Source of the DNA: Bacteroidales bacterium
GTDB taxonomy: Bacteria; Bacteroidota; Bacteroidia; Bacteroidales; F082
DNA: 64,000 nucleotides
Direction: 5' to 3'
NCBI GenBank assembly: GCA_017477425.1
Contig: JAFUVT010000007.1
Span: forward strand, 1-64,000
Positions within the stretch are counted from its first letter, which is position 1; each line of letters opens with the position of its first letter. Made by a program: the position numbers and the translations under genes. Of this stretch, positions 1 to 64,000 are shown in pieces. Under the pieces are notes generated by a model. It ran no database searches. It saw only the letters and a program-made list of their open reading frames with translations, and had not been told where the DNA came from.

Positions 1-30
1 AAAACGGTTCTCAGGGATGCGTTATGCCTA

Positions 31-69
31 AAAGGATGCGTGGCTTTAAAGGCCGCGTATCCTTTTTTT
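31..69 (+). terminator. Rho-independent terminator of an upstream gene
   Basis: A 14-bp stem (31-44 with 52-65, two G-T wobbles) closes a 7-nt loop and runs into a T tract at 62-69. It would end transcription from a gene left of the window. Only about 40 bp separated it from the first gene of the DGR cluster before the IS element inserted. Confidence 0.75.
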
Positions 70-81
70 ATTGTCAATCCT

Positions 82-1411
82 TAGTACTGTTGCGTTAATT
101 ATTAAACATTAGAATAAAGTTGGTTCATTGACATCTTGGTTTTGATTGAGAAGGTCGTTTTGCGGATTGGTGAGCAGGGTTGTGATGTCGGTTTTTGAGA
201 GTGCCGAGACACCAAGCAGGGTTGCGACTTCGGTGATGGTGTAGGGGCAGCCCTTTATCGAGGCCTTGATTCTCGCCACTATCAGGTAGGTGCAGATGGC
301 GGTCCAAAGGTGTGTCTTTACGGCGTTTTCCGTGTGTCCCCAGAAGGACTTGACGGTCAGGTTTTGCTTGATCCACTTGAAGAAAGTCTCTATCTGCCAG
401 CGGTTCCGATACAGGTTGGCCACGTCAAGAGGCCCAACATTGGTGAGGTTGGTGATGAAAACCAGCACCTCGCTGCTGTCAGGGTCGATGAACTCTACCA
501 TCCTGAAGTTCTCGGGGTAGAGTTTGCTCGGCTTGTAGCCCGTCAGACGGATGGTGCGGTCACTGACGAGTCCTGTGGAACGGTCGATGTTGTAATTGAC
601 ATCGACCACCTCGTAGCGCATGTTGCTCTTCGCTCGCGTGACCCAATAGGCATCGTGCTTGCTGATGTTGTAGAGTGCCGCGAAGTCCACGTAAGCCTTG
701 TCCATCACATAGATTGCCCATGGGATTATCTCGATGACATCCAGCATGTTGCTGTCGTGCCATTTGCCGTGGGTGACATGGATGAAGGCGGGGATGCTGC
801 CCCTCAGATCAAGGACGGCGTGCATCTTGACAGCTCCTCGGTCGTACTTGCCGTAAGCCCACATCATCAGTTTGATGCTGCAAGACACTGTTGTGGAGTC
901 GATGGCGAAAATCTCCCAACCGGGGAGGTCAACATCGGGGACGGGCTCTTTTGCATAGAGTGGCCTGACCAAACCTATCAGCACAAGCCCGAGTTCCTCC
1001 CAGATGCGGCAGTCACGGTCGCGGTTCGCTCTCGAAAGCGAGGAGACATTCACCGTCTGGCGGAACCCCAACGGGTATAGGATCCTCTGATGTGCCTTGA
1101 GGCACAGGCAGATGTCGCGGATGGAGTCGCAGGCCGTCAGTTGGCCGAACATCAGATGGAGAAACAGGTTGTAACAACTCAACTCGCGAACGTGATAGTC
1201 GCCGTTGTACTTGCGCACAATGCGGTCGAACTCGTATCTCGGGATAAAATCGGCCACTTGGGCGAAAACATACCTACCTTTGTTCATAATATTGCAGCAT
1301 TAGGCCGCAAAATTACTTCTCAATTTCAAATCAAAAAATCAAAGAACGCTTATAATATACTATATATCAATTATTTACAAAGAAATTTCAAAAATTAACG
1401 CAACACTAATA
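82..1411 (-). mobile_element. Complete IS4-type insertion sequence with 9-bp target duplication
   Basis: The ends are 19-bp inverted repeats matching at 17 of 19 positions: 82-100 reads TAGTACTGTTGCGTTAATT and the complement of 1393-1411 reads TATTAGTGTTGCGTTAATT. The element is flanked directly by the 9-bp direct repeat GTCAATCCT at 73-81 and 1412-1420, the expected target-site duplication. It contains one intact transposase gene on the minus strand. The 1330-bp length is normal for IS4-group elements. It sits between a terminator and the first gene of the kinase/DGR cluster, about 40 bp before that start codon. Confidence 0.9.
109..1287 (-). CDS. IS4-family transposase (DUF4372 + DDE domain)
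   Basis: This 392-residue protein catalyses cut-and-paste transposition of the surrounding element. The N-terminal 70 or so residues (FAQVADFIPRYEFDRIV and the following SIRDI) are the DUF4372 type found at the front of many Bacteroidota IS4-like transposases. The catalytic region follows: FAIDSTTVS carries the first Asp, VMDKAYVDF the second, and YRNRWQIETFFKWIKQ matches the Y-R-E-K signature with the catalytic Glu. The frame is intact and full length, so the copy could be active. It points away from the DGR cluster. Confidence 0.93.
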   Translation of the reverse strand: MNKGRYVFAQVADFIPRYEFDRIVRKYNGDYHVRELSCYNLFLHLMFGQLTACDSIRDICLCLKAHQRILYPLGFRQTVNVSSLSRANRDRDCRIWEELGLVLIGLVRPLYAKEPVPDVDLPGWEIFAIDSTTVSCSIKLMMWAYGKYDRGAVKMHAVLDLRGSIPAFIHVTHGKWHDSNMLDVIEIIPWAIYVMDKAYVDFAALYNISKHDAYWVTRAKSNMRYEVVDVNYNIDRSTGLVSDRTIRLTGYKPSKLYPENFRMVEFIDPDSSEVLVFITNLTNVGPLDVANLYRNRWQIETFFKWIKQNLTVKSFWGHTENAVKTHLWTAICTYLIVARIKASIKGCPYTITEVATLLGVSALSKTDITTLLTNPQNDLLNQNQDVNEPTLF

Positions 1412-1450
1412 GTCAATCCTAAAGAATAAACATCTAAAAATTAAACGAAT

Positions 1451-2674
1451 ATGAACGACGAAACCATTTTTGACCCGAAAGAGGTCAACGAAGAAAAACA
1501 AGGCAACATGCCTATCGACAACGAAGAAACGGTGTTGGGAGAATACCAGAATCCGACCGAAAACACCGAGCCACAAAGCAAGAAAAGACGTGACCTGAAG
1601 ACGGCGGGCATTGCTGGTGCGGCTGGCGTGGCAGGTGCCGCCATTGGCGTGCTGACACCTGTAAACGTTTTCCCTGTATCGCCCGAAGACGGCAACGAAA
1701 TTGATGAGATTGGAGAGCCTGAAGCAGCTCTTTCTTCATCAAGCCATCTCCAAGGCCACGACATGCCTGTGGCCACGGGTGTGAACGATTCGATGAGTTT
1801 CAACCAAGCCTTTGCCGCTGCAAGGCAGGAGGTGGGCGCAGGCGGCATCTTTGTGTGGCATGGGCATACCTACGGCACCTACTACGCCAACGAATGGAAT
1901 GCCATGTCGCCAGAGGAGCACGACCAGTACTGGGCAGATGTGCACCACACCACTTCGAATATCCATTACGAGCCAACGCCCGATCCGGATCCAATACCTA
2001 CTCCTGAACCCGATCCAGATCCCGAACCCACACCAACGTCGAATCCCCAAGCGCTCAACCTGAACGAGGAAGACATCATAGAGGCCTACGACCTCGACGG
2101 CGATGGACAAGTTGACGCAGTCGTGGTGGATGCCAACGGCAACGACATTCCCGATGCCATCCTTGACACCACAGGCGACGGCCACTTCGATACACTCGTC
2201 CTTGATATTGAAGAAGACCAAGCTGGAGCAGTGGTGGAAATCGATGGCGTGAATATCAGTAGCTCGGCGGAACCCAATCTGGTGGAGCCTGTTGACCCGG
2301 TGGAAGGCAACACGCTTGTGCTCAACGAAAGCGACGTGTATGAAGCCGCTGACATGAGCGGCGACGGACAGGTTGACACCCTCATCGTGGATGCCGACGG
2401 CAACGACAACCTCGACCTCGTCCTTGACACCACGGGCAACGGTCAGTTTGACACATTGATTCTCGACCCGGGCGTTGATGAACAAGGTAACCTCGTCATC
2501 GATGAAAACAACGTCAGCAGCATCGACGGCGTCATCCTCACCAACGACGCGCCGTTGGACAACCCCGAAAACGAGTTCATCGCCGAGAGCCCCGACATTG
2601 ACGACACGGCCTACGTCGCGCACGACCCCGACATCACCATCGACAACCACATGGATATGAACGACTTTGCGTAA
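1451..2674 (+). CDS. Acidic protein with glycine-zipper segment and DxDGDG repeats
   Basis: This 407-residue protein has no family I can name. Residues 1-48 are acidic and polar and include EETVLGEY. A small-residue hydrophobic stretch (TAGIAGAAGVAGAAIGVL) follows, possibly a membrane or glycine-zipper segment. A block around GGIFVWHGHTYGTYYANEW comes next, then a Pro-Asp-Glu linker. The last third holds two long repeats with DLDGDGQVDAVVVDANGND-type loops, like calcium-binding thrombospondin-3 or dockerin repeats. It is the first gene of the cluster and lies 5 bp before the FHA gene, so it is probably co-transcribed. A role as substrate or scaffold of the kinases is inference. Confidence 0.8.
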   Translation: MNDETIFDPKEVNEEKQGNMPIDNEETVLGEYQNPTENTEPQSKKRRDLKTAGIAGAAGVAGAAIGVLTPVNVFPVSPEDGNEIDEIGEPEAALSSSSHLQGHDMPVATGVNDSMSFNQAFAAARQEVGAGGIFVWHGHTYGTYYANEWNAMSPEEHDQYWADVHHTTSNIHYEPTPDPDPIPTPEPDPDPEPTPTSNPQALNLNEEDIIEAYDLDGDGQVDAVVVDANGNDIPDAILDTTGDGHFDTLVLDIEEDQAGAVVEIDGVNISSSAEPNLVEPVDPVEGNTLVLNESDVYEAADMSGDGQVDTLIVDADGNDNLDLVLDTTGNGQFDTLILDPGVDEQGNLVIDENNVSSIDGVILTNDAPLDNPENEFIAESPDIDDTAYVAHDPDITIDNHMDMNDFA

Positions 2675-2679
2675 TCGCT

Positions 2680-3234
2680 ATGGCCAAGACATTGAAAATC
2701 ACCAAGGCCTGTCCCAAGTGCGGCACGGCTATGCCCATCCTCATCGCTGAGGCCGACCTGGGCAAGACGAAGCAGGTGGCCTGCCCCAAGTGTGGCGCCC
2801 ACTACAACATTCCGATTCCTATGACCTACGCCTCGAAGTTTGAGAGCGACCCGACCTTGGGCGGCAACGAGCCTGACCGCTCGTTGCTGCTCGAGGTGAT
2901 GGCCAACGCCACTACTGCATACCAAACTTTCAACCTGACTTCCGACTACTACACCATTGGCCGCAAAAACAGCAGTGGACCGGAGCATCGTCCCGACGTG
3001 GAGGTGGAGACCACCGACAAGAAGATGAGCCGTAAACATGCAGCCATTCGCAAGAAAGGCAAGACGGGCTTCACGCTGAAAGACCTCGGCAGTAAGAATG
3101 GCGTTTGGCTGAACGGAAACAAAATGGATGCTGAAGAAGAGGTCTATCTCTCCGACGGCGACCAAATTCGTCTCGGTGAAACGACCTTCCGTGTGAACAT
3201 TGCCGAACTATCAGATAACGATTTGACTTGTTGA
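2680..3234 (+). CDS. Zinc-ribbon/FHA domain protein
   Basis: This 184-residue cytoplasmic protein starts with a CxxC...CxxC zinc ribbon (C11, C14, C35, C38). An FHA domain fills the C-terminal half: IGRK around residue 94, SRKHAAI around 117-123 and GSKNGVWLNG at 137-146. FHA domains bind phosphothreonine peptides, so this is a likely reader of threonines phosphorylated by the neighbouring kinases. There is no signal peptide or membrane segment. It follows the previous gene by 5 bp and is followed by a palindromic repeat, then kinase 1. Confidence 0.92.
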   Translation: MAKTLKITKACPKCGTAMPILIAEADLGKTKQVACPKCGAHYNIPIPMTYASKFESDPTLGGNEPDRSLLLEVMANATTAYQTFNLTSDYYTIGRKNSSGPEHRPDVEVETTDKKMSRKHAAIRKKGKTGFTLKDLGSKNGVWLNGNKMDAEEEVYLSDGDQIRLGETTFRVNIAELSDNDLTC

Positions 3235-3242
3235 ATTTCCAT

Positions 3243-3270
3243 ATAGAGACGTGCCATGGCGCGTCTCTAT
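3243..3270. repeat. 28-bp REP-like palindrome upstream of kinase 1
   Basis: ATAGAGACG and its complement CGTCTCTAT enclose GCCATGGC, giving a near-perfect palindrome. From memory, sequences of this kind are common dispersed repeats in Bacteroidales. It contains an ATG at 3256 in frame with the kinase, which makes that start doubtful and favours the ATG at 3301. Confidence 0.7.
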
Positions 3271-3300
3271 AACAATTCAGCCATCAAAATTCAACGACAA

Positions 3301-5355
3301 ATGACCCAAGAAGAGTTTTTCAATCGTTACACCTACAGCCCAAGCCGTGACCGCATTGGTGGCGGCGGCTTTGGTACAGTGTATAAGGCCTACGACAACG
3401 TGCTGCATCGCGAGGTGGCCATCAAGGTCAGCGAGGTGAAGGTTACCGCTGATGGCAAGAAGACTTTCTCACTGAAAGACGAGTTTGAGGCTTTGGCTCA
3501 TGTGCCCAAGCACCCCAACATCGCCAATTATGAGGAGTTCTATTCCTTCGAGATGCCCACAGGAATCAATGACCTTGCTGTCATGCAATATTATCCCGAC
3601 GGCAATCTCGGCAATGCCATTAAGCAAGGCCTGACGGCTGAGCAAAAGGAAGACATCGCCACCCAACTGTTGGAAGGCATTGACTTCCTGCACAAGCACA
3701 AGGTGGTGCACCGCGACCTGAAGCCTGGCAACATCCTCATCGTGAAACACGGTGGTCGCATTATCCCGCTTATCACCGACTTCGGTCTGAGCAAGGCCGC
3801 AGGCGTGGCGGACGGCAGCGTGTTCAGCAACAGCTTTGGTGCAGGCACACCGCGTTATAGCTCGCCGGAGCAGTTGCAAGGCAAGCCCTTGCGCCTCAAC
3901 ACCGACCTTTGGTCTTATGGAGCCATCCTCTACGAGTTGTTCACCAGCGAACAATTGTTCAGTGCAGGCAGTGGCGCGGCCAACACCGCCCAGGCCGACA
4001 TGGAGATCTACAACAAGATTGTGAACGGCAACGTGCAGAACCTTGGCCGAATGCCCGAAAAATGGCGGCGTGTGGCGGAGCGATGCTTGGTGGTGGATGC
4101 CACGAAGCGTGCCAAGGACGCGGCGGAGCTGTTTGGCATTATCCGGGGTGATGACGACGAGACCGAGGTGACAGACGGCGCCAAAGGAGGGGCTGCTCCC
4201 AAACAGCCTGTACAACCGCCGAAAGAAAAACCTGAAACGAAGCCGTCCGATACTTCCGATAAGCCTAAGACGGCCCTTTGGATAGCCCTTGGGGCTGTAG
4301 CGGTAGCTATTCTCTTGTTTTTGCTTCTGAAGCCCAGACCTCAATCTCAACCTACCAGCCCCGATACCCTTGCCTACGAAGCCTGCCAGACCGTGGCCGA
4401 CTACCGTGCCTACATGCGCGACTACGGGCGCAACGCCTTGCACTACAACGACGCCAAGGCTTTTGTGGAACAACACGAAGCCGACAGCACCGCCAAGGCG
4501 CAACAGGCCGTCGCCCTCGCCCAGGCTCAGCAGCAGGCCGAGGCCGAAGCGCAAGCCCAAGCCGAGGCGGAGAAGAAGGAAGAAGCCGCCTACAAGAAAT
4601 GCACCACCATTGCCGCTTGCGACAGCTATTTGAAGACTTACCCCAAAGGCAAGTATGTGGAAGAGGTGAAGGCCAAGAAAGCCGATTTGGAGGAAAAAGC
4701 CAAGCAAGAAGCCCTGGCCAAAGCCGAAGCCGAACAAAAAGGCGGCAACGGCAGCGCTGGCGGCCACGACTACGTAGACCTCGGCCTGCCGAGCGGCACG
4801 TTGTGGGCCACCTGCAACATAGGCGCGAGCAAGCCCGAAGGCTATGGCAACTACTACGCATGGGGCGAGACCTCCACCAAGAGCACCTACAACTGGAGCA
4901 CCTACAAATACGCCAACGGTGCCTACGACAAGCTGACCAAGTATTGCAACAAGAGCGACTACGGCAACAACGGCTTCACCGACAACCTGACGGCCTTGCA
5001 AAGTGGCGACGATCCCGCAGCTTCCAACTGGGGCAGCGGATGGCGCACACCGAGCAAGGCGCAGTGGGACGAGCTGTTGAGCAACACCACCAACCAGTGG
5101 ACGACCAAAAACGGCGTGAAAGGCCGGCAGTTCACCTCGAAGAAGAACGGCCAGACGCTCTTCCTGCCCGCCGCTGGCTACCGTTGGGACTCGGAGCTCC
5201 TCAGCGCTGGCTCCAGCGGTGACTACTGGTCGAGGTCGCTCGACACCGACTACCCGAGCAGCGCGTGGTACCTCAACTTCGGCTCGGACGACTGCCGCAT
5301 GAACATCAGCAACCGCGACCTCGGCTTCAGTGTGCGCCCTGTCCGTCAGAACTAA
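3301..5355 (+). CDS. Receptor-like Ser/Thr kinase with DGR-diversified lectin domain (kinase 1)
   Basis: The protein has 684 residues from ATG 3301; an in-frame ATG at 3256 lies inside a palindrome. Residues 1-275 form a complete Hanks-type kinase: GGGGFGTV loop, VAIK Lys42, HRDLKPGN at 137-144, DFG at 160-162 and SSPEQ in the activation segment. A membrane span (ALWIALGAVAVAILLFLLL, about 325-343) is followed by an Ala/Glu/Gln-rich coiled coil. From about 489 comes a FISUMP/DUF1566-like domain of the C-type-lectin/FGE fold (YVDLGLPSGTLWATCNIGAS). Its last 64 residues, 620-683, are variable repeat 1. By topology the kinase faces the cytoplasm and the hypervariable binding face the periplasm. 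The ligand is unknown. Confidence 0.9.
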   Translation: MTQEEFFNRYTYSPSRDRIGGGGFGTVYKAYDNVLHREVAIKVSEVKVTADGKKTFSLKDEFEALAHVPKHPNIANYEEFYSFEMPTGINDLAVMQYYPDGNLGNAIKQGLTAEQKEDIATQLLEGIDFLHKHKVVHRDLKPGNILIVKHGGRIIPLITDFGLSKAAGVADGSVFSNSFGAGTPRYSSPEQLQGKPLRLNTDLWSYGAILYELFTSEQLFSAGSGAANTAQADMEIYNKIVNGNVQNLGRMPEKWRRVAERCLVVDATKRAKDAAELFGIIRGDDDETEVTDGAKGGAAPKQPVQPPKEKPETKPSDTSDKPKTALWIALGAVAVAILLFLLLKPRPQSQPTSPDTLAYEACQTVADYRAYMRDYGRNALHYNDAKAFVEQHEADSTAKAQQAVALAQAQQQAEAEAQAQAEAEKKEEAAYKKCTTIAACDSYLKTYPKGKYVEEVKAKKADLEEKAKQEALAKAEAEQKGGNGSAGGHDYVDLGLPSGTLWATCNIGASKPEGYGNYYAWGETSTKSTYNWSTYKYANGAYDKLTKYCNKSDYGNNGFTDNLTALQSGDDPAASNWGSGWRTPSKAQWDELLSNTTNQWTTKNGVKGRQFTSKKNGQTLFLPAAGYRWDSELLSAGSSGDYWSRSLDTDYPSSAWYLNFGSDDCRMNISNRDLGFSVRPVRQN
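5158..5349 (+). repeat. DGR variable repeat VR1 (in kinase 1)
   Basis: These 192 bp match the template repeat at 6191-6382 except for 20 substitutions, all at template adenines. Sixteen of the 19 AAC codons are changed (to TAC, AGC, GAC, CTC, GGC, CGC or ATC) and three are unchanged (codons 40, 49 and 52). No other position differs. The repeat ends with the identical 27-bp block expected to contain the initiation-of-mutagenic-homology site; identity stops three codons before the kinase stop codon is complete. Confidence 0.97.
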
Positions 5356-5385
5356 TCCTAGTTCCGTTCGCATACGGGCAAGGGA

Positions 5386-5451
5386 GCAAAACTTGTCGGG
5401 CGTGGGCGCCCGCGGCAGCGGGCACGAAGGCCCACGTGCGGCAAGTTTTGC
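5386..5451. other. Large hairpin downstream of VR1
   Basis: Arms at 5386-5407 and 5430-5451 (22 nt each) pair with 19 Watson-Crick pairs, two wobbles and one mismatch. Inside sits a second perfect hairpin, GCCCGC-GGCA-GCGGGC, at 5408-5423. A small CCGT...ACGG stem precedes it, starting at about 5363. There is no T tract, so a terminator is unlikely. In the Bordetella phage DGR a hairpin or cruciform just 3' of the VR is needed for efficient retrohoming; this has the right position. VR2 has a counterpart at 12289-12356. Confidence 0.85.
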
Positions 5452-5498
5452 ACAGGTTGAGATTTTGAATATTAGATCTTGAATTTGAAATACGTAAG

Positions 5499-6038
5499 AT
5501 GTCACAACTGAAAGAAATACTGCAAATAGAAATCGAGCGCAACACGTTGGAACAATGCACGGCAATCCACCTGTTCCGCGAAGGTACCTTCTATCGCGCC
5601 TACGAATGGAGCGCGTGGCTATGCCAGCGTTTTTTTCCTGAACTGAAGGTCACCCACCGGCTACTGAAAAGCGGTGACGACATCGTATTCGTTGGCTTCC
5701 CGCTCACCAGTATCGACCGCTACACGCCCCAAGGTGCAACCATTGCACCCACAGGTGAAAACAGCATCGACATCATCCTGCCAGCCGACGTGTTGCCCGC
5801 TGATGCCAAAACAGAGATGCTTGCAGGGGACTTCACCAACTGGAAACAGAGTCAACCATTGACAGAGGCATCGAAGAAGAAAGTAGAGGAGAGCAGGGTT
5901 GAGGCCGCAAGGAACGCGCACCCGCGCCTTACCGACGTGATGCTCCGTATTCTCGCCTTCCCCATCGAGCAACGCTCACCCATGGAGTGCATGGTGTTTC
6001 TTGCCGATATGAAAAAACAAATCTCTGAAATCATTTGA
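5499..6038 (+). CDS. MutS-domain-I-like DGR accessory protein
   Basis: This 179-residue protein sits between VR1 and the template repeat, where DGRs carry their accessory gene. It does not look like the helical Avd protein. Residues 20-75 resemble the N-terminal domain I of MutS: TAIHLFREGTFYRAYEWSAWL corresponds to the MutS FYE region and GFPLTSIDRYTP to the MutS block before the first helix pair. From memory, MutS-like proteins are a known alternative DGR accessory class. The ATPase and clamp domains of MutS are absent. The C-terminal 60 residues look helical and basic. It probably assists cDNA priming or template binding with the reverse transcriptase. Confidence 0.72.
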   Translation: MSQLKEILQIEIERNTLEQCTAIHLFREGTFYRAYEWSAWLCQRFFPELKVTHRLLKSGDDIVFVGFPLTSIDRYTPQGATIAPTGENSIDIILPADVLPADAKTEMLAGDFTNWKQSQPLTEASKKKVEESRVEAARNAHPRLTDVMLRILAFPIEQRSPMECMVFLADMKKQISEII

Positions 6039-6190
6039 ACACTACAACGGAACATATTAGGGTAAGTTCACAGGCGGTCGGCCCACGGCTTTGCGCGTCG
6101 CGGGAAAGCACCGATGAGGCTGTTGGCTTGCAAAGGCATTCCTTCGGCCTCGAAAACAAACAGACCGCTGACGCTAACGTGAGGTGGCAC

Positions 6191-6382
6191 CTCTTCCTGC
6201 CCGCCGCTGGCAACCGTTGGGACTCGGAGCTCAACAACGCTGGCTCCAACGGTAACTACTGGTCGAGGTCGCTCAACACCGACAACCCGAACAACGCGTG
6301 GAACCTCAACTTCAACTCGGACGACTGCAACATGAACAACAACAACCGCAACAACGGCTTCAGTGTGCGCCCTGTCCGTCAG
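6191..6382 (+). repeat. DGR template repeat (TR)
   Basis: This 192-bp repeat lies just 5' of the reverse transcriptase core. Read in the frame of the targets it has 64 codons, 19 of them AAC. AAC mutated at both adenines gives NNC, which encodes 15 amino acids and never a stop. Both variable repeats match it outside adenines, except for one edge base in VR2. The final 27 bp (6356-6382) are the conserved 3' block. The frame is open and continuous with the reverse transcriptase reading frame. Confidence 0.97.
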
Positions 6383-6385
6383 CAC

Positions 6386-7702
6386 TTGCCTGAAAACTCC
6401 GTTTTCCGCCTGACGCGAGAACGGCTCCTCGCCGATCTCCGTCAGGCCTATTATGACGCACGGCGCCACAAGCGCAACAGACCCTATCAATTGCGCTTCG
6501 AGGCCAACCTCGAACAGAATTTGAACGAGTTGTGCGATATGCTTTGTTCGCGCACATACGCGCCTTTGCCGTCCACCTGCTTCATCATCACCGAACCCAA
6601 GAAACGCGAAGTGTTTGCGGCGCATTTCCGCGACCGCATCGTGCATCACCTTTATTATAATTACACCCACCAACTCTTTGAACGCACCTTCATCACCGAT
6701 AGTTATAGCTGCATCAAAAAACGAGGCACGCACTACGGTATCAACCGCCTCGAACAGCACATTCGTGGGGAGAGCCAGAACTACACGGTTCCATGTTATG
6801 TGATGAAGATGGACATCCGTGGCTACTTCATGCACATTAACCGAAAGAGGCTTCTCGAAATATGCGTTGCCACGCTAGACAAAATGGCCGCGCACCGTGT
6901 TTCGCGTCATCGACTGGAAACCTGGCAGGAACGCATCGACATGGGTTTTGTCAAGTATCTTACAGAGGTCATTGTCATGCAAAATCCCATTGAGAACTGC
7001 CACATGAGAGGCAGTGAAACCGACTGGGATGGTTTGCCTTCCGACAAAAGTTTGTTCCATTCGCCCGAGGGGTGCGGCCTGCCCATCGGCAACCTCACGT
7101 CGCAGCTTTTCAGCAACGTCTATCTCAACGTTCTCGACCAGTTCATGAAACGAGAGCTGAAATGCAAGCACTACGGCCGTTATGTTGATGACTTCTATGT
7201 GGTCAGTGCCGACAAGGAATGGCTGCTTTCTATAGTGCCGAAAGTGAGGGAAGCCTTGTCAGAGCGTCTGGGTCTCGAATTCCACGACGGCAAGCTGCAA
7301 CTGACCTCCGTGTGGCATGGCACCGAGTTTCTCGGCCACTGGCTGAAGCCGCACCGAATATATCTTTCGCGCAGCTGCGTCGGGCGCATCGACAGAAAAC
7401 TTGACCTCTTGGCTTCGGGAAGTCCCGAAAAATGGTCCGCTGCCCTCAATTCCTATTGCGGACTCATGTCGCATTGGAACAACTATAACCTAAGGAAAAA
7501 ACTTCTAACCCATCATCACGACTTCACCCGTATTGGTATGTTCAACCACGGTATCACCAAATTCAACGAATGCCAACTTGAAATACACGAAATTCCAGCA
7601 TCTGGAAGACGCGACTATCTTAACCGTAGGTCATTGACCTACGGAGACTCGTGTCGACGCAAAGCCCCGAAGGGGCGACAGCAACGCAGGCAGGCGGTGT
7701 GA
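6386..7702 (+). CDS. DGR reverse transcriptase
   Basis: This enzyme copies TR RNA into adenine-mutagenised cDNA that replaces the variable repeats. Visible motifs are KMDIRGYF (motif A Asp), PIGNLTSQLFSN (the IGxxxSQ signature that sets DGR enzymes apart from most group II intron and retron enzymes) and YVDDFYVV (catalytic YxDD, 7181-7192). A thumb-like region follows. The start is uncertain: the frame is open from TTG 6035, which overlaps the accessory gene, and runs through the whole TR; an ATG lies at 6332 inside the TR. I give TTG 6386, directly after the TR, leaving about 438 residues. The last 25 or so residues are encoded by two palindromic repeats and are probably not functional. Confidence 0.93.
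   Translation: MPENSVFRLTRERLLADLRQAYYDARRHKRNRPYQLRFEANLEQNLNELCDMLCSRTYAPLPSTCFIITEPKKREVFAAHFRDRIVHHLYYNYTHQLFERTFITDSYSCIKKRGTHYGINRLEQHIRGESQNYTVPCYVMKMDIRGYFMHINRKRLLEICVATLDKMAAHRVSRHRLETWQERIDMGFVKYLTEVIVMQNPIENCHMRGSETDWDGLPSDKSLFHSPEGCGLPIGNLTSQLFSNVYLNVLDQFMKRELKCKHYGRYVDDFYVVSADKEWLLSIVPKVREALSERLGLEFHDGKLQLTSVWHGTEFLGHWLKPHRIYLSRSCVGRIDRKLDLLASGSPEKWSAALNSYCGLMSHWNNYNLRKKLLTHHHDFTRIGMFNHGITKFNECQLEIHEIPASGRRDYLNRRSLTYGDSCRRKAPKGRQQRRQAV
7624..7644. repeat. Palindromic repeat in the 3' end of the reverse transcriptase gene
   Basis: CCGTAGGTC and its exact complement are separated by ATT, giving a perfect 9-bp stem. It is translated as part of the reverse transcriptase tail (NRRSLTYG). 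Confidence 0.7.
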
Positions 7703-7712
7703 ATCCCTGCCG
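7663..7712 (+). repeat. Two-hairpin dispersed repeat, copy 1
   Basis: It begins with the palindrome AGCCCCGAAGGGGCGACA, then a GGCAGG...CCTGCC stem. It is about 90 percent identical over 50 bp to the copy at 12371-12420 and related to those at 12442-12487 and 20195-20242. The first part encodes the C-terminal residues of the reverse transcriptase reading frame. Confidence 0.8.
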
Positions 7713-7744
7713 AAAAAAACGAAAACAAATAAAACATCAACAAT

Positions 7745-8755
7745 ATGCAAGGAAAATCAATCAACGGTTTCACACTACAACGTCCGCTTGGTACGGGTGG
7801 CATGGCCGAAGTGTGGTATGCCGAAAACAAAATCGGGAAGAAAGCGGCGGTGAAACTGCTGCTGCCCAAATTGTGCGACGACGACAACGTGAAGTCGCGC
7901 TTCCTCACCGAAGCCAAGGTGATGGTGGAACTCGACCACCCTAACATCCGCCAGGTGTATGACTACGGCGACATCGACGGACGTCCCGCCATCGTCATGG
8001 AATACTTAGACGGCGAAGACCTGAAAACCCGCCTGAAACGAGGCCAACGTTTCAAGGAAGCCGAACTGGAACGCTGGTGGAACCAACTCGTTTCGGCCTT
8101 GAACTACACGCACCAGAAAGGTATCGTCCACCGCGACATCAAGCCGGGCAACATCTTTGTGGACCGCGAAGGCAACATCAAGTTGTTGGATTTCGGCATC
8201 GCCAAGGTGCGCGAGAGCATCAGCAAGACACAGACGGGCCAGAAACTCGGCACGCTGATGTATATGAGCCCTGAGCAGGTGAAGGACAGCAAGCACATTG
8301 ACTATCGCACGGATATTTACTCGCTTGCGGTGACTTTTGTTCACTTGATTACTGGCAAGCGCCCATACGATAGCGACACGAGCAGCGACTTTGAGATTAG
8401 TGAGCAAATCGTCTATAAGTCCTTGGATTTGAGTTCCGTTCCATCATTTTGGAGAGACATACTTTCGCCATATTTGAGGAAAGAGGCGCATGAGAGACCT
8501 GCTTTGCGGACAATTGAAAAACAGGATGCAGAAGAAACAACAATTGGTGATGCAATTCCCAAAGTTGAGAAACGAAGCAGTTATGAAGAAGAAAAAGAGA
8601 AAAGAAGACAAGCGAGGATGCGGCGGCAGCCTGAGTCTTATGAAGTTCAAGCAAATAATGATGAGTATTTAGGCACGAATAGTAAAAAATGGGGCTATTC
8701 TGTTATCCTTATTGTCATAATAATAATAATTAGAATCTTGTTAAGAATACTATAG
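7745..8755 (+). CDS. Membrane-anchored Ser/Thr kinase (kinase 3, not diversified)
   Basis: This 336-residue Hanks-type kinase has a GTGGMAEVWYAE loop, AVKLL Lys, HRDIKPGNIF, LDFGIAK and MSPEQVK. The catalytic domain ends near residue 255. A basic, charged linker with the sequence EETTIG follows, and a C-terminal hydrophobic tail (VILIVIIIIIRILLRIL) anchors it. It closely resembles the kinase domain of kinase 2 (both start MQGK.INGFTLQ/YTLQ) but lacks the lectin domain and variable repeat. It may be the constitutive partner or downstream kinase. It lies 42 bp after the reverse transcriptase and 15 bp before the phosphatase. Confidence 0.93.
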   Translation: MQGKSINGFTLQRPLGTGGMAEVWYAENKIGKKAAVKLLLPKLCDDDNVKSRFLTEAKVMVELDHPNIRQVYDYGDIDGRPAIVMEYLDGEDLKTRLKRGQRFKEAELERWWNQLVSALNYTHQKGIVHRDIKPGNIFVDREGNIKLLDFGIAKVRESISKTQTGQKLGTLMYMSPEQVKDSKHIDYRTDIYSLAVTFVHLITGKRPYDSDTSSDFEISEQIVYKSLDLSSVPSFWRDILSPYLRKEAHERPALRTIEKQDAEETTIGDAIPKVEKRSSYEEEKEKRRQARMRRQPESYEVQANNDEYLGTNSKKWGYSVILIVIIIIIRILLRIL

Positions 8756-8770
8756 CTAAAAGTAACCATT

Positions 8771-9940
8771 ATGAAAATCAATAACTTCACCCAACAAGGG
8801 AAACGCAGCAACAACGAAGACAGCCTCGGCACGAGTGTGGCCTTGCTCACCGTGTGTGACGGCATCGGCGGACATGTTTCGGGCGAGCGCGCCTCTGCCT
8901 TCGTGGTGGAAGCCATGATGAAGGCTTTCAACACGCCTCAGTCCATCGGCAAGATGGAAATACAGCAAGAATTGAATAAGGTGCAACAAGACCTCAACCA
9001 ACTTCTGGAAACCGAGCCAGAGTTGGAGAAGATGGGCACCACTTTCACGGGTGTTTTTCGCACGCCCGACGTGTGGTATGCCGCCCACATCGGCGACAGC
9101 CGCATCTACCTGTTCCGCCCCTCGGAGCTGAAACTATGGCACACTTGGGACCATTCGCTCGTCGGCGAACTGATGCGCACCAAGGAAATCACCACCGAGG
9201 CGGGCAGGTTCCATCCCATGTCGAACCGCATCTCTAAGGCCATCATCGCACAAAAGGATGGAAAGCTCGCCAGCGCGTCTATCGTGAAGATCGACGAACT
9301 GAAAGCAGGCGACATCTTCATGCTTTGCTCCGACGGAGTGGTGGAAGCATGGGGCGACCTCGAATTGGTCAAGCTCTTTTCCGACTCGAGCCTCAGTTTC
9401 GACCAGAAATGCGAGAAACTGGCAGAACAATGCAATGTCAAATCGAAGGACAACAACACGGCTATCATCGCAGAAATCGATGAAACGGACGCTTTCAGGT
9501 TCGGCACCAACGATGAACTGGAATGGACAACCTTCGCCGAGGTGGAAGCCGACTACGAAAAGTATGTCAAGGACAACGAGGAAACGAAAGAAGAACCCAA
9601 GGCGCAAGAAGAAATGTCTTCGCCAAAAGAGGAAGTTCCTGTTCCGGAGGCACCAGAGAGGCCTATGGAAATCGTCAACGAAAAACCAGCGCCTGTTTAC
9701 GGCCCGCCATCCATAATGAGAAACCACCACCAAAGCCGTCATTGCGGGCTTGGCCCGCAATCTCCCCAACGAAACGACCAAACCAAGCGAAAGAAACTCT
9801 CATATGTGCTTATTACATTGATAATCATTATAATAGCCGTTTTGCTTTTTGTGCCAAAAGGCTGTAGGAAAACCAAGGAAAAGCCAACATCCGAAACGCC
9901 TATGGAGCAAACCGAGCAACACACGCCATACAAATCCTAA
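8771..9940 (+). CDS. PP2C-type Ser/Thr phosphatase with C-terminal membrane anchor
   Basis: This 389-residue protein contains a full PP2C domain in about the first 235 residues: RSNNEDS, TVCDGIGGHVSGE (metal-binding Asp), AHIGDSRIYLF, LCSDGVVEAW and DNNTAIIAEI. PP2C enzymes remove phosphate from Ser/Thr and are the usual antagonists of Hanks-type kinases. An acidic, Pro-rich linker leads to a membrane segment at about 343-361 (SYVLITLIIIIIAVLLF), so the domain is probably tethered at the inner membrane facing the cytoplasm. A REP-like palindrome at 9741-9761 is translated within the linker. The short spacing to both neighbours supports one operon with the kinases. Confidence 0.93.
   Translation: MKINNFTQQGKRSNNEDSLGTSVALLTVCDGIGGHVSGERASAFVVEAMMKAFNTPQSIGKMEIQQELNKVQQDLNQLLETEPELEKMGTTFTGVFRTPDVWYAAHIGDSRIYLFRPSELKLWHTWDHSLVGELMRTKEITTEAGRFHPMSNRISKAIIAQKDGKLASASIVKIDELKAGDIFMLCSDGVVEAWGDLELVKLFSDSSLSFDQKCEKLAEQCNVKSKDNNTAIIAEIDETDAFRFGTNDELEWTTFAEVEADYEKYVKDNEETKEEPKAQEEMSSPKEEVPVPEAPERPMEIVNEKPAPVYGPPSIMRNHHQSRHCGLGPQSPQRNDQTKRKKLSYVLITLIIIIIAVLLFVPKGCRKTKEKPTSETPMEQTEQHTPYKS
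9741..9761. repeat. REP-like palindrome inside the phosphatase gene
   Basis: ATTGCGGGC and its exact complement GCCCGCAAT flank TTG. With its surroundings it resembles a widely dispersed bacterial intergenic repeat. Here it is in frame and encodes part of the linker before the membrane segment (CGLGPQSP). Confidence 0.65.
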
Positions 9941-9954
9941 TACACCATCCAACT

Positions 9955-10752
9955 ATGAAAAAACTTGCATTTTTGCTGCTCATGCTCGTTGTGGGTATGA
10001 CAGCCGAGGCTTACAACAACACCTACGCCCTCGTCATCGGTGTGGCCGATTACAAGAATTTCGTCCCTGGCGACGGCGATCTCAACTATACAGTCAATGA
10101 TGCCGTCAGTTTTGCCACGTTCCTGAAATCCAAGAAAGGCGGGAGCGTGCCTGCCACTAATGTCGTCCTCCTCACCAACGCGCAAGCTTCGAAGGAGAAC
10201 ATCATCGCCAAAGGCAAGGCCCTATTTGCTAAGGCGAAGAAAGACGACCGTGTCATTTTCTATTTCTCTGGCCACGGCGACAAGGGCTGTTTCTTGCCCT
10301 ACGATGCCACAACGATGGGCGGCAACTTGCTCTATTTCAGCGAGGTGAAATCCATCTTTAAGGCGGCGAAATGCAACACCAAACTTCTCTTCGCCGATGC
10401 TTGCTTTGCGGGTAGTATGAAGAAAGGTTTGGCCTCCAACACCAACCTACGCAAGAGCATCGAAAAGGGGCACAAGGATGCTTCCAACATGAACATTGCC
10501 GTGATGATGTCGTGCCAAGGCGACGAAACCTCGATGGAGATGGGCAGTCTGCGGCAAGGTTTGTTCACTTATTACCTCATGGAAGGCGTGGGCGGTGCGG
10601 CCAATCGCGACGGCAACAAGTACGTCACCATCCAGGAGTTGTATTACTATGTCTATCACAAGGTGCAAGATAAGGCGGCTTCTAGAGGGAAAAAGCAAAC
10701 GCCGGAACTGTTCGGCAAGTTCGATTTGAGATTGATAGTCGCAAAAGTGTAA
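9955..10752 (+). CDS. Secreted caspase-like (C14) peptidase
   Basis: This 265-residue protein has a clear signal peptide (KKLAFLLLMLVVGMTAEA, cleavage near residue 19). The rest is a caspase/metacaspase-type p20 fold: YALVIGVADYKN strand, FYFSGHGDKG with catalytic His107, and LLFADACFAGS with catalytic Cys150. A p10-like region follows (VMMSCQGDETSMEMG, QGLFTYYLMEG). No extra domain is present. Caspase-like enzymes act as effectors in bacterial conflict and cell-death systems; the signal peptide is unusual for that role and suggests a periplasmic or surface substrate. Its stop codon overlaps the start of kinase 2 by one base, so translation is probably coupled. Confidence 0.92.
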   Translation: MKKLAFLLLMLVVGMTAEAYNNTYALVIGVADYKNFVPGDGDLNYTVNDAVSFATFLKSKKGGSVPATNVVLLTNAQASKENIIAKGKALFAKAKKDDRVIFYFSGHGDKGCFLPYDATTMGGNLLYFSEVKSIFKAAKCNTKLLFADACFAGSMKKGLASNTNLRKSIEKGHKDASNMNIAVMMSCQGDETSMEMGSLRQGLFTYYLMEGVGGAANRDGNKYVTIQELYYYVYHKVQDKAASRGKKQTPELFGKFDLRLIVAKV

Positions 10753-12251
10753 TGGCCATGCAAGGAAAAACGATAAACGGATATACCCTGCAATACCGGC
10801 TTGGGAAAGGCGGTATGGCAGAAGTGTGGTATGCCGAAAATGCAATAGGCAAGAAAGCTGCCGTGAAACTGCTTTTCCCGCAGTTTTGCGATGATGAGAA
10901 CACGGTTGCCCGTTTCGAGAATGAGGCGAAGGTGATGGTGAAATTGGAGCATCCTTACATTAGGCAAGTCTATGACTATACAAAAATGCAAGACCGTCCA
11001 TGCATCATCATGGAATATTTGGAAGGGAATGACCTGAAGAGCCTCATGGAGAAAGGAACAGTGTTTAATGCTGTGGACTTGGTGAAATGGTGGAACCAAA
11101 TGACGCAAGCCCTGAACTATACGCACGCTATGGGTGTCGTCCATCGTGACATTAAACCTGCCAACGTTTTTGTTGACAAGCACGGCAACATCAAGCTACT
11201 TGACTTTGGCATCGCCAAAAATGAAGGGAATAATGCATACACTAAAACAGGGAAAGGACTTGGCACGCGCATCTACATGAGCCCCGAGCAGGTGAAAGAC
11301 CCGAAGCGTGTGGACTATCGCTCCGATTATTATTCGTTGGCGGTCACCTTTGTGCATCTCTTGACGGGCAAAAAGCCATACGATATGGACACGAGCAGCG
11401 AATTTGAAGTGATGATGAAAATCGTCAATACGCCTTTGGACATGTCGGGTGTGCCCGTTTCGTGGCAAGCCTTCTTGAAACCCTATCTGGAGAAAGAGCC
11501 CGACAAGCGACCACGCCTGAGTACTTTTGGGAATGTGGCGGCAGAACCTCAGCCCAAAAAGGAGGAAACTACCATTGGAGGCTTTGAGGAGACTATAATG
11601 GACGCTGGCCATGCCCAAGGCCACGACTACGTTGACCTTGGCCTTCCGAGCGGCACGCTGTGGGCCACCTGCAACATAGGTGCGAGTAAGCCTGAAGGCT
11701 ACGGCAATTACTATGCCTGGGGCGAGACCGATATTAAGAAGAACTACAATTGGGACACCTATAAGTATGCCAAGGGCAATTATGACAAGCTGACCAAGTA
11801 TTGCAACCAATCGCAATATGGTGACAAGCCCTCTAAAAATGGTATATGGTCAAAGCTTTTTGGCGAAGGCTTCACCGATAACTTGACAGAGTTGCAGATT
11901 GTCGACGACCCTGCCACATCCAACTGGGGCGGCGGCTGGCGCACGCCGAGCAAGGCGCAGTGGGATGAACTGTTGGCGAACACCACCCACCAGTGTACGA
12001 CCAAAAACGGCGTGGTAGGCCGCAAGTTCACCTCTAAGAGGAACGGCCAGACGCTCTTCCTGCCCGCCGCTGGCGGCCGTTGGGACTCGGAGCTCTACTA
12101 CGCTGGCTCCTACGGTGACTACTGGTCGAGGTCGCTCGACACCGGCAGCCCGGACCTCGCGTGGGGCCTCAACTTCATCTCGGACGACTGCTACATGTAC
12201 TACGGCAACCGCTACTACGGCTTCAGTGTGCGCCCTGTCCGTAAGAATTAA
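10752..12251 (+). CDS. Soluble Ser/Thr kinase with DGR-diversified lectin domain (kinase 2)
   Basis: This 499-residue protein has a complete Hanks-type kinase (GKGGMAEVWYAE, AVKLL, HRDIKPANVF, LDFGIAK, MSPEQVK). A linker of about 30 residues carries EETTIGGFEETIMD. From about residue 290 comes the same FISUMP/C-type-lectin-like domain as in kinase 1, ending in variable repeat 2 at residues 435-498. Unlike kinase 1 there is no hydrophobic segment, so the diversified surface should lie in the cytoplasm. Starts at ATG 10752 or 10758 are both possible; the second matches the start of kinase 3. The catalytic domain is more like kinase 3 than kinase 1, so the lectin domain has been shuffled between kinase types. 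Confidence 0.93.
   Translation: MAMQGKTINGYTLQYRLGKGGMAEVWYAENAIGKKAAVKLLFPQFCDDENTVARFENEAKVMVKLEHPYIRQVYDYTKMQDRPCIIMEYLEGNDLKSLMEKGTVFNAVDLVKWWNQMTQALNYTHAMGVVHRDIKPANVFVDKHGNIKLLDFGIAKNEGNNAYTKTGKGLGTRIYMSPEQVKDPKRVDYRSDYYSLAVTFVHLLTGKKPYDMDTSSEFEVMMKIVNTPLDMSGVPVSWQAFLKPYLEKEPDKRPRLSTFGNVAAEPQPKKEETTIGGFEETIMDAGHAQGHDYVDLGLPSGTLWATCNIGASKPEGYGNYYAWGETDIKKNYNWDTYKYAKGNYDKLTKYCNQSQYGDKPSKNGIWSKLFGEGFTDNLTELQIVDDPATSNWGGGWRTPSKAQWDELLANTTHQCTTKNGVVGRKFTSKRNGQTLFLPAAGGRWDSELYYAGSYGDYWSRSLDTGSPDLAWGLNFISDDCYMYYGNRYYGFSVRPVRKN
12054..12245 (+). repeat. DGR variable repeat VR2 (in kinase 2)
   Basis: This 192-bp repeat matches the template with 22 substitutions at template adenines: 17 of the 19 AAC codons are altered, plus one GAC to GGC. 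One C-to-A change falls in the last codon at the edge. Codons 40 and 52 stay AAC, as in VR1. It lies 5.9 kb downstream of the template on the same strand, so the element works on a remote target as well as the adjacent one. Confidence 0.97.
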
Positions 12252-12288
12252 CCCATGTTCCGTTGCCCCCACGGGCGAGACGGGCAAA

Positions 12289-12356
12289 GCTCAGGAGCAG
12301 TCGGGCGGGGCGCTCGCGGTAGCGAGCTACCCAGCCCCGCGCGGCTGCTCCTGAGC
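12289..12356. other. Large hairpin downstream of VR2
   Basis: Arms at 12289-12311 and 12334-12356 (23 nt) pair with one wobble and one mismatch. A perfect inner hairpin GCTCGC-GGTA-GCGAGC lies at 12312-12327. A small CCGT...ACGG stem precedes it. The plan is the same as the hairpin after VR1, but most stem bases differ with pairing preserved. There is no T tract. Confidence 0.85.
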
Positions 12357-12370
12357 GACGCGGGAGGCAT

Positions 12371-12420
12371 AGCCCCGTAGGGGCGACAGCAACATAGGCA
12401 GGCGGTGTAAACCCCTGCCG
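12371..12420 (+). repeat. Two-hairpin dispersed repeat, copy 2
   Basis: AGCCCCGTAGGGGCGACA is followed by a GGCAGG...CCTGCC stem. It lies in the 260-bp gap between kinase 2 and the second FHA gene, together with the VR2 hairpin and copy 3. Confidence 0.8.
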
Positions 12421-12441
12421 ATTGTCGCAAAAGTTAGAAAT

Positions 12442-12487
12442 AGCCCCGTAGGGGCGACATACCAATAAGCAGGCGACGTGAGTCCTG
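12442..12487 (+). repeat. Two-hairpin dispersed repeat, copy 3
   Basis: The same first palindrome as copy 2, followed by a GCAGG...CCTGC stem. The second half matches the copy at 20195-20242 better than copies 1 and 2, so there are two subtypes. Confidence 0.75.
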
Positions 12488-12511
12488 CACCACAAAAAAC
12501 AACACAACCAA

Positions 12512-13201
12512 ATGGAAATACAAATCAAAATCGGAAGAGAAGAATCGGGCGCGAATGCCATCACCGTGCCCAACACATGCAAAAAGGCCAGCCGCCATCA
12601 TGCCAAACTGATATGGAACGACGGCATTGTCACCATAGAGGACAACGAATCGGCCAACGGCACCTTCGTCAACGGCCAACGCATTGCCAAAAAGGAAGTG
12701 AAGGAAACCGACACGGTGTGGCTCGGCGGCATTGGCAACGATGTGTGCTACCAACTTGATCTCAAGAAAATCTTCGCCTCATGCCGTAAGGCGGAAGAAG
12801 GCCAGCGCACGGATTATTCCAAGGAGTTTGAAGACATCAAACGGGCGTATATGGATTACAAGGCAGAAGAAACCAAAATCAAGAATAGCCAAAACGTAAA
12901 AATGCGCATTGTGAATTTCATACCGATGATTGCTGGTGGTTTGTTCGCCCTGATTCCACTGGGCTTTATGCGAATTATCGGTCTGGCGATTGGTGTTGTC
13001 GTCACTTTGGTCTTGTTGTCACAAAGCAGTAAGCATGACATCAACGAAGAAATCACCGAACTGCAAATCAAGTACCAGCCACGCTACTCCTGCCCAAAAT
13101 GCCGCATGAAATATCCTTTCACCACGCATTGGAAGAAATTGGAGGCCGATGGCAAATGCCCGAATCCGAAATGCAATGCGGAGTTCGTGAAGAAGCAGTA
13201 A
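12512..13201 (+). CDS. FHA/transmembrane/zinc-ribbon protein
   Basis: This 229-residue protein has an N-terminal FHA domain (IGREESG at 7-13, KASRHHAKL around 25-33, ESANGTFVNG at 46-55). A charged helical region and a hydrophobic hairpin follow at about 131-160 (VNFIPMIAGGLFALIPLGF, IIGLAIGVVVTLVLL). A C-terminal zinc ribbon has C184, C187, C206 and C211. The parts mirror the FHA protein at 2680-3234 in reverse order with a membrane anchor added. It is a likely phosphothreonine reader at the membrane. It is the last gene of the cluster and is followed at once by a terminator. Confidence 0.9.
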   Translation: MEIQIKIGREESGANAITVPNTCKKASRHHAKLIWNDGIVTIEDNESANGTFVNGQRIAKKEVKETDTVWLGGIGNDVCYQLDLKKIFASCRKAEEGQRTDYSKEFEDIKRAYMDYKAEETKIKNSQNVKMRIVNFIPMIAGGLFALIPLGFMRIIGLAIGVVVTLVLLSQSSKHDINEEITELQIKYQPRYSCPKCRMKYPFTTHWKKLEADGKCPNPKCNAEFVKKQ

Positions 13202-13204
13202 TGA

Positions 13205-13229
13205 AAAAAGGCGCCTTGAGCGCCTTTTT
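13205..13229. terminator. Terminator ending the kinase/DGR cluster
   Basis: AAAAAGGCGC and GCGCCTTTTT form a 10-bp stem around CTTGA. It can act in both directions and separates the cluster from the convergent arcA gene. Confidence 0.9.
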
Positions 13230-13235
13230 CATTTC

Positions 13236-14486
13236 TTACCAATCCACAGCCATTCGCTGTACTGGCATCGTCATGCAGCGGGCGCCGCCGCCGCCGCGTG
13301 AGAGCTCGTTGCCCTCGAAGGCGACAATGCATTTCTTTCCAGTGGCGAGGTTGAACTTGTTGTTGACCACATCGGCTGCTGTCACCACGTTGAAGCCTGC
13401 ATTGTTCAGGGCTTGCAGCGTGCGTTGGTTGCGGCCATAGCCGAGGAACTGTCCTGGAGCGAGGCAGAAGAAGTTGCAGCCGCTGTGCCATTGTTCGCGC
13501 GAGGCGAAGGAGTCGTTGCCGTTGCCGCAGTAGACAGGCTCCAGGTCGATGCCGATTTCCTTCAAGCCGCTGAGCAGGTCGTTGGTTTCCTTGCCGATGG
13601 CTTTCTGTCCGTCGATAGTGATGTGGAAGGTCTTGAACGAAGGGTTCATGATGACGGGTTTGTAGACCATGCATTTGTCGACATCGAGCATGGTGAACAC
13701 CATGTCGAGATGGATGAATGACTCGGGTTCGAGCGGCAATTCCTGGAAAATCAGGTGCTTGACGCCGGGCTTGGTCTTCAGATGCTCGACCAAAGCCTCC
13801 ACGCCATGCATGTTGGTGCGTGAGCCCAAGCCGCAAATCACCACGTCGTCGCGGATGATTTGCACATCGCCGCCTTCCACCGTGCCTTCGCCGTGGATGT
13901 CATAGTTCAACACGGGATTAATGACTTTGGTGTCGAACAAGGGGTGGATGTTGTAGATGCTGTTCAGGATGAGGCATTCGCGCATGCGCACCGTCGTCGC
14001 CATGTTGCTGATCAGGATGTTGTCGAACATCGAGAACGAGGCATCGCGCATGAAAAACAGGTTGGGGATGGGCAGCAGGGCAAATTGCTCCTTGTTGATA
14101 TAGGTGATGTCGTCCAATTGGACGCCTTCGATGAGCTGACGCGAGAGCTCTTCGGCAGGCAGCGACTTCAGGTAAGGGGCGAGGAAGCCTTTGTCCTCGG
14201 CTTTGCAGATGCGGTCGATCAATCCCATCTTGACATTCTCTGATTGCAGGATGTCGGTCAGCAGGTCGCCAACTTCATGCACCTTTGCCACTTTTTGCAA
14301 CACTTTCTTGAAATATCCGTATTCCTTTTGTGCGACTTGCATGTTCAAAATATCGCTGAAAAGGAAAGTGTGCGCGTTTTCGGGGGTTACTTTTTCGAGT
14401 TCCGGGCCCGGAGTGTGAACCAAAACATGTTGGAGTTTTCCAATTTCTGAGTTAACACTGACATTGATTCCTTCTTGTGAATCCAT
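13236..14486 (-). CDS. arcA: Arginine deiminase
   Basis: This 416-residue enzyme hydrolyses L-arginine to citrulline and ammonia, the first step of the arginine deiminase pathway. Family motifs are all present: FFMRDASFS, HGEGTVEGGDV, FIHLDMVFT and the C-terminal GGGGARCMTMP with nucleophile Cys404. The length is normal. No ornithine carbamoyltransferase or carbamate kinase gene is adjacent. The start MDSQEGINVS fits the promoter at 14545-14553. A GAGCCTT/AAGGCTC hairpin (14513-14533) lies in its 5' leader. Confidence 0.95.
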   Translation of the reverse strand: MDSQEGINVSVNSEIGKLQHVLVHTPGPELEKVTPENAHTFLFSDILNMQVAQKEYGYFKKVLQKVAKVHEVGDLLTDILQSENVKMGLIDRICKAEDKGFLAPYLKSLPAEELSRQLIEGVQLDDITYINKEQFALLPIPNLFFMRDASFSMFDNILISNMATTVRMRECLILNSIYNIHPLFDTKVINPVLNYDIHGEGTVEGGDVQIIRDDVVICGLGSRTNMHGVEALVEHLKTKPGVKHLIFQELPLEPESFIHLDMVFTMLDVDKCMVYKPVIMNPSFKTFHITIDGQKAIGKETNDLLSGLKEIGIDLEPVYCGNGNDSFASREQWHSGCNFFCLAPGQFLGYGRNQRTLQALNNAGFNVVTAADVVNNKFNLATGKKCIVAFEGNELSRGGGGARCMTMPVQRMAVDW

Positions 14487-14544
14487 AAAAGACGTTTTTG
14501 TGAAACAATAAGAGCCTTAGGTCATCAAGGCTCCAAATATGCGT

Positions 14545-14553
14545 GCAAAATTA
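14545..14553 (-). promoter_or_regulatory. Predicted promoter -7 box of arcA
   Basis: TAATTTTGC on the minus strand matches the Bacteroidota TAnnTTTG consensus. It predicts a transcript start near 14538 and a leader of about 50 nt containing a 7-bp hairpin. Confidence 0.6.
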
Positions 14554-14598
14554 GGAAAATTTTGGCGATTGCCAAAGAAAAAAGTGGAAAATTGTCGT

Positions 14599-15381
14599 TC
14601 ATTCATCAAACAGGGCCGCATCTTCGTCGATGTTGTACGACCTGAACTTCAATTTCTCTGGCTGCTCGATGTTGAGGAAGAGCGACTCCCATTGGCCCGA
14701 GCCCCAATTTCCGACCAAAGAGGCCTCGCGGGTCAAAACATTAAGCTCGTCGATGAACTCGCTGCGAGGGATGCTATAGGCTCCGAGACTCATTAGATGC
14801 TCAGTTTCTTGCTGACAATCAATGAGCTTGAAATTGTGTTGCAGTAAAAACTGATGCAGATGGTAGAAGGCCACCTTAGAGGCGTCGGTCACAGTGTGGA
14901 ACATCGACTCGCCGAAGAACACCTGACCGATGGAGACGCCATACAGCCCTCCAACGAGTTCGCCATCAAAATAGGTCTCGAAGGAATGGGCGAGGCCGAG
15001 TTCGTGAAGATGGGTGTAGGCCTCCACCATCTCGTCCTGGATCCAAGTGCCGTCTTGGTCTTTGCGAGGAGTGTCGGCACAAAGCAGCATCACTTTGCGA
15101 AAGTTGGTGTCGATTCTGACTTCAAATTTGCCCGATTTCACCGTTCTGCGCAGCGACTTGCTGACTTTCATTTCGCCTGGGCGGATGATGAGACGGGGGT
15201 CGAGCGACCACCAAAGTAGCGGCTCGTCCTCGTTATACCAAGGAAAGATGCCGTTGGCGTAGGCCACAATCAGGCGTTGAGGCGAGAGGTCGCCGCCAAA
15301 GGCCAAAAGTCCTTCTTTCGTGGCTCGGTCGGCAGGCGGGAAAAAACAGTCGTCGTCGTTCAGTTGATAAAGCAGTTGCAT
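14599..15381 (-). CDS. aat: Leucyl/phenylalanyl-tRNA-protein transferase
   Basis: This protein of about 260 residues transfers Leu or Phe from tRNA to proteins with an N-terminal Arg or Lys, feeding the N-end rule pathway. The sequences FPPADRATKEGLLAFGGDLSP, YANGIFPWYNEDEPLLWWS and VGGLYGVSIGQVFFGESMF are diagnostic of the family. The start MQLLYQLNDDD is chosen because the promoter box TACCTTTG lies at 15400-15407; the open frame continues upstream to 15402 without support. It is divergent from truA. Confidence 0.94.
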   Translation of the reverse strand: MQLLYQLNDDDCFFPPADRATKEGLLAFGGDLSPQRLIVAYANGIFPWYNEDEPLLWWSLDPRLIIRPGEMKVSKSLRRTVKSGKFEVRIDTNFRKVMLLCADTPRKDQDGTWIQDEMVEAYTHLHELGLAHSFETYFDGELVGGLYGVSIGQVFFGESMFHTVTDASKVAFYHLHQFLLQHNFKLIDCQQETEHLMSLGAYSIPRSEFIDELNVLTREASLVGNWGSGQWESLFLNIEQPEKLKFRSYNIDEDAALFDE

Positions 15382-15399
15382 TTCAAATAAAATGTGGCG

Positions 15400-15428
15400 C
15401 AAAGGTAAGACTATTTTCCCTATTTTTG
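15400..15428. promoter_or_regulatory. Divergent promoters of aat and truA
   Basis: TACCTTTG on the minus strand at 15400-15407 faces aat. TATTTTTG on the plus strand at 15421-15428 faces truA. Both fit the TAnnTTTG -7 consensus and give leaders of about 10-15 nt. Confidence 0.6.
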
Positions 15429-15445
15429 CATTTCCATTGAAAACA

Positions 15446-16216
15446 ATGCCGCGTTATTTCGTCCATATGGCCTATAACGGCAGTCGATACAACGGCTACC
15501 AGATTCAGCCTGATGCCCCAAGCGTGCAGGCGACAATCGAAAAATGTCTTAGCCTGAAACTAGGGCAAACGGTCTCTATTACGGGTTGTGGACGTACCGA
15601 CACCGGCGTCCATGCGCGAAACTATTACGCCCATTTCGATGTGGAGACAGTCATTCAAGACCCCGAAAAGCTGGTCCATCAGATGAATGCTTTCCTGCCC
15701 GAGGATATTGCGATATTTCGGATTTGGCAGGTCGCGCCTGAACTTCACGCCCGTTTCGATGCCGTTTCGCGCACCTATCATTATTACATCACACGGACGA
15801 AAAACCCGTTCCACACCACTGACGCTTACTTCCTTTACGGCGACTTGGACGTGGAGAAAATGCAGGAAGCCGCCAATCTCCTCTTTGAATATGAGGACTT
15901 TACGAGCTTCTCAAAAGTCCACACCCAAGTGAAGACCAATAACTGTAAAATCATGGAGGCGCGTTGGTTTGAGCAAGATGGCCTGCTGGTGTTTCGCATC
16001 AAGGCCGACCGTTTCTTGCGCAATATGGTGCGGGCCATCGTCGGCACATTGTTGGAAGTGGGGAAGGGGCGCATGAGCTTGGAGGACTTTCGTGCCGTCA
16101 TCGAGCGGAAAGACCGTTGTGAGGCTGGGACGTCGGTGCCTGCCCACGCGTTGTTTCTAGAAGAAGTGGAGTATGGTAGGGACGCAATGCTTGCGTCCGA
16201 GAAATCATTGAAATAA
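15446..16216 (+). CDS. truA: tRNA pseudouridine(38-40) synthase
   Basis: This 256-residue enzyme forms pseudouridine in the tRNA anticodon stem-loop. GCGRTDTGVHARNY contains the catalytic Asp, and YHYYITRTKNPF, FRIKADRFLRNMVRAIVGTL and CEAGTSVPAHALFL are typical. The start MPRYFVHMAYNG follows the promoter box at 15421-15428. Its last codons (YGRDAMLASEKSLK) are encoded by a dispersed palindrome at 16180-16198. The fatty acid transporter gene follows 11 bp later, so the two may be co-transcribed. Confidence 0.95.
   Translation: MPRYFVHMAYNGSRYNGYQIQPDAPSVQATIEKCLSLKLGQTVSITGCGRTDTGVHARNYYAHFDVETVIQDPEKLVHQMNAFLPEDIAIFRIWQVAPELHARFDAVSRTYHYYITRTKNPFHTTDAYFLYGDLDVEKMQEAANLLFEYEDFTSFSKVHTQVKTNNCKIMEARWFEQDGLLVFRIKADRFLRNMVRAIVGTLLEVGKGRMSLEDFRAVIERKDRCEAGTSVPAHALFLEEVEYGRDAMLASEKSLK
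16180..16198. repeat. Palindromic repeat at the 3' end of truA
   Basis: GGACGCAATGCTTGCGTCC is a perfect 8-bp stem around TGC, translated in the truA C terminus. Confidence 0.65.
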
Positions 16217-16227
16217 AAATATCTAGT

Positions 16228-17577
16228 ATGTTCCAGAAAATCATCCGTTTTTGCGTCAAGCTCGTTCAGAAATACTTGCCTGAACCTTTCATTTTCGCCG
16301 TTATCCTTACATTGTTGGCTTTCGTCATCGCCATGCCCGTGTGCAAACAATCGCCTATCGAGGTGGTTGAGCATTGGGGCAACGGCGTGTGGTCGCTGCT
16401 AGCGTTTGCCATGCAGATGGCCTTGGTGCTGGTGAGCGGTTCGGCTCTGGCCGCAGCGCCATCTATCAAAAAAGGCATCAGTGCCTTGGCGGCCAAGCCC
16501 AAAACACCTGCCGGTGCCATCGCCTTGGTGACGGGCATTTCGGCGTTGGCTTGTTGGCTCAACTGGGGCTTTGGCCTCATTGTGGGCGTCATCTTCGCCA
16601 AGGAAATCGCGAAGAAGCTGAAAGGCGTTGACTATCGTTTGCTCATCGCCTCCGCCTATAGCGGCTTCGTGGTGTGGCACGCAGGCCTCTCGGGCTCCAT
16701 CCCGCTGACGATGGCCACGCCTGGAAGCAATCTCGAAACCGTGACGCAAGGGGCACTGACGCAGCCAATTCCCATCAGTCAGACGATTTTGGCTCCCCAA
16801 AACCTCATCATGGTGGCGGTGGTTATCGTGGCTATCGTGGTGGTCAATGCGTTGATGCATCCAAAAGGAAATCAAGTGGTTACGATTGAGCCCTCGCTGT
16901 TGTTTGAAGAGGAACCTACGCCGCTTCCGAAGGCTACCACGCCTGCCGAGAAGTTGGAAAACAGCCGTGTCCTTTCGTGGGTTATTGCCTTGTTGGGACT
17001 TTCCTATCTGGTCATCAAGTTGTTCTTCAAGGGTGGCACATTCGATTTGGGCTCGGTCATTATGTTGTTCCTGTTCTTGGGTATCATTTTGCACGGCACG
17101 CCCTTGGCTTATGTCAAGGCCTTTGGCAAGTCGGTGGGCGGTGCAGCTGGCATCTTGCTGCAATTTCCGTTCTATGCGGGCATTATGGGCATCATTACGG
17201 GCGTAGGAGAATCGGGCATTTGTTTGGGCGAAGTGGTGAGTAATGCTTGCGTAGCCATCTCAACGCCAAAGACTTATCCTTTGTTTACTTTCTTTTGTGC
17301 CGCCATTCTCAACATGTTCGTGCCTTCGGGTGGCGGTCACTGGGCCATCCAGGCCCCGATTATGTTCACGGCGGGTGCGGCTTTGGGCGTGGCTCCAGGC
17401 TTGACGGGTATGGCCATCTCTTGGGGTGATGCTTGGACCAACCTGATTCAGCCTTTCTGGGCGTTGCCGGCGTTGGCCATAGCCAAACTGAATGCAAAAG
17501 ACATTATGGGCTTCTGCATTATCGACTTGTTTGTCACGGGATTGATTATTTGCGGTGGTTTGCTGCTTTGGGCTTAG
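16228..17577 (+). CDS. Short-chain fatty acid transporter (AtoE family)
   Basis: This 449-residue inner membrane protein has about 12 hydrophobic segments. The N terminus MFQKIIRFCVKLVQKYLPEPFIFAVILTLL and the segments GISALACWLNWGFGLIVG, WHAGLSGSIPL and FVPSGGGHWAIQ are characteristic of the short-chain fatty acid permease family related to AtoE. It probably moves acetate, butyrate or similar acids across the inner membrane, a fitting job for a fermentative gut bacterium. Its stop codon overlaps the stop of the convergent lipoprotein gene by 3 bases. Confidence 0.9.
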   Translation: MFQKIIRFCVKLVQKYLPEPFIFAVILTLLAFVIAMPVCKQSPIEVVEHWGNGVWSLLAFAMQMALVLVSGSALAAAPSIKKGISALAAKPKTPAGAIALVTGISALACWLNWGFGLIVGVIFAKEIAKKLKGVDYRLLIASAYSGFVVWHAGLSGSIPLTMATPGSNLETVTQGALTQPIPISQTILAPQNLIMVAVVIVAIVVVNALMHPKGNQVVTIEPSLLFEEEPTPLPKATTPAEKLENSRVLSWVIALLGLSYLVIKLFFKGGTFDLGSVIMLFLFLGIILHGTPLAYVKAFGKSVGGAAGILLQFPFYAGIMGIITGVGESGICLGEVVSNACVAISTPKTYPLFTFFCAAILNMFVPSGGGHWAIQAPIMFTAGAALGVAPGLTGMAISWGDAWTNLIQPFWALPALAIAKLNAKDIMGFCIIDLFVTGLIICGGLLLWA

Positions 17578-18149
17578 AAGGTGTCCATGCCATCCCAAAT
17601 CACGAGGTCGTGGCGTACATAGCCCACAGCATTTTTCACTCTGATTTTGTACCAGCCTTTTGTCTTGCCCAAGCAGGGGTAGGTTTCGGGCATCTCGCCT
17701 TTCTCGGTGGAAATCTGCGTGATGACGATGGATTCCATGTCGGGTTCCTTCCTGACGTTGACGTGTGTCCTTTGGGTATAGACGATGCCTTGGCCGTTCT
17801 TTGCGCTGTAAGTCACGATTTTATGCCCGATTTTTGGAACTTCCATGTCGTCTTGAACCGCAACGGTGTAAGAGGTTTGGTTGGTGCGCACATAGCGTCC
17901 TTCCACATTTCCTCGGCTGTCGATGACCATCTTCATGTGGTCGACCGAAGCGGCTTTGATATTGGGGTCGCCGTCGTCATCATCATCGATGGTGTCGGTT
18001 TCCATGTCTTCAGGAAATGAGGCGAAATCGTCCGTTTGCTCGATGTCGGTCGATGTCGAAGAGGGTTTGTCAGCCCCTTTGCTGCCGCAGGAATAACCCA
18101 GGAAAAGCAGAGCTATTGAAAGTGTCGCTGCGTACCAAAATCTTTTCAT
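17574..18149 (-). CDS. Lipoprotein with SH3-like domain
   Basis: This 191-residue protein starts at MKRFWYAATLSIALLFLGYSC, a lipoprotein signal with lipobox GYSC. An acidic low-complexity stretch follows (DTIDDDDDGDPN). The C-terminal 65 residues (THVNVRKEPDMESIVITQI...GWYKIRVKNAVGYVRHDLV) are a bacterial SH3 domain, often cell-wall or surface binding. The promoter box TACATTTG lies at 18181-18188 on the minus strand, which excludes the longer upstream frame. The exact role is unknown. Confidence 0.88.
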   Translation of the reverse strand: MKRFWYAATLSIALLFLGYSCGSKGADKPSSTSTDIEQTDDFASFPEDMETDTIDDDDDGDPNIKAASVDHMKMVIDSRGNVEGRYVRTNQTSYTVAVQDDMEVPKIGHKIVTYSAKNGQGIVYTQRTHVNVRKEPDMESIVITQISTEKGEMPETYPCLGKTKGWYKIRVKNAVGYVRHDLVIWDGMDTF

Positions 18150-18180
18150 GACTCGTTGTTTTGAATGGCGTTTTACCCGA

Positions 18181-18188
18181 CAAATGTA
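18181..18188 (-). promoter_or_regulatory. Predicted promoter -7 box of the SH3 lipoprotein gene
   Basis: TACATTTG on the minus strand, about 32 nt before the chosen start codon. Confidence 0.5.
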
Positions 18189-18242
18189 CGAAGAAAAAAC
18201 AATCCGCAAGGAAAAATCTGGAAAATTTCCATAAAACAGAAA

Positions 18243-18264
18243 AAGCAAGGCTTTCACCTTGCTT
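18243..18264 (-). terminator. Terminator after tRNA-Met
   Basis: AAGCAAGG and CCTTGCTT form an 8-bp stem, followed on the minus strand by a T-rich tract. Confidence 0.8.
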
Positions 18265-18269
18265 CGAAG

Positions 18270-18343
18270 TAGCGGGAATGAGAATTGAACTCATGACCTC
18301 CGGGTTATGAATCCGACGCTCTAACCTGCTGAGCTATCCCGCC
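18270..18343 (-). tRNA. tRNA-Met (anticodon CAT)
   Basis: This 74-nt cloverleaf reads GGCGGGATAGCTCAGC at the 5' end, has loop TTCATAA (anticodon CAT), T-loop TTCAATT and acceptor partner TCCCGCT with discriminator A. CCA is not encoded. The first acceptor pair is G-T and the last anticodon-stem pair is mismatched. It resembles the elongator tRNA-Met of Bacteroidota; the tRNA-Ile type that also has a CAT anticodon cannot be fully excluded. Confidence 0.93.
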
Positions 18344-18356
18344 GTCTTTCGGGGTG

Positions 18357-18364
18357 CAAAAGTA
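18357..18364 (-). promoter_or_regulatory. Predicted promoter -7 box of the tRNA gene
   Basis: TACTTTTG on the minus strand, 13 nt before the mature tRNA 5' end. Confidence 0.55.
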
Positions 18365-18383
18365 GATAAAAATTTGATACGAG

Positions 18384-18424
18384 CGACAAAAAAGCGGAAA
18401 AATATTTTCTCCGCTTTTTTGTCG
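18384..18424. terminator. Terminator of the phosphohexomutase operon
   Basis: A perfect 15-bp stem carries A and T tracts on its flanks (GCGGA/TCCGC core), 12 bp after the mutase stop on the minus strand. Confidence 0.9.
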
Positions 18425-18436
18425 TTACGCTAAATG

Positions 18437-20158
18437 TCATTCAGTCAACTCTTTGGCCGCTATTTCAAGTTTCTCGTCGAGGACTTTCATGGCGGTTTCG
18501 ATGCCGTTGGTCGTGTCGCCCTTCATGCTGAAGTAGAACTTGATCTTCGGCTCGGTGCCCGAAGGACGCACCGTAATCTTCGATCCGCTTTCGGTGAAGA
18601 ATTGCAGTACATCGCTCTTGGGCAGGGTGATGGCTGTCGTCTTACCAGTCAGCAAGTCCTTGGCTTCCTGGAGTTTGTAGTCGCGGATTTCGACCACCTT
18701 CTCGCCAGCGATGACGGTAGGCGGGGTGTTGCGGAACTTGGTCATCAAAGCCTTGATTTCCTCGGTGCCGCTGATGCCTTTCTTGGTCAGCGAGACGAGT
18801 TTTTCCTTGTAGAGGCCGAACTCCTTGTAGATATCCATGAGCAGTTGGTATAGCGTCTTGCCTTGCTCGGCGGCCCAGACTGCGGTTTCGGCAATCATGC
18901 TGGTGGCGATGACGGCGTCCTTGTCGCGGACGAAATCGCCGGCCAAGTAGCCGTAACTCTCCTCTCCGCCACCGATGAATTGTTTCTTGCCTTCGAGTTC
19001 GAGGATCTTGTCGGCGATGTACTTGAAGCCAGTCAGCACGTCGTAACGGTCCACATTGTATTTCTTGGCCATGTCGAACAGCAGCTCCGTGGTGACGATG
19101 GTCTTCACAATGTACTCGTTTCCAGTGAGTTTACCCAACTCCTTCCAGCGGGTCAGCAGGTAATAGACAAAGAGGCTGGCGGTCTGGTTGCCGTTGAGCA
19201 GGATGAACTCGCCCTTGTCGTCCTTCACAGCGATGCCCACGCGGTCGGCGTCGGGGTCGGTGGCCATAACGAGGTCGGCGTTCACCTCTTGGGCTTTCTT
19301 CACGGCCAAAGCCATGGCGGCGGGTTCCTCGGGATTGGGTGATTTCACGGTGGGGAAGTTGCCGTCGACAACCATTTGTTCCTCAACGCAATACACATTC
19401 TCAAAGCCCTTTCGCTTCAAGATTTCGGGCACCAAGCGGCGACCCGTGCCGTGAATGGGCGTGTAGACGATGCGCATGTCCTTGTGCTTCTTGATGAGGT
19501 CGAGGGAGAGCGACAAGCCGTACACCTTATTTAAATAGATGTTGTCAAACTTCTCGTCCAAAACGGTGACGAGGTCGGGGTTGCGCTTGAAGTTGACCAT
19601 CGAAGGGTCGGTGATTTTCTCCACCTCGGCGATGACGTTCTTGTCGTGCGGGCTGACCAGTTGTCCGCCGTCGTTCCAATAGGCCTTGTAGCCGTTGTAT
19701 TCCTTCGGGTTGTGGGAGGCGGTGACCATCACGCCAGCGTCGCATTTCATCTCGCGCACGGCGAACGAAAGCTCGGGGGTGGGGCGGAGGCAGTCGAAAA
19801 TGTAGACCTTGATGCCGTTGGCCGACATCACATCGGCGGTGATGTTGGCGAAGGCGGGACTGTTGTTGCGACCGTCATACGAGATGGCGACGCTCAAGTC
19901 CTTCTTGTCGGGGTGCATCTTCTTGATGTAGTTGGCGAAGCCTTGGGTGGCCATGGCCACGGTGTAGATGTTCATGCGGTTGGTGCCGGCACCCATGATG
20001 CCGCGCAGACCGCCCGTGCCGAACTCGAGGTTGCGGTAGAAGCTCTCGGTGAGTTCGTTTGGGTCGTTGTCGAGCATGTTTTGCACGCTCTGGCGCGTTT
20101 CCGCGTCGTATTGGTCGGTGAGCCACGCTTTGGCTCTTTCGATGATTTTAGGATCCAT
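18437..20158 (-). CDS. Phosphoglucomutase/phosphomannomutase family protein
   Basis: This 573-residue enzyme of the alpha-D-phosphohexomutase family interconverts hexose 1- and 6-phosphates. FGTGGLRGIMGAGTNRMN is the sugar-binding start, VMVTASHNPKEYNGYKAYW contains the catalytic phosphoserine, ATDPDADRVGIAV binds metal, GGGEESYGYL recognises substrate and RPSGTEPKIKFYF is the phosphate loop. The length matches the long, PgcA-type subfamily. The start MDPKIIERAK is preferred over an upstream frame that runs into a dispersed repeat. It is last in the operon after rfbD. Confidence 0.94.
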   Translation of the reverse strand: MDPKIIERAKAWLTDQYDAETRQSVQNMLDNDPNELTESFYRNLEFGTGGLRGIMGAGTNRMNIYTVAMATQGFANYIKKMHPDKKDLSVAISYDGRNNSPAFANITADVMSANGIKVYIFDCLRPTPELSFAVREMKCDAGVMVTASHNPKEYNGYKAYWNDGGQLVSPHDKNVIAEVEKITDPSMVNFKRNPDLVTVLDEKFDNIYLNKVYGLSLSLDLIKKHKDMRIVYTPIHGTGRRLVPEILKRKGFENVYCVEEQMVVDGNFPTVKSPNPEEPAAMALAVKKAQEVNADLVMATDPDADRVGIAVKDDKGEFILLNGNQTASLFVYYLLTRWKELGKLTGNEYIVKTIVTTELLFDMAKKYNVDRYDVLTGFKYIADKILELEGKKQFIGGGEESYGYLAGDFVRDKDAVIATSMIAETAVWAAEQGKTLYQLLMDIYKEFGLYKEKLVSLTKKGISGTEEIKALMTKFRNTPPTVIAGEKVVEIRDYKLQEAKDLLTGKTTAITLPKSDVLQFFTESGSKITVRPSGTEPKIKFYFSMKGDTTNGIETAMKVLDEKLEIAAKELTE

Positions 20159-20194
20159 ATTGATGATATTTTGTTGATTGTTTGTCTTGTTTGC

Positions 20195-20242
20195 GCAGGG
20201 ACTCACGTCGCCTGCTTAATGTCCTGTCGCCCCTACGGGGCT
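20195..20242 (-). repeat. Two-hairpin dispersed repeat, copy 4
   Basis: Minus-strand copy of the repeats at 7663, 12371 and 12442: AGCCCCGTAGGGGCGACA followed by GCAGG...CCTGC. The rfbD stop codon lies inside it, so the last residues of RfbD (SPVGATGH) are repeat-encoded. Confidence 0.8.
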
Positions 20243-21088
20243 CAATTGCTCAATACACTTCACTAAACTTTCCCGCCAATCTGGAATCTCAATGCCCGCA
20301 TACTCCTTTATCTTGCTTAAATCCAGCACGCTATAGGCGGGGCGTTTGGCCTTGGTAGGGTATTGGTCGGTCGTTATCGGGTTCACTTTGCAGTGTTTCC
20401 CGCCAATTTCTATGATGGCGAGGGTGAAGTCGTACCAAGTGATTTGCCCTTCGTTCGTGAAGTGGAAGACCTCTTGCACGGGCTGGTTGCCGTTTTGGTT
20501 GACCAAAGTCACCAAGGCGACAGCCAAGTCGTGCGCCCAAGTGGGGCAGCCTTTCTGGTCGGCCACCACGTTGATTTCGTCGCGGGTGTCGGCGAGGTTG
20601 AGCATCGTCTTCACGAAGTTCTTTCCCGTTGAGGAGTAGAGCCAAGCCGTGCGGACAATGAAGTAGTTGCAGCCGATCGTCATGATGCGTTTCTCGCCTT
20701 CGGCCTTGGTGCTGCCGTACACCGATTGCGGGTTGATGGGGTCGCTGACGCGATAGGGTGTTTGGGCATCGCCGCCAAAAACATAGTCGGTGGAGATGTG
20801 AACGAGCAAAGCATGATGCTTCAAGCAAGTCTCGGCCAGGATTTGCGGCGCGAAAACATTGATTTTCTCGGCCAGGTCGGGCTCATCCTCGGCCTTGTCG
20901 ACGGCGGTATAGGCCGCGCAGTTGATGCAAACCTCTATTTCATGGGCTTCGAAATAGGCTTCAACGGCGGTTTCGTCGCAGATGTCCAACGTGTCCACGT
21001 CAGTGAAGAACCAATGATGGCATGGGTCGGCGATTTTCTGTAGCTCAGTTCCCAGTTGGCCTTTGCAGCCTGTGACTAATATGTTCAT
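20216..21088 (-). CDS. rfbD: dTDP-4-dehydrorhamnose reductase
   Basis: This 290-residue NAD(P)H-dependent enzyme performs the last step of dTDP-L-rhamnose synthesis for surface polysaccharides. MNILVTGCKGQLGTEL is the Rossmann start, HISTDYVFGG contains the catalytic Thr/Tyr region, and SVYGSTKAEGEKRI carries the YxxxK pair. The start is ATG 21088; the upstream codon at 21094 is TTG. No other rhamnose genes are present, so this copy stands apart from a full rfb cluster. It lies 11 bp after the DUF3078 gene. Confidence 0.93.
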   Translation of the reverse strand: MNILVTGCKGQLGTELQKIADPCHHWFFTDVDTLDICDETAVEAYFEAHEIEVCINCAAYTAVDKAEDEPDLAEKINVFAPQILAETCLKHHALLVHISTDYVFGGDAQTPYRVSDPINPQSVYGSTKAEGEKRIMTIGCNYFIVRTAWLYSSTGKNFVKTMLNLADTRDEINVVADQKGCPTWAHDLAVALVTLVNQNGNQPVQEVFHFTNEGQITWYDFTLAIIEIGGKHCKVNPITTDQYPTKAKRPAYSVLDLSKIKEYAGIEIPDWRESLVKCIEQLSPVGATGH

Positions 21089-21099
21089 TTTCAATTGGT

Positions 21100-22332
21100 T
21101 TAAAAGTTGTGAACGAATGCGATGCCCAGCGATTCCTTGAATTGGAGCTTGGGTACATTGTCGACCACGGTTTCCACGCCTTCGATGGTCTCATAGACGG
21201 GGAAGGTGGTGTTGTGGTCATATTTCAGGTTGACAAACAGGATGGTTGTCAGGTGTTTGCTGATGATGAAATTCATGGTATTCTCCCAGTTGAAGTCGAG
21301 CCTCAACCGGTCGTCGTCACGGTGCTCTGTGTAGTTGTAGAAAGCGTTGAGCATGGTGATATAGGTGATGTTTTTCCCGATAGGCTGCTTGTAGTTGACG
21401 ATGGCGTTGACGCCGACCGCAGCGGCGATGTTTTCGCCTGGAATCCAAAGGCTATCTTGGTCGTAATGGCCTTTTACCACGCCGAAGCTACCCAAATCGG
21501 CCAGGTCTTGGTTCATCACGAAGGTGACTTTCCCTGCCAAGGGACTGAGGAAAATCTGAAACCTTTCGTCGCGAGTCTTGTAGGTGTAACCTGCTGAAAG
21601 TGTGAGATATGCTGGCGCGAAGAAAGTGGAAATCACGGTGGAGTCGTTGGGGTATTTGTAGCCGTTGGCGAATTGGGTGTTGAAAGTGGCGACCATCGAG
21701 ATGTTCCATTGTGTCTTGCTGTTGAGCAGTAGCGCATAGGTCAGGTCGATTTTGTCGTCTTGCTTCTCGATGCGTTTGTCGGCGAAGCGCGAGATGCCAA
21801 AAGCGAAGGCGCCGTTGAGCTTCTGTTCGAACGATTTGTTGCGGTAGATAAGCGAGAAGTTGGCGAAAGCCTTTCCCGTGGCGGAGTTTTCACCGCCAGC
21901 CGCCCAATTCGACAGAGCCAACTGGTTGATGTTCAATCCATAGCTGCCGTGAAACGACATTCTTTCATAAAGGATATCGATGATGTTTTCTTTGGGTCGC
22001 GGCCCGTTGGGGCGTTTGGGGATGAGCGAGTCGATGTGGCGGTTGATGGCGGCTAGTTCGGCGTTGACGGCTTGCTTCTCGAGGCGGGCATTGTCGAGAT
22101 GCCGGCTCAGGACTTCGATGGTGTTTTGGAGTTGTTCGGCATCGCGGTCGATTTCGTATTCTTGAAGGGTGAGCGACTGCTTGATACGGATATAGTCAAG
22201 GGTGTTTCGGCAGATGGAGTCGATTTCTGGCGTAAAATAAGGCTGTTGCGCTTGTCCCAACTTTGGGAAAGCGATAGCCGAGATTGTGATTGTCAACAAA
22301 ATAAGAATATGCAGCTTCAGTGGTAGTCTCAT
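21100..22332 (-). CDS. DUF3078 outer membrane protein
   Basis: This 410-residue protein has a signal peptide (PLKLHILILLTITISAIAFPKLGQA). A coiled-coil stretch at about 40-115 is followed by a beta-rich region beginning FHGSYGLNINQLALSNWAAGGENS, the hallmark of the DUF3078 family of Bacteroidota beta-barrels, ending in Phe as outer membrane barrels do. The function is not established. It is first in a probable operon with rfbD and the phosphohexomutase. The promoter box TATCTTTG lies at 22354-22361 on the minus strand. Confidence 0.88.
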   Translation of the reverse strand: MRLPLKLHILILLTITISAIAFPKLGQAQQPYFTPEIDSICRNTLDYIRIKQSLTLQEYEIDRDAEQLQNTIEVLSRHLDNARLEKQAVNAELAAINRHIDSLIPKRPNGPRPKENIIDILYERMSFHGSYGLNINQLALSNWAAGGENSATGKAFANFSLIYRNKSFEQKLNGAFAFGISRFADKRIEKQDDKIDLTYALLLNSKTQWNISMVATFNTQFANGYKYPNDSTVISTFFAPAYLTLSAGYTYKTRDERFQIFLSPLAGKVTFVMNQDLADLGSFGVVKGHYDQDSLWIPGENIAAAVGVNAIVNYKQPIGKNITYITMLNAFYNYTEHRDDDRLRLDFNWENTMNFIISKHLTTILFVNLKYDHNTTFPVYETIEGVETVVDNVPKLQFKESLGIAFVHNF

Positions 22333-22353
22333 TAGGGCTAAGGTTTTCAATCG

Positions 22354-22361
22354 CAAAGATA
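22354..22361 (-). promoter_or_regulatory. Predicted promoter -7 box of the DUF3078-rfbD-mutase operon
   Basis: TATCTTTG on the minus strand, about 22 nt upstream of the ATG at 22332. Confidence 0.6.
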
Positions 22362-22399
22362 GCGATTTTTCAAGTCTAACGAGACCAAGAGGCATTTTA

Positions 22400-23125
22400 T
22401 TACGCTTCGTCAAGCGGAATTTTGTGGTTGGTTTGGTAAAGATGCTTCTTCACGTTTTCGTATTGGTACGTGATCTTGGTCCAAATCTCCACCTTTTTCT
22501 TGATGCCGAGAATGCGCCGCTCGCTGATACGGAGGTCTTCGCCAAGGCTGTGGTAGATGCTGCCCGAGACGCCAATGTAGAACGGACGGGCGCATTCCCT
22601 GCTGATACGCATGGCTTTGTAGATGCACGAGCCAAACCATGTGAGGCTGTCGAGGCCATTGTCCGATTTGTTCTTGGTACCCATGATGTGGCCATGGTCG
22701 AGACCCATCGCAAACTCAATGCCTGGGATGATGGTGAATTGGTTTTTGTAGGTCTCGCTCAATGCTTGGACGATTCGCATGGAGGCTTCTACGGCTTGGG
22801 GAATGCTTTCCTCCTTGCCGGGAAAAACGATGAGGAAGGCGTTGGGCGCGAAACAGTTGACGAATGCACCTGAACGCGAGCTGATGGTGGTAAGCACCTC
22901 TTTGTACATGGTGTAGACTTGCGCGGCCTTCCTCCGGCCGTGCTCCTTGAGAAGGTAAGGCAGGTTCTTGATCTCGAAATAGATGATGGAGGCTTCCATG
23001 TAGACCCCTGTGGCGCCGTAATCGATATTCGACGCTTCGTTGATGTCTTTGGTATCTTTGTAGTCGAACTCAGCTTCCGAAAGTCGAGAGAGTTTGGTGC
23101 TCAGTTCTTGTTCCCATTCAGTCAT
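22400..23125 (-). CDS. Degenerate class III nucleotide cyclase-like protein
   Basis: This 241-residue protein resembles the class III adenylate/guanylate cyclase fold: IIYFEIKNLPYLLKEHG, then AFVNCFAPNAFLIVFPG, AVEASMRIVQAL, GIEFAMGLDHGHIMG and LTWFGSCIYKAMRISREC. The two metal-binding aspartates expected in the first two blocks are Glu and Asn, so cAMP synthesis is doubtful. It is more likely a binding domain. The start MTEWEQELST is chosen because the promoter box TATTTTTG (23153-23160, minus strand) lies downstream of the earlier ATG at 23164. Confidence 0.7.
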   Translation of the reverse strand: MTEWEQELSTKLSRLSEAEFDYKDTKDINEASNIDYGATGVYMEASIIYFEIKNLPYLLKEHGRRKAAQVYTMYKEVLTTISSRSGAFVNCFAPNAFLIVFPGKEESIPQAVEASMRIVQALSETYKNQFTIIPGIEFAMGLDHGHIMGTKNKSDNGLDSLTWFGSCIYKAMRISRECARPFYIGVSGSIYHSLGEDLRISERRILGIKKKVEIWTKITYQYENVKKHLYQTNHKIPLDEA

Positions 23126-23152
23126 AGGATTGTGGCTTTTAAAAATTTTGGC

Positions 23153-23160
23153 AAAAATAC
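23153..23160 (-). promoter_or_regulatory. Predicted promoter -7 box of the cyclase-like gene
   Basis: TATTTTTG on the minus strand; it decides between two possible start codons. Confidence 0.55.
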
Positions 23161-23211
23161 TCATTCGAAAAATAAAAAGAAAGAAAAACGTTGAAAAAAT
23201 GATAATAAAAA

Positions 23212-23241
23212 AGAACAGCACCTTGGCTGTGGTGCTGTTCT
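23212..23241 (-). terminator. Terminator of yebC
   Basis: AGAACAGCACC and GGTGCTGTTCT form an 11-bp stem, followed by a T run on the minus strand. Confidence 0.88.
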
Positions 23242-23257
23242 GATACGTGTAGTGGAA

Positions 23258-23986
23258 TTATTCCATGTTGGTGTAGACGGCTTGCACGTCTTCGTCCTCG
23301 TCGAGTTTGTCGAGGAACTTCTCGATTTCCACCATTTGTTCGTCGGTGAAGCTGACGGTTTGGTTGGGGAAACGTTGCAGGTTGGCTTTCACGATGTTGA
23401 TCTTGCGCTCCTCAAGGGCGTCGTGCATTGTGCCGTAGTCGGTCCAAGCCGTGTAGACGGTCGTCGTGGTGGTGCCTTCTTCTTCGTCGGTCTCACTCGT
23501 GATTTCGTCCAGGCCGAAGTCAATGAGCTCGAGCTCCAGCTCGTCCTTGTCCATACCGGCAGGCATCTCGATCTCGAAGACGGCCTTGCGCGTGAACATG
23601 AACTCCAGCGAGCCGATGGGCAGGAACGAGCCGCCGCACTTGTTGAAGTATGACTTCACGTTGGCTACGGTGCGTGTGGTGTTGTCGGTGGCACATTCCA
23701 CCATGCATTGGATGCCGAAGGGGCCTTTGCCTTCGTAGGTGATTTCCACGAGGTTGGCGGCGTCTTTATCCGTTGCGCGCTTGATGGCGGCATCGATGTT
23801 GTCCTTAGGCATGTTCTCAGCCTTGGCGTTTTGGATGGCCTGGCGGAGTTTGGGGTTCATGTCAGGATCAGGGCCACCTTCCTTGGCAGCAATGGTGATC
23901 AGTTTTCCGAGTTTCGGGAACACTCTTGACATATGTCCCCATCTTTTCAGCTTGGCCGCTTTGCGGTATTCAAATGCTCTTCCCAT
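23258..23986 (-). CDS. YebC/PmpR-family protein
   Basis: This 242-residue protein has the Bacteroidota form of the YebC N terminus, MGRAFEYRKAAKLKRWGHMSRVF, then EGGPDPDMNPKLRQAIQNAKAENMPKDNIDAAIKRA and YEGKGPFGIQCMVECATDN, all diagnostic. Family members act as transcription regulators and, in some bacteria, as translation factors relieving ribosome stalling. The acidic C-terminal tail (KLDEDEDVQAVYTNME) is typical. It has its own promoter (TATCTTTG, 24023-24030, minus strand) and terminator. Confidence 0.94.
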   Translation of the reverse strand: MGRAFEYRKAAKLKRWGHMSRVFPKLGKLITIAAKEGGPDPDMNPKLRQAIQNAKAENMPKDNIDAAIKRATDKDAANLVEITYEGKGPFGIQCMVECATDNTTRTVANVKSYFNKCGGSFLPIGSLEFMFTRKAVFEIEMPAGMDKDELELELIDFGLDEITSETDEEEGTTTTTVYTAWTDYGTMHDALEERKINIVKANLQRFPNQTVSFTDEQMVEIEKFLDKLDEDEDVQAVYTNME

Positions 23987-24022
23987 ATTAAGACTTTTTA
24001 TTGATTTTTACTTTTTAGGGTG

Positions 24023-24099
24023 CAAAGATAGTAAAACCTACGCAATTGGCAGCTTTTCTTTTGAAATTTCTTCTGTTTTGACAATTTAGATTATTTTTG
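24023..24099. promoter_or_regulatory. Divergent promoters of yebC and the phosphatase-like gene
   Basis: TATCTTTG on the minus strand at 24023-24030 faces yebC. TATTTTTG on the plus strand at 24092-24099 faces the gene at 24120, with a leader of about 14 nt. Confidence 0.55.
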
Positions 24100-24119
24100 C
24101 GGGACAAAACGAATCAGGA

Positions 24120-24470
24120 ATGAAAGTGTTGGTACTCACAGAAAAGGACGATTGCTGTGGCCCAATGGCAGCGGCTTTCCTGCGTGATTATTCCCCCTTG
24201 ATGGAAGTGACTTCGGCAGGACGAAATCCAGCGCAAAATATTGATTCTTTGATGGTTGAGGTAATGCAAGAATGCCTAATCGACCTCGACGATTATGAGC
24301 CTCGCAATGTGAAAACCATAGATGAGTCAGCCTTTGATGTGGTGTACGAATGCCCCGAAAACGATGCCCCGAAAACATTGGATGCCTACCGAGCCATGCG
24401 TGATTTCATCAAGAACGAGGCCTATTTGTTTTTCAAAACGTCTTTCAACCTCAAGTCTCCAACTTCCTAA
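24120..24470 (+). CDS. Degenerate ArsC/low-molecular-weight phosphatase-like protein
   Basis: This 116-residue protein has the outline of the low-molecular-weight tyrosine phosphatase/ArsC fold: first strand KVLVLTEKDDCCGPMAAAFL, then VTSAGRNPAQNIDSLMVEVMQE and YEPRNVKTIDESAFDVVYEC. The phosphate loop should read C-x5-R-S; here it reads DDCCGPMAAA, with cysteines but no arginine, so phosphatase or arsenate reductase activity is doubtful. The C-terminal acid loop with DP is also missing. The last residues run into low-complexity sequence. Confidence 0.65.
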   Translation: MKVLVLTEKDDCCGPMAAAFLRDYSPLMEVTSAGRNPAQNIDSLMVEVMQECLIDLDDYEPRNVKTIDESAFDVVYECPENDAPKTLDAYRAMRDFIKNEAYLFFKTSFNLKSPTS

Positions 24471-24492
24471 GCTCCTACTTCAAGCATCCTAC

Positions 24493-25086
24493 CTATTTAT
24501 AGACTTCATTCTCGTCAATCAGATTGTTGAGCAACGCATAAACGGTGAGGCCCGAGACGGACTTGATGCCGGTCTTGCGCGTGATGTTCTTGCGGTGCGA
24601 GATGACGGTGTGGATGGAGATGTTCATCTGTTCGGCGATTTCCTTGTTCATCATGCCTTTGGCCACGGCCACCAGCACGTCGATTTCGCGTTTCGAGAGT
24701 TCCACGTCGTCACTCCGCTCTTGTTTGTCAGAATCTTGGGTGAGCTGGTTCAGCTTGTTGATGACTTTCAGCTTCGGGTCGTTGATTTCGATGATGCCGT
24801 CGTAGCCTTTCAGCGATGAGCTTTCCATGTAGTTGGTAACCAGGGCGATGACGACAAGATGCGGATAGTCTTTGACCAGGGCGGAAGGCAGGTTCCGGTC
24901 GGTGAAGCCAAGGAGGTTCGGGTTGAGAATGACGAGGTTGGCATCGGTGGAGAGGATTCTTTCGCTGAGGTGCTCGGGTGTGTCGAGGCGGGCCACCACG
25001 TCGAAGCCGTTGGTGCCTTGGATGATTTCATACAAGCCGTTGGTGATGATTTCCGAGGCCTCGCAGATGATGACTCGGTTACTCAT
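24493..25086 (-). CDS. LuxR-family regulator with degenerate receiver
   Basis: In this 197-residue protein the N-terminal 120 residues have a response-regulator receiver outline (RVIICEASEIITNGLYEII, LVILNPNLLGF), but the phosphoacceptor Asp is Asn, so it should not be phosphorylated normally. The C-terminal LuxR/NarL helix-turn-helix is intact (LSKREIDVLVAVAKGMMNKEIAEQMNISIHTVISHRKNI). Its start overlaps the end of the hemerythrin gene by 4 bp, so the two are translationally coupled. The regulator probably responds to the same redox or nitrosative signal. Confidence 0.9.
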   Translation of the reverse strand: MSNRVIICEASEIITNGLYEIIQGTNGFDVVARLDTPEHLSERILSTDANLVILNPNLLGFTDRNLPSALVKDYPHLVVIALVTNYMESSSLKGYDGIIEINDPKLKVINKLNQLTQDSDKQERSDDVELSKREIDVLVAVAKGMMNKEIAEQMNISIHTVISHRKNITRKTGIKSVSGLTVYALLNNLIDENEVYK

Positions 25087-25778
25087 GGCTTTGCGTTTTC
25101 AAGGGTTTCGACGTAGGGGATAAGGATGTGGTCCTCGATGAGCGAGTGGCTGATGAGGTCGGCGGATAGCTCGATGATGTCGGTTGAGATCTCGATGCGT
25201 TCCTTGGGAAGGATGTCGCTGGGCAGGTATTTGATGAGGATGTTCATCATGTCTTCCAACGTGTCCTCAATGTTGCTGTGGTTGTCGCGGAACTGTTCGA
25301 TGCTGAAGTCGGTAGGGGCCATGCCTTTACGCAAGGCCTCGATGTAAGGGAATACCTCTTCTTCTTCGTATTTGAAATGACGCCCCACTTCTTGCTTGTA
25401 TTCGTTGTAGAAATGGCTGAGCATATTGCCGTATTTGGGCCCTGCAGCATTGATGATGTGTTGGAGGTGTTCCTCGATATGCGGAAAGCGTTCGTCGAGA
25501 TAGTATCGGTGCGAGGCCAAGAGGTAAGGCAAGAGGCCGTCCATGTTGATGGTGTCGATGTCCATGGGATGAACGGCGGTTTCGGCATGGGCATAGATGT
25601 TGCAGATGAGAAGGAAGAGTTTGGCGTCGACGCCATTGGCGAGACATACGTCACCGATGCTGTGGTCCCCAAAGCCCGGCTTGATGCCAAAACGCGACAG
25701 TAATGGCAGCACTTGGGGCTGGGCAGCTATCATTTCGTAGAGTTTCGATTTCTCAGTGAAGAAAGGCGGTTTTTTCAT
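25083..25778 (-). CDS. Hemerythrin-domain protein of the RIC/ScdA type
   Basis: In this 231-residue protein, residues 1-75 form a small N-terminal domain like that of iron-sulfur repair proteins (LSRFGIKPGFGDHSIGDVC), though without the CC pair of ScdA. The rest is a hemerythrin bundle with iron-ligand candidates in LASHRYYLDERFPHIEEHL, GRHFKYEEEEVFPYI, FRDNHSNIEDTL and HSLIEDHILIPY. Such proteins bind oxygen or NO at a di-iron site or repair damaged Fe-S clusters. The start MKKPPFFTEKSK follows promoter box TATCTTTG at 25803-25810 (minus strand). Confidence 0.88.
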   Translation of the reverse strand: MKKPPFFTEKSKLYEMIAAQPQVLPLLSRFGIKPGFGDHSIGDVCLANGVDAKLFLLICNIYAHAETAVHPMDIDTINMDGLLPYLLASHRYYLDERFPHIEEHLQHIINAAGPKYGNMLSHFYNEYKQEVGRHFKYEEEEVFPYIEALRKGMAPTDFSIEQFRDNHSNIEDTLEDMMNILIKYLPSDILPKERIEISTDIIELSADLISHSLIEDHILIPYVETLENAKP

Positions 25779-25802
25779 GATCCTATGGTCTTTATGATGG
25801 CG

Positions 25803-25810
25803 CAAAGATA
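25803..25810 (-). promoter_or_regulatory. Predicted promoter -7 box of the hemerythrin-LuxR operon
   Basis: TATCTTTG on the minus strand, between the rpsP terminator and the chosen start codon at 25778. Confidence 0.55.
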
Positions 25811-25814
25811 CAAA

Positions 25815-25841
25815 AAAAAACCACTCCGAAGAGCGGTTTTT
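25815..25841 (-). terminator. Terminator of rpsP
   Basis: AAAAACC-CTC...GAG-GGTTTTT stem with a CGAA loop and a T run on the minus strand. Confidence 0.8.
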
Positions 25842-25862
25842 ATGGTTTGTGAAATCAACCGA

Positions 25863-26438
25863 TTAGGCCTCGGCAGGAGCTTCAGTGGCTTCGGCGGCGG
25901 AAGCCTCTTCAACGGGGGCTTCCTCGGCAGCGGCTTCAGCAGCGGCCTCGGCTTCAGCGGCCTTCTTGGCTTCCATTTCAGCGAGTCTCTTCTTGGCGAG
26001 TTCGGCGGCGCGGGCCTCGTTCACTTGCTTTTCGGCTTCCAAACGGGTCTTCTTTTCGCCACGAGCCTTCTCTTCAAGAGTCTTTGCGACGTTGGCGAGG
26101 CGGGCTTCCTTCTCCTTCATCCAATTCTGGAACTTGACTTCGGCTTGCTCCTCAGTCATGGCGCCTTTTTGGACACCACGCATCAGGTGATACTTCATCA
26201 TGACGCCGGTCTTGCTGAGCAGCGAACGGGCGGTGTCGGTGGGCTGAGCGCCAACGCTGTACCAATACAGGGCTCTGTCAAACTTGATGTTGATTTGAGC
26301 GGGGTTGGTGAGCGGGTTGTAGGTGCCTAATTTCTCAATGAACTTACCATCACGTGGTGCGCGAGAGTCGGCAACTACGATGTGATAGAAGGGTTGACCC
26401 TTCTTGCCATGTCTTTGCAATCTAATCTTTGCAGGCAT
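25863..26438 (-). CDS. rpsP: 30S ribosomal protein S16
   Basis: This 191-residue protein has the S16 core in residues 1-80 ([40 protein letters not shown]). The remaining 110 residues are a Lys/Glu helical stretch and an Ala/Glu tail, an extension seen in Bacteroidota S16 proteins and much longer than the 82-residue E. coli protein. It has its own promoter (TACTTTTG, 26500-26507, minus strand) and terminator; rimM and trmD are not adjacent. Confidence 0.96.
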
Positions 26439-26499
26439 AATTTAATGTTTTAAGTTGATTATGAATGAATTAACTAAAACCTACCCGAGGTTTCGGCTG

Positions 26500-26507
26500 C
26501 AAAAGTA
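26500..26507 (-). promoter_or_regulatory. Predicted promoter -7 box of rpsP
   Basis: TACTTTTG on the minus strand, giving a leader of about 55 nt. Confidence 0.55.
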
Positions 26508-26561
26508 CAACTTTTTATCGGACTGGCAATCAGCGGGAAGAGATTTTTTTCGTTGGAGCGA

Positions 26562-26591
26562 TTGAAGTTCTTTTTGTAATGCGTAATTTTG
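26562..26591 (+). promoter_or_regulatory. Predicted promoter of the small gene at 26596
   Basis: TTG at 26562-26564, a 19-bp spacer and TAATTTTG at 26584-26591. The box lies only 4 bp before the ATG, so the transcript would be nearly leaderless or start at a later Met. Confidence 0.5.
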
Positions 26592-26595
26592 CGAC

Positions 26596-26868
26596 ATGAA
26601 AAAGAGATACAGTTTTGATTCGGGAAGCGGTTTTGAGGCTGACCTTACGGACTTGCGACGACTGTTGGCCGAAAACCGACAATATTTGGCAAACTATGAA
26701 GAGGTCTTCAGTTCATTGGAGGATGACGATTACGTGGCGCGTGGCAATGGCTTCTGCGACCGCAAATATAGCGATGACTTCATCGAAGGGCAGATGGAGA
26801 AATACGCCCAACGCATCGCCTTGCTCGAAAAATGGATAGCCGAATGGGCATTGGAGACGTCGAGATAA
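26596..26868 (+). CDS. Small charged hypothetical protein
   Basis: This 90-residue protein is not one I recognise. It is rich in Glu, Asp, Arg and aromatic residues, and is probably mostly helical (LTDLRRLLAENRQYLANYEEVFSSLED and GQMEKYAQRIALLEKWIAEWAL, the latter heptad-like). It has no signal peptide or membrane segment. A matching promoter box directly upstream supports a real gene. Confidence 0.65.
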   Translation: MKKRYSFDSGSGFEADLTDLRRLLAENRQYLANYEEVFSSLEDDDYVARGNGFCDRKYSDDFIEGQMEKYAQRIALLEKWIAEWALETSR

Positions 26869-26884
26869 TCTCTCAACTACACCT

Positions 26885-28021
26885 TTATTTTATCACTATT
26901 TTGCTAAAGCTCCAACTTTCTCCGTTGTAGGCTTTCACAACATAACATCCTGAAGACAAACCAGATACGTCAACAGTGTGGCGTTTCCCTTGCGTTTGGC
27001 CTTGCATGACGGTCTGGCCGTTCATGTCGATGATTTCGAATTGGCGCAGGCCTTCGAGACTGAGGGTCATTTCGTTGGTGGCGGGGTTGGGATAGACGAC
27101 CATCAAGTCCGCAACGGGAATCTCGTTTTGAGGGACGCTTTCGAAGGCGCCATATTTAAAGAGGTAATCGCAGACGTAGATGAGTTGGTTGTTGTCGTTC
27201 ATGGTCTCCCAAGCGTAGCCTAAGGGACGGTTGGCAAAGGTGTCCCAAGTGTAGAGCGGCTCGGGATGATAGGGCATGAGCACATGGTCGATGCCGCAAC
27301 TTTCGTCGTAGGTGTAGCTCACGCGGTCGACGACGAGGCCGCTGGAGTGCCGCTCGCGAATCAAGCAGTTGCCGTTGGCGTCGTAGGTCCTGACGATTTC
27401 CGAGTCGGGCATCCAGCCGTTGTCCCAATAGAAGTTGGTCGTGTTGGTGCAGTTGCCAGCTCCGTCGTAGGTGTAGGTGACCAGCGAGGAGTTGGACCAT
27501 CCGCCGCCGCCCCAGACGTCGTTGTACTCTTCGAGGCATTGCGTGCAGCGACCGTTGGCATCATAGTTGTAAGTGCCGCGCATGATGAGCGTCCCGACGA
27601 GCGTCATCTCGTAGTTGGTGAGCAGGTCGCCGTCATAGAAATAGGTGTAAACGCCTTGCAACTCGAATCCGCTGCCCCAATCGTTGTAGTTGGTGCGCGT
27701 GAGGCGGTGGTTGTTCTCGTCATAAGTGTAGGTGATGTAGCTCGGATAGATCCACTCGTCGTTGTAGTATTGGTAACAATCGACGCGGATTACGTTGCCG
27801 CGCTCGTCGTATTGGAGCGAGTCGATGAAGTCGTCGCGGTCGCCGGTGCTGTAGGAAGTGGAGCGGTAGGATTCTAGCAGGTTGTCAGCGTTGTAATAGA
27901 AACGTATTTGGTCAACGTTGTCATCGGAATAGACCTGTTCGAGGAAATAATCTTGCGCCATAGCCACGCGGCACGACAGCAAGGCGATGAGAATGAGGAA
28001 GAAATGTCTTGTTGTTTTCAT
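26885..28021 (-). CDS. T9SS cargo protein with YD-like repeats
   Basis: This 378-residue protein has a signal peptide (RHFFLILIALLSCRVAMAQ), then a series of short beta repeats such as YTYDENNHRLTRT and YTYDGAGNCTNT, like YD/RHS repeats. A C-terminal type A sorting domain (VVYPNPATNEMTLSLEG, FEIIDMNGQTVMQG, LSSGCYVVKAY) is typical of type IX secretion cargo. It is probably delivered to the cell surface. Its promoter box TATTTTTGC is at 28052-28060 on the minus strand. Confidence 0.88.
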   Translation of the reverse strand: MKTTRHFFLILIALLSCRVAMAQDYFLEQVYSDDNVDQIRFYYNADNLLESYRSTSYSTGDRDDFIDSLQYDERGNVIRVDCYQYYNDEWIYPSYITYTYDENNHRLTRTNYNDWGSGFELQGVYTYFYDGDLLTNYEMTLVGTLIMRGTYNYDANGRCTQCLEEYNDVWGGGGWSNSSLVTYTYDGAGNCTNTTNFYWDNGWMPDSEIVRTYDANGNCLIRERHSSGLVVDRVSYTYDESCGIDHVLMPYHPEPLYTWDTFANRPLGYAWETMNDNNQLIYVCDYLFKYGAFESVPQNEIPVADLMVVYPNPATNEMTLSLEGLRQFEIIDMNGQTVMQGQTQGKRHTVDVSGLSSGCYVVKAYNGESWSFSKIVIK

Positions 28022-28051
28022 AATGAATTTGTTTTGTGTCAGTTGAATGGT

Positions 28052-28129
28052 GCAAAAATATGAAAAAAAAGAGAGGCGTTTATTTTCGGCAGAAAAATAT
28101 GTATGTTTTCCAAATATTTCCTATCTTTG
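28052..28129. promoter_or_regulatory. Divergent promoters of the T9SS cargo gene and dnaE
   Basis: TATTTTTGC on the minus strand at 28052-28060 and TATCTTTG on the plus strand at 28122-28129. The second predicts a dnaE leader of about 210 nt. Confidence 0.5.
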
Positions 28130-28176
28130 AACGCTGAAATCAGGACAAAACGCTGTTCTGATTATCAACCATTTAA

Positions 28177-28344
28177 AGCCCTGAAAGGGCGACTGCCGCA
28201 AAAAGGCAGAGCCCTGAAAGGGCGACCATAATTCATCGGGCGATTTCAATCCCCGCTCAACAAAACAACGGGATTGCTTCGTTCCTCGCAATGACACGAA
28301 GCGTCAACTGAACAACTGATAAACTGAACAACTGACAACTGAAT
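28177..28344 (+). repeat. Repeat-filled leader region of dnaE
   Basis: The 323-bp gap before dnaE has no gene. It holds two copies of the palindrome AGCCCTGAAAGGGCGAC (starting at 28177 and 28209) separated by about 15 bp, a stretch resembling a common dispersed repeat (GGGATTGCTTCGTTCC), and short direct repeats of CAACTGA just before the start codon. If the promoter at 28122 is right, these are transcribed. Confidence 0.6.
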
Positions 28345-31300
28345 ATGTTCTTAATCTTCGATACCGAGACCACGGGTCTCCCCAAAAACTACAACGCGCC
28401 GCTGACCGACTTCGACAACTGGCCGCGCATGGTGCAACTGGCTTGGCAAATCCACGACGACAAAGGCCGTTTCGTGGAAAACCACAACTATATCATTCAG
28501 CCTGAGGGTTTTGAGATTCCCATCGACGCCAAGATGGTGCACCATATCTCCACCAAATATGCCATGGAGCATGGTCGCCCGCTCAATGAGGTGCTCGACA
28601 TCTTCCTGCAATCGGCGGCCAAGGCAACACGTCTCGTCGGTCACAACATCGACTTCGACCTCTGCATCCTCGGCTGCGAGTTCCTGCGCAAGAAAGGCGA
28701 GAACCCGTTGCCCAATTGGAAAAAAGTCGATACCTGCACCGAGAAGACCGCCGAGTTTTGCCAGCTGCCTGGCGGCAAAGGCGGCAAGTTCAAACTGCCC
28801 AAGTTGGGCGAGTTTCACCAAATCTTGTTTGGCGAACAGTTCGGTGATGCCCACAATGCCGCCGCCGACGTGGAGGCTACGGCCCGCGTGTTCCTCGAAC
28901 TGATTCGCCGTGGCGTGTTGGACGAGCGTGATTTGGGCGTTGATGCCCAATTCATTTCCGACTTCAAGGCGGCCAATCCCAACCCGTTTGAGCCAGCGGG
29001 TATCGAGTTCGTGCCCATCGTCGACGAGGAGGAAGGGGAGGAGGCTCCCGAAATCGGCGACTACCTCCCGAATCACTTCACGCACCTGCATGTCCACTCG
29101 CATTATTCCATGCTCGACGGTATGTCGAAAGTGCCCGATTTGGTGGCCAAATGCAAGAAAAACGGGATGTATAGCCTTGCGCTCACCGACCACGGCAATA
29201 TGTTCGGTATCAAGGATTTCGCTGACACCGTGAACAAGGAAAACGGCAAGGTGAAGGATGCCATCAAGGAACAGCAGGCCATCATCGAGAAGCCTGAATC
29301 CACTGATGAGGAAAAGATTGCGGCACAAGAACAGATAGAAAAACTAAGAAAGCAATTTTTCAAGCCGATTTATGGTATCGAGACCTACTGCGCGCCCGTC
29401 AGTATCGACAAGCGCGACGGTCGCCAGGACCGTGGCTGGCACCTGATTTTGTTGGCGAAGAACAAGACGGGCTACCACAGCCTTTGCAAACTCAGCTCCA
29501 TCGCCTACACGGAAGGCTTCTACTACAATCCGCGTATCGACCACAGCCTGTTGGAGAAATACCACGATGGTTTGATTTGCAGTTCGGCCTGTCTCGCAGG
29601 CGAGGTGCCGCAAAAGATCATGAATGCTGACATGGCAGGCGCCGAAGAATCGATTATGTGGTTCAAGAGCCTGTTTGGTGATGACTATTATCTTGAAATC
29701 CAACGCCATAAGACGGATAAGCCTGGCGGAGATACTGAAGTGTACGAGCGCCAGAAAGAGGTAAACAAAATCATCCTGCAATTGGCCAAAAAGACCAACA
29801 CGAAAGTCATTGCGACCAACGACGTGCACTTTGTGGAGGAGGAACACGGCGAGGCGCACGACCGCCTCATCTGTCTGGCGACTGGTAAGGACCTCGACGA
29901 CCCATCGCGAATGCACTATACCAAACAGGAATGGCTGAAGACGCCCGAAGAGATGGGGCGCATCTTCTCCGACGTGCCCGAGGCTTTGGAAAACACGCAG
30001 GAGATTGTCGACAAAGTGGAGACATATAGCATTGATTCCGACCCGATTATGCCCGTCTTCCCGATTCCGGAGGACTTCGGCACCGAGGACGAATACCGCC
30101 AGAAATTCACGGAGGAAGACCTGTTCAACGAGTTCACTCGCGACGAGCACGGCAACATGGTGCTGTCGCAGGAGGAGGCCGAAAAGAAGGTGAAGAAATT
30201 GGGCGGCTACAACCGTCTCTACCGTATCAAACTCGAAGCGGACTACCTCGCCAAATTGACTTGGGACGGCGCCAAGAAACGCTACGGCGAAAACCTCACC
30301 GACGAGCAAAAGGAGCGCATCGTCTTCGAACTGCATGTGATGAAGACGATGGGCTTCCCGGGCTACTTCCTCATCGTGAGCGACTATATCCGGGCGGCGC
30401 GTGAGGAATTGGGCGTGAGTGTCGGTCCCGGGCGTGGCTCAGCGGCTGGCTCTGTAGTGGCGTATTGCTTGAAAATTACGGATTTAGACCCGTTGAAATA
30501 CGACTTGCTGTTTGAGCGTTTCCTCAATCCCGACCGTATCTCCTTGCCCGATATCGACGTCGACTTCGACGACGACGGTCGAGAGCGCGTACTCAATTGG
30601 GTGACAAACAAATATGGCAAGGAAAAGGTGGCGCATATCATCACTTACGGCACGATGGCGGCCAAGTCGGCCATCCAAGATGTGGGGCGCGTGCAGAAGG
30701 TGCCGCTTTCGACCGTGGCTGAAATCAAGAGTTTCATTCCCGACCGTGGCTTCGATGAAGCAGCGGTGAAGGCTGTCGAAGGCGAGGTGCCTAAGAAGAT
30801 GCCCAAGGTCAACCTAAAGAACTGCTACAAATATGTCCCACAGTTGAAGGAAATGCTCGAAGGCGACGACGAAAACGTCTCATCCATGCTGACTTACGCT
30901 GAGGAATTGGAGGACACCAACCGCCAAATCGGCATCCATGCTTGCGGCGTCATCATCGGCGCACAGGACCTTACGGATGTGGCGCCCGTCTGTACGGTCA
31001 AGGACAAGGAAACCAAGGAGGATGTCGTTGTCACGCAATACGATGGCCATGTCATTGAGACCGTGGGCCTCATCAAGATGGACTTCCTTGGCTTGAAGAC
31101 TTTGACCTTGATTAAAGATGCTTTGCACAACATCAAGAAGACCAAGGGGATAGATATCGACATTGACCACATCCCGATTGACGACAAAGCCACTTACGAA
31201 TTGTATTGCTCGGGCAACACCATCGGCACGTTCCAGTTTGAATCGCCTGGAATGCAGAAATACCTGCGTGAGTTGCAGCCTTCGGTCATCGGCGACATCA

Positions 31301-32958
31301 TCGCAATGAACGCTCTCTACCGTCCCGGCCCGATGGACAACATCCCCGATTTCATCGCCCGCAAACAAGGTAGGCAAGAGATTAAGTATGACTTCAACTG
31401 CATGGAGAAATACCTGAAGGACACTTACGGCATTTGCGTCTATCAGGAGCAGGTGATGTTGCTGTCGCGCGAGCTGGCTGACTTCACGAGAGGCGAGTCC
31501 GATACGCTGCGTAAAGCGATGGGTAAGAAGCAGTTGGCAAAAATGGAGGAACTTTATGGCAAGTTCATGAAACAAGGTGTTGCCAAGCTGACCCAAACCG
31601 AAAACCTGCCTGAGGAAGAGGTGAAGAAACGCCTCGAAAAGATTTGGGAGGAGTGGAAGAAGTTCGCTTCGTATGCCTTCAACAAGTCGCACGCGGCCTG
31701 CTATTCGTGGGTGTCGTATCAAACGGCCTACCTCAAGGCGCATTATCCGGCCGAGTTCATGGCGGCGGTGCTCAACAACGAATTGGGTGACATCAAGCAG
31801 GTGAACTTCATGACTGAGGAATGCAAACGCATGAAAATCGCGGTGTTGGGTCCCGATGTCAACGAGTCGGAGTATAAGTTTTCCGTCAATGACAAGGGCG
31901 AAATCCGCTATGGCATGGGCGGCATCAAGAACGTGGGCGAAGCGGCTGTGGCGGGCATCGTGGCTGAGCGTGAGGACAATGGCAAGTTCAAGGATTTTGG
32001 AGACTTCTTGATGCGCGTGGCCGACAAGGGGCTCAATGTCAGGGCATTGGAAAATATGGCTATGGCGGGTTGTTTTGACAGCTTCAAGGGCTTCCACCGC
32101 GCCATGCCGTTCTATGTGGCGCCCAACGAGTCGACGCCGTTCTCCGAAAAAGCGATGCGCATGGTGGCCTCGTTCAACGAGCGCAAGAACTCGGCGCAGA
32201 TGGACCTCTTCGGCTTTGGCGAGGAAGGTGGGGCAGAGGAGACCTTCTCGATGCCGCTTCCCGATTGCGAGCCGTGGTCGAAGATGAAGGAACTGGAGAT
32301 GGAGAAAGAGGCCTTGGGCTTCTATATTTCCTCGCACCCGATGGAGGTCTACCGCCTGCCGCTGAAATATTTCGCCAACTGCGACGTGGAAAGGCTGAAA
32401 GCGGCCCAAAACCAACCCGACAAGTTCTTGAAACGCGCCGTGCGCCTTGGTGGACAAATCACTCGTGCAGAGGAGTTTACGGCCAAAAACGGCAATCCTT
32501 ACGGACGTTTCACCATCGAGGACCAGACGGGCGCGCTCCAGTTTGCCTTGTTCAAGGAGAATTATTTGAATTGTCGCAACCTGCTGACCGTCAATTCCTT
32601 CGTGATGCTATATGGTGTCCTTGACCGTCCATTCCCGCGGGCGGGTCAGGCGCCAGACGAGGCGCCTCAGACACTCGAAGTGCGTTTCAATGAGGTCAGA
32701 CTCTTGGATTCCCTGTTGGAGAACACCACCAAAACGGTTTATTTGAAGCTCAACGTGGCAGAGATGGGAAAGGAGGAAATGGACGAGTTCATCAAGGTGA
32801 TCAAGGGAAACAGCGGAAAGCAGAACTACAAGATCCATCTGCACGACCCGAATGGCAAGAAATTCTGCAACTTGAGCCCGATAAGCGGTGCGATTAATGC
32901 CCAGGAGGTGCTGCCGGTGTTGGAAAAGATGCCTTTTGTGGATTTTGACTTGCGGTAA
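28345..32958 (+). CDS. dnaE: DNA polymerase III alpha subunit with N-terminal proofreading exonuclease
   Basis: This 1537-residue replicative polymerase has an N-terminal fusion. Residues 1-195 are a DnaQ-like DEDDh exonuclease with all acidic residues visible (FDTETTGLP, GHNIDFDL, HNAAADVEAT). After a short acidic linker comes the usual DnaE: PHP domain (HLHVHSHYSMLDG at about 245, ALTDHGNMFG), polymerase core with SVGPGRGSAAGS and catalytic PDIDVDFDDDGRERV, NTIGTFQFESPGMQ, and near the C terminus an OB fold (VRLGGQITRAEEF). The fusion puts proofreading and synthesis on one chain; a separate epsilon subunit may be dispensable. Confidence 0.96.
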   Translation: MFLIFDTETTGLPKNYNAPLTDFDNWPRMVQLAWQIHDDKGRFVENHNYIIQPEGFEIPIDAKMVHHISTKYAMEHGRPLNEVLDIFLQSAAKATRLVGHNIDFDLCILGCEFLRKKGENPLPNWKKVDTCTEKTAEFCQLPGGKGGKFKLPKLGEFHQILFGEQFGDAHNAAADVEATARVFLELIRRGVLDERDLGVDAQFISDFKAANPNPFEPAGIEFVPIVDEEEGEEAPEIGDYLPNHFTHLHVHSHYSMLDGMSKVPDLVAKCKKNGMYSLALTDHGNMFGIKDFADTVNKENGKVKDAIKEQQAIIEKPESTDEEKIAAQEQIEKLRKQFFKPIYGIETYCAPVSIDKRDGRQDRGWHLILLAKNKTGYHSLCKLSSIAYTEGFYYNPRIDHSLLEKYHDGLICSSACLAGEVPQKIMNADMAGAEESIMWFKSLFGDDYYLEIQRHKTDKPGGDTEVYERQKEVNKIILQLAKKTNTKVIATNDVHFVEEEHGEAHDRLICLATGKDLDDPSRMHYTKQEWLKTPEEMGRIFSDVPEALENTQEIVDKVETYSIDSDPIMPVFPIPEDFGTEDEYRQKFTEEDLFNEFTRDEHGNMVLSQEEAEKKVKKLGGYNRLYRIKLEADYLAKLTWDGAKKRYGENLTDEQKERIVFELHVMKTMGFPGYFLIVSDYIRAAREELGVSVGPGRGSAAGSVVAYCLKITDLDPLKYDLLFERFLNPDRISLPDIDVDFDDDGRERVLNWVTNKYGKEKVAHIITYGTMAAKSAIQDVGRVQKVPLSTVAEIKSFIPDRGFDEAAVKAVEGEVPKKMPKVNLKNCYKYVPQLKEMLEGDDENVSSMLTYAEELEDTNRQIGIHACGVIIGAQDLTDVAPVCTVKDKETKEDVVVTQYDGHVIETVGLIKMDFLGLKTLTLIKDALHNIKKTKGIDIDIDHIPIDDKATYELYCSGNTIGTFQFESPGMQKYLRELQPSVIGDIIAMNALYRPGPMDNIPDFIARKQGRQEIKYDFNCMEKYLKDTYGICVYQEQVMLLSRELADFTRGESDTLRKAMGKKQLAKMEELYGKFMKQGVAKLTQTENLPEEEVKKRLEKIWEEWKKFASYAFNKSHAACYSWVSYQTAYLKAHYPAEFMAAVLNNELGDIKQVNFMTEECKRMKIAVLGPDVNESEYKFSVNDKGEIRYGMGGIKNVGEAAVAGIVAEREDNGKFKDFGDFLMRVADKGLNVRALENMAMAGCFDSFKGFHRAMPFYVAPNESTPFSEKAMRMVASFNERKNSAQMDLFGFGEEGGAEETFSMPLPDCEPWSKMKELEMEKEALGFYISSHPMEVYRLPLKYFANCDVERLKAAQNQPDKFLKRAVRLGGQITRAEEFTAKNGNPYGRFTIEDQTGALQFALFKENYLNCRNLLTVNSFVMLYGVLDRPFPRAGQAPDEAPQTLEVRFNEVRLLDSLLENTTKTVYLKLNVAEMGKEEMDEFIKVIKGNSGKQNYKIHLHDPNGKKFCNLSPISGAINAQEVLPVLEKMPFVDFDLR

Positions 32959-32979
32959 TCGAAAATATTTGTATCTTTG
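32950..32979 (+). promoter_or_regulatory. Predicted promoter of trxA
   Basis: TTG at 32950-32952, a 19-bp spacer and TATCTTTG at 32972-32979; overlaps the end of dnaE and predicts a leader of about 45 nt. Confidence 0.6.
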
Positions 32980-33030
32980 CAACGCAAAACGCAAATAATT
33001 GAATCATTATAAACTAAACAGATAAAAAAA

Positions 33031-33351
33031 ATGGCAGTAATTCAAATGACTGACGACCGTTTTGAAGAAGTCGTCCTGAAATCGGAACTCCCTGTGATGG
33101 TGGACTTTGGCGCCACTTGGTGTGGCCCTTGCAAGAAGGTTGAGCCCATCGTCGAAGAACTCTCTGAAGACTATGCCGGCAAGATGATTGCCGTGAAGTG
33201 CGACGTCGAGGAATGCCCTGGCGTGGCTGGCAAATATGGCATCATGAACATCCCCACCGTGCTTTACTTCAAGAATGGCGAGCCCGTCGACAAGAACGTG
33301 GGTGCCGCCCCGAAGAAGGTCTTCGTGGAGAAACTGGAGAAGCTTTTATAA
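33031..33351 (+). CDS. trxA: Thioredoxin
   Basis: This 106-residue cytoplasmic thioredoxin reduces protein disulfides. FGATWCGPCKKVEP holds the WCGPC active site and MNIPTVLYFKNGEP the cis-proline loop. Length and fold are standard. It has its own promoter and is followed by a dispersed repeat. Confidence 0.95.
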   Translation: MAVIQMTDDRFEEVVLKSELPVMVDFGATWCGPCKKVEPIVEELSEDYAGKMIAVKCDVEECPGVAGKYGIMNIPTVLYFKNGEPVDKNVGAAPKKVFVEKLEKLL

Positions 33352-33362
33352 TATTGTGACGG

Positions 33363-33425
33363 CCTTTCGACGAGCTCAAGGACCTTTGCTTTGACAATTC
33401 GGGGCCCCTGAGCCTGTCGAAGGGG
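33363..33425. repeat. Dispersed palindromic repeat after trxA
   Basis: CCTTTCGACGAGCTCAAGG and, inverted, CCCCTGAGCCTGTCGAAGG about 20 bp apart. This matches a type of intergenic repeat common in gut and environmental bacterial genomes (from memory). It fills the gap before the DUF58 gene. Confidence 0.65.
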
Positions 33426-33435
33426 TCGTGCTCTT

Positions 33436-34371
33436 ATGGACTTTTCAATCGATAGGAATCGGCTGACGCAGTTCGGCAGCTTAGAGTTCTTGGCACGACA
33501 AATCGTGGAGGGATTCATCACGGGTTTACACAAGAGTCCTTTCCACGGTTTTTCTGTTGAGTTTGCCGAACATCGCCTCTACAATACGGGCGAGCCGATT
33601 CGTCATATCGACTGGAAACTGTATGGCCGCACCGAGAAGCTCTTCGTGAAACGCTACGAGGAGGAGACCAACCTGCGCTGCCAACTGGTTATCGACCAAA
33701 GCTCGAGCATGTGCTTTCCCGTGAGGCAAAAGATTGATTTCGAGCATCCTAACAAACTCTTCTTTTCCATTTATGCTGCCGCCTCGCTGATGGAGCTGAT
33801 GCGCCGCCAGCGCGATGCCGTGGGCTTGGATTTGTTCGACGAAACGATTTCGTTTCATGAGCCTGCCAAGTCATCGGCAGTGCATAATAAACTTATCTAT
33901 AGTGAGTTGGAAAAGTTGATTGACGATTACGACAAGAACAACAAAAAGACGACCTCCACGCCGCAATGCCTGCACCAGATTGCAGAGATGACGCACCGTC
34001 GCAGCCTCGTGGTGATTTTCACCGACATGCTCGATGGCCTCGACGACTACCAACCGATGTTTGAGGCGTTGGAACACCTTAAGTATAACAAGCACGAAGT
34101 CATTTTGTTCCACGTTTTCGACAGCAACTTGGAGCAGAACCTCGACTTCGAGAACCGTCCGTACCGTTTCGTCGATTTGGAGACGGGCGACACGCTGAAA
34201 CTCAATCCCGTTGAGGTTCAGGAGAAATACAAACAAATCATGACTGAGCGCAAGGAGGCCCTATTGCGCCATTGCTACCAGTACCAAATCGACTATGTCG
34301 AGGCCGACATCAATAAGGACTATAATCAGGTCTTGACGAGCTATTTGATAAAACGGTCGAAACTTCATTAA
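33436..34371 (+). CDS. DUF58 domain protein
   Basis: This 311-residue protein contains the DUF58 block (EFAEHRLYNTGEPIRHIDWKLYGRTEKLFVKRYEEE) and a von Willebrand A-like region (LVIDQSSSMCFP, FTDMLDG). DUF58 proteins usually sit beside MoxR ATPases and BatA/BatB genes and are thought to help assemble or regulate membrane complexes. No moxR gene is nearby, so this is an orphan copy. A strong terminator follows. Confidence 0.9.
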   Translation: MDFSIDRNRLTQFGSLEFLARQIVEGFITGLHKSPFHGFSVEFAEHRLYNTGEPIRHIDWKLYGRTEKLFVKRYEEETNLRCQLVIDQSSSMCFPVRQKIDFEHPNKLFFSIYAAASLMELMRRQRDAVGLDLFDETISFHEPAKSSAVHNKLIYSELEKLIDDYDKNNKKTTSTPQCLHQIAEMTHRRSLVVIFTDMLDGLDDYQPMFEALEHLKYNKHEVILFHVFDSNLEQNLDFENRPYRFVDLETGDTLKLNPVEVQEKYKQIMTERKEALLRHCYQYQIDYVEADINKDYNQVLTSYLIKRSKLH

Positions 34372-34375
34372 ACCA

Positions 34376-34408
34376 AAAAAGTCCGAGAGCCAGGCTCCCG
34401 GACTTTTT
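34376..34408. terminator. Bidirectional terminator between DUF58 and the giant T9SS gene
   Basis: AAAAAGTCCG and CGGACTTTTT form the outer stem with GAG/CTC inside. It serves both convergent genes. Confidence 0.88.
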
Positions 34409-34433
34409 GTTTTCCCCGAAGGGAAGGAATTAC

Positions 34434-37400
34434 TTACCTAACAATTACTTTCACAGAAACATTGTTCTGCGTGTTTTGCAGACTGACGACATACAGGCCT
34501 GCTGCCAGGTTGTGGCCGATGCGTTGTGTGCTGCCAGCATTGATTTGCTGTTGCATCATCGGCTGACCGAGCAGGTTGTAAACCGTCATCGTATAGTGGG
34601 CGTTGTCGCCGTTTTCAATCACAAACTCGTGGTCGGCACTCCAAACCTTCACGTTGGCTTCTGCTTGTTGCTCTTCAACGCCATCGTAGGTCAGGTCGAT
34701 GAAGATGGGCTCGTCGAGGCCGTTGGTCGGGTTGACCGTATGGGCTTCGGGCATCCATTCGCCACCTTCGGTGTAGTAGTCGTTGATGACGTAGCTTTCC
34801 AAATCGAGGATCCAGATGATGTTGATGCCGTTCTCGTTGTCGTTGGGCAGGATGCCGCCAAACCAACCGTCCTGGCCAGCCACCAACTCTTTGTAGAAGT
34901 CGGCGTACTGGTTGATGCTACCGTAGTCCACGCCCGTGGTTTCGATAGGCGTGGAGTAGGTGGGACGCCAGTCATCGTCGGTGGCAAACATCATGGCGAA
35001 GCTCATCGGGGCCTCGTCGCTCTTGGCGTAGAAGGCCGAGCCGCTGTATTCATCGACTTCGTTGCCGAAGTTGAGCACGGTAGCGTAGTCCTCGGTGGTG
35101 AAGATGTTGCTCACCGTAGTGCCGTCGTGACCGTCGTTGATGCGGATGCGGAGGTAGACGTGGTTGCCAGGCGTGAAGCGGGCGTTGGCCGTAGGCTCGT
35201 TGATGAACCAAGCGAAGCCGATACCGTCTTCGTCGGTGGTGAACTCACCGTAGCCGCCTTCCGTGGCCAGGCTTGGGCTGGTGCTGCGGTAGAAGCCTTC
35301 GGGGTTGGCATAAATCACGTTGCCGGCACCGGCAGTCTCGGGACCATCATTGTCGTCGACGAACTGGTTAGTGTAGCGATAGGTGGTGTTCGGTTCAAGG
35401 TTACCGATGTAAACGGCCGTGGCCACCGGCACGCGGTTGTTGTTGGATCCGTTGTTGCCTTGGATGTAGAGCGGCATGAAGGCATCGATGGCGGGCTCGT
35501 CCTCACTGTGAACCACACCTGCCAAGCTGACCTCGGTGTAGGCCTCACCACCTTCGTGCATGATGGTGCCATCGTAGCTGCCCACTTCCAGCCCTTCGGC
35601 CATACGGACATAGATGGTCACGGGTTGGTCGACGATTTGGCCGTCGGCGTATGCGATTTCAAGTTCTTCACCGTAGGTTTCATCGTCCAAAGAGATTTCA
35701 AAGCCTTCGGTCACCAAAACCATGATGTCGCCTTCGCCTAAGAGGTTGGCACCCGTCAGGTTGTAGCTTTGCGAGGTGGACGGGCCTTCGCCTTCGATGT
35801 AGCTAAACCCATTAATAGTATTAGGTGTGGCCGACAGGGTCGGGTTGGTATTGCTGCCCGAAGCGAGCATGATGTCGTCGACTTCCCAACCGGCTGCTTC
35901 TTCATCGGTGCAGGTGTACTTGAAGCCGATGTAGCAGTTCGAGCCGCTGAAACCGTTGAGGCTGATTTCGCCGGATTCGGTCCATTCCCAGCTGCCGCCA
36001 GAGAGTTCGCATTCAAGTTCTTGCCAAGTGGCAGCGGTCGGGTCTTGACCGTCGTAATCATTGGAGAAGAACACTTCGATATCGGGACCGTTGTAGTTCA
36101 TGGCCGTGCGGAAGGTCAGCACCACGTCGCTATAGCTGTCGAGGTCGAAAGCGGGCGAGATGAGCCAGTCTTCGGTAGCGGGATGGTTGTAGCCGTTGGC
36201 GTAGGCGTAATGGTTGCCTTGGTAGGAGGCGATGCGCCACAGGCTGTCGCCTGCCACGTTGACTTCGGTCCAGCCGTGCCATTCCTCTTCCCAGTCTTGG
36301 TTGAAGATGATGGTGAGTCCGGCTTGGATGACATATTCGGCACTGACCACGGGGCTGTCGTTGTAGTCGTCCTTTTCGGCATAGGCCCAGATGGTCATGC
36401 TCTCGTCGACGGTGATGGCTTCTTCGTATTCGTCCCACGGACCGTTCTCTGAGTCGAGGCTGTAGTAGATGGTGGCACCACTGGTGGCGCAGCTCAGGGT
36501 GACGTCAATGGTCTCATAGTAAGTGCCAGCGGCAGGCTCGAAGGTCGGGGCAGCCACGGTGGGCATGCCGCCTTCGCCTTGCATGAAGATGTCTAAGAAG
36601 AAGTTGTAGTTCTCGCCTGCCATGTTTTGGATATGGTAAGGACCGAAGTTGTGGTTGCTGTTCAAGGCGAATGCCCTGTTCGGGTTATTGACGTTGCTGA
36701 TGACAAAGCCCGTGTAGTTGGGCACCATGGCGGTCTCCTCCGAAGTGCTGATTTCGATGCTCCAAGCGGTGTTGTCGCCATTGGGCGCGAAGTTGGTGCT
36801 CGAAGTGTAGCCAATCATGTCGCCGTTGGCATTGGTGAAGGTGTAACCGTCGGCGGTGACGCTCACCGTCCAATAGAAGTTGTCTTCTTCGCCGATGATG
36901 GACGAGGGCAGGATTTCGTCGCTGCCGTTCATGGCGGAGGTAAACAGCACGCCTTCGGGCTTGCCCGAAGCGGTGTTGCTCATGGCGTAGTAGTCGTTGG
37001 CGTTTCCATCGAAACGGGCGGCAAAGACGACGCGGTTGCCTTCGGCAAGTTCGCTCACATCGCTGATGCGGACGTAGTCGTCGCCAGGAACGGGTTGCGC
37101 AGTGACCGTGCCGCTGCAAGTGACGTCAATTTCGTCGACGTCGGCGCAGGTGATGGCAATGTCTTCACCGTTGTATTCGCCGACTGCCAGACCAGCTTTC
37201 AGGCGGACAAAGACCGTGGTCTCTTCCACGTTGCCGCTGGTGGCTGACAAGGTGAGGGTGCTTTGTGCCGTGAAGTCATCGCCCGAAAGCAGCGAGATCT
37301 CATAGTCAGTGGCTTCACTGATGGTGATGTTGCCGCTCAAATTCATGCCGCTGACGGTGAAGCTTTGCTCAGCCGACGGGCCGTTGCCTTCGATGTAGGT

Positions 37401-40400
37401 GAATCCCGTTAGGCTCAAAGGCGTGACGCTGACCACGGGGGCGCTGGTCTGTCCAAGGAGCAGGATGTCGTCGACTTCCCAAGCGGCGGCGCCGTCTTCT
37501 TCGCAGGTGTACTTGAAGCCGATGTAGCAGTTCGTGCCGCTGAAGGCGCTCAGGTCGATGTCGCCCGACTCCGTCCAGGCGTAACCGCCCGTGGAGAGAG
37601 CGCAGGTCAATTCGGTCCAAGTGGCGGTGGCGGGGTTGGTGCCGTTGTAGTTGTTAGAGAAGAACACTTGCAGGTCGTTGCCCGTGTAGTTCTTGGCTGT
37701 GCGGAAGCTCAGAATAGGATTGCTGTAAGCGTTGAGGTTGAAGGCGGGCGAGATGCACCAGTCTTCGTTGGCGCCGTGGTTGTAGCCGTTGGCGTAGGCG
37801 TAATGGTTGCCTTGGTAGGTGGCCACGCTCCATTGTGCCTCACCTTCCACATCGACGAAGGTCCAGCCGTTCATTTCGCCTTCCCAGTCTTGATTGAAGA
37901 TGGTGACGAAGCCCATTTGGATGGTGTAGGTGGCCGTGGCGATGTTGCTGTCGTTGTAGCCCTCCTTCATGGCGATGGCCTTTATGGTCGTGGTTGTTTC
38001 AATATTAATAGGTGTTGTGTAAACCGGGCTGCTGGCGGTCGGGTCGGTGCCGTCCAAAGTGTAGTGGATGGTGGCATCGGGCGTGGCGCAGGCGATGCTC
38101 ACGGTTTGGGCCTCGTAATAGGTGCCAGCTTCGGGAGTGAAGGTGGGCGTAGCTACCGTTGGCATGGGCGGTTCGCCGCCTTCGGTCTTCACGAAGATAT
38201 CGAGGTAGAAGTTGTAACCGCTGCCGGTGTTGTTGGAAGTAGCGTACGGACCAAAGTTGTGTTGACTGTTCAAGGCAAAGCCTCTGGTGGTATTCGTACT
38301 TGTTGAAGCAATGTTGGTGATGGTAAAGCCAGTATAGTTGGGAACCATTGCAGATTCACCTGCGGTTGCGTTTTCGATGCTCCATTCAATGTTGTCACCG
38401 CCAGTGGTGAAGTTGGTGCCACTTGACCAACCGATGAGTTCGCCGTTGGCGTTGGTGAAGGTGTAGCCGTTGCTGGTCACGCCCACGACCCAGTAATAGC
38501 TGCTTTCCTCGTCGACAATACTGGCGGGCAGCACTTCGTCGCTGCCCGAGGTGGCTGAGGTGAACAGCACGCCAGTAGGCTTGCCCGACGATTGGTTGCT
38601 CATGGCGTAATAATCCGTGGCGTTGTCGTCGAAGCGGGCGGCGAAGACCACGTAGGCACCTTCGGTGAGTTGGCTCAGGTCGTTGATGCGGACATAATTG
38701 CCTTCAGTAGGCGTGGGCGGAGGGGTGGGGGTGCCACCGGTGACTGTGCCGCTGACGTTGATAAACAACGTGTCGGCGCCTTCTGAGACGGCATAGATTT
38801 GTTCGTCGTATTCGCCAGCTTCAAGTCCGGCTTTCATGCGCACGTTGATGTTGATGTCGTAGAAGTGGCCCGAGTTAGGGATGAAGATCATGGCGGGGTT
38901 CTCGGGACGGAACATGGCAGACGGCATGGTCGACACCTCGAAGCTTTCCGAGGGATAAACGGCCACGTTGTCGGTCAGGTAGTCGCCGCCGATGAGGAAG
39001 CTCTGGATGTCGGAGGGACCGCCTTCCTCAAATTCGTAAGTGAAGCCCGTGAGGCTGCTCACGTTGGCATTCAAGGCTGAGGGCAGACGGGTCACCGTGC
39101 CGTTCAGCGTGATGGTTTCGCTCAGGTCGCCGCTGACGATGCTCAGCTCTCCCGTGTAGTCGCCCACTTCCAGGCCGGCTTTCAGCCTGACGTAGACCGT
39201 CGTTTCAGCCAAGGTGCCTTCAACGGGTGAGAGCTCGTCGCTGTCGAAATAGCCCGCATCGGGGAAGAGGCTCAGCTCGAAATCGGCAGGAGCGGTGAGT
39301 GTGACCTCAGTGGTAAGATTGCTGCCCGAAATGGTGAAATTCTTGGCAGCCGAAGGGCCTTCGCCAACCATATACCGGAAGTCGTTAAGGACGTTGACGG
39401 AGAGGTTCAGATCGGGGTCTGAAACCTCGATTGCTTCAATGCTACCCAGCATGGTGTTATAATACTGACTGGAAGAGATTCCCACGTAATAGCCTGTTAC
39501 TACGACTTGTTGTCCATTCAACGAAGCGAAGTCCGTGTCAATAGGATAGGAGATGCTTCCTTTGGCAGTGGCGGCTCCTTCAATATTTGTGATGTTATAA
39601 TAGTTACCGCTCACTGTGAGTGTGCCAACATATTGGACATAAGAAGACAGTTGCGCAGGAGTAGTGGAGGCTACTCTGGCATCCATTTCTTCGCCAGTGA
39701 TAACGGTGGGCTCTTCCGTCACATAGTTCGATGTCGTGGCAGGAGTGACGGTGGTAGTATTGTTGAACTCATAGACGCCACCATATACGACGACTGAACC
39801 CGACAATCTAACCATGTCGCCAATGGCGTAGGATGACTGTGGGTAGTTCGTATTGTAATAATAGATGTAACCTGTGCCGTCGCCTACGATGAAGCCTCTG
39901 CTGCTTTTTGCAACGATAGTGCCTTGTACGACGTAGGTGCCCGCTGCAGTGATATCAGAGATGGTGTTGATTACATTTGGATTGCCGTTTTGAGTGACGG
40001 TGACGTTTTTGGTGACGGTTTGGTTCGTATTGTATGTATACGTTAGTGTGACGGAGGCCGTACGCTCTGTTGCAAGCTCGTTGTTGGTGCATGTGAATGG
40101 AACTGTCGTGCCAACTGTGCCAATAGTGAGCCAATCGGAGTTCGTGTTGGCTGTTAAGACGCCCCCTGAAACAGGATTGTTGATAGAATAATCTATGGAA
40201 CCGTTCGTTGCATCGTACTCGATTTCAACATTATCGGCTGCAATATATGGATTTTGAGACGTTCCACTGACTCTCTTATAGTAAGTGAAAGTTTGACCTG
40301 TGATGTTGTTGTTAATTGTCGTATAGCATCTCCAGTCTTGGCTGTTATAAATGCCGATGTAGCGTGATGTTGCCTGATTAATCAGATAATTGGAAGTAGT

Positions 40401-40787
40401 ATCAACTTTGAAAAGGTTATTAGTGTTCGTGCCAATTCTAACACCGTTATTGGTATTTGTGCAATAAAGCCATGTAGTAGTTGAACCATTGGGATAGAAG
40501 ATGTACCCGTTGGTGGCGTCGCCGCTTATGGTCCATTGGATGTTGTCGGCGATTTCACCTGTTAAGGCGTTGCCACTGACTGTTACAGCGACTGTGGATG
40601 GAGCGCTGGTAGTCCCGTTGCTGTTGATCATTGCATAATTGGAACCGTTGTTGCCAACAATGACAAACACGTCGGAAGAGGTAAGATCGGATAACTCCGT
40701 ACTTTCCCATGTGTAGTTTTGGGCTTGCAAGCTCATTCCCGTCAACAGCAATAACGCTGTCAACAAAAAAGTTAGTTTTCGTTTCAT
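34434..40787 (-). CDS. Giant multidomain T9SS surface protein
   Basis: This 2117-residue protein has a signal peptide (KLTFLLTALLLLTGMSLQAQ). In order I see a BACON-like domain around residues 190-265 (NSDWLTIGTVG, ASVTLTYTYN), an OB-like region (GTYVVQGTIVAKSSRGFIVGDGTG), Ig-like repeats each ending VYVRLKAGLEVG, and two copies of a long unit. Each unit is made of an RINDLSQLTEG/RISDVSELAEG beta domain, a chitobiase-C-like repeat (PTFTPEAGTYYEAQTVSIAC) and a jelly-roll anchor domain (NQDWEGEMNGWTFVDV and NQDWEEEWHGWTEVNV). It ends with a type A T9SS sorting domain (YTMTVYNLLGQPMMQQ). It is probably a surface adhesin or carbohydrate binder; I see no catalytic domain. Confidence 0.9.
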   Translation of the reverse strand: MKRKLTFLLTALLLLTGMSLQAQNYTWESTELSDLTSSDVFVIVGNNGSNYAMINSNGTTSAPSTVAVTVSGNALTGEIADNIQWTISGDATNGYIFYPNGSTTTWLYCTNTNNGVRIGTNTNNLFKVDTTSNYLINQATSRYIGIYNSQDWRCYTTINNNITGQTFTYYKRVSGTSQNPYIAADNVEIEYDATNGSIDYSINNPVSGGVLTANTNSDWLTIGTVGTTVPFTCTNNELATERTASVTLTYTYNTNQTVTKNVTVTQNGNPNVINTISDITAAGTYVVQGTIVAKSSRGFIVGDGTGYIYYYNTNYPQSSYAIGDMVRLSGSVVVYGGVYEFNNTTTVTPATTSNYVTEEPTVITGEEMDARVASTTPAQLSSYVQYVGTLTVSGNYYNITNIEGAATAKGSISYPIDTDFASLNGQQVVVTGYYVGISSSQYYNTMLGSIEAIEVSDPDLNLSVNVLNDFRYMVGEGPSAAKNFTISGSNLTTEVTLTAPADFELSLFPDAGYFDSDELSPVEGTLAETTVYVRLKAGLEVGDYTGELSIVSGDLSETITLNGTVTRLPSALNANVSSLTGFTYEFEEGGPSDIQSFLIGGDYLTDNVAVYPSESFEVSTMPSAMFRPENPAMIFIPNSGHFYDININVRMKAGLEAGEYDEQIYAVSEGADTLFINVSGTVTGGTPTPPPTPTEGNYVRINDLSQLTEGAYVVFAARFDDNATDYYAMSNQSSGKPTGVLFTSATSGSDEVLPASIVDEESSYYWVVGVTSNGYTFTNANGELIGWSSGTNFTTGGDNIEWSIENATAGESAMVPNYTGFTITNIASTSTNTTRGFALNSQHNFGPYATSNNTGSGYNFYLDIFVKTEGGEPPMPTVATPTFTPEAGTYYEAQTVSIACATPDATIHYTLDGTDPTASSPVYTTPINIETTTTIKAIAMKEGYNDSNIATATYTIQMGFVTIFNQDWEGEMNGWTFVDVEGEAQWSVATYQGNHYAYANGYNHGANEDWCISPAFNLNAYSNPILSFRTAKNYTGNDLQVFFSNNYNGTNPATATWTELTCALSTGGYAWTESGDIDLSAFSGTNCYIGFKYTCEEDGAAAWEVDDILLLGQTSAPVVSVTPLSLTGFTYIEGNGPSAEQSFTVSGMNLSGNITISEATDYEISLLSGDDFTAQSTLTLSATSGNVEETTVFVRLKAGLAVGEYNGEDIAITCADVDEIDVTCSGTVTAQPVPGDDYVRISDVSELAEGNRVVFAARFDGNANDYYAMSNTASGKPEGVLFTSAMNGSDEILPSSIIGEEDNFYWTVSVTADGYTFTNANGDMIGYTSSTNFAPNGDNTAWSIEISTSEETAMVPNYTGFVISNVNNPNRAFALNSNHNFGPYHIQNMAGENYNFFLDIFMQGEGGMPTVAAPTFEPAAGTYYETIDVTLSCATSGATIYYSLDSENGPWDEYEEAITVDESMTIWAYAEKDDYNDSPVVSAEYVIQAGLTIIFNQDWEEEWHGWTEVNVAGDSLWRIASYQGNHYAYANGYNHPATEDWLISPAFDLDSYSDVVLTFRTAMNYNGPDIEVFFSNDYDGQDPTAATWQELECELSGGSWEWTESGEISLNGFSGSNCYIGFKYTCTDEEAAGWEVDDIMLASGSNTNPTLSATPNTINGFSYIEGEGPSTSQSYNLTGANLLGEGDIMVLVTEGFEISLDDETYGEELEIAYADGQIVDQPVTIYVRMAEGLEVGSYDGTIMHEGGEAYTEVSLAGVVHSEDEPAIDAFMPLYIQGNNGSNNNRVPVATAVYIGNLEPNTTYRYTNQFVDDNDGPETAGAGNVIYANPEGFYRSTSPSLATEGGYGEFTTDEDGIGFAWFINEPTANARFTPGNHVYLRIRINDGHDGTTVSNIFTTEDYATVLNFGNEVDEYSGSAFYAKSDEAPMSFAMMFATDDDWRPTYSTPIETTGVDYGSINQYADFYKELVAGQDGWFGGILPNDNENGINIIWILDLESYVINDYYTEGGEWMPEAHTVNPTNGLDEPIFIDLTYDGVEEQQAEANVKVWSADHEFVIENGDNAHYTMTVYNLLGQPMMQQQINAGSTQRIGHNLAAGLYVVSLQNTQNNVSVKVIVR

Positions 40788-40855
40788 ACTCGAAAAGTTT
40801 AATTATTTGATACTTAATTGTTTGTCTAAATTTGTGATTTAAATAAATAAGGTGT

Positions 40856-40863
40856 CAAAGGTA
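40856..40863 (-). promoter_or_regulatory. Predicted promoter -7 box of the giant T9SS gene
   Basis: TACCTTTG on the minus strand, predicting a leader of about 60 nt. Confidence 0.5.
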
Positions 40864-40902
40864 GGCATTTGTTGCTGACGAAAGGCTTTGACGCTCATTA
40901 AG

Positions 40903-40948
40903 TTATCAACAATTTATCAACACGGTTTCAACAATGGGCTGTTGATAA
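40903..40948. promoter_or_regulatory. Cluster of DnaA-box-like sites
   Basis: TTATCAACA occurs at 40903-40911 and 40914-40922, and its complement TGTTGATAA at 40940-40948. Each differs from the classical DnaA box TTATCCACA at one base. They lie in the 244-bp gap between the giant T9SS gene and the outer membrane protein gene. They could be DnaA sites or simply an inverted repeat. Confidence 0.35.
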
Positions 40949-40983
40949 CCTTGCTTTCGGCGGTGACAAGAGGACAAAAAAAA

Positions 40984-41003
40984 GAGACGCCCTCGGGCGT
41001 CTC
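40984..41003. terminator. Terminator after the PorT-like gene
   Basis: GAGACGCCC and GGGCGTCTC form a perfect 9-bp stem 28 bp beyond the stop, with A/T-rich flanks (T run on the minus strand). Confidence 0.85.
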
Positions 41004-41031
41004 CTTTATGAGGCTTGTTATGCCGATGCCA

Positions 41032-41652
41032 TTAGAGGCTGAAGCCGAGGCCAACGAAAAGGCCACTGGTTTTCAGCGTACCATTGTCGCTCTTGTCGAG
41101 GTCCGTTAAACCCATACGATAGCCACCGAAGAGGTTGAAGTCGTTGAATCTCACAGAGGCACCAAACACACCATAAAGGTTGAAGCGGTTCATGTTGCTG
41201 TTGTCACCGTACCAGTCAAGCGTTTCTTCATGAGTGGTGTTAAGGAGGTTTTCGTGTGTGATGGTTTTAGTATTTCCAGAAACGGCTAAACTCACCATAG
41301 GACCGATAAAAGGAGTTATCGCAAGGTCGCGATTGATGGCGATGCTATAGTTGAGCAGAATCGGAACATCCACGAGGAATTGGTTGTTTTTGGTTTTGAT
41401 ACTACCAAGTTGATTGCTGTCCTCTGTGTTTTTCATGTTCATGCGGAACTGAGCACCAGCGGCCACACCAATACCTTGTGCAAGGTTGACGTTCTTGCTG
41501 AAACCGGCAAAGATGCCTTGGTAGTTGGTGGAAGAGTTGCTGTAAGCGAAAGTCTCAGGGGCATAACCCACATAAACCATGTTTTGTGCCTGCACATTTC
41601 CGGCAACGAACATTGCGGCTACGAGAGCCACGATCGCAAATAATTTCTTCAT
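41032..41652 (-). CDS. PorT-like outer membrane beta-barrel protein, copy 1
   Basis: This 206-residue protein has a signal peptide (KKLFAIVALVAAMFVAGNVQAQ). Alternating beta strands (YVGYAPETFAYSNSSTNYQGIFAGFS, GVAAGAQFRMN, VDVPILLNYSIAIN) end in LFVGLGFSL with C-terminal aromatic or hydrophobic residues, as in small Bacteroidota barrels. It is about one third identical by eye to the neighbour at 41785-42429, indicating tandem duplication. The function is unknown. Confidence 0.88.
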   Translation of the reverse strand: MKKLFAIVALVAAMFVAGNVQAQNMVYVGYAPETFAYSNSSTNYQGIFAGFSKNVNLAQGIGVAAGAQFRMNMKNTEDSNQLGSIKTKNNQFLVDVPILLNYSIAINRDLAITPFIGPMVSLAVSGNTKTITHENLLNTTHEETLDWYGDNSNMNRFNLYGVFGASVRFNDFNLFGGYRMGLTDLDKSDNGTLKTSGLFVGLGFSL

Positions 41653-41784
41653 TGCTTTGTAATTTAAATTAGTTATTTGATGGTTTTTTCTTTCCGTTTA
41701 GTGGTTCTTTTCAGTTGTCATTGTCCACAACCCCAACAATCGCTCAAAAATCGTGCCATTTTGGACAAATCCTAACCCGCCGAA

Positions 41785-42429
41785 TCAGAAACTGTGCCCG
41801 ATGCCGACAAACGCCCCCGACACCCTGGTGTTGATGAGGTCGGACTTGTCGAGGTCAAGCAGCCCCATCCTGTAGCCGACAAACACGTTGATCCTGTTGT
41901 AGATGGCCTCAAGGCCAGCCATGCCGTAGACGTTGAACCGACTCTTTGTGCTGTTCTTGTCGTACCAGTCGTCGTTGAAACTCTGGTTGTGCGGATACGT
42001 CAGTTCCGAATTGGTGCTTCCCGAAATGGCAAAGCTCAACATGGGCCCCACGAAGGGACTCAGCGAGAACTTCGGACCCAAAGGGATGTCGTAGTGCACC
42101 ATGATGGGCAGGTCGACAAGGGTCTGCCGCTCTCGAACCACATAATGGGAGAAATAGGAACCCTCATAGATGTGCTTCGACACGTTTCTGACGTTCATCC
42201 TGTATTGGGCCCCGATGGTGACGCCCACTTGTTCGGTCACCTGGATCTTGTAGTTGAGCCCGGCAAAAAATCCTGCGAGCCAATAAGTCGTGTCGATGGC
42301 TTTGTCTCCTCCGATGCTTGAATGGACGCGTTCGGGAGCGAAGCCGATGTTGAGATTCAGTTGGGCCTGCACCTTCATCGAAACCGACAAGGCAAGCAAC
42401 AAGGCGGCAATCGTGACGAGTTTCTTCAT
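41785..42429 (-). CDS. PorT-like outer membrane beta-barrel protein, copy 2
   Basis: This 214-residue paralogue of the previous gene has signal peptide KKLVTIAALLLALSVSMKVQAQ, strands NIGFAPERVHSS, LAGFFAGLNYKIQ, GVTIGAQYRMNVRN and VDLPIMVHYDIP, and C terminus GAFVGIGHSF. The shared motifs GxFxG-LxYKIQ, AQ(F/Y)RMN and F(I/V)GPM(V/L)S mark the duplication. The start at 42429 fits the promoter TAATTTTG (42469-42476, minus strand). Confidence 0.88.
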   Translation of the reverse strand: MKKLVTIAALLLALSVSMKVQAQLNLNIGFAPERVHSSIGGDKAIDTTYWLAGFFAGLNYKIQVTEQVGVTIGAQYRMNVRNVSKHIYEGSYFSHYVVRERQTLVDLPIMVHYDIPLGPKFSLSPFVGPMLSFAISGSTNSELTYPHNQSFNDDWYDKNSTKSRFNVYGMAGLEAIYNRINVFVGYRMGLLDLDKSDLINTRVSGAFVGIGHSF

Positions 42430-42468
42430 GTTTTGCAATCTTTTAAATGATGAATGTTGAATTTGCGG

Positions 42469-42520
42469 CAAAATTACATTATTTTCTTTTCCGACAAAAA
42501 GAATTTTTCTTTTATCTTTG
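42469..42520. promoter_or_regulatory. Divergent promoters of the barrel gene and the YGxP lipoprotein gene
   Basis: TAATTTTG on the minus strand at 42469-42476 and TATCTTTG on the plus strand at 42513-42520. Confidence 0.55.
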
Positions 42521-42545
42521 CAGCGTTATAACATTGTTTTTTACT

Positions 42546-43058
42546 ATGAAAAAAGTAGTTCGAACTGTTTGCATCGGGGCCTTGTCGGGATTGGCTTTTT
42601 TGGCCGCCTGCTGCTCAAGCAAGGGCCTGACGCGTGCCGAGAAGAGACAACTCCAGCATGACCGCGACTCCATCCAGGAGATGCTGACGCGCCGCGAGGG
42701 TGCGGCTGTGTATGGCTCGCCCGAAATCATTGCTCGCTATGGTGCTGAGACTTCGCGCCTTCGCTATGAATTGGATTCCATCAATCAAAGGTTGGGTGAA
42801 GATGTTGACGTGGAAACCAGCAAGTACCGTTATCAATTGAAGCAACGCCTTGCCGATTTGCAGTCTGCTCTGATGCGTCGCGAAGGTGCTGCTGTCTACG
42901 GCTCGCCAGAGGTCATGGAAGAGTATGGCCGCGAAACGCAACGCATGCGCCAAGAGGTTGAAGCTCTTCAAAAGGAACTCCGCGACCTTGACAAGTATGG
43001 CAAAGCCAAAATCAATGACGGCAAGGTGGAGGCGCTGTATGGCGTCCCCATGCCATAA
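42546..43058 (+). CDS. Lipoprotein with repeated YGxP motifs (rSAM target candidate)
   Basis: This 170-residue lipoprotein has a lipobox near residues 19-22 (FLAAC). It contains two copies of a unit RREGAAVYGSPE...YGxExxRxRxE, at residues 49-77 and 101-129, and ends with ALYGVPMP. YGSP occurs at 56-59 and 108-111, YGVP at 165-168. Between them are helical coiled-coil stretches. The next gene, 20 bp downstream, is a radical SAM/SPASM enzyme of the rSAM/lipoprotein type, and known partner lipoproteins carry a YGxP motif, so these tyrosine/glycine sites are candidates for modification. The start at ATG 42546 follows promoter TATCTTTG. Confidence 0.82.
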   Translation: MKKVVRTVCIGALSGLAFLAACCSSKGLTRAEKRQLQHDRDSIQEMLTRREGAAVYGSPEIIARYGAETSRLRYELDSINQRLGEDVDVETSKYRYQLKQRLADLQSALMRREGAAVYGSPEVMEEYGRETQRMRQEVEALQKELRDLDKYGKAKINDGKVEALYGVPMP

Positions 43059-43078
43059 ATAATATTTTTCGTTGTTTT

Positions 43079-44170
43079 ATGAGCAAACGCCTTGGCTTCT
43101 ACAAGCGAGTGATGCTCGAACTCAACCATCAGGTGCTGCAACAGCGCATCGATGAGCACGAGCTGCACCAACTGTTTTGGGAATGCACCTTGCGCTGCAA
43201 CCTCAATTGTCGCCATTGCGGCTCCGACTGCCGTATGCTTTCCGAAAAGGACGACATGCCACTTGAGGATTTCCTCAAGGTGCTCGACGAGGTGCGCGCC
43301 CACCAAGACCCCGCCAAGGTGATGGTCATCACCACGGGCGGCGAGCCCACGGTGCGTCCCGACTTGGCGCATTGCGGCGAAGAAATCACCAAACGCGGCT
43401 TCGTGTGGGGCATGGTGTGCAACGGCATGCTGCTCTCCGCCGAAAAACTCAATGAGTTCATAGCGGCAGGCCTCAAGTCGATCGCCGTCAGCTTCGACGG
43501 CTTCGAAGAAGACCACAACTGGATGCGCGGCAACCCCATGAGCTACAAGAACGTGCTGCGCGCCGTGGAGGCCATGAAGCAGCATCCCGATTTGACCTGG
43601 GACGTCATCACCTGTGTCAACCAGCGCACCATCAAATACTTGCCCCAGTTTCGCGACTTCCTGATTTCGTTGGGCATCCGCCGTTGGCGGTTGTTCACCG
43701 TGTTCCCCTTCGGGCGCGCTGCCAACGAACCCGACTTCAAGCTCAGCAACGAACAGTTTGTCGAGATGATGGAGTTCATCAAGCAGACGCGCCTTGAAGG
43801 CAAGATTCGCGCCGACTACGGCTGCGACGGCTTCCTCGGCCAATACGAGGGCGAGGTGCGCAACCATTATTATTCGTGTAGCGCGGGCATCAACATTGCC
43901 TCGGTGCTGGCCGACGGCTCCATCTCGGGCTGCCTCAGCATCCGCAGCGACTACCATCAAGGCAACATCTATAAGGACAGCTTCTGGGACGTGTGGCAGA
44001 ATAAGTTTAAGGTCTATCGCGACCGCAAATGGATGAAGACCGAGCAGTGCGCCGATTGCAAAATGTGGCGCTACTGCCAGGGCAATGGCTTCCATCTGCG
44101 TGATGGCGACGGAAAGCTGCAAATATGCCAATACAACATGATTGTGGGAACCACAAATTCTTCATTGTAA
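43079..44170 (+). CDS. Radical SAM/SPASM enzyme of the rSAM/lipoprotein system
   Basis: This 363-residue enzyme has CNLNCRHC, the CX3CX2C cluster that splits S-adenosylmethionine; TTGGEPTVRPD is the GGE motif. A C-terminal SPASM region holds further cysteines for auxiliary Fe-S clusters (YYSCSAGIN, GSISGCLSIR, EQCADCKMWRYCQGNGFHLR). The overall sequence resembles the Bacteroidota family named for pairing with a lipoprotein (TIGR04133 by memory). It would modify a peptide in the cytoplasm before export. The adjacent YGxP lipoprotein is the likely substrate. Its 3' end overlaps the proposed aroK start. Confidence 0.9.
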   Translation: MSKRLGFYKRVMLELNHQVLQQRIDEHELHQLFWECTLRCNLNCRHCGSDCRMLSEKDDMPLEDFLKVLDEVRAHQDPAKVMVITTGGEPTVRPDLAHCGEEITKRGFVWGMVCNGMLLSAEKLNEFIAAGLKSIAVSFDGFEEDHNWMRGNPMSYKNVLRAVEAMKQHPDLTWDVITCVNQRTIKYLPQFRDFLISLGIRRWRLFTVFPFGRAANEPDFKLSNEQFVEMMEFIKQTRLEGKIRADYGCDGFLGQYEGEVRNHYYSCSAGINIASVLADGSISGCLSIRSDYHQGNIYKDSFWDVWQNKFKVYRDRKWMKTEQCADCKMWRYCQGNGFHLRDGDGKLQICQYNMIVGTTNSSL

Positions 44171-44690
44171 ATTGTCAATTATCAATTTTCATCGGATCTA
44201 CCTCGTCGGATATATGGGTGCAGGCAAAACCACCGCAGCAAGGCGCATCGCCAGCCGTCTCGGTTGGGAGGTGGCCGACACCGATGACCTGTTTGAGGAA
44301 AAATACCGCGTCTCCGTCAGCGATTTCTTCCAAAAATATGATGAGACGCTCTATCGCCGACTAGAATCTGAGGTGCTGAAAGCGACCGAAAGCATTCATA
44401 ACACGGTCATTTCCACAGGAGGCGGCACAGCCTGCTATTTCGACAACATGGCCTGGATGAACCAGCACGGCCTAACGGTGTTTTTGCATATCAGCGAGAA
44501 AGCTGTGGTCGACCGTCTGCTGCATGCCAAACGGAAACGTCCCTTGGCGACGGGCAAGTCGGAAACCGAGCTCGCCGAGTTCGTACAACAGCACTACACT
44601 GCGCGGATGCCGTTTTACGAACAAGCCCGAATTACCGTGAAGGCGGAAAACTTTGATTTGGAAAACTTTATGAAACTAATTGAAAAATGA
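44142..44690 (+). CDS. aroK: Shikimate kinase
   Basis: This enzyme phosphorylates shikimate at O3 in aromatic amino acid synthesis. RIYLVGYMGAGKTTAARRIASRLG is the Walker A region, VADTDDLFEEKY binds shikimate, STGGGTACYF is the substrate loop, and RPLATGKSE is the lid. Shikimate kinases usually begin one or two residues before the first strand. The only in-frame ATG upstream is 44142, overlapping the previous gene by 29 bp and giving a 17-residue odd leader; a non-ATG start near 44175-44200 is also possible. The gene overlaps the next by 4 bp. Confidence 0.92.
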   Translation: MWEPQILHCKLSIINFHRIYLVGYMGAGKTTAARRIASRLGWEVADTDDLFEEKYRVSVSDFFQKYDETLYRRLESEVLKATESIHNTVISTGGGTACYFDNMAWMNQHGLTVFLHISEKAVVDRLLHAKRKRPLATGKSETELAEFVQQHYTARMPFYEQARITVKAENFDLENFMKLIEK

Positions 44691-45679
44691 AAAAGATAGC
44701 TAACCTTATTCTGCTTTCTGCCCTGCTGCTGGCAGCTTGCGCCGAAAAGAAGCCTGTGGAGCCACAAGCCACCGCAGCCATCAACTATGCCGACACCACC
44801 TACTGGTACTCGTTTGGCGATGCCGAAAAGCCCGCCGACGTGTTTTACGTCTATCCGACGGTCTCCACGATTTCCTTCGCTGACAACGATTCCTCATGGT
44901 TTGCCGACATCGCCTTGGCCGAGGTGCGTGAAGAGGCCAACGGCAACCAACGTTTCAACAAGATGCTGTACGGCGAATACAACTTCTACGCGCCCTATTA
45001 TCGCCAGATGATTTTCGAGTCCTACGACCAGCCCGACAGTGTCTTGAAAAGTAACGCCGCTTTTGCCGCGCAGGATGTGAAGGACGCGTTCCAATATTAC
45101 ATGGCGCAGGGCAACGGTGGTCGCCCGTTTTTCCTCGTTGGTCACAGCCAAGGCTCGCAGGTGCTCATCGAACTGCTGAAGTCGGGGATGACGGACGAGC
45201 AAAGAAAACTGATGGTGGCCGCTTATTGCATTGGTTATCACGTTACTGCGGAGGAATTGGCGCAATATCCCGAAAAACTGGCTCCCGCTCGTGATAGTCT
45301 CGAAGTCGGTAAACTCATCGTTTTCAATTCGGTGACCGACACCACGGCCATCAGTAGGGTTTCGCGCGGCGATGTGGTGGGCGTCAACCCGACGGTTTGG
45401 ACGATGGCTTCGGACACGATGCCTGCAGAGTTGCAACTCGGCATGGCCAAATACAGCCAAAACCGCGACAGCGTTCTGATTGTGCCTTGTCCCACAAGGA
45501 CTTACCTCTACAAGCACAACACCGTCTGTCCCGACCTCGACCCCGACATGGTCTTTATTCCTGCTTACGAAAAGATGTTTCCGCACGGCAACCTCCATTT
45601 CGCCGATTCATGGCTTTTTGCGGGCAATGTGAAACAAAATATGGCTTGTCGCCTCAGGCAATTCAACGAAACAAGATGA
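44687..45679 (+). CDS. DUF3089 alpha/beta-hydrolase-like lipoprotein
   Basis: This 330-residue protein has a lipoprotein signal (NLILLSALLLAACAEK, lipobox LAAC). The mature part matches DUF3089: DVFYVYPTVST, FNKMLYGEYNFYAPYYRQM and the nucleophile elbow FFLVGHSQGSQVL with Ser in GHSQG. It is probably a hydrolase anchored in the envelope, substrate unknown. It overlaps aroK by 4 bp and the histidine kinase start by 4 bp, so the four genes from the rSAM enzyme onward look like one transcript. Confidence 0.88.
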   Translation: MKKIANLILLSALLLAACAEKKPVEPQATAAINYADTTYWYSFGDAEKPADVFYVYPTVSTISFADNDSSWFADIALAEVREEANGNQRFNKMLYGEYNFYAPYYRQMIFESYDQPDSVLKSNAAFAAQDVKDAFQYYMAQGNGGRPFFLVGHSQGSQVLIELLKSGMTDEQRKLMVAAYCIGYHVTAEELAQYPEKLAPARDSLEVGKLIVFNSVTDTTAISRVSRGDVVGVNPTVWTMASDTMPAELQLGMAKYSQNRDSVLIVPCPTRTYLYKHNTVCPDLDPDMVFIPAYEKMFPHGNLHFADSWLFAGNVKQNMACRLRQFNETR

Positions 45680-47604
45680 TGAAACGGTTATTAATATTAA
45701 TAGGAGTGCTGGCCTCGTGCCTTTTTGCGGAGGCGCAAGACATCGACAGCCTCTACCAAGTGTTTGAGAACAACAGGGGAGAGGTGGCCTATCGCGCCGC
45801 TCTGGCCATCGACGAAGTGATTGGGCGCGAACCCAACTTCGAAGCCGATACCGACAAGGACGAAATCAAGCTGAAGGTGCTGCGCACGATGATCCTTTAT
45901 TATTTCAACAACAACGACTTCCAGCACGCCATCACTTATTCGGAAATCGGCATTGCGCACTACGACAAGATCGGCGACCTCTTCAACGAGGCAGGCTGCT
46001 ACATGACCCTGGCCAACGCCTACCAGCGTCTCGGGCAACTCGACAAAGCCATCGACTGCTACAACCATTGCAACGACCTGATGGACCGAATTGGCGGCGA
46101 TATGGCGGAGGTCAACAAGCGCTATGTCATCAACAACATCGCTGAAATTCACCTTTCGATGGACGAGTACGACCGCGCTGAGGAAATGTACCGCAAGTGC
46201 ATCGAGATGTTAGGCGAAGTGGACGCGAACGACACGGCCTCCAACCTCGACTTGGCCACCTATTACCAGAACCTGGCCGAGGTGCGCATCGCACAAAACA
46301 ATCCGGAGGCTGTTGGCTACGCTGAGCAGTCATTGGAGCTTTCACGGAAATACCTCGACACCCCGCATAAGGTCATCAACAGGCTGATGGCCTTGTCGAA
46401 GGCGTATCATATCGTTGAACGCTTTGACGAGAGCGATGCGTTGATGGACGAAGCCCTGCGTGTTGCCAAAGACAATGGCGAGACCTTTTTGGAAAACAGC
46501 ATCTATTTGCAGAAAGGTGACTATGCCAAAGCGATTGCGATGGCTGACGAGAACCATTTCGAGGAGCTCCTCCAAGAGGCACTTGAAGGAGCGTATCGGC
46601 TTGAACGTGAGCGTAATCCAAAGCTGGCATTGGAGTATTATGAAAGGAGTATGGCGATGAAAGACTCCATCTTCAACGAGACCCAGCAGCAGCTCATCCG
46701 CGACTACCAGGTGCGCTATGCCATGCAGGAAAAAGACCACGAGTTGCAGATGGAGCAAGAGAAGACCAAACGCAATAGGATGTATGCCATCGTTATGGCC
46801 ATCATTGCAGCGCTCCTGCTGCTCATCGCCTTTATATGGTACCGGTTGGCACAGATCCGCAAGAAACGCGCTGAGGAGCTGGCCCATCTCAACGCCATCA
46901 AGGACAGACTGCTCTCCATCGTGTCGCACGACGTGAAGACCCCGGTGGGCGCCATCTGCACCATACTGAGTCGGATGACCTCACACTACGATAGTTTCAG
47001 CGAGACCGACCGGAAGGCCAATCTCATCATGATGCACTCGTCGGCAGAGGCACTCAACACGCGCGTGTCGAATATCATGCAGTGGGTGAGGGAAGAGATG
47101 GAGAATAGTGCCATCACACCGACTGACTTCAACTTGCACGACATGGCTGAAAACACCATCAAGGTCTTGGAGACCACCATCGGCGTGAAGTCGTTGAAGG
47201 TCGTCAACGCCATCGCTCCCGAGTTGACCGTCCACGACGACATCAACGTGGTGAGCCTCGTGCTGCGCAACCTGCTCGGCAATGCGGTGAAGTTCTCCTA
47301 TCCCAACGGCGAGGTGCGTTTGAAGGCCTCACAGGAAGGCGGCCGCGTGTGGGTGTCGGTGGAGGACGACGGCATGGGCATCAGTGAGAAGAAGTTGGAG
47401 AAGATATTCAACTTTATGACATCATCGGCCAGCGGCACCAGTGGCGAGACGGGCACAGGCATCGGCCTTTTCGTCAGCAAACAGCTCCTCGACCGCATCA
47501 GCGGCGAGATTACCATCGAGAGCGTGCGTGGCGAAGGGACGGTCGTGCGATTTAGCGTGAATGCAGGATTCCCCGAAGGGAAAACCAATATTACAGTAGA
47601 ATGA
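45676..47604 (+). CDS. TPR-containing sensor histidine kinase
   Basis: This 642-residue membrane kinase has a signal peptide (RLLILIGVLASCLFAEAQ). A periplasmic TPR region spans about 50-350 (YNHCNDLMDRIGGDMAEVNKRY, AEEMYRKCIEML). The membrane span RMYAIVMAIIAALLLLIAFIWY lies at about 372-393. The dimerisation domain has the H box LSIVSHDVKTPVGAI. The ATPase domain shows NLLGNAVKFS, EDDGMGIS and GTGIGLFVSKQLL. TPR sensors of this layout are common in Bacteroidota. The start is at MMKRLL (45676 or 45679), overlapping the previous stop. It overlaps the response regulator by 4 bp. Confidence 0.93.
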   Translation: MMKRLLILIGVLASCLFAEAQDIDSLYQVFENNRGEVAYRAALAIDEVIGREPNFEADTDKDEIKLKVLRTMILYYFNNNDFQHAITYSEIGIAHYDKIGDLFNEAGCYMTLANAYQRLGQLDKAIDCYNHCNDLMDRIGGDMAEVNKRYVINNIAEIHLSMDEYDRAEEMYRKCIEMLGEVDANDTASNLDLATYYQNLAEVRIAQNNPEAVGYAEQSLELSRKYLDTPHKVINRLMALSKAYHIVERFDESDALMDEALRVAKDNGETFLENSIYLQKGDYAKAIAMADENHFEELLQEALEGAYRLERERNPKLALEYYERSMAMKDSIFNETQQQLIRDYQVRYAMQEKDHELQMEQEKTKRNRMYAIVMAIIAALLLLIAFIWYRLAQIRKKRAEELAHLNAIKDRLLSIVSHDVKTPVGAICTILSRMTSHYDSFSETDRKANLIMMHSSAEALNTRVSNIMQWVREEMENSAITPTDFNLHDMAENTIKVLETTIGVKSLKVVNAIAPELTVHDDINVVSLVLRNLLGNAVKFSYPNGEVRLKASQEGGRVWVSVEDDGMGISEKKLEKIFNFMTSSASGTSGETGTGIGLFVSKQLLDRISGEITIESVRGEGTVVRFSVNAGFPEGKTNITVE

Positions 47605-48242
47605 ACAGTAGCATACGGATACTTATCGTCGAAGACCAACCTCTTTGTCGGATTGGCATTAGGATTTCGCTCAACGATGCAGCCATCCCATGCAGCGTTG
47701 TAGGCGAGGCCGAAAACGTGGCTCAGGCCATTGATTTCCTCGAACGGCGCGGCCGCGACATCGACCTCATCCTGTTGGACTACGCCCTGCCCGACGGCAC
47801 GGGACTCGACGTCATAGAAGCCGCGAAGCACATCTGTCCCGAGGCGAAGATCGTCATCCTCTCGGGCGAGGCGGGTGGTGCCGCCGTCAAACAGCTGATG
47901 GACAAGGGCATCAATGGTTACATGGGCAAGAACATACAACCCGATGAACTTTCGGAAGTGTTGGCCACGGTGATCCAGGGCAACAACTACGAAGGTCGTG
48001 AAACCATGCACCTGCACAGCGACTTGAAGGCCGATATGGAGACCCTGGCCACCCTCACGCGGCGCGAGATGGAGATCGTCACCCTCTGCGCCTCGGGCCT
48101 CAGCGCGAAACAAATCGCCGACGAGCTCTGCATTACGCCCCATACCGTTGAGAACCACAAAGACAACATCTTTACCAAAATCGGGGTCAAGTCGACTTCC
48201 GAGCTCATTCTTTATGCCTTCCGGGTTGGGCTTGTGAGTTAG
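47601..48242 (+). CDS. NarL/LuxR-family response regulator
   Basis: This 213-residue protein has an intact receiver domain: acidic pair VEDQ, phosphoacceptor in LILLDYALPDGTG, and Lys in GYMGKN. The C-terminal LuxR helix-turn-helix is LTRREMEIVTLCASGLSAKQIADELCITPHTVENHKDNIFTKIG. It is the cognate partner of the histidine kinase just upstream, with which it overlaps by 4 bp. The targets are unknown. Confidence 0.94.
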   Translation: MNSSIRILIVEDQPLCRIGIRISLNDAAIPCSVVGEAENVAQAIDFLERRGRDIDLILLDYALPDGTGLDVIEAAKHICPEAKIVILSGEAGGAAVKQLMDKGINGYMGKNIQPDELSEVLATVIQGNNYEGRETMHLHSDLKADMETLATLTRREMEIVTLCASGLSAKQIADELCITPHTVENHKDNIFTKIGVKSTSELILYAFRVGLVS

Positions 48243-48291
48243 TTTTTTGGAAACAAATCCGAGTAAATAAATCAAAAATCAGAAATTTTCG

Positions 48292-48299
48292 TATTTTTG
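48292..48299 (+). promoter_or_regulatory. Predicted promoter -7 box of the toxin-antitoxin pair
   Basis: TATTTTTG on the plus strand, about 23 nt before the antitoxin ATG at 48322. Confidence 0.55.
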
Positions 48300-48321
48300 C
48301 AAATTGAAAACGAATAATGAA

Positions 48322-48531
48322 ATGTTAGGTAATACAGCAACACAAGGAATTTATTTAGATGTCCCAATGGCTGATTGGGGGTTTCTGAAAGAATTGATTC
48401 GCCGTTTCGGATGGCAAGCTGAAACTCGCGAACAGTTGCTTGAAAGGTTTGTCAAGAGCCGTGCAAATTCCCCAACACTCAGTGAGGAGGAAATCTTGGA
48501 AGAAGTTATGGCCGAAAGATATGGTAAATGA
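48322..48531 (+). CDS. Antitoxin of a PIN-type toxin-antitoxin pair
   Basis: This 69-residue acidic protein (YLDVPMADWGFLKELIRRFGWQAETREQLLERFV...LSEEEILEEVMAERYGK) is of the kind found upstream of PIN toxins in Bacteroidota. I see no clear DNA-binding motif. It overlaps the toxin gene by 4 bp, the usual arrangement for coupled antitoxin-toxin expression. The start ATG 48322 is preferred over a TTG at 48304. Confidence 0.78.
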   Translation: MLGNTATQGIYLDVPMADWGFLKELIRRFGWQAETREQLLERFVKSRANSPTLSEEEILEEVMAERYGK

Positions 48532-48935
48532 AAATCATTCTCGACTGTAATATTTGGATTTCTTTTCTCATCGGCCATCAAGCTGAATGGATGAAGCGTA
48601 TCCTTACGGATGTACGATTCGACATTTTTGTCTGCGATGAATTGTTGGACGAAATCAGCGATGTCATTTCGCGACCAAAAATTCGCTCTCGTGTTAATGA
48701 TGACGAGATAGAGGATTTTTTCCGTATCCTTTATGCGTTTTGTCGTGTTGCAAAAATTGATCATGATGCCCAAGTACCGGTACGTGACCCGCAAGACTTG
48801 TATTTGCTGTCGTTGGCAGAAAGTGTTGAGGCTGAGTTGATTGTTTCTGGCGATGCGGATTTGATTTCCTTGAAACAACATAAATCAGCACGTATGATGA
48901 CCATAGCCAGTTTTAAGACGTTGGTTCAAGGATAA
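48528..48935 (+). CDS. PIN-domain toxin
   Basis: This 135-residue putative ribonuclease has IILDCNIWISFLIG with the first catalytic Asp, CDELLDEISDVI with acidic residues, RDPQDLYLLSLAESVEAELIVSGDADL with the other conserved Asp residues, and a closing MTIASFKTLV. This matches the COG1569-type PIN toxin family. It probably cleaves RNA when the antitoxin is lost. Confidence 0.88.
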   Translation: MKIILDCNIWISFLIGHQAEWMKRILTDVRFDIFVCDELLDEISDVISRPKIRSRVNDDEIEDFFRILYAFCRVAKIDHDAQVPVRDPQDLYLLSLAESVEAELIVSGDADLISLKQHKSARMMTIASFKTLVQG

Positions 48936-49001
48936 TCTATCCCTATAGAGTTTCCACAAAAACAGGAAAATTCTCCTATTTTTTTCTTTGATTTATGGTT
49001 A

Positions 49002-49009
49002 TAATTTTG
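49002..49009 (+). promoter_or_regulatory. Predicted promoter -7 box of the FN3 surface protein gene
   Basis: TAATTTTG on the plus strand, about 97 nt before the ATG. The gap 48936-49105 holds nothing else I recognise. Confidence 0.5.
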
Positions 49010-49105
49010 CAGCGATGAAGTGTGTGGTCACTTCAGGGCTTCGCCGTGACGGTACTAATGACAACACATGATAAATTGAATATTAACCCATAAATCTAAA
49101 CGCTT

Positions 49106-52100
49106 ATGAAAAGTAAACATTTACTACTGATGCTGTTGATGGCGCTCGCCGTGCCGTTGGCAGCGCTCGCGCAAGTGGAGCGCACCGTGACCATAAATAA
49201 CGGCACCGACAAGGAATGCCACGTGCCGGTTTACGGCAATCTCGATTTGGGAGACCGTTCGTTGAGCCAGTTCATCATGGACAAGAACGTGCTCCAAACC
49301 ATGGGCTTGGCCGGAAAGGAAATCACCAAGATGACGTTCTACCTCGCCAATCCCGTGCCGGCCTCTTACCAATGGACGACACCGAGATACACTTACGTGA
49401 CCTTAGCCGAAGTGGACGCCTCCGAATTGGATGCGGACGGTAACGTGATCCAAAGCGAAGACATGACCGACGAGCAGATTGTCGCCCATCTCTACTTGGA
49501 TGCCCAAGGCGAGACGATGGAAATCGCTTTCAGCTCGCCCTATACCTACAGCGGCGAGAAAAACCTACTGGTGCAGTTCGAGGAACAGTACCAGTTTTAT
49601 CCAAGCGGCTATACGCCATTCGGTCCTTACCGCAAGCCCGTGTTCTATGGCGTTTACAAAGATGGCGCATCGGGATGGAACAAGGTTACCTATACGGGTG
49701 GGCATCCCACTCGGCTGGTCAAGTACAATTTCGTGCCCAAGACCACCTTCACCTACTTGGACGAAGCCACATGGGCCAACACCAACCGCCCGCAAAACGT
49801 CACTGCGACACCATTCTACGATATTGGTAACAACAATAGCATCAGCTACAAAATCCAATTGCAGTGGGATGCTCCCGCCAACTATACTGGTAACTACCAA
49901 GTGCTTTGCGTGCCGCGTGGCACATCGACCTTGGACTGGAGCAACCCAATCGCCACAAGCAACACTTTCTACACCTTTGAAGGCCTTCAGAAAAACACGT
50001 CTTACGACCTCTATGTGCGTGCGAAACTAGGGTATGTCTACACTTCCGCTGCGGCCACGGCCTCGGCCACCACGCCTTTCTATCCCGCCAACTTGGACGA
50101 AGGCGACCTTGTGTTCGACTTCAATTCGAGGACAATGCCCAACGGCCTGACCCTCGCTGGCAACGCCACCTATCTTGTCAGACCTTATACTGACCATACT
50201 TATAGTCTAAATAGACTGGGCTATTATAATGTAGGCGCTGGAGTAGGCTCCTTTGATTGGATGGGTCGTCAGCATTACCTCGAAACCTCACCGCTCACCA
50301 TCACCTTGCCCGATCTGAAGTTCACCAATGCCTCCAATGGCCTTATGGTGGATTTCGACTTGATAAGGGAAGAGGTGTACTATGACGCAGGCCCTGCCCA
50401 AGTGCTGGTGAAATTGCATGACGACAACTACAACGAGGATTTGTTTTCAGCGACGGCTTCCACCGATGAAAGCTATTACAACGGCCAACACTTCACTTAT
50501 CGTATTACCAATGTGGACCAATCCTCCAGTCAACACATATATAAGCTCAGCTTCAGTTCAGTGGATGGCGGGAAAGGCTTCACCATCGACAACATCGTGG
50601 TGCGCAAGGCTCCTGCCATCATTCCAGCCTACAATTTGGCCGCAAGCGAAATCACGCCCAACTCGGCCACCATCAGTTGGACGGACGACAACACGAACAG
50701 CCATACCTTCGACCTCGTCTATAGACAAAAAGGCTACAGCAATGATCCAAATGAATGGCAACATTATGTCGAGGGTGTTTCAAATCCTTACACTCTTACG
50801 GGTTTGACTCCTTACACCGATTACGAAGTGAAGGTGAAGACAATAACCAGTTCTGCTTATGAGGATTCCGAAATCTTGGGATTTTCCACACAATGCACAC
50901 CCGCTTCGGTGCCCTACTATGAGCCTTTTGCAGGCCTCACCACGCTGCCGACGAATTGGCGCATAAACGTGCCTGAATACGCCGAAGTGGTGACGGAAGT
51001 GGGCAATGGCCGCCTAACGCTGCACAACACCGTCACTGAGGTGACGCAAAACATTTATGGCTACATATCTACCTATACCTCTTATTCCCAATTTGGAGCC
51101 TACATCATCCTGCCTTATTTCAACAATTTGGGTTCCTTGCAGCTCAGCTTCAAGGCGGGACGCACGCAAGGCACGATGGAAAGCCTCAGCGTGGGCGTTG
51201 TGGCCGACCCGAACAACTACACGGACTACACCGAGATAGGCATCGCCACCTTGACGGACAACGCCAACGGCGAGGTGTACAGCTACAACTTGGTGAACGA
51301 CGCCGTGCAGAGCGGCCACATCGTCATCTATTTTGGCAAGTATGAAAGCAACCTCCAAAGCACCTGGCTCGACGACTTCAACGTGCAGCAGTATGCCGCC
51401 CCCACCGGCCTCGTGGTGAGCAACGTGACCAACACCTCGGCCACCCTCGGCTGGAACGCGGGCGCAGCCACCCAATGGGAAGTGCGCTACGGAACCGATG
51501 CCAATAGTTATGGAACACCCGTCGCCGTGACCGAACCTACCTACAGTATCACCGACCTGACCGCCTGCACCGACTATGTGGCACAAGTGAGGGCCAAGTA
51601 TGGCGAGAATTTGTATAGCGAGTGGGTGAGCTTTGATAGTTTCAAGACGTATTATAGCACTCCTGTCGTGGTTGATCAAACACATCCATACAGCTTTGGT
51701 TTCCAATATCTTTCAATGGTTGGCACAGTGCTGGCAAGTGAAGGAGGTTGGCAAATGATTAATATGGGACTTTATGCAAATAATTGGATGATTGGCACCA
51801 AACCAGGAACAATTGATGGTTTTTCTGGAACGAACTATTCCTTGTTTATCTCTAAAAACGGAAGTGATTACCAATATATTCATGGTGAACAAAACGTGAT
51901 TGGAAGTTGGACTGGTTGGGCTACCACCGTCTATGCGGCAAGAGTCTTCAATTTGGCTCCTGGTAGCTATCAATTCAGCTACGATTGGAGAGCAAAGGGT
52001 ATTCACGACTCGGATTATTTCCGTGTGGTCTTGGTGCCTGCCAATACTGAACTTGCCGCTGGATCATCGGTCCCGTCGGGATTTAGTTACAACAGTCTCC

Positions 52101-55100
52101 CTGAAGGCTGGATTGCTCTCGATGGTGGTGAAGCCTTGAATCCTATCTCTTTCGATCGTGGTTTTGACACATACACTACTCCCGAATCCGCCCGAATCAA
52201 CATCCTTGAAGGCGGAGATTATATGATGGTGTTTGTGTGGAACAATATGAGTAGCCGCACAATTGCGGTTCAGAACCCGCCTATTGCTTTTGACAATGTG
52301 GCAATCAACTGCACCTCTCTCGTCTACCCGCCTGCGGTTGCTGCTTTGCATGATCAAGTCACCGACACCGAAGCTCCTTTGGCGTTGTATGTACCTGAAC
52401 AAGGCATTACGCCCACGAGCTATGAAGTGCAATACGAGCCTGCAGCTGCTGTCAACACTTATGAAGGTGCCCCTATTGCCACCTTTAATGTGACTGAAAG
52501 TCCGCAAACGGTAACGCTCACTGGCCTTACGCCTTTAACAATCTATAGTGCGCGTGTGCGTTCCGTCTATACCGCCAATGGCCATTCCGTCTATTCTGAT
52601 TGGCAGGATTGCCCTAGCTTGTTTACGACGTTATGTACGCCTCCCACCAATTTGGTCGTCGTCGGCCAAACCTCCTCGTGGGCCAATGTGATGTGGACGC
52701 CCGTGGAGATGACCCTGCCAAGCAGCCAATCCATCCACTATGAGTATCAGCTGACTACGGACCAAAACAATTGGGATGTGCCGATTATTTCTACTAATTT
52801 TGGAAACAACAGCTGTTCACAGAATTTCGCCCCTGGGACCTATTACATCCGTGTGAGAACCTATGTTGAAGAATATACAGGCTCTGCGTTATTGCGAATG
52901 GGCGAAAGCGACTGGACGGAGCCGATTACGTTCACCATCGCGCCGTGGACCGACCCCGTCAGCATCTTCCCGTTAGCCTACGGCTTTGATGAAGGCTTGA
53001 ATCGTTTCGCCGACGGCATCACCCTTGGCGGCGACATCACGCTTCTCAATATTGTTGGATATGATGATCACGAACTGCCAATCCACGGCGGCGTCGCAAG
53101 CACCTATACTTTGGCTTTCGGTTCGGATTCGCCCTGTGAGTCACACCTTGTATTGCCTCCCTTGAACCCGAGCACGAGCGATGCCTTGGTGGGCTTCTGG
53201 TGGTACCACGACAACGCGGAAACCAACACCAACGTGGGTGTCGTTGTTGAGTATTCTAACGACGGTAGCACATGGCAATCCAACAACCCCAAGATTACAC
53301 GTTATGCCGATGAAACGGGCTGGGCAAAGTATCAACAGGTGGTTCCCGCTATTGGTTCCAACGCGACTTACGTCCGTCTGCGTTTTGTAGGCCCCAGTAG
53401 CTATCGTGATTGGGCTTACTGTTTCCTTGACGACCTGACCGTGCACACCCTCAAGAGCGAGCAGCCTTACATCTCGTATGTGGGTTGCGACGCCAACAGC
53501 GCCACCATCACCTTGTATGATTACGCCTACGAGAACGGTTACCATTCGTCGGCCTTCGAGGTGCAGTACCGCGAGTGGCGCGACCCGAGCGAGACGCAGG
53601 AAGAATGGATTGACTATCCGGATTTCGTGAACGAAGAGCCTTACACCTTTGAAAACGAACTGGTGGTGAACGGCCTGCAGCCCGCCACTTGTTACGAGTT
53701 CCGTGCCCGTGCCCGCGTGAGCTACAACAACTTTGATTTCGCATGGTCCAACTATTGCGAGCCTGTTCGCCAATGGACGGACTGCGGCACCTATATCATT
53801 ACGCCGAGCTATAGCTACACTGAGGACTTCGAGGAGTTGTTTAATGGGACGGATTGCTGGACGGCTGGCGAAGGCTGGACGATGCAGCATGAAGGAGGAT
53901 ATGATGGCAGCAGTTATTGTGCCTACAGCAATGGCACGACCGATGTCTTGTTGTCGCCTGAAATCAATTTCTCGGGATGTGGCAATGCCATCCTCCGTTT
54001 CTATAAGAAAACTTCTGGTGGTGTGGGTAGCGTTTATGTTTATTATGGCGAAAACTTTGCAACCCGAACATTGCTTCAATCATTTGCTGTTAATTCATGG
54101 GCTATTTCAGAGTATTCGTTAAGCGGTTTCATGAATAATGGACCCATCAAAATCGGATTTGCGGCTGGTAATTCCAATTATGGACTATATGTGGATAACA
54201 TTGAGATTGTTGCTGATGCATACGACAAGATTTTCGATGGTCCAGCTAATGGCCAATGGTCAAATGCCAACTATTGGTATCCACAAGGTGTGCCGACTGC
54301 AAATGACAATGTAATGGTTAAGGGATCAGTCTATATAGGATATGCTGATGGTAGCGGAACCTATACGGCCTATGCCAAAAACATTGACTTTGCATCAAAC
54401 GGTTTTCTTTCTGTTTATCCCGGTTCGGTTTTGGCGGCCACGAAAATCAACCACAAATCAGCTGCCAATGTCGATGTTGCCGATGGTGGACAACTCAAGG
54501 TCGTTCAATCAAGCGTGGCCACGATGAGGAAGCGTTTCATCGGTTACAACGATGTCAATGACGACGACCATTATTATCTGTTTGCACCACCAGTTGTCTG
54601 GCCGACAACCAATCCATCCAGCTTCACGACTGGAGAATACGACCTTTATCGTTTTGACGGCAACCAAGGCGGTGCAGAGTGGCGCAACTATAAGACGAAC
54701 AATTTTGTGATGCAACGCGGCAAAGGCTATTTGTATGCCCATGCAAAGCCTACGACTGGAACCTTGAATTACACTTCCGTTACCTTGGGAGGTTATGTAT
54801 TGCCGCTTGGCGAGGAAACCATTTCCGATCTTAATTACGGCTCCAACACCGATGAGACACCGTTCTACAACTGGAACCTCGTCGGCAACCCGTTCCCGTG
54901 CAACGCCTATTTGGTGAGAAATGGCGTGGCTGTGCCTTTCTACAAGATGAACGAAGCTGGCGATGCCATTGTGCCTGCTCGTGCTGGCACGGTCATCAAG
55001 CCTTTGGAAGGCGTGTTTGTGGTCGCCGAAACCGAGGCTGAAAGCACTGTCACCTTCACAACCACTGAGCCTGCCCTTGGCGATGAGCCCGAGGCTATTA

Positions 55101-55612
55101 TGCCTTCGATTCCCATCCATGCCTTGGTCGAGAACCAGGATGCCTTGTTGATGGCCGTCCAGACCTTGGCTTTGGTCCAAGGCTGGAACTGGTGGGCACC
55201 GATGGTGCAGATTACCGCAGCGCAACTGAACAACGCACTTAATGGATGCTTGAGCCAGATTATGGCGAAAAATGAAGAAAACGTCAGCGGGGAACTCATT
55301 CCTGGACAGATGTACAAGATTCAGGTCAATGCTGCGCCTGAGAACGTTTCGGTGATGGGTGTTGTCACCCCGGCCAACATCAGCATCGAGGAAGGCACCA
55401 ACTGGATGGGCTACACTGGAGAAACCACTACCAACATTGCAGATGGTCTTATCATACTTCTTGGTGAGTCGTTCACGCCAAATGCAGGCGACAAGCTCAT
55501 CTCGCAAGACGGCGGCTTTGCCATCTATAATGCAACTACTGAAACGTGGCAAGGCACTTTGACCCAGCTCACGCAGGGCCAAGGCTACATTTACGTTTCG
55601 AATCCAGAATAA
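49106..55612 (+). CDS. Giant fibronectin-type surface protein
   Basis: This 2168-residue protein has signal peptide KHLLLMLLMALAVPLAALAQ. It alternates fibronectin type III-like repeats (NSATISWTDDNTNSHTFDLVY...YTLTGLTPYTDYEVKV, NTSATLGWNAGAATQWEVRYG...YSITDLTACTDYVAQVRA, WANVMWTPVEM) with jelly-roll anchor domains (MPNGLTLAGNATYLV, FAGLTTLPTNWRINV, SIFPLAYGFDEGLNRFADG, FEELFNGTDCWTAGEGW). The last 600 residues look like a beta-helix or autotransporter-like region (ANYWYPQGVPTANDNVMVKGSVYIG). It ends at YIYVSNPE without a recognisable T9SS sorting domain, unlike the protein at 34434. It is a probable adhesin; no catalytic motif is seen. Confidence 0.88.
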   Translation: MKSKHLLLMLLMALAVPLAALAQVERTVTINNGTDKECHVPVYGNLDLGDRSLSQFIMDKNVLQTMGLAGKEITKMTFYLANPVPASYQWTTPRYTYVTLAEVDASELDADGNVIQSEDMTDEQIVAHLYLDAQGETMEIAFSSPYTYSGEKNLLVQFEEQYQFYPSGYTPFGPYRKPVFYGVYKDGASGWNKVTYTGGHPTRLVKYNFVPKTTFTYLDEATWANTNRPQNVTATPFYDIGNNNSISYKIQLQWDAPANYTGNYQVLCVPRGTSTLDWSNPIATSNTFYTFEGLQKNTSYDLYVRAKLGYVYTSAAATASATTPFYPANLDEGDLVFDFNSRTMPNGLTLAGNATYLVRPYTDHTYSLNRLGYYNVGAGVGSFDWMGRQHYLETSPLTITLPDLKFTNASNGLMVDFDLIREEVYYDAGPAQVLVKLHDDNYNEDLFSATASTDESYYNGQHFTYRITNVDQSSSQHIYKLSFSSVDGGKGFTIDNIVVRKAPAIIPAYNLAASEITPNSATISWTDDNTNSHTFDLVYRQKGYSNDPNEWQHYVEGVSNPYTLTGLTPYTDYEVKVKTITSSAYEDSEILGFSTQCTPASVPYYEPFAGLTTLPTNWRINVPEYAEVVTEVGNGRLTLHNTVTEVTQNIYGYISTYTSYSQFGAYIILPYFNNLGSLQLSFKAGRTQGTMESLSVGVVADPNNYTDYTEIGIATLTDNANGEVYSYNLVNDAVQSGHIVIYFGKYESNLQSTWLDDFNVQQYAAPTGLVVSNVTNTSATLGWNAGAATQWEVRYGTDANSYGTPVAVTEPTYSITDLTACTDYVAQVRAKYGENLYSEWVSFDSFKTYYSTPVVVDQTHPYSFGFQYLSMVGTVLASEGGWQMINMGLYANNWMIGTKPGTIDGFSGTNYSLFISKNGSDYQYIHGEQNVIGSWTGWATTVYAARVFNLAPGSYQFSYDWRAKGIHDSDYFRVVLVPANTELAAGSSVPSGFSYNSLPEGWIALDGGEALNPISFDRGFDTYTTPESARINILEGGDYMMVFVWNNMSSRTIAVQNPPIAFDNVAINCTSLVYPPAVAALHDQVTDTEAPLALYVPEQGITPTSYEVQYEPAAAVNTYEGAPIATFNVTESPQTVTLTGLTPLTIYSARVRSVYTANGHSVYSDWQDCPSLFTTLCTPPTNLVVVGQTSSWANVMWTPVEMTLPSSQSIHYEYQLTTDQNNWDVPIISTNFGNNSCSQNFAPGTYYIRVRTYVEEYTGSALLRMGESDWTEPITFTIAPWTDPVSIFPLAYGFDEGLNRFADGITLGGDITLLNIVGYDDHELPIHGGVASTYTLAFGSDSPCESHLVLPPLNPSTSDALVGFWWYHDNAETNTNVGVVVEYSNDGSTWQSNNPKITRYADETGWAKYQQVVPAIGSNATYVRLRFVGPSSYRDWAYCFLDDLTVHTLKSEQPYISYVGCDANSATITLYDYAYENGYHSSAFEVQYREWRDPSETQEEWIDYPDFVNEEPYTFENELVVNGLQPATCYEFRARARVSYNNFDFAWSNYCEPVRQWTDCGTYIITPSYSYTEDFEELFNGTDCWTAGEGWTMQHEGGYDGSSYCAYSNGTTDVLLSPEINFSGCGNAILRFYKKTSGGVGSVYVYYGENFATRTLLQSFAVNSWAISEYSLSGFMNNGPIKIGFAAGNSNYGLYVDNIEIVADAYDKIFDGPANGQWSNANYWYPQGVPTANDNVMVKGSVYIGYADGSGTYTAYAKNIDFASNGFLSVYPGSVLAATKINHKSAANVDVADGGQLKVVQSSVATMRKRFIGYNDVNDDDHYYLFAPPVVWPTTNPSSFTTGEYDLYRFDGNQGGAEWRNYKTNNFVMQRGKGYLYAHAKPTTGTLNYTSVTLGGYVLPLGEETISDLNYGSNTDETPFYNWNLVGNPFPCNAYLVRNGVAVPFYKMNEAGDAIVPARAGTVIKPLEGVFVVAETEAESTVTFTTTEPALGDEPEAIMPSIPIHALVENQDALLMAVQTLALVQGWNWWAPMVQITAAQLNNALNGCLSQIMAKNEENVSGELIPGQMYKIQVNAAPENVSVMGVVTPANISIEEGTNWMGYTGETTTNIADGLIILLGESFTPNAGDKLISQDGGFAIYNATTETWQGTLTQLTQGQGYIYVSNPE

Positions 55613-55628
55613 GCGTTGGAACTTCTGA

Positions 55629-55660
55629 CGAAAAAAGGTGGCCGAGGCCACCTTTTTTCG
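55629..55660. terminator. Terminator of the FN3 surface protein gene
   Basis: GGTGGCC and GGCCACC, flanked by A6 and T6 tracts, form a perfect 15-bp stem. Confidence 0.92.
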
Positions 55661-55661
55661 T

Positions 55662-55729
55662 TTATCTCAACGTCAACAGGCACACGTTCTCCACGTGCTG
55701 CGTGTGCGGGAACATGTCGACGGGCTGCA
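55662..55729. repeat. Left 68-bp direct repeat: displaced copy of the rlmD 3' end
   Basis: Identical at 66 of 68 positions to 57255-57322, which is the 3' end of rlmD. It flanks the ATPase cassette on the left and is a non-coding remnant here. Confidence 0.92.
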
Positions 55730-55737
55730 AAAAAATT

Positions 55738-55845
55738 GAAAAAAGTCACGGATTTTGCTCGAAAATAATGGAAAAAGTCACTTTTTTTGCTTTGAAAAAT
55801 TGGAAAAAGTCACGAAAATTGGCTGAAAAAAGTGGAAAAAGTCAC
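55738..55845 (+). repeat. Four iterons at exact 32-bp spacing
   Basis: GAAAAAAGTCAC at 55738-55749 and GGAAAAAGTCAC at 55770-55781, 55802-55813 and 55834-55845. Start-to-start distance is 32 bp each time, about three helical turns, so the sites lie on one face of the DNA. They sit just upstream of the predicted promoter of the ATPase gene and are probably regulator-binding sites. Confidence 0.8.
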
Positions 55846-55850
55846 GAAAA

Positions 55851-55883
55851 TTGTCTGAAATTCGTTGGAAAAGTGTAATTTTG
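55851..55883 (+). promoter_or_regulatory. Predicted promoter of the AAA/DUF4143 gene
   Basis: TTG at 55851-55853, a 22-bp spacer and TAATTTTG at 55876-55883, 28 nt before ATG 55911. It lies right after the last iteron. Confidence 0.55.
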
Positions 55884-55910
55884 CGGCGTGAAAACCAATG
55901 GAAAAATGTC

Positions 55911-57251
55911 ATGCTGAAGCGCAAGATTGAAGACAGAATCAGGCAACACCTGACTTCGGAGAGCCAAACCATCATGATTGTCGACGGCGCTCGTCAGGTC
56001 GGCAAGTCGTTTATCATCAGGATGTTGGGGAAGGAGCTGTTTCCCAATTTCGTTGAAATCAACATGTATGACGACAAAAAGGGCAACAAGGTTTTTGAAG
56101 GCACCGGGTCGGTGCAGGACTTTTATTTCAGGCTGAGCACTTTCGCAGGAGGCAAGTTGAAGAAGAAAAACAACACCTTGGTTTTCATTGATGAGATTCA
56201 AGCCTATCCAGAGTTGCTGACCATGCTCAAGTTTCTGAAGGACGACGACCGATATACTTACATTGTCAGTGGCTCGCAGTTGGGCATTGCCTTAAATGAG
56301 ACGCTCTCCAAGCCTGGAGGCAGGATTGAGGTCGTGAGGATGTTTCCGCTCGATTTTGAGGAGTTTCTTTGGGCCAACGGCGTGGGACCTTTGGCCATCG
56401 AACGGCTTCAGGAAGCTTTCGAGACGCATCGCAGCCTCGACGAGCCGATGCACCGTGTCTATCTTGAACTCTTCAAGAAGTATCTTCTCGTTGGCGGCCT
56501 TCCTGATGCAGTCAATCGTTTTGTCGCTTCGAACAACATCGTCGAGGTGCGCCGTGTCCATGACGCCATCCAGCAGCTCTATCGCGAGGATGCTGCCCAG
56601 TATGATTCTGAAAACAAGTTGAAAATCAGAAGAATATATGATCTTATCCCTTCCAATCTCGAAAACAGGAAAAAGCGTGTGCAGTTCAACGAGATTGAGA
56701 ACAAGCGTGGCAAGACCTTCTCAACCTACGCCGACGAGTTCGAATATCTGATTCAGTCAGGTGTCGCTATCGAGGTGAATTCGATTTCCAACCCGAGGTT
56801 TCCGTTGATAGAGTCTACCATGAAGAGCCTGCTGAAGCTGTATCTGAATGACGTAGGGCTACTGACCAATATTTTGTACCGCTATAACATCCGTGCCGTT
56901 CTTGACGACGAACGGAGCATCAATCTCGGCTCGGTGTACGAATCGGTGGTGGCCTCGGAGTTGTTGGCGCATGGCTACCACCTTTATTATTATGACAACA
57001 AGAGCAAAGGTGAGGTGGACTTCCTGATAGACGACTACGACCGGCTTACTGCTGTGCCTGTGGAAGTGAAGTCGGGCAAGGACTATACGCGCCACAAGGC
57101 TTTGGACAAGTTCATTGACAATCCCGACTACCACATCAAAAGGGCGGTGGTGTTGTCGAACGAAAGGGAGTTCCGAATGGAAGGAATCAAGGAATATATC
57201 CCCATTTATTTCGTGATGTTTTTCCGTCCTAGCACGCCAATGATGCTGTAG
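55911..57251 (+). CDS. AAA ATPase with DUF4143 domain
   Basis: In this 446-residue protein, residues 1-200 are an AAA ATPase of the ATP-binding type common in Bacteroidota: Walker A VDGARQVGKSF, Walker B TLVFIDEIQ, sensor YIVSGSQLG, then RIEVVRMFPLDFEEFLWANG. The C-terminal DUF4143 part includes YLNDVGLLTN, NLGSVYESVVASELLAHGY and a PD-(D/E)XK-like core (GEVDFLIDD...VPVEVKSG). The cellular role of this family is not settled. The start is ATG 55911, after the promoter. The gene stands alone between 68-bp direct repeats and behind iterons, so it looks like a self-contained inserted cassette. Confidence 0.9.
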   Translation: MLKRKIEDRIRQHLTSESQTIMIVDGARQVGKSFIIRMLGKELFPNFVEINMYDDKKGNKVFEGTGSVQDFYFRLSTFAGGKLKKKNNTLVFIDEIQAYPELLTMLKFLKDDDRYTYIVSGSQLGIALNETLSKPGGRIEVVRMFPLDFEEFLWANGVGPLAIERLQEAFETHRSLDEPMHRVYLELFKKYLLVGGLPDAVNRFVASNNIVEVRRVHDAIQQLYREDAAQYDSENKLKIRRIYDLIPSNLENRKKRVQFNEIENKRGKTFSTYADEFEYLIQSGVAIEVNSISNPRFPLIESTMKSLLKLYLNDVGLLTNILYRYNIRAVLDDERSINLGSVYESVVASELLAHGYHLYYYDNKSKGEVDFLIDDYDRLTAVPVEVKSGKDYTRHKALDKFIDNPDYHIKRAVVLSNEREFRMEGIKEYIPIYFVMFFRPSTPMML

Positions 57252-57253
57252 AG

Positions 57254-58687
57254 TTATCTCAACGTCAACAGGCACACGTTCTCCACGTGCTGTGTGTGTG
57301 GGAACATGTCGACGGGCTGCACGGCCATCACTTGGTAGGCCGAATCCAGCAGTTGCAAGTCGCGGGCCTGCGTGGCGGGGTTGCAGCTCACATAGACGAT
57401 CTTTTGCGCGCGGATTTTCAGCAGTTGCTCGACCACTTTCTCGGCCATGCCCGCACGGGGCGGGTCGGTGACGATGAGGTCGGGACTGCCGTTGCTGGCG
57501 ATGAAGTCGTCGGTCAGCACCTTGGCCATGTCGCCCGCAAAGAACTTACAGTTCTTGATGCCGTTGATGTCGGCATTCACCTTGGCATCGGCGATGGCGG
57601 CTTCCACATACTCGATGCCGACCACTTTCTTCACAAAACGCGAGAAATACTGCGCGATGGTGCCCGTGCCCGTGTAGAGGTCGTACATCAGTTCGTCGCC
57701 CTGCACGTCGGCCAGGTCGAAGGCGGTCTTATAGAGCCGCTCGGCTTGATAGACGTTGGTCTGGAAGAACGACACCGGTCCGATGCGGAACTTCAAGTCG
57801 TCGAAGCCAGGTCGGGGAGAGGCCATCGTCTCGATGAGGTAAGGCTCCCCTTTGAGGCACTCAAACGGCAGGTCGTTGATGATGTCGTTGAGCTTGGGGT
57901 TGATGACGAGGAGCAGCGACACGATTTGCGGGAAGGCCATCTCAAGCGCGGGCAGCAGCTCGTGACGAATGACTTCATTCTCTTCACTGATGACCAAAAT
58001 GACCATGAACTCGCCCTTCGAGTTGCAGCGGATGACGAGGTTGCGCAACAGACCTTCGTGGGCGCGGAAGTTGTAGTAAGTCAGCTTTCTGTCCATCGTG
58101 AACCTCCTGACGAACAGCCGGATGTCGTTGGACGGGTCGGCCTGCAGGTGGCATTGTTCGATGTCGACCACGCGGTCGAAGAGTTGCGGCAGGTGGAAGC
58201 CGAGGCCCTTGCAGGCTTCTTCGTCGTGCGAGCCAGGGGCACCGTCGGTGAGCCACTTGCGGTTAGAAAAGGTGTATTCCAGCTTGTTGCGATAGAAAAA
58301 CTGCTTCTCGCAGCCGAGGATGGGTCGGATTTCGGGGTATTCTATCTTCCCGATGCGGTCGAAGTTGTCCTTCACCTGCTTCTGCTTGTATTGGATTTGC
58401 CATTCGTAGGCCATCTGTTGCCATTTGCAGCCGCCGCAGAGGCCGAAGTGCTGGCAGACGGGTTCCACGCGCTTGTCCGACATTTTCTTGAAGTTCAGGA
58501 TCTTGCCTTCGAAGAAGTTCTTCTTGCGCTTGTAGATCTCGATGTCGACCACGTCGCCGGGCACGCCAAAGGGGATGAAGACCACGCGCCCTTCGGGTTT
58601 GGCCACCGACATGCCTTCGCTTCCTGCGTCAATGATTTCGACGTCTTCGATGTATTCGGGTTCTCGTTTTACTTTGTTTCTCGCCAT
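57254..58687 (-). CDS. rlmD: 23S rRNA (uracil-5-)-methyltransferase, RlmD/RumA type
   Basis: This 477-residue enzyme methylates a uracil of 23S rRNA. An N-terminal TRAM domain (VEIIDAGSEGMSVAKPEGRVVFIPFGVPGDVVDIEI) is followed by the Fe-S cluster cysteines CQHFGLCGGCKWQQ. The methyltransferase core has DLYTGTGTIAQYF, VTDPPRAGM and YVSCNPATQARDL with the catalytic Cys. It ends MFPHTQHVENVCLLTLR. Its last 68 bp are duplicated at 55662-55729 on the other side of the AAA/DUF4143 cassette; the gene itself remains intact. Confidence 0.94.
   Translation of the reverse strand: MARNKVKREPEYIEDVEIIDAGSEGMSVAKPEGRVVFIPFGVPGDVVDIEIYKRKKNFFEGKILNFKKMSDKRVEPVCQHFGLCGGCKWQQMAYEWQIQYKQKQVKDNFDRIGKIEYPEIRPILGCEKQFFYRNKLEYTFSNRKWLTDGAPGSHDEEACKGLGFHLPQLFDRVVDIEQCHLQADPSNDIRLFVRRFTMDRKLTYYNFRAHEGLLRNLVIRCNSKGEFMVILVISEENEVIRHELLPALEMAFPQIVSLLLVINPKLNDIINDLPFECLKGEPYLIETMASPRPGFDDLKFRIGPVSFFQTNVYQAERLYKTAFDLADVQGDELMYDLYTGTGTIAQYFSRFVKKVVGIEYVEAAIADAKVNADINGIKNCKFFAGDMAKVLTDDFIASNGSPDLIVTDPPRAGMAEKVVEQLLKIRAQKIVYVSCNPATQARDLQLLDSAYQVMAVQPVDMFPHTQHVENVCLLTLR
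57255..57322. repeat. Right 68-bp direct repeat: native rlmD 3' end
   Basis: Partner of 55662-55729 with two differences, both T for C on the plus strand. It contains the last 22 codons of rlmD. Confidence 0.92.
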
Positions 58688-58702
58688 TTTGTTCTTCTTT
58701 TT

Positions 58703-58779
58703 GACTATGGCTTATGGCCAATGACCATGGCTTGCTCATACGTGAATGCAAGCCATTGGCCATAGTCATAGGCCATAGT
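58703..58779. repeat. Imperfect inverted repeat between aroE and rlmD
   Basis: ATGGCTTGC at 58727-58735 pairs exactly with GCAAGCCAT at 58748-58756. Longer flanks built of repeated CTATGGC/GGCCATAG words pair imperfectly. It overlaps the last codons of aroE. No T tract, so it is not an obvious terminator. Confidence 0.6.
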
Positions 58780-59509
58780 TGCCATTAAAAATCTCCCATG
58801 TTCGTTTGGCTTGTTCCTCAAACATCTGCATCCCGCCATACACCTTGGCATTCCAGCTTTTGCCCAGCTCCATGAATGCCGTTTCCTTCGGGTTGTAGAT
58901 AAGGTCGATGAGGACGTGGTGTTTGCTCAGGGCTTGATAGTGGATGTCGGGGAACTCGTCGTAATGAGGTGCCATCCCTAATGGTGTGGTGTTGATAATC
59001 AGTGTGTTGTGTTGCAGTATGTCATCGTTGAGATTCTCATAGGTATAGTTGCCACGTTCTTCTGAACGGCTGACGGTGGCGAAGGCGATGTCGTGCTTGC
59101 GCAGCACGTATTGCACTGCTTTGGAGGCACCGCCTGTACCCAGCACCAAGGCATGCTCGATTGTCTTGCCGTTGATGGCGCGATTGAGGAGCTGTTCGAA
59201 GCCGTCGACGTCGGTGTTGTAGCCTTTCAGCTTCCCTTCGCGGATGGTCACCACGTTGACAGCCCCGACTTCCCGAGCCACGGCGTCGATATCGTCGAGC
59301 AGTGGGATGATGCTCTCTTTGTAGGGTATCGTCACGTTGAAGCCGCAGAGGTCAGGGTACTTTTCCATGACATCGTGCAATTCTTCGATGTTCTTGAGGT
59401 CGAAGTTCTGGTATCGGCAATCCAGGCCTTCGTAAGCGAATTTCGCCTCAAACAGAGTCTTCGACTGCGAATGTTTTAGTGGGTGACCGATGAGTCCGTA
59501 GCGTTTCAT
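58766..59509 (-). CDS. aroE: Shikimate dehydrogenase
   Basis: This 247-residue enzyme reduces 3-dehydroshikimate with NADPH. RYGLIGHPLKHSQSKTLF is the substrate-binding start, GFNVTIPYKESIIPLLD carries the catalytic Lys, AVNVV and NTDVDGFEQLL follow, and VLGTGGASKAVQYVL is the nucleotide loop. It is slightly shorter than the E. coli enzyme, as in other Bacteroidota. It lies 6 bp after the DUF368 gene in the TPR-DUF368-aroE-rlmD series. Confidence 0.95.
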   Translation of the reverse strand: MKRYGLIGHPLKHSQSKTLFEAKFAYEGLDCRYQNFDLKNIEELHDVMEKYPDLCGFNVTIPYKESIIPLLDDIDAVAREVGAVNVVTIREGKLKGYNTDVDGFEQLLNRAINGKTIEHALVLGTGGASKAVQYVLRKHDIAFATVSRSEERGNYTYENLNDDILQHNTLIINTTPLGMAPHYDEFPDIHYQALSKHHVLIDLIYNPKETAFMELGKSWNAKVYGGMQMFEEQAKRTWEIFNGNYGL

Positions 59510-59515
59510 TTGCGT

Positions 59516-60445
59516 TTATTTTGAATGCTTCTCTTTCTTCGAGGCAAGTTGTTCAGTGACGATGATAATGGCTGCGCCTAACAGTGTGATAACCAATGCG
59601 ATGAAAAACTCAGTGTTGATGGCGGGCCATTGCCATTGGTATCCGATGACTTTCTCTGTACCGTCTTTCATTACATTGGTGAGCGCGTTCTTCCAAGGCC
59701 AAATGATGGGTAGCGAGCCGAGGATGAATCCGGTCAGCAGGGCGACGGTCTGGTCGTGAAATTTCTTGAAAATCCACGAGAGCAGATGGGCGAAGGCCAA
59801 CAATCCGATAACCGCACCAATCACGACGGGAATCAGTATCTTGATGCCTTCCCACGGCGAGGTGGTCAGCATGTTGACGGCATCGATCATCACATATTCG
59901 TAGTTGCCCATCAAAAGCAGGACGTAAGAGCCTGAAAGTCCGGGGAGTATCATGCTGCAAGTGCCTGCCACGCCACAGAGAATCAGGTAGAGGAAGTTGT
60001 GGTTTTCTTGTGCGGGTGTCCCGAAAGCGATGAGCAAGGCGATGCCTGTGCCGATGGCGAAAAACAGGATGCTGCCGAGGTTCCATTTGTTCACTGTGCG
60101 TCCCACATAATAGATGGAGGCGATGATGAGTCCGAAGAAAAACGCCCAAATGTAGACGGGGTAGTTCTCAAAGAGGAACTTAAACAGCTTGGCGACCGAA
60201 AGGATGGCGGCGGCGATGCCGAGAAACACGGCGACGAGGAATTTCAGGTCGACATGTTGGGCGAAGGCTTTCCACTTGCCGGTGAAAAACAGCTTCAACG
60301 CCGTGAGGTTGAACGACTTGATGCTGTTGATGAGGCGTTCGAAGATGCCGGTAATCAAGGCGATTGTGCCACCCGAAACGCCAGGGATGACATTGGCGGC
60401 ACCCATCCCCATGCCTTTTATGAAGTTGTAGATGAAGTCTTTCAT
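59516..60445 (-). CDS. DUF368 membrane protein (PopT-like undecaprenyl phosphate translocase)
   Basis: This 309-residue inner membrane protein has about eight membrane segments. The N terminus FIKGMGMGAANVIPGVSGGTIALITGIFERLI and the internal MILPGLSGSYVLLLMG are the two symmetric PGxSG motifs of the DUF368 family. Members have been shown to recycle the lipid carrier undecaprenyl phosphate across the membrane. It is spaced 6 bp from both neighbours, so it belongs to an operon. Confidence 0.93.
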   Translation of the reverse strand: MKDFIYNFIKGMGMGAANVIPGVSGGTIALITGIFERLINSIKSFNLTALKLFFTGKWKAFAQHVDLKFLVAVFLGIAAAILSVAKLFKFLFENYPVYIWAFFFGLIIASIYYVGRTVNKWNLGSILFFAIGTGIALLIAFGTPAQENHNFLYLILCGVAGTCSMILPGLSGSYVLLLMGNYEYVMIDAVNMLTTSPWEGIKILIPVVIGAVIGLLAFAHLLSWIFKKFHDQTVALLTGFILGSLPIIWPWKNALTNVMKDGTEKVIGYQWQWPAINTEFFIALVITLLGAAIIIVTEQLASKKEKHSK

Positions 60446-60451
60446 GGGTCG

Positions 60452-61903
60452 TTATTCGTTGGCAGTGTTGGTGGTTTGTTGGTCCTGCTTGTGTCGTTCG
60501 ATGAGTTGGAGAATCTCGGTGTCGTTGGCCAACAGCTCACGGTCGTATTCGATGAAGTCGGGCCAAAGCTCGAAGTCGGCACAGAGGGCTTGGTCGAGGG
60601 CTTCAAGACCTTGGCTGTGGCTGCCTTTCACGAAGTAGGCGTAGGCTAGGAGGTAGAGCAGCGACGACTCGTTGTCGGTTTGCAGCAGCCCGAACTTGAT
60701 GGTGTTGATGGCCTCGTCGATCTTGTCCTGTTGTCCGTAAAGGTCGGCGATGTAGTAGTATGCATCAGGGTCGGTTGGGGTCATCTCCTGTATCTTGCGC
60801 AGGCATTCCATGGCCTTGTCGTATTCCTTGAGTTTCATGTAGTCCGTGGCGATGGAGAAGAGGTGGTCGGTCTCCCAAGGCTCCAACTCGATGGCTTTCT
60901 CGAAGTATTTGATGGCTTTTCGGCTTTGGCCACGGTCGCTAAAGACATAGCCGAGACCTGCGTAACCAGAACCTATCATTGGGTTGATTTCCAGCGCTTT
61001 TTTGAAATGCTCCTCGGCCGTTTGCAGGTCGTTGAGGCGGTAGTAGCAGTCGCCAATGGTGGTGTGAATCATTGATGTTTCGATGCCATTGCGCAGTGCC
61101 TCTTCGAGCGTGTCGATGGCTTCCTTGTAGCGGCCCAAGTCATAATAGATGTCGGCCAGGTGCATGTTGGTCCAGAGGTCTTCTGGGTCGATGCTGAGGG
61201 CAAATTCGTATGGGTCGATGCTTTCCTCGTACTGTCCCATCATGCGGTAGATGTCGCCGATGTTGGTCCAGGCCTTGTTGTCGTACGGGTCCTTGTCGAC
61301 CAGCCGTTGGAAATAGGCCAGGGCGTCTTCCTTGCGGCCTGCGCTGAGGTAGCAGCAGCGGATTTCGTGGTAGATGGTGTCGACGTCTTCGGCGAAAGGC
61401 AACGCCTTTTCGTAGAATTCGAGGGCGAGGTCGTATTTGTGGAGGCGTTGGTATTCGTAGGCGATGGCGTTGTAGAGGTCGAATTTCTCGTCTTCGTCGA
61501 AGTAGGGCAGGGCGCTGAAGTAGTTCTGAAGGGCCTCTTTCGACTTGCCCAAGACGGCCAGGCACGAGCCGAGGGTGAGGAAATAGTCGGGGTCGTCCTC
61601 GTCGTCGTCGCGTTCCACCTGTTGCATGATTTCGAAAGCACGCTGGGCGTCGTTTTCGAGCAGATATTGTCGCGCCATCTTGATTTTCAGCATGTTGCTT
61701 TCAGGGTGCTGCGTCATGGCCAGCTCTACGGCCTGCCGTGAGCGTTTCAGCTGGTTCTGCTGGGTGTAATGGTCGATGATGTACTCAAACTCCTCACTGT
61801 CAAAGTAAACCGAGTCGTGCTCCTTGAGCATGGCCTCGTACTTCTCGATGGCTTTTTCCATCTCCTCCTCATGCTCGTCGAAATATTCTTCGTCCTCAAA
61901 CAT
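60452..61903 (-). CDS. TPR-repeat protein
   Basis: This 483-residue protein has no signal peptide. After an acidic start (MFEDEEYFDEHEEEMEKAIEKY) it is built of about ten 34-residue TPR units such as AWTNIGDIYRMMGQYEESIDPYEFALSIDPED and GYAGLGYVFSDRGQSRKAIKYFEKAIELEP. It is probably a cytoplasmic protein-interaction scaffold; the partner is unknown. It is first in the operon with the DUF368, aroE and rlmD genes; promoter box TATTTTTGC at 61928-61936 on the minus strand. Confidence 0.92.
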   Translation of the reverse strand: MFEDEEYFDEHEEEMEKAIEKYEAMLKEHDSVYFDSEEFEYIIDHYTQQNQLKRSRQAVELAMTQHPESNMLKIKMARQYLLENDAQRAFEIMQQVERDDDEDDPDYFLTLGSCLAVLGKSKEALQNYFSALPYFDEDEKFDLYNAIAYEYQRLHKYDLALEFYEKALPFAEDVDTIYHEIRCCYLSAGRKEDALAYFQRLVDKDPYDNKAWTNIGDIYRMMGQYEESIDPYEFALSIDPEDLWTNMHLADIYYDLGRYKEAIDTLEEALRNGIETSMIHTTIGDCYYRLNDLQTAEEHFKKALEINPMIGSGYAGLGYVFSDRGQSRKAIKYFEKAIELEPWETDHLFSIATDYMKLKEYDKAMECLRKIQEMTPTDPDAYYYIADLYGQQDKIDEAINTIKFGLLQTDNESSLLYLLAYAYFVKGSHSQGLEALDQALCADFELWPDFIEYDRELLANDTEILQLIERHKQDQQTTNTANE

Positions 61904-61927
61904 AGCTTGTCTCCTCAGAAATTTGGT

Positions 61928-61973
61928 GCAAAAATAATAAAAACTTTGGTAATCGAAAAAAACGCTATATTTG
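61928..61973. promoter_or_regulatory. Divergent promoters of the TPR operon and transketolase
   Basis: Minus-strand TATTTTTGC at 61928-61936. Plus-strand TTTG at 61945-61948, a 17-bp spacer and TATATTTG at 61966-61973, a very good match to the Bacteroidota consensus. The transketolase leader would be about 60 nt. Confidence 0.68.
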
Positions 61974-62033
61974 CTTTTCGGTTTCTATTGCCGAAATGGA
62001 ATCGCAAATCATTATAATTCAAAAAGATAAATT

Positions 62034-62876
62034 ATGACCATCAACGAACTTGAAAGAATCGCCACACAGGTGCGCCGCGACATTATTCGCATGGTGCATG
62101 GGTGTCAGTCGGGGCATCCGGGCGGCTCGCTGGGCGCAACCGACGTTGTCACAGCCCTTTATTTCGATCAAATGGACATCGACCCCGCACATTACCGCAT
62201 GGACGGTGAGGGCGAGGACATGTTTTTCCTTTCCAACGGCCACATCAGCCCGATGCTCTATAGCATCATGGCACGTCGTGGCTATTTCCCCGTGAGCGAA
62301 CTCGCCACTTTCCGCCGCCTCGGTACCCGCTTGCAAGGCCATCCCACGCCCATGGAGGGACTGCCAGGCATCCGCATCGCCTCAGGGTCGCTCGGACAGG
62401 GACTTTCCGTTGCCGTCGGCGCCGCGCAAGCCAAGAAGCTGAATGGCGACCAACACCTTGTTTTCGTCCTGATGGGCGACGGCGAGCAGGAGGAAGGCCA
62501 GATCTGGGAAGCCGCCATGTATGCTCCTGCCAAAGGCGTGGATAATCTCATCGCCATCATCGACTACAACAAGAAACAGATCGACGGCTCGACCGACGAC
62601 GTGATGAACCTCGGTGATCTGCGCGCCAAATACGAGGCCTTCGGCTGGAACGTCCTCGAGCTGAGCGGCAACAATATGCAGGCCGTGGTGAATACGCTCA
62701 AGTTTGCCCGTGAGAATGCTTTCCAAGGCAAACCGCAGCTCATTTTGGCGCACACCGAGATGGGTATGGGCGTCGATTTCATGATGGGCACTCACAAATG
62801 GCACGGCTCGGCACCCAACGACGAGCAGGCTGCCAACGCGCTTTCACAATTAACCGAAACTTTAGGAGATTATTAA
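62034..62876 (+). CDS. Transketolase, N-terminal subunit
   Basis: This 280-residue subunit is the thiamine diphosphate-binding half of a split transketolase. SGHPGGSLGATDVVTALYF, NGHISPMLYSIMARRGYF, GSLGQGLSVAVGAA and MGDGEQEEGQIWEAAM (the GDG...N cofactor motif) are typical. It moves two-carbon units between sugars of the pentose phosphate pathway. Two bases separate it from the second-subunit gene, and both are needed for activity. Confidence 0.94.
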   Translation: MTINELERIATQVRRDIIRMVHGCQSGHPGGSLGATDVVTALYFDQMDIDPAHYRMDGEGEDMFFLSNGHISPMLYSIMARRGYFPVSELATFRRLGTRLQGHPTPMEGLPGIRIASGSLGQGLSVAVGAAQAKKLNGDQHLVFVLMGDGEQEEGQIWEAAMYAPAKGVDNLIAIIDYNKKQIDGSTDDVMNLGDLRAKYEAFGWNVLELSGNNMQAVVNTLKFARENAFQGKPQLILAHTEMGMGVDFMMGTHKWHGSAPNDEQAANALSQLTETLGDY

Positions 62877-62878
62877 TT

Positions 62879-63832
62879 ATGGAGTTCACTATTCAAAACC
62901 AAAAAGATACAAGATCGGGATTCGGAGAAGGTTTGCTCGAAGCGGGCCGACGCAATCCCAAGGTGGTCGCTTTTTGCGCCGACCTCACGGGCTCACTGAA
63001 GATGGGCGACTTCGCCAAGGAATTCCCGAACCGTTTCTTCCAAACGGGCATTGCCGAGGCCAACATGATTGACATGGCGGCAGGCATGGCTTTGAGCGGC
63101 TTCGTGCCGTTCACGGGCACCTTTGCAGCCTTCTCGACGGGCCGTGTCTACGACCAAATCCGCCAATGCGTGGCCTATTCCAACAAGAACGTGAAGATTG
63201 CCGCTTCGCACGCGGGTGTCACCCTCGGCGAGGACGGCGCCACACACCAGATCCTTGAGGACATCGCGTTGATGAAGGCGCTGCCCAACATGACCGTCGT
63301 TGTGCCGTGCGACTTCAACCAAACCAAGGCCGCCACCATCGCCGCCGCCGAATACGACGGTCCCGTCTACCTGCGTTTCGGTCGCCCGAAAGTGCCGAAT
63401 TTCACTCCTGTCGACGAGAAATTCGAAATCGGCAAGGCCCAGCTGTTGCAAGAAGGCGCCGATGTGACCATCTTCGCCTGCGGTCACCTCGTTTGGAAAG
63501 CCGTCGAAGCGCTGCCGATCCTGAAAGAGATGGGCATTAATGCCGAACTCATCAACATCCACACCATCAAGCCGTTGGATGTGGAGGCCGTGCTGAAATC
63601 GGTGAAGAAGACCCGTTGTGTGGTCACGGCCGAGGAACACCAACGCTACGGTGGCTTGGGCGACAGCATCGCGCAGGTGCTGGCCTTGAACGATCCTTGC
63701 CCGATGGAGATGGTGGCCGTCGACGACGTGTTCGGCCAAAGCGGCACGCCCGACGAGCTGCTGAAGTTCTTCCATCTCGACACGCCCGACATCGTGGAGG
63801 CCGTGAAAAAAGTTGTGGCCCGTAAACAATAA
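62879..63832 (+). CDS. Transketolase, C-terminal subunit
   Basis: This 317-residue subunit is the pyrimidine-binding half plus the C-terminal domain. RSGFGEGLLEAGRRNPKVVAFCADLTGS, FFQTGIAEANMIDMAAGMALSG with the catalytic Glu, HAGVTLGEDGATHQILEDIALM and VTAEEHQRYGGLGDSI are typical of split transketolases and related synthases. The start MEFTIQNQKD (62879) lies two bases after the first-subunit stop; the open frame upstream overlaps that gene and is not used. Confidence 0.94.
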   Translation: MEFTIQNQKDTRSGFGEGLLEAGRRNPKVVAFCADLTGSLKMGDFAKEFPNRFFQTGIAEANMIDMAAGMALSGFVPFTGTFAAFSTGRVYDQIRQCVAYSNKNVKIAASHAGVTLGEDGATHQILEDIALMKALPNMTVVVPCDFNQTKAATIAAAEYDGPVYLRFGRPKVPNFTPVDEKFEIGKAQLLQEGADVTIFACGHLVWKAVEALPILKEMGINAELINIHTIKPLDVEAVLKSVKKTRCVVTAEEHQRYGGLGDSIAQVLALNDPCPMEMVAVDDVFGQSGTPDELLKFFHLDTPDIVEAVKKVVARKQ

Positions 63833-63871
63833 AATCCGAAGAAATCCGATTAAACTCTAAAATCAACCATA

Positions 63872-64000
63872 ATGAGAAAAATATCCATTATTACCCTGTC
63901 TGCCCTCATGCTGATGGGATTGTTGTCGGCATGTGGCAACAAAAAAGAAGAAACTCCTCAAGAGCCGCCCAAGGCTATGAATGTCATCTACTTCATTGGC
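63872..64000 (+). CDS. Lipoprotein, probable alkaline phosphatase (partial)
   Basis: The first 43 codons only; the gene runs off the window. A lipoprotein signal (ISIITLSALMLMGLLSACG, lipobox LSAC) is followed by a short charged linker and AMNVIYFIG. NVIYFIGDG is the usual opening of the PhoA-type alkaline phosphatase domain, so that is the best guess. Confidence 0.6.
   Translation, partial: MRKISIITLSALMLMGLLSACGNKKEETPQEPPKAMNVIYFIG

Follow-up and report, generated by a model that had tools for sequence, protein, structure and literature searches.

Can the targeted hypermutation of a bacterial diversity-generating retroelement (DGR) act on signalling enzymes? The question is raised by a locus within the first 13,201 positions of the window, by which we mean the whole 64,000-nt stretch of Bacteroidales DNA analyzed here. 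A sequence-only reading of the window had proposed that a DGR with Ser/Thr kinase targets resides here and that two variable repeats (VRs) end two different Hanks-type kinases. The latter statement held, as both VR-bearing genes encode Pfam kinase domains, and the locus comprises the following features.

1451..2674, + strand: gene that opens the conserved island; its 407-aa product has a possible membrane stretch at aa 53-76
2680..3234, + strand: FHA1, a Zn-ribbon and FHA (phosphothreonine-binding) protein (Pfam FHA, E 2.8e-18)
3256..5355, + strand: K1, a 699-aa Ser/Thr kinase (Pfam Pkinase, 7e-45) with a lectin-like C-terminal domain that contains VR1
5158-5349, + strand: VR1, variable repeat at the 3' end of K1, 20 mismatches against the template repeat (TR)
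5386..5451, + strand: hairpin 1, after VR1, with a long outer stem, a 6-bp inner stem and a GGCA loop (folding z -5.4)
5499..6038, + strand: MutS-domain-I-like DGR accessory protein of the MSL type, 179 aa, with modest MutS-I match scores
6191-6382, + strand: TR, 192 bp, with 19 AAC codons, in a frame shared with the RT reading frame downstream
6386..7702, + strand: DGR-type reverse transcriptase (RT) with YVDD and LPIGNLTSQ (RVT_1, 8e-14)
7745..8755, + strand: K2, a Ser/Thr kinase of 336 aa whose membrane span is C-terminal and in which no lectin-like domain was found
8771..9940, + strand: PP2C-type Ser/Thr phosphatase with a membrane span (PP2C_2, 1.5e-13; Stp1 family, 2.7e-44, below its cut-off)
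9955..10752, + strand: caspase-like peptidase C14 (Peptidase_C14, 1.3e-21), N-terminus signal-peptide-like by eye
10752..12251, + strand: K3, a 499-aa Ser/Thr kinase (Pfam kinase domain, 3e-49) with a lectin-like C-terminal domain that contains VR2
12054-12245, + strand: VR2, variable repeat at the 3' end of K3, 23 mismatches against the TR
12289..12356, + strand: hairpin 2, after VR2, with a GGTA loop (folding z -6.6)
12512..13201, + strand: FHA2, an FHA protein with a membrane span (FHA, 4.2e-14)

The TR was compared with each VR exactly and without gaps over 192 bp. All 20 mismatches of VR1 fell at TR adenines, leaving 0 at other bases, and so did 22 of the 23 mismatches of VR2, the remaining one being an edge base (TR 6380, C in the TR and A in VR2). 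This is the pattern that had been claimed from the letters, namely adenine-only differences with one edge exception. Adenines constitute 49 of the 192 TR bases, and the hypergeometric P of such restriction is 4e-14 for VR1 and 2e-14 for VR2. Exactly 19 AAC codons lie in the TR in the frame of both kinases, and the changes concentrate there: one or both VRs depart from the TR at 31 of the 49 adenines, 30 of 38 inside AAC codons and 1 of 11 elsewhere. The third base C is kept in 19/19 AAC-derived codons of both VRs, compared with 79 C-ending codons out of 136 in the K1 lectin-like domain upstream of VR1; the predicted figure of about 2x10^22 variants for 19 NNC codons is likewise arithmetically right (15^19). 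Tyr (11/33), Ser (6/33) and Asp (6/33) form the majority of residues at changed AAC codons, and the same three dominate in the reconstituted BPP-1 DGR, as described in part of that report (PMC12875486). A DNA search of the window's own genome with positions 5100-5400 (E<=0.001) revealed no places beyond VR1, the TR and VR2, and the one assembly provides one VR state for each gene. The adenine-only mismatches and the hypergeometric P ruled out chance similarity and, together with the constant C third bases, plain gene conversion.

The RT frame is open and its catalytic YVDD is intact. Its start is uncertain, being either the TTG at 6386 or a site within the TR, and its last ~44 codons extend beyond the terminus that relatives share and run into an interspersed repeat. 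The best solved relative was the 8ub7 series (E 4.5e-34), which we take to be an RT of DGR origin and which aligned across the (I/L)PIGxLTSQLF motif; GxxxSQ is the name of this motif in DGR-type RTs. Accessory proteins by which a DGR is recognized are Avd, HRDC or MSL, and the MutS-I-like protein provides one here; the MSL accessory named for DGRs corresponds to PF01624 in the relevant part of a published account (PMC10053308).

Both targets, K1 and K3, carry intact HRD and DFG motifs and, with the kinase fold and the Lys residue, display the Hanks-type hallmarks; no PASTA domain was listed by Pfam for K1, K2 or K3, and PknB-family scores stayed below the cut-off. By hydropathy, K1 has one membrane span (aa 340-358) ahead of the VR domain, and no span was found in K3, a contrast between the two targets that the sequence-only reading had overlooked. 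The VR domain is putatively C-type-lectin-like, as judged by the family names Lcl_C and FISUMP, both scoring below their curated cut-offs (Lcl_C in the K1 domain, E 2e-4). Lcl_C matched 14 of 15 lectin-like domains at E<=0.01, with the window copies below the cut-off. Neither sequence search nor PDB profile search yielded a convincing solved relative of this domain, and fold searches with the K3 model returned nearly only kinases among the best 50 matches, as the kinase part dominates. Searching with the VR-domain protein gave mostly multi-copy surface-type proteins among the at least 120 matches listed, and an order-wide K3 search at E<=1e-120, a threshold too strict to judge absence, returned the own genome alone. 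Among the remaining island genes, the 1451..2674 protein contains DxDGDG-like repeats and, in its N-terminal tail, two acidic-Thr motifs (DETIFD and EETVLGE); its gene keeps the same position in the sister species G021 and G020 and in L090, a genome of another family. PADLOC matches at the island reflected generic kinase, caspase and RT similarities.

The hairpins behind the VRs share one fold that is preserved with compensatory, covarying changes. A model of them, R1, matched the own genome twice, at 5394-5443 behind VR1 and at 12299-12346 behind VR2, both of which were training copies. Among the 37 hairpin loci examined (5 of them training copies), 36 sit 36-78 bp past a lectin-like domain and 1 lies near a contig end. 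GRNA, given in part of PMC3240598 as the consensus loop for hairpins of phage DGRs, fits the loop in 18 of 33 distinct hairpin rows. The hairpins were rejected as plain intrinsic terminators, given that no T run follows directly and that a single fold is kept by compensatory changes. A stable fold is predicted for the 120 bp downstream of the TR as well (z -6.7), but it is a different structure without an R1 match. The RT, the accessory protein and these target-side hairpins together bear out the anatomy of a DGR with Ser/Thr kinase targets, and with the model, DGR targets can readily be sought in a single genome sequence, even those that are remote or orphaned.

The DGR reading is further in line with the VRs of sister species and with a second locus found in a different family. 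An island of this kind is present in the L090 genome; it has two kinases as targets, a TR of its own and the FHA/PP2C/caspase neighbours seen in the window. Its kinase VRs differ from that TR at A in 24/25 and 24/26 mismatches, and in both kinases a membrane span separates the kinase domain from the VR domain. The sister species G021 and G020 keep the island, with the RT cassette absent beside K1; their K1 VRs mismatch the window TR at adenine in 25/33 and 26/40 cases. Divergence between K1 and its G021 orthologue amounts to 14% in the kinase part, 4.9% at VR non-A positions and 53% at VR template-A positions. Relative to the 192-bp window TR, two VRs of G021 have five non-A differences in common; compared with one another they are unlike at 27 sites, of which 24 are template A. 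Across the genus, however, numerous lectin-like genes differ from the window TR chiefly at A, so that cross-species A bias alone is weak evidence. In G021, G020 and a further genome, G066, the island is kept with no RT within the 20-kb stretches taken, which indicates that the signalling genes are independent of a local DGR. The G021 RT lies on a separate contig and is split by a frameshift; a 41-bp match (97.6%) to the RT gene in the G021 gap was rejected as an RT remnant, as it sits in an interspersed repeat. Related RTs are rare in the genus (10 of 99 genomes at E<=1e-40), and none of the eight remaining RT stretches from the genus (L043-L050) has a kinase next to the RT. Three IMG/VR contigs carry RT relatives (52-59%), but a phage-borne element was rejected as the main reading: the island consists of signalling genes that are retained in the genomes of related bacteria, and the VR pattern search of viral_contigs found 0.

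Collectively, these data suggest that the DGR probably rewrites the predicted sensor ends of both K1 and K3 by adenine-mutagenic retrohoming, and it is likely, judging from sequence, that it thereby produces receptors with ever-changing binding sites. The TR RNA would be copied by the error-prone RT, and the resulting cDNA would replace VR1 or VR2, the hairpin marking the acceptor site, so that as many as 19 NNC codons in the lectin-like domain would change. This domain would bind a ligand and control the attached kinase, with periplasmic sensing by K1 and cytoplasmic sensing by K3. FHA binding, PP2C dephosphorylation and the caspase-like protein would carry the output, for which a defence or conflict response is the most plausible form. 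A fuller version, which we offer tentatively as a minority view, is an immune-receptor-like system in which the template would remake the binding faces of a membrane and a soluble kinase scanning periplasm and cytoplasm, FHA, PP2C and the caspase-like protein would form the signalling and execution arm, and the portable hairpin would serve as an address tag through which any gene whose end encodes the lectin-like domain, kinase genes among them, could be adopted by the retroelement.

How the variable ends arose, and whether they still change, admits other accounts. Ordinary paralogous lectin domains under diversifying selection and gene conversion, without retrohoming, would fit the 65 of 99 genus genomes that match K1 at E<=1e-60 (most listed rows over the C-terminal domain alone), since such domains vary at the same sites; yet the confinement of mismatches to one template base, the invariant C of the variable codons, and the RT, accessory protein and hairpins in cis make this extremely improbable. 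A cassette that once diversified the kinases and is now silent or dying, leaving the VRs as frozen alleles, would be in keeping with the cassette-free K1 loci of G021 and G020, the split G021 RT and the accessory-gene stubs seen elsewhere: in G069 only the first 34 codons remain, between a kinase-lectin gene and PP2C, and stubs of 59 and 83 codons stand behind lectin-like genes in G068 and G040. In the window, however, both hairpins are intact, and the open RT and the near-zero non-A mismatches (VR1 0, VR2 1) imply little decay since the last homing event, so that we consider such a fossil quite improbable.

Granted retrohoming, its meaning for the kinases can be read otherwise. The cassette may home into any hairpin-bearing lectin-like gene, the kinases being targeted only for that domain. 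The cassettes of L090 and L091 share ~91% DNA identity although the L091 target lacks a kinase domain, the hairpin also occurs behind the non-kinase targets of L091, L092 and G084, and the target label changes at least 2 times on the RT tree (kinase 2 rows, other 9, unlabelled 12). Two kinase-DGR loci in two families with the same signalling neighbours nevertheless exceed what random capture would lead one to expect, and we regard such capture as somewhat doubtful. The VR domain might instead set the substrate or docking choice of the kinase, with no ligand sensing, an alternative put forward for the kinase-CLec proteins of cyanobacteria in part of PMC7517822; the domain of K3, which lacks a detected membrane span, could meet cytoplasmic proteins. 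The span between kinase and VR domain in K1 and in both L090 kinases would, however, place the VR domain away from cytoplasmic substrates, which makes substrate choice unlikely.

Among the papers listed by the literature search, no title concerned kinase-targeting DGRs in Bacteroidota, and an earlier unlisted sighting is possible. New here are the island in a second family, the RT-less sister islands with A-biased VRs and the covarying hairpin after each VR. These findings carry DGR-diversified signalling kinases into Bacteroidales, where a compact switch set of kinases, phosphatase, FHA readers and caspase-like protein is genetically dissectable. They make it testable whether bacterial targeted hypermutation acts on signalling, with the cell selecting variants, and the near-identical L090 and L091 cassettes with kinase and non-kinase targets constitute a natural experiment on DGR target switching.

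DGR-diversified Ser/Thr kinases have already been published from cyanobacteria (PMC7517822). In the portions of that report considered here, these kinases likewise carry a C-terminal VR-bearing CLec domain, occur as more than one gene per genome and belong to a wider picture that includes caspase-like domains. There, however, kinase-CLec genes are found in DGR loci and dispersed over the genome, and some targets have a caspase-like domain at the N-terminus, whereas in the window both targets lie in one FHA/PP2C/caspase island with a separate caspase-like gene; the MutS-I-like accessory protein and the order Bacteroidales also set the window apart. The conflict systems of multicellular bacteria, as portrayed in parts of PMC10907252, PMC7159879 and PMC8195603, share the fusion of DGR-variable CLec/FGS domains with signalling or effector domains, nearby peptidases, predicted cytoplasmic and periplasmic targets and decayed DGR loci. 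In contrast to them, the ten scanned proteins of the window's island include no MoxR, vWA, STAND or NACHT domain, and the switch would be a kinase/phosphatase pair.

The Bacteroidales DGRs L091-L094 and L098 have in common with the window the RT group, the accessory protein, the target-accessory-TR-RT order and the adenine rule, but no kinase match was seen in their targets or next to them (domains scanned in L091, L092 and L094); pilins are named among Bacteroidales DGR targets in part of PMC12632263. With the DGR of Bordetella phage BPP-1, as described in parts of PMC3240598 and PMC12875486, the window shares the A-specific change from TR to VR, the AAC-rich template and a hairpin past the VR, whose GRNA loop recurs in about half of the hairpins of the window group. 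The phage hairpin has a 7-10 bp stem and lies 4-34 bp from the VR, whereas the window type is much longer, two-part and set farther past its lectin-like domain, and where BPP-1 joins an Avd accessory to a tail-fibre target, the window joins an MSL-type accessory to kinases.

The sequence-only reading had proposed that a single template repeat (TR) matches two variable repeats, VR1 (5158-5349) and VR2 (12054-12245), each at the end of a kinase, with 20 and 22 adenine differences and one exception at the edge. Direct base comparison with the TR (6191-6382) bore this out for VR1, which ends the kinase K1, and VR2, which ends K3: all 20 bases at which VR1 differs from the TR are template adenines, as are 22 of the 23 differing bases of VR2, the other being an edge base. 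Adenines make up 49 of the 192 template bases, and the hypergeometric P values for such confinement are 4e-14 (VR1) and 2e-14 (VR2). Read in the frame common to both kinases, 19 codons of the template are AAC; inside them, 30 out of 38 adenines are changed in at least one VR, versus 1 of the 11 outside, and C is kept as the third base in 19 of 19 AAC-derived codons in VR1 and VR2 alike. A DNA search of the window's own genome returned only the TR, VR1 and VR2 as related sequences. The TR and the RT gene share one open frame (6191-7702) with no intervening stop. Since the related stretch L092 has TTA where the window RT has its candidate TTG start, the RT start may fall within the TR.

A scan of the named genomes for the RT yielded nine relatives, from Bacteroidales, Bacteroidaceae or Prevotella. 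One of them, L090 (CAJOIT010000003.1, a MAG of an uncultured Bacteroidales from red deer), carries a second kinase island, comprising a protein of the 1451-2674 type, FHA1, PP2C, two caspases, a kinase bearing a VR domain, FHA2, another such kinase, the accessory gene, TR and RT. Template adenines account for 24/25 and 24/26 of its TR/VR mismatches, and both VR-bearing targets are kinases by Pfam. The L090 genome (G515) and that of the window belong to different families (f82 and f1, respectively) of one order.

Between K1 of the window and its orthologue in the sister species G021, bases diverge by 14% in the kinase part and by 13.4% in the lectin-like part ahead of the VR, while the VR diverges by 4.9% at non-A sites and 53% at template-A sites. 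Mismatches of the sister K1 VRs to the window TR lie at A in 25/33 (G021) and 26/40 (G020) cases. Alone, such a bias across species is weak evidence, because mismatches to the window TR fall mostly on A in many lectin-like genes of the genus, in a comparison that left out duplicate stretches and matches spanning <110 bases of the template. Another gene of G021 (C2), whose reading frame appears broken, also bears a VR. Compared with the window TR across its 192 bp, the two G021 VRs have five non-A differences in common, and 24 of the 27 sites at which they differ from each other are template-A sites; both were therefore likely written from a single G021 template. A TR search of the G021 genome did not reveal this template. 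Contig 6 of G021 holds a related RT broken by a frameshift (L044 8886-10042), whose own TR did not serve as the template of G021 K1.

In the related genome G069, the MutS-I-like accessory gene is reduced to a 34-codon 5' stub (L028 2928-3029), with a kinase-lectin gene on one side and PP2C on the other; longer 5' stubs occur behind lectin-like genes of G068 and G040 (L020 1173-1349; L023 1120-1368). These stubs are likely the remains of lost DGRs, which suggests that the cassette was formerly present at these loci and has since been lost. The K1 orthologue match in G066 (L026 5779-7869) was reported to contain one internal TAG and one TAA.

Five RT relatives have a single VR target apiece, without a kinase match, and mismatches at A number 28/28 (L091), 30/34 (L092), 20/20 (L093), 22/24 (L094) and 19/20 (L098). 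In L096, 31/51 mismatches are at A in a poor alignment; the stretches taken for L095 and L097 gave no VR-like match. Pfam found repeat or Ig-like domains and no kinase in the L091 and L094 targets, and Lcl_C alone in that of L092. The cassettes of L090 (8777-11400) and L091 are ~91% identical in DNA; the former sits behind kinases and the latter, in another species, behind a repeat-bearing non-kinase protein. As these two RTs are sisters in the RT tree (support 100/100) and the label 'kinase target' changes at least twice on it (2 kinase, 9 other and 12 unlabelled rows), DGR cassettes seem to move between kinds of target. The nearest neighbour of the window RT is L092 (83/93), a placement that is not firm. 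RTs of the window type occur in only 10/99 genomes of the genus (E<=1e-40), and 0/8 other RT stretches of the genus (L043-L050) have a kinase beside the RT, which argues against a fixed RT-kinase link. Three IMG/VR contigs (L135-L137) also carry the RT together with the accessory gene and a target of the lectin-like kind; phage as well as cellular elements may thus belong to the RT group.

The following features lie around the island genes.

109-1287, minus strand: DDE transposase (DUF4372 + DDE_Tnp_1) at the island's left edge
5386-5451: two-part hairpin 3' of the VR1 gene, folding z -5.4
12289-12356: two-part hairpin 3' of the VR2 gene, folding z -6.6
7656-7713, 12364-12421 and 12435-12492: interspersed repeat with the palindrome GCCCCG(A/T)AGGGGC

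The RT frame runs ~44 codons beyond its conserved end into one copy of the interspersed repeat, and in G021 a copy lies ahead of PP2C.

A covariance model of the hairpin, trained on five copies (VR1, VR2, G021 K1, G020 K1 and one L090 VR), matched the window's own genome twice, once downstream of each VR (150 of the 565 first-look candidates scored). It gave 32 matches across 22/99 genomes of the genus and 10 in 4/393 of the order, four of these 10 matches belonging to genus genomes already counted. At 36 of the 37 distinct loci examined, five of the 37 being training copies, the hairpin is preceded on its own strand by a lectin-like domain that ends 36-78 bp away; the exception, L150, is 164 bp from the edge of its contig and has no lectin-like match. 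One genus match outside these loci (G061:C4) also follows a lectin-like domain by coordinates. The hairpin pairs covary: in an alignment that had been fitted to the structure, 58 cells were changed on both sides versus 16.7 in shuffles, and 0/500 shuffles scored as high. The 120 bp 3' of the window TR likewise give a stable fold (z -6.7), of a different structure that the model does not match, and the 120 bp after the L090 TR show no stable fold (z 2.0). Hairpins follow kinases (known cases: K1, K3, their orthologues in G020, G021 and G066, and L090) as well as non-kinase targets (L091, L092 and G084), and the family is usable as a genome-wide tag for current or former DGR targets.

The DGR anatomy, the adenine rule, the recurrence and the marking of targets by hairpins are direct observations, and we propose the following mechanism around them. 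TR RNA would be reverse transcribed into cDNA with errors at A, and this cDNA would take the place of VR1 or VR2 close to the hairpin. The lectin-like domain would lie in the periplasm for K1 and in the cytoplasm for K3, and binding at the VR domain would alter kinase output. The FHA proteins may read this output, PP2C may reset the signal, and the caspase-like protein, whose N-terminus by eye resembles that of an exported protein, may execute the response. Candidate phospho-sites are the Thr motifs DETIFD, EETVLGE, EETTIG and EETIMD.

The word 'kinase' is absent from the main text of two broad surveys (PMC8144416 and PMC6642488). Within the literature searched, three aspects are new: the likely Bacteroidales version, with its kinase/phosphatase/FHA/caspase island in two families; the use of one template for two kinases, one in the membrane and one with no span found; and a hairpin family marking DGR targets. 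Similar DGR-linked systems are interpreted as defence in PMC10907252 and PMC8195603, and by analogy the island may serve defence. In phage DGRs, according to PMC3240598, homing requires the stem structure of a hairpin whose loop consensus is GRNA; this consensus is matched by 18/33 distinct rows of the hairpin family described here, one row being a reverse-strand match.
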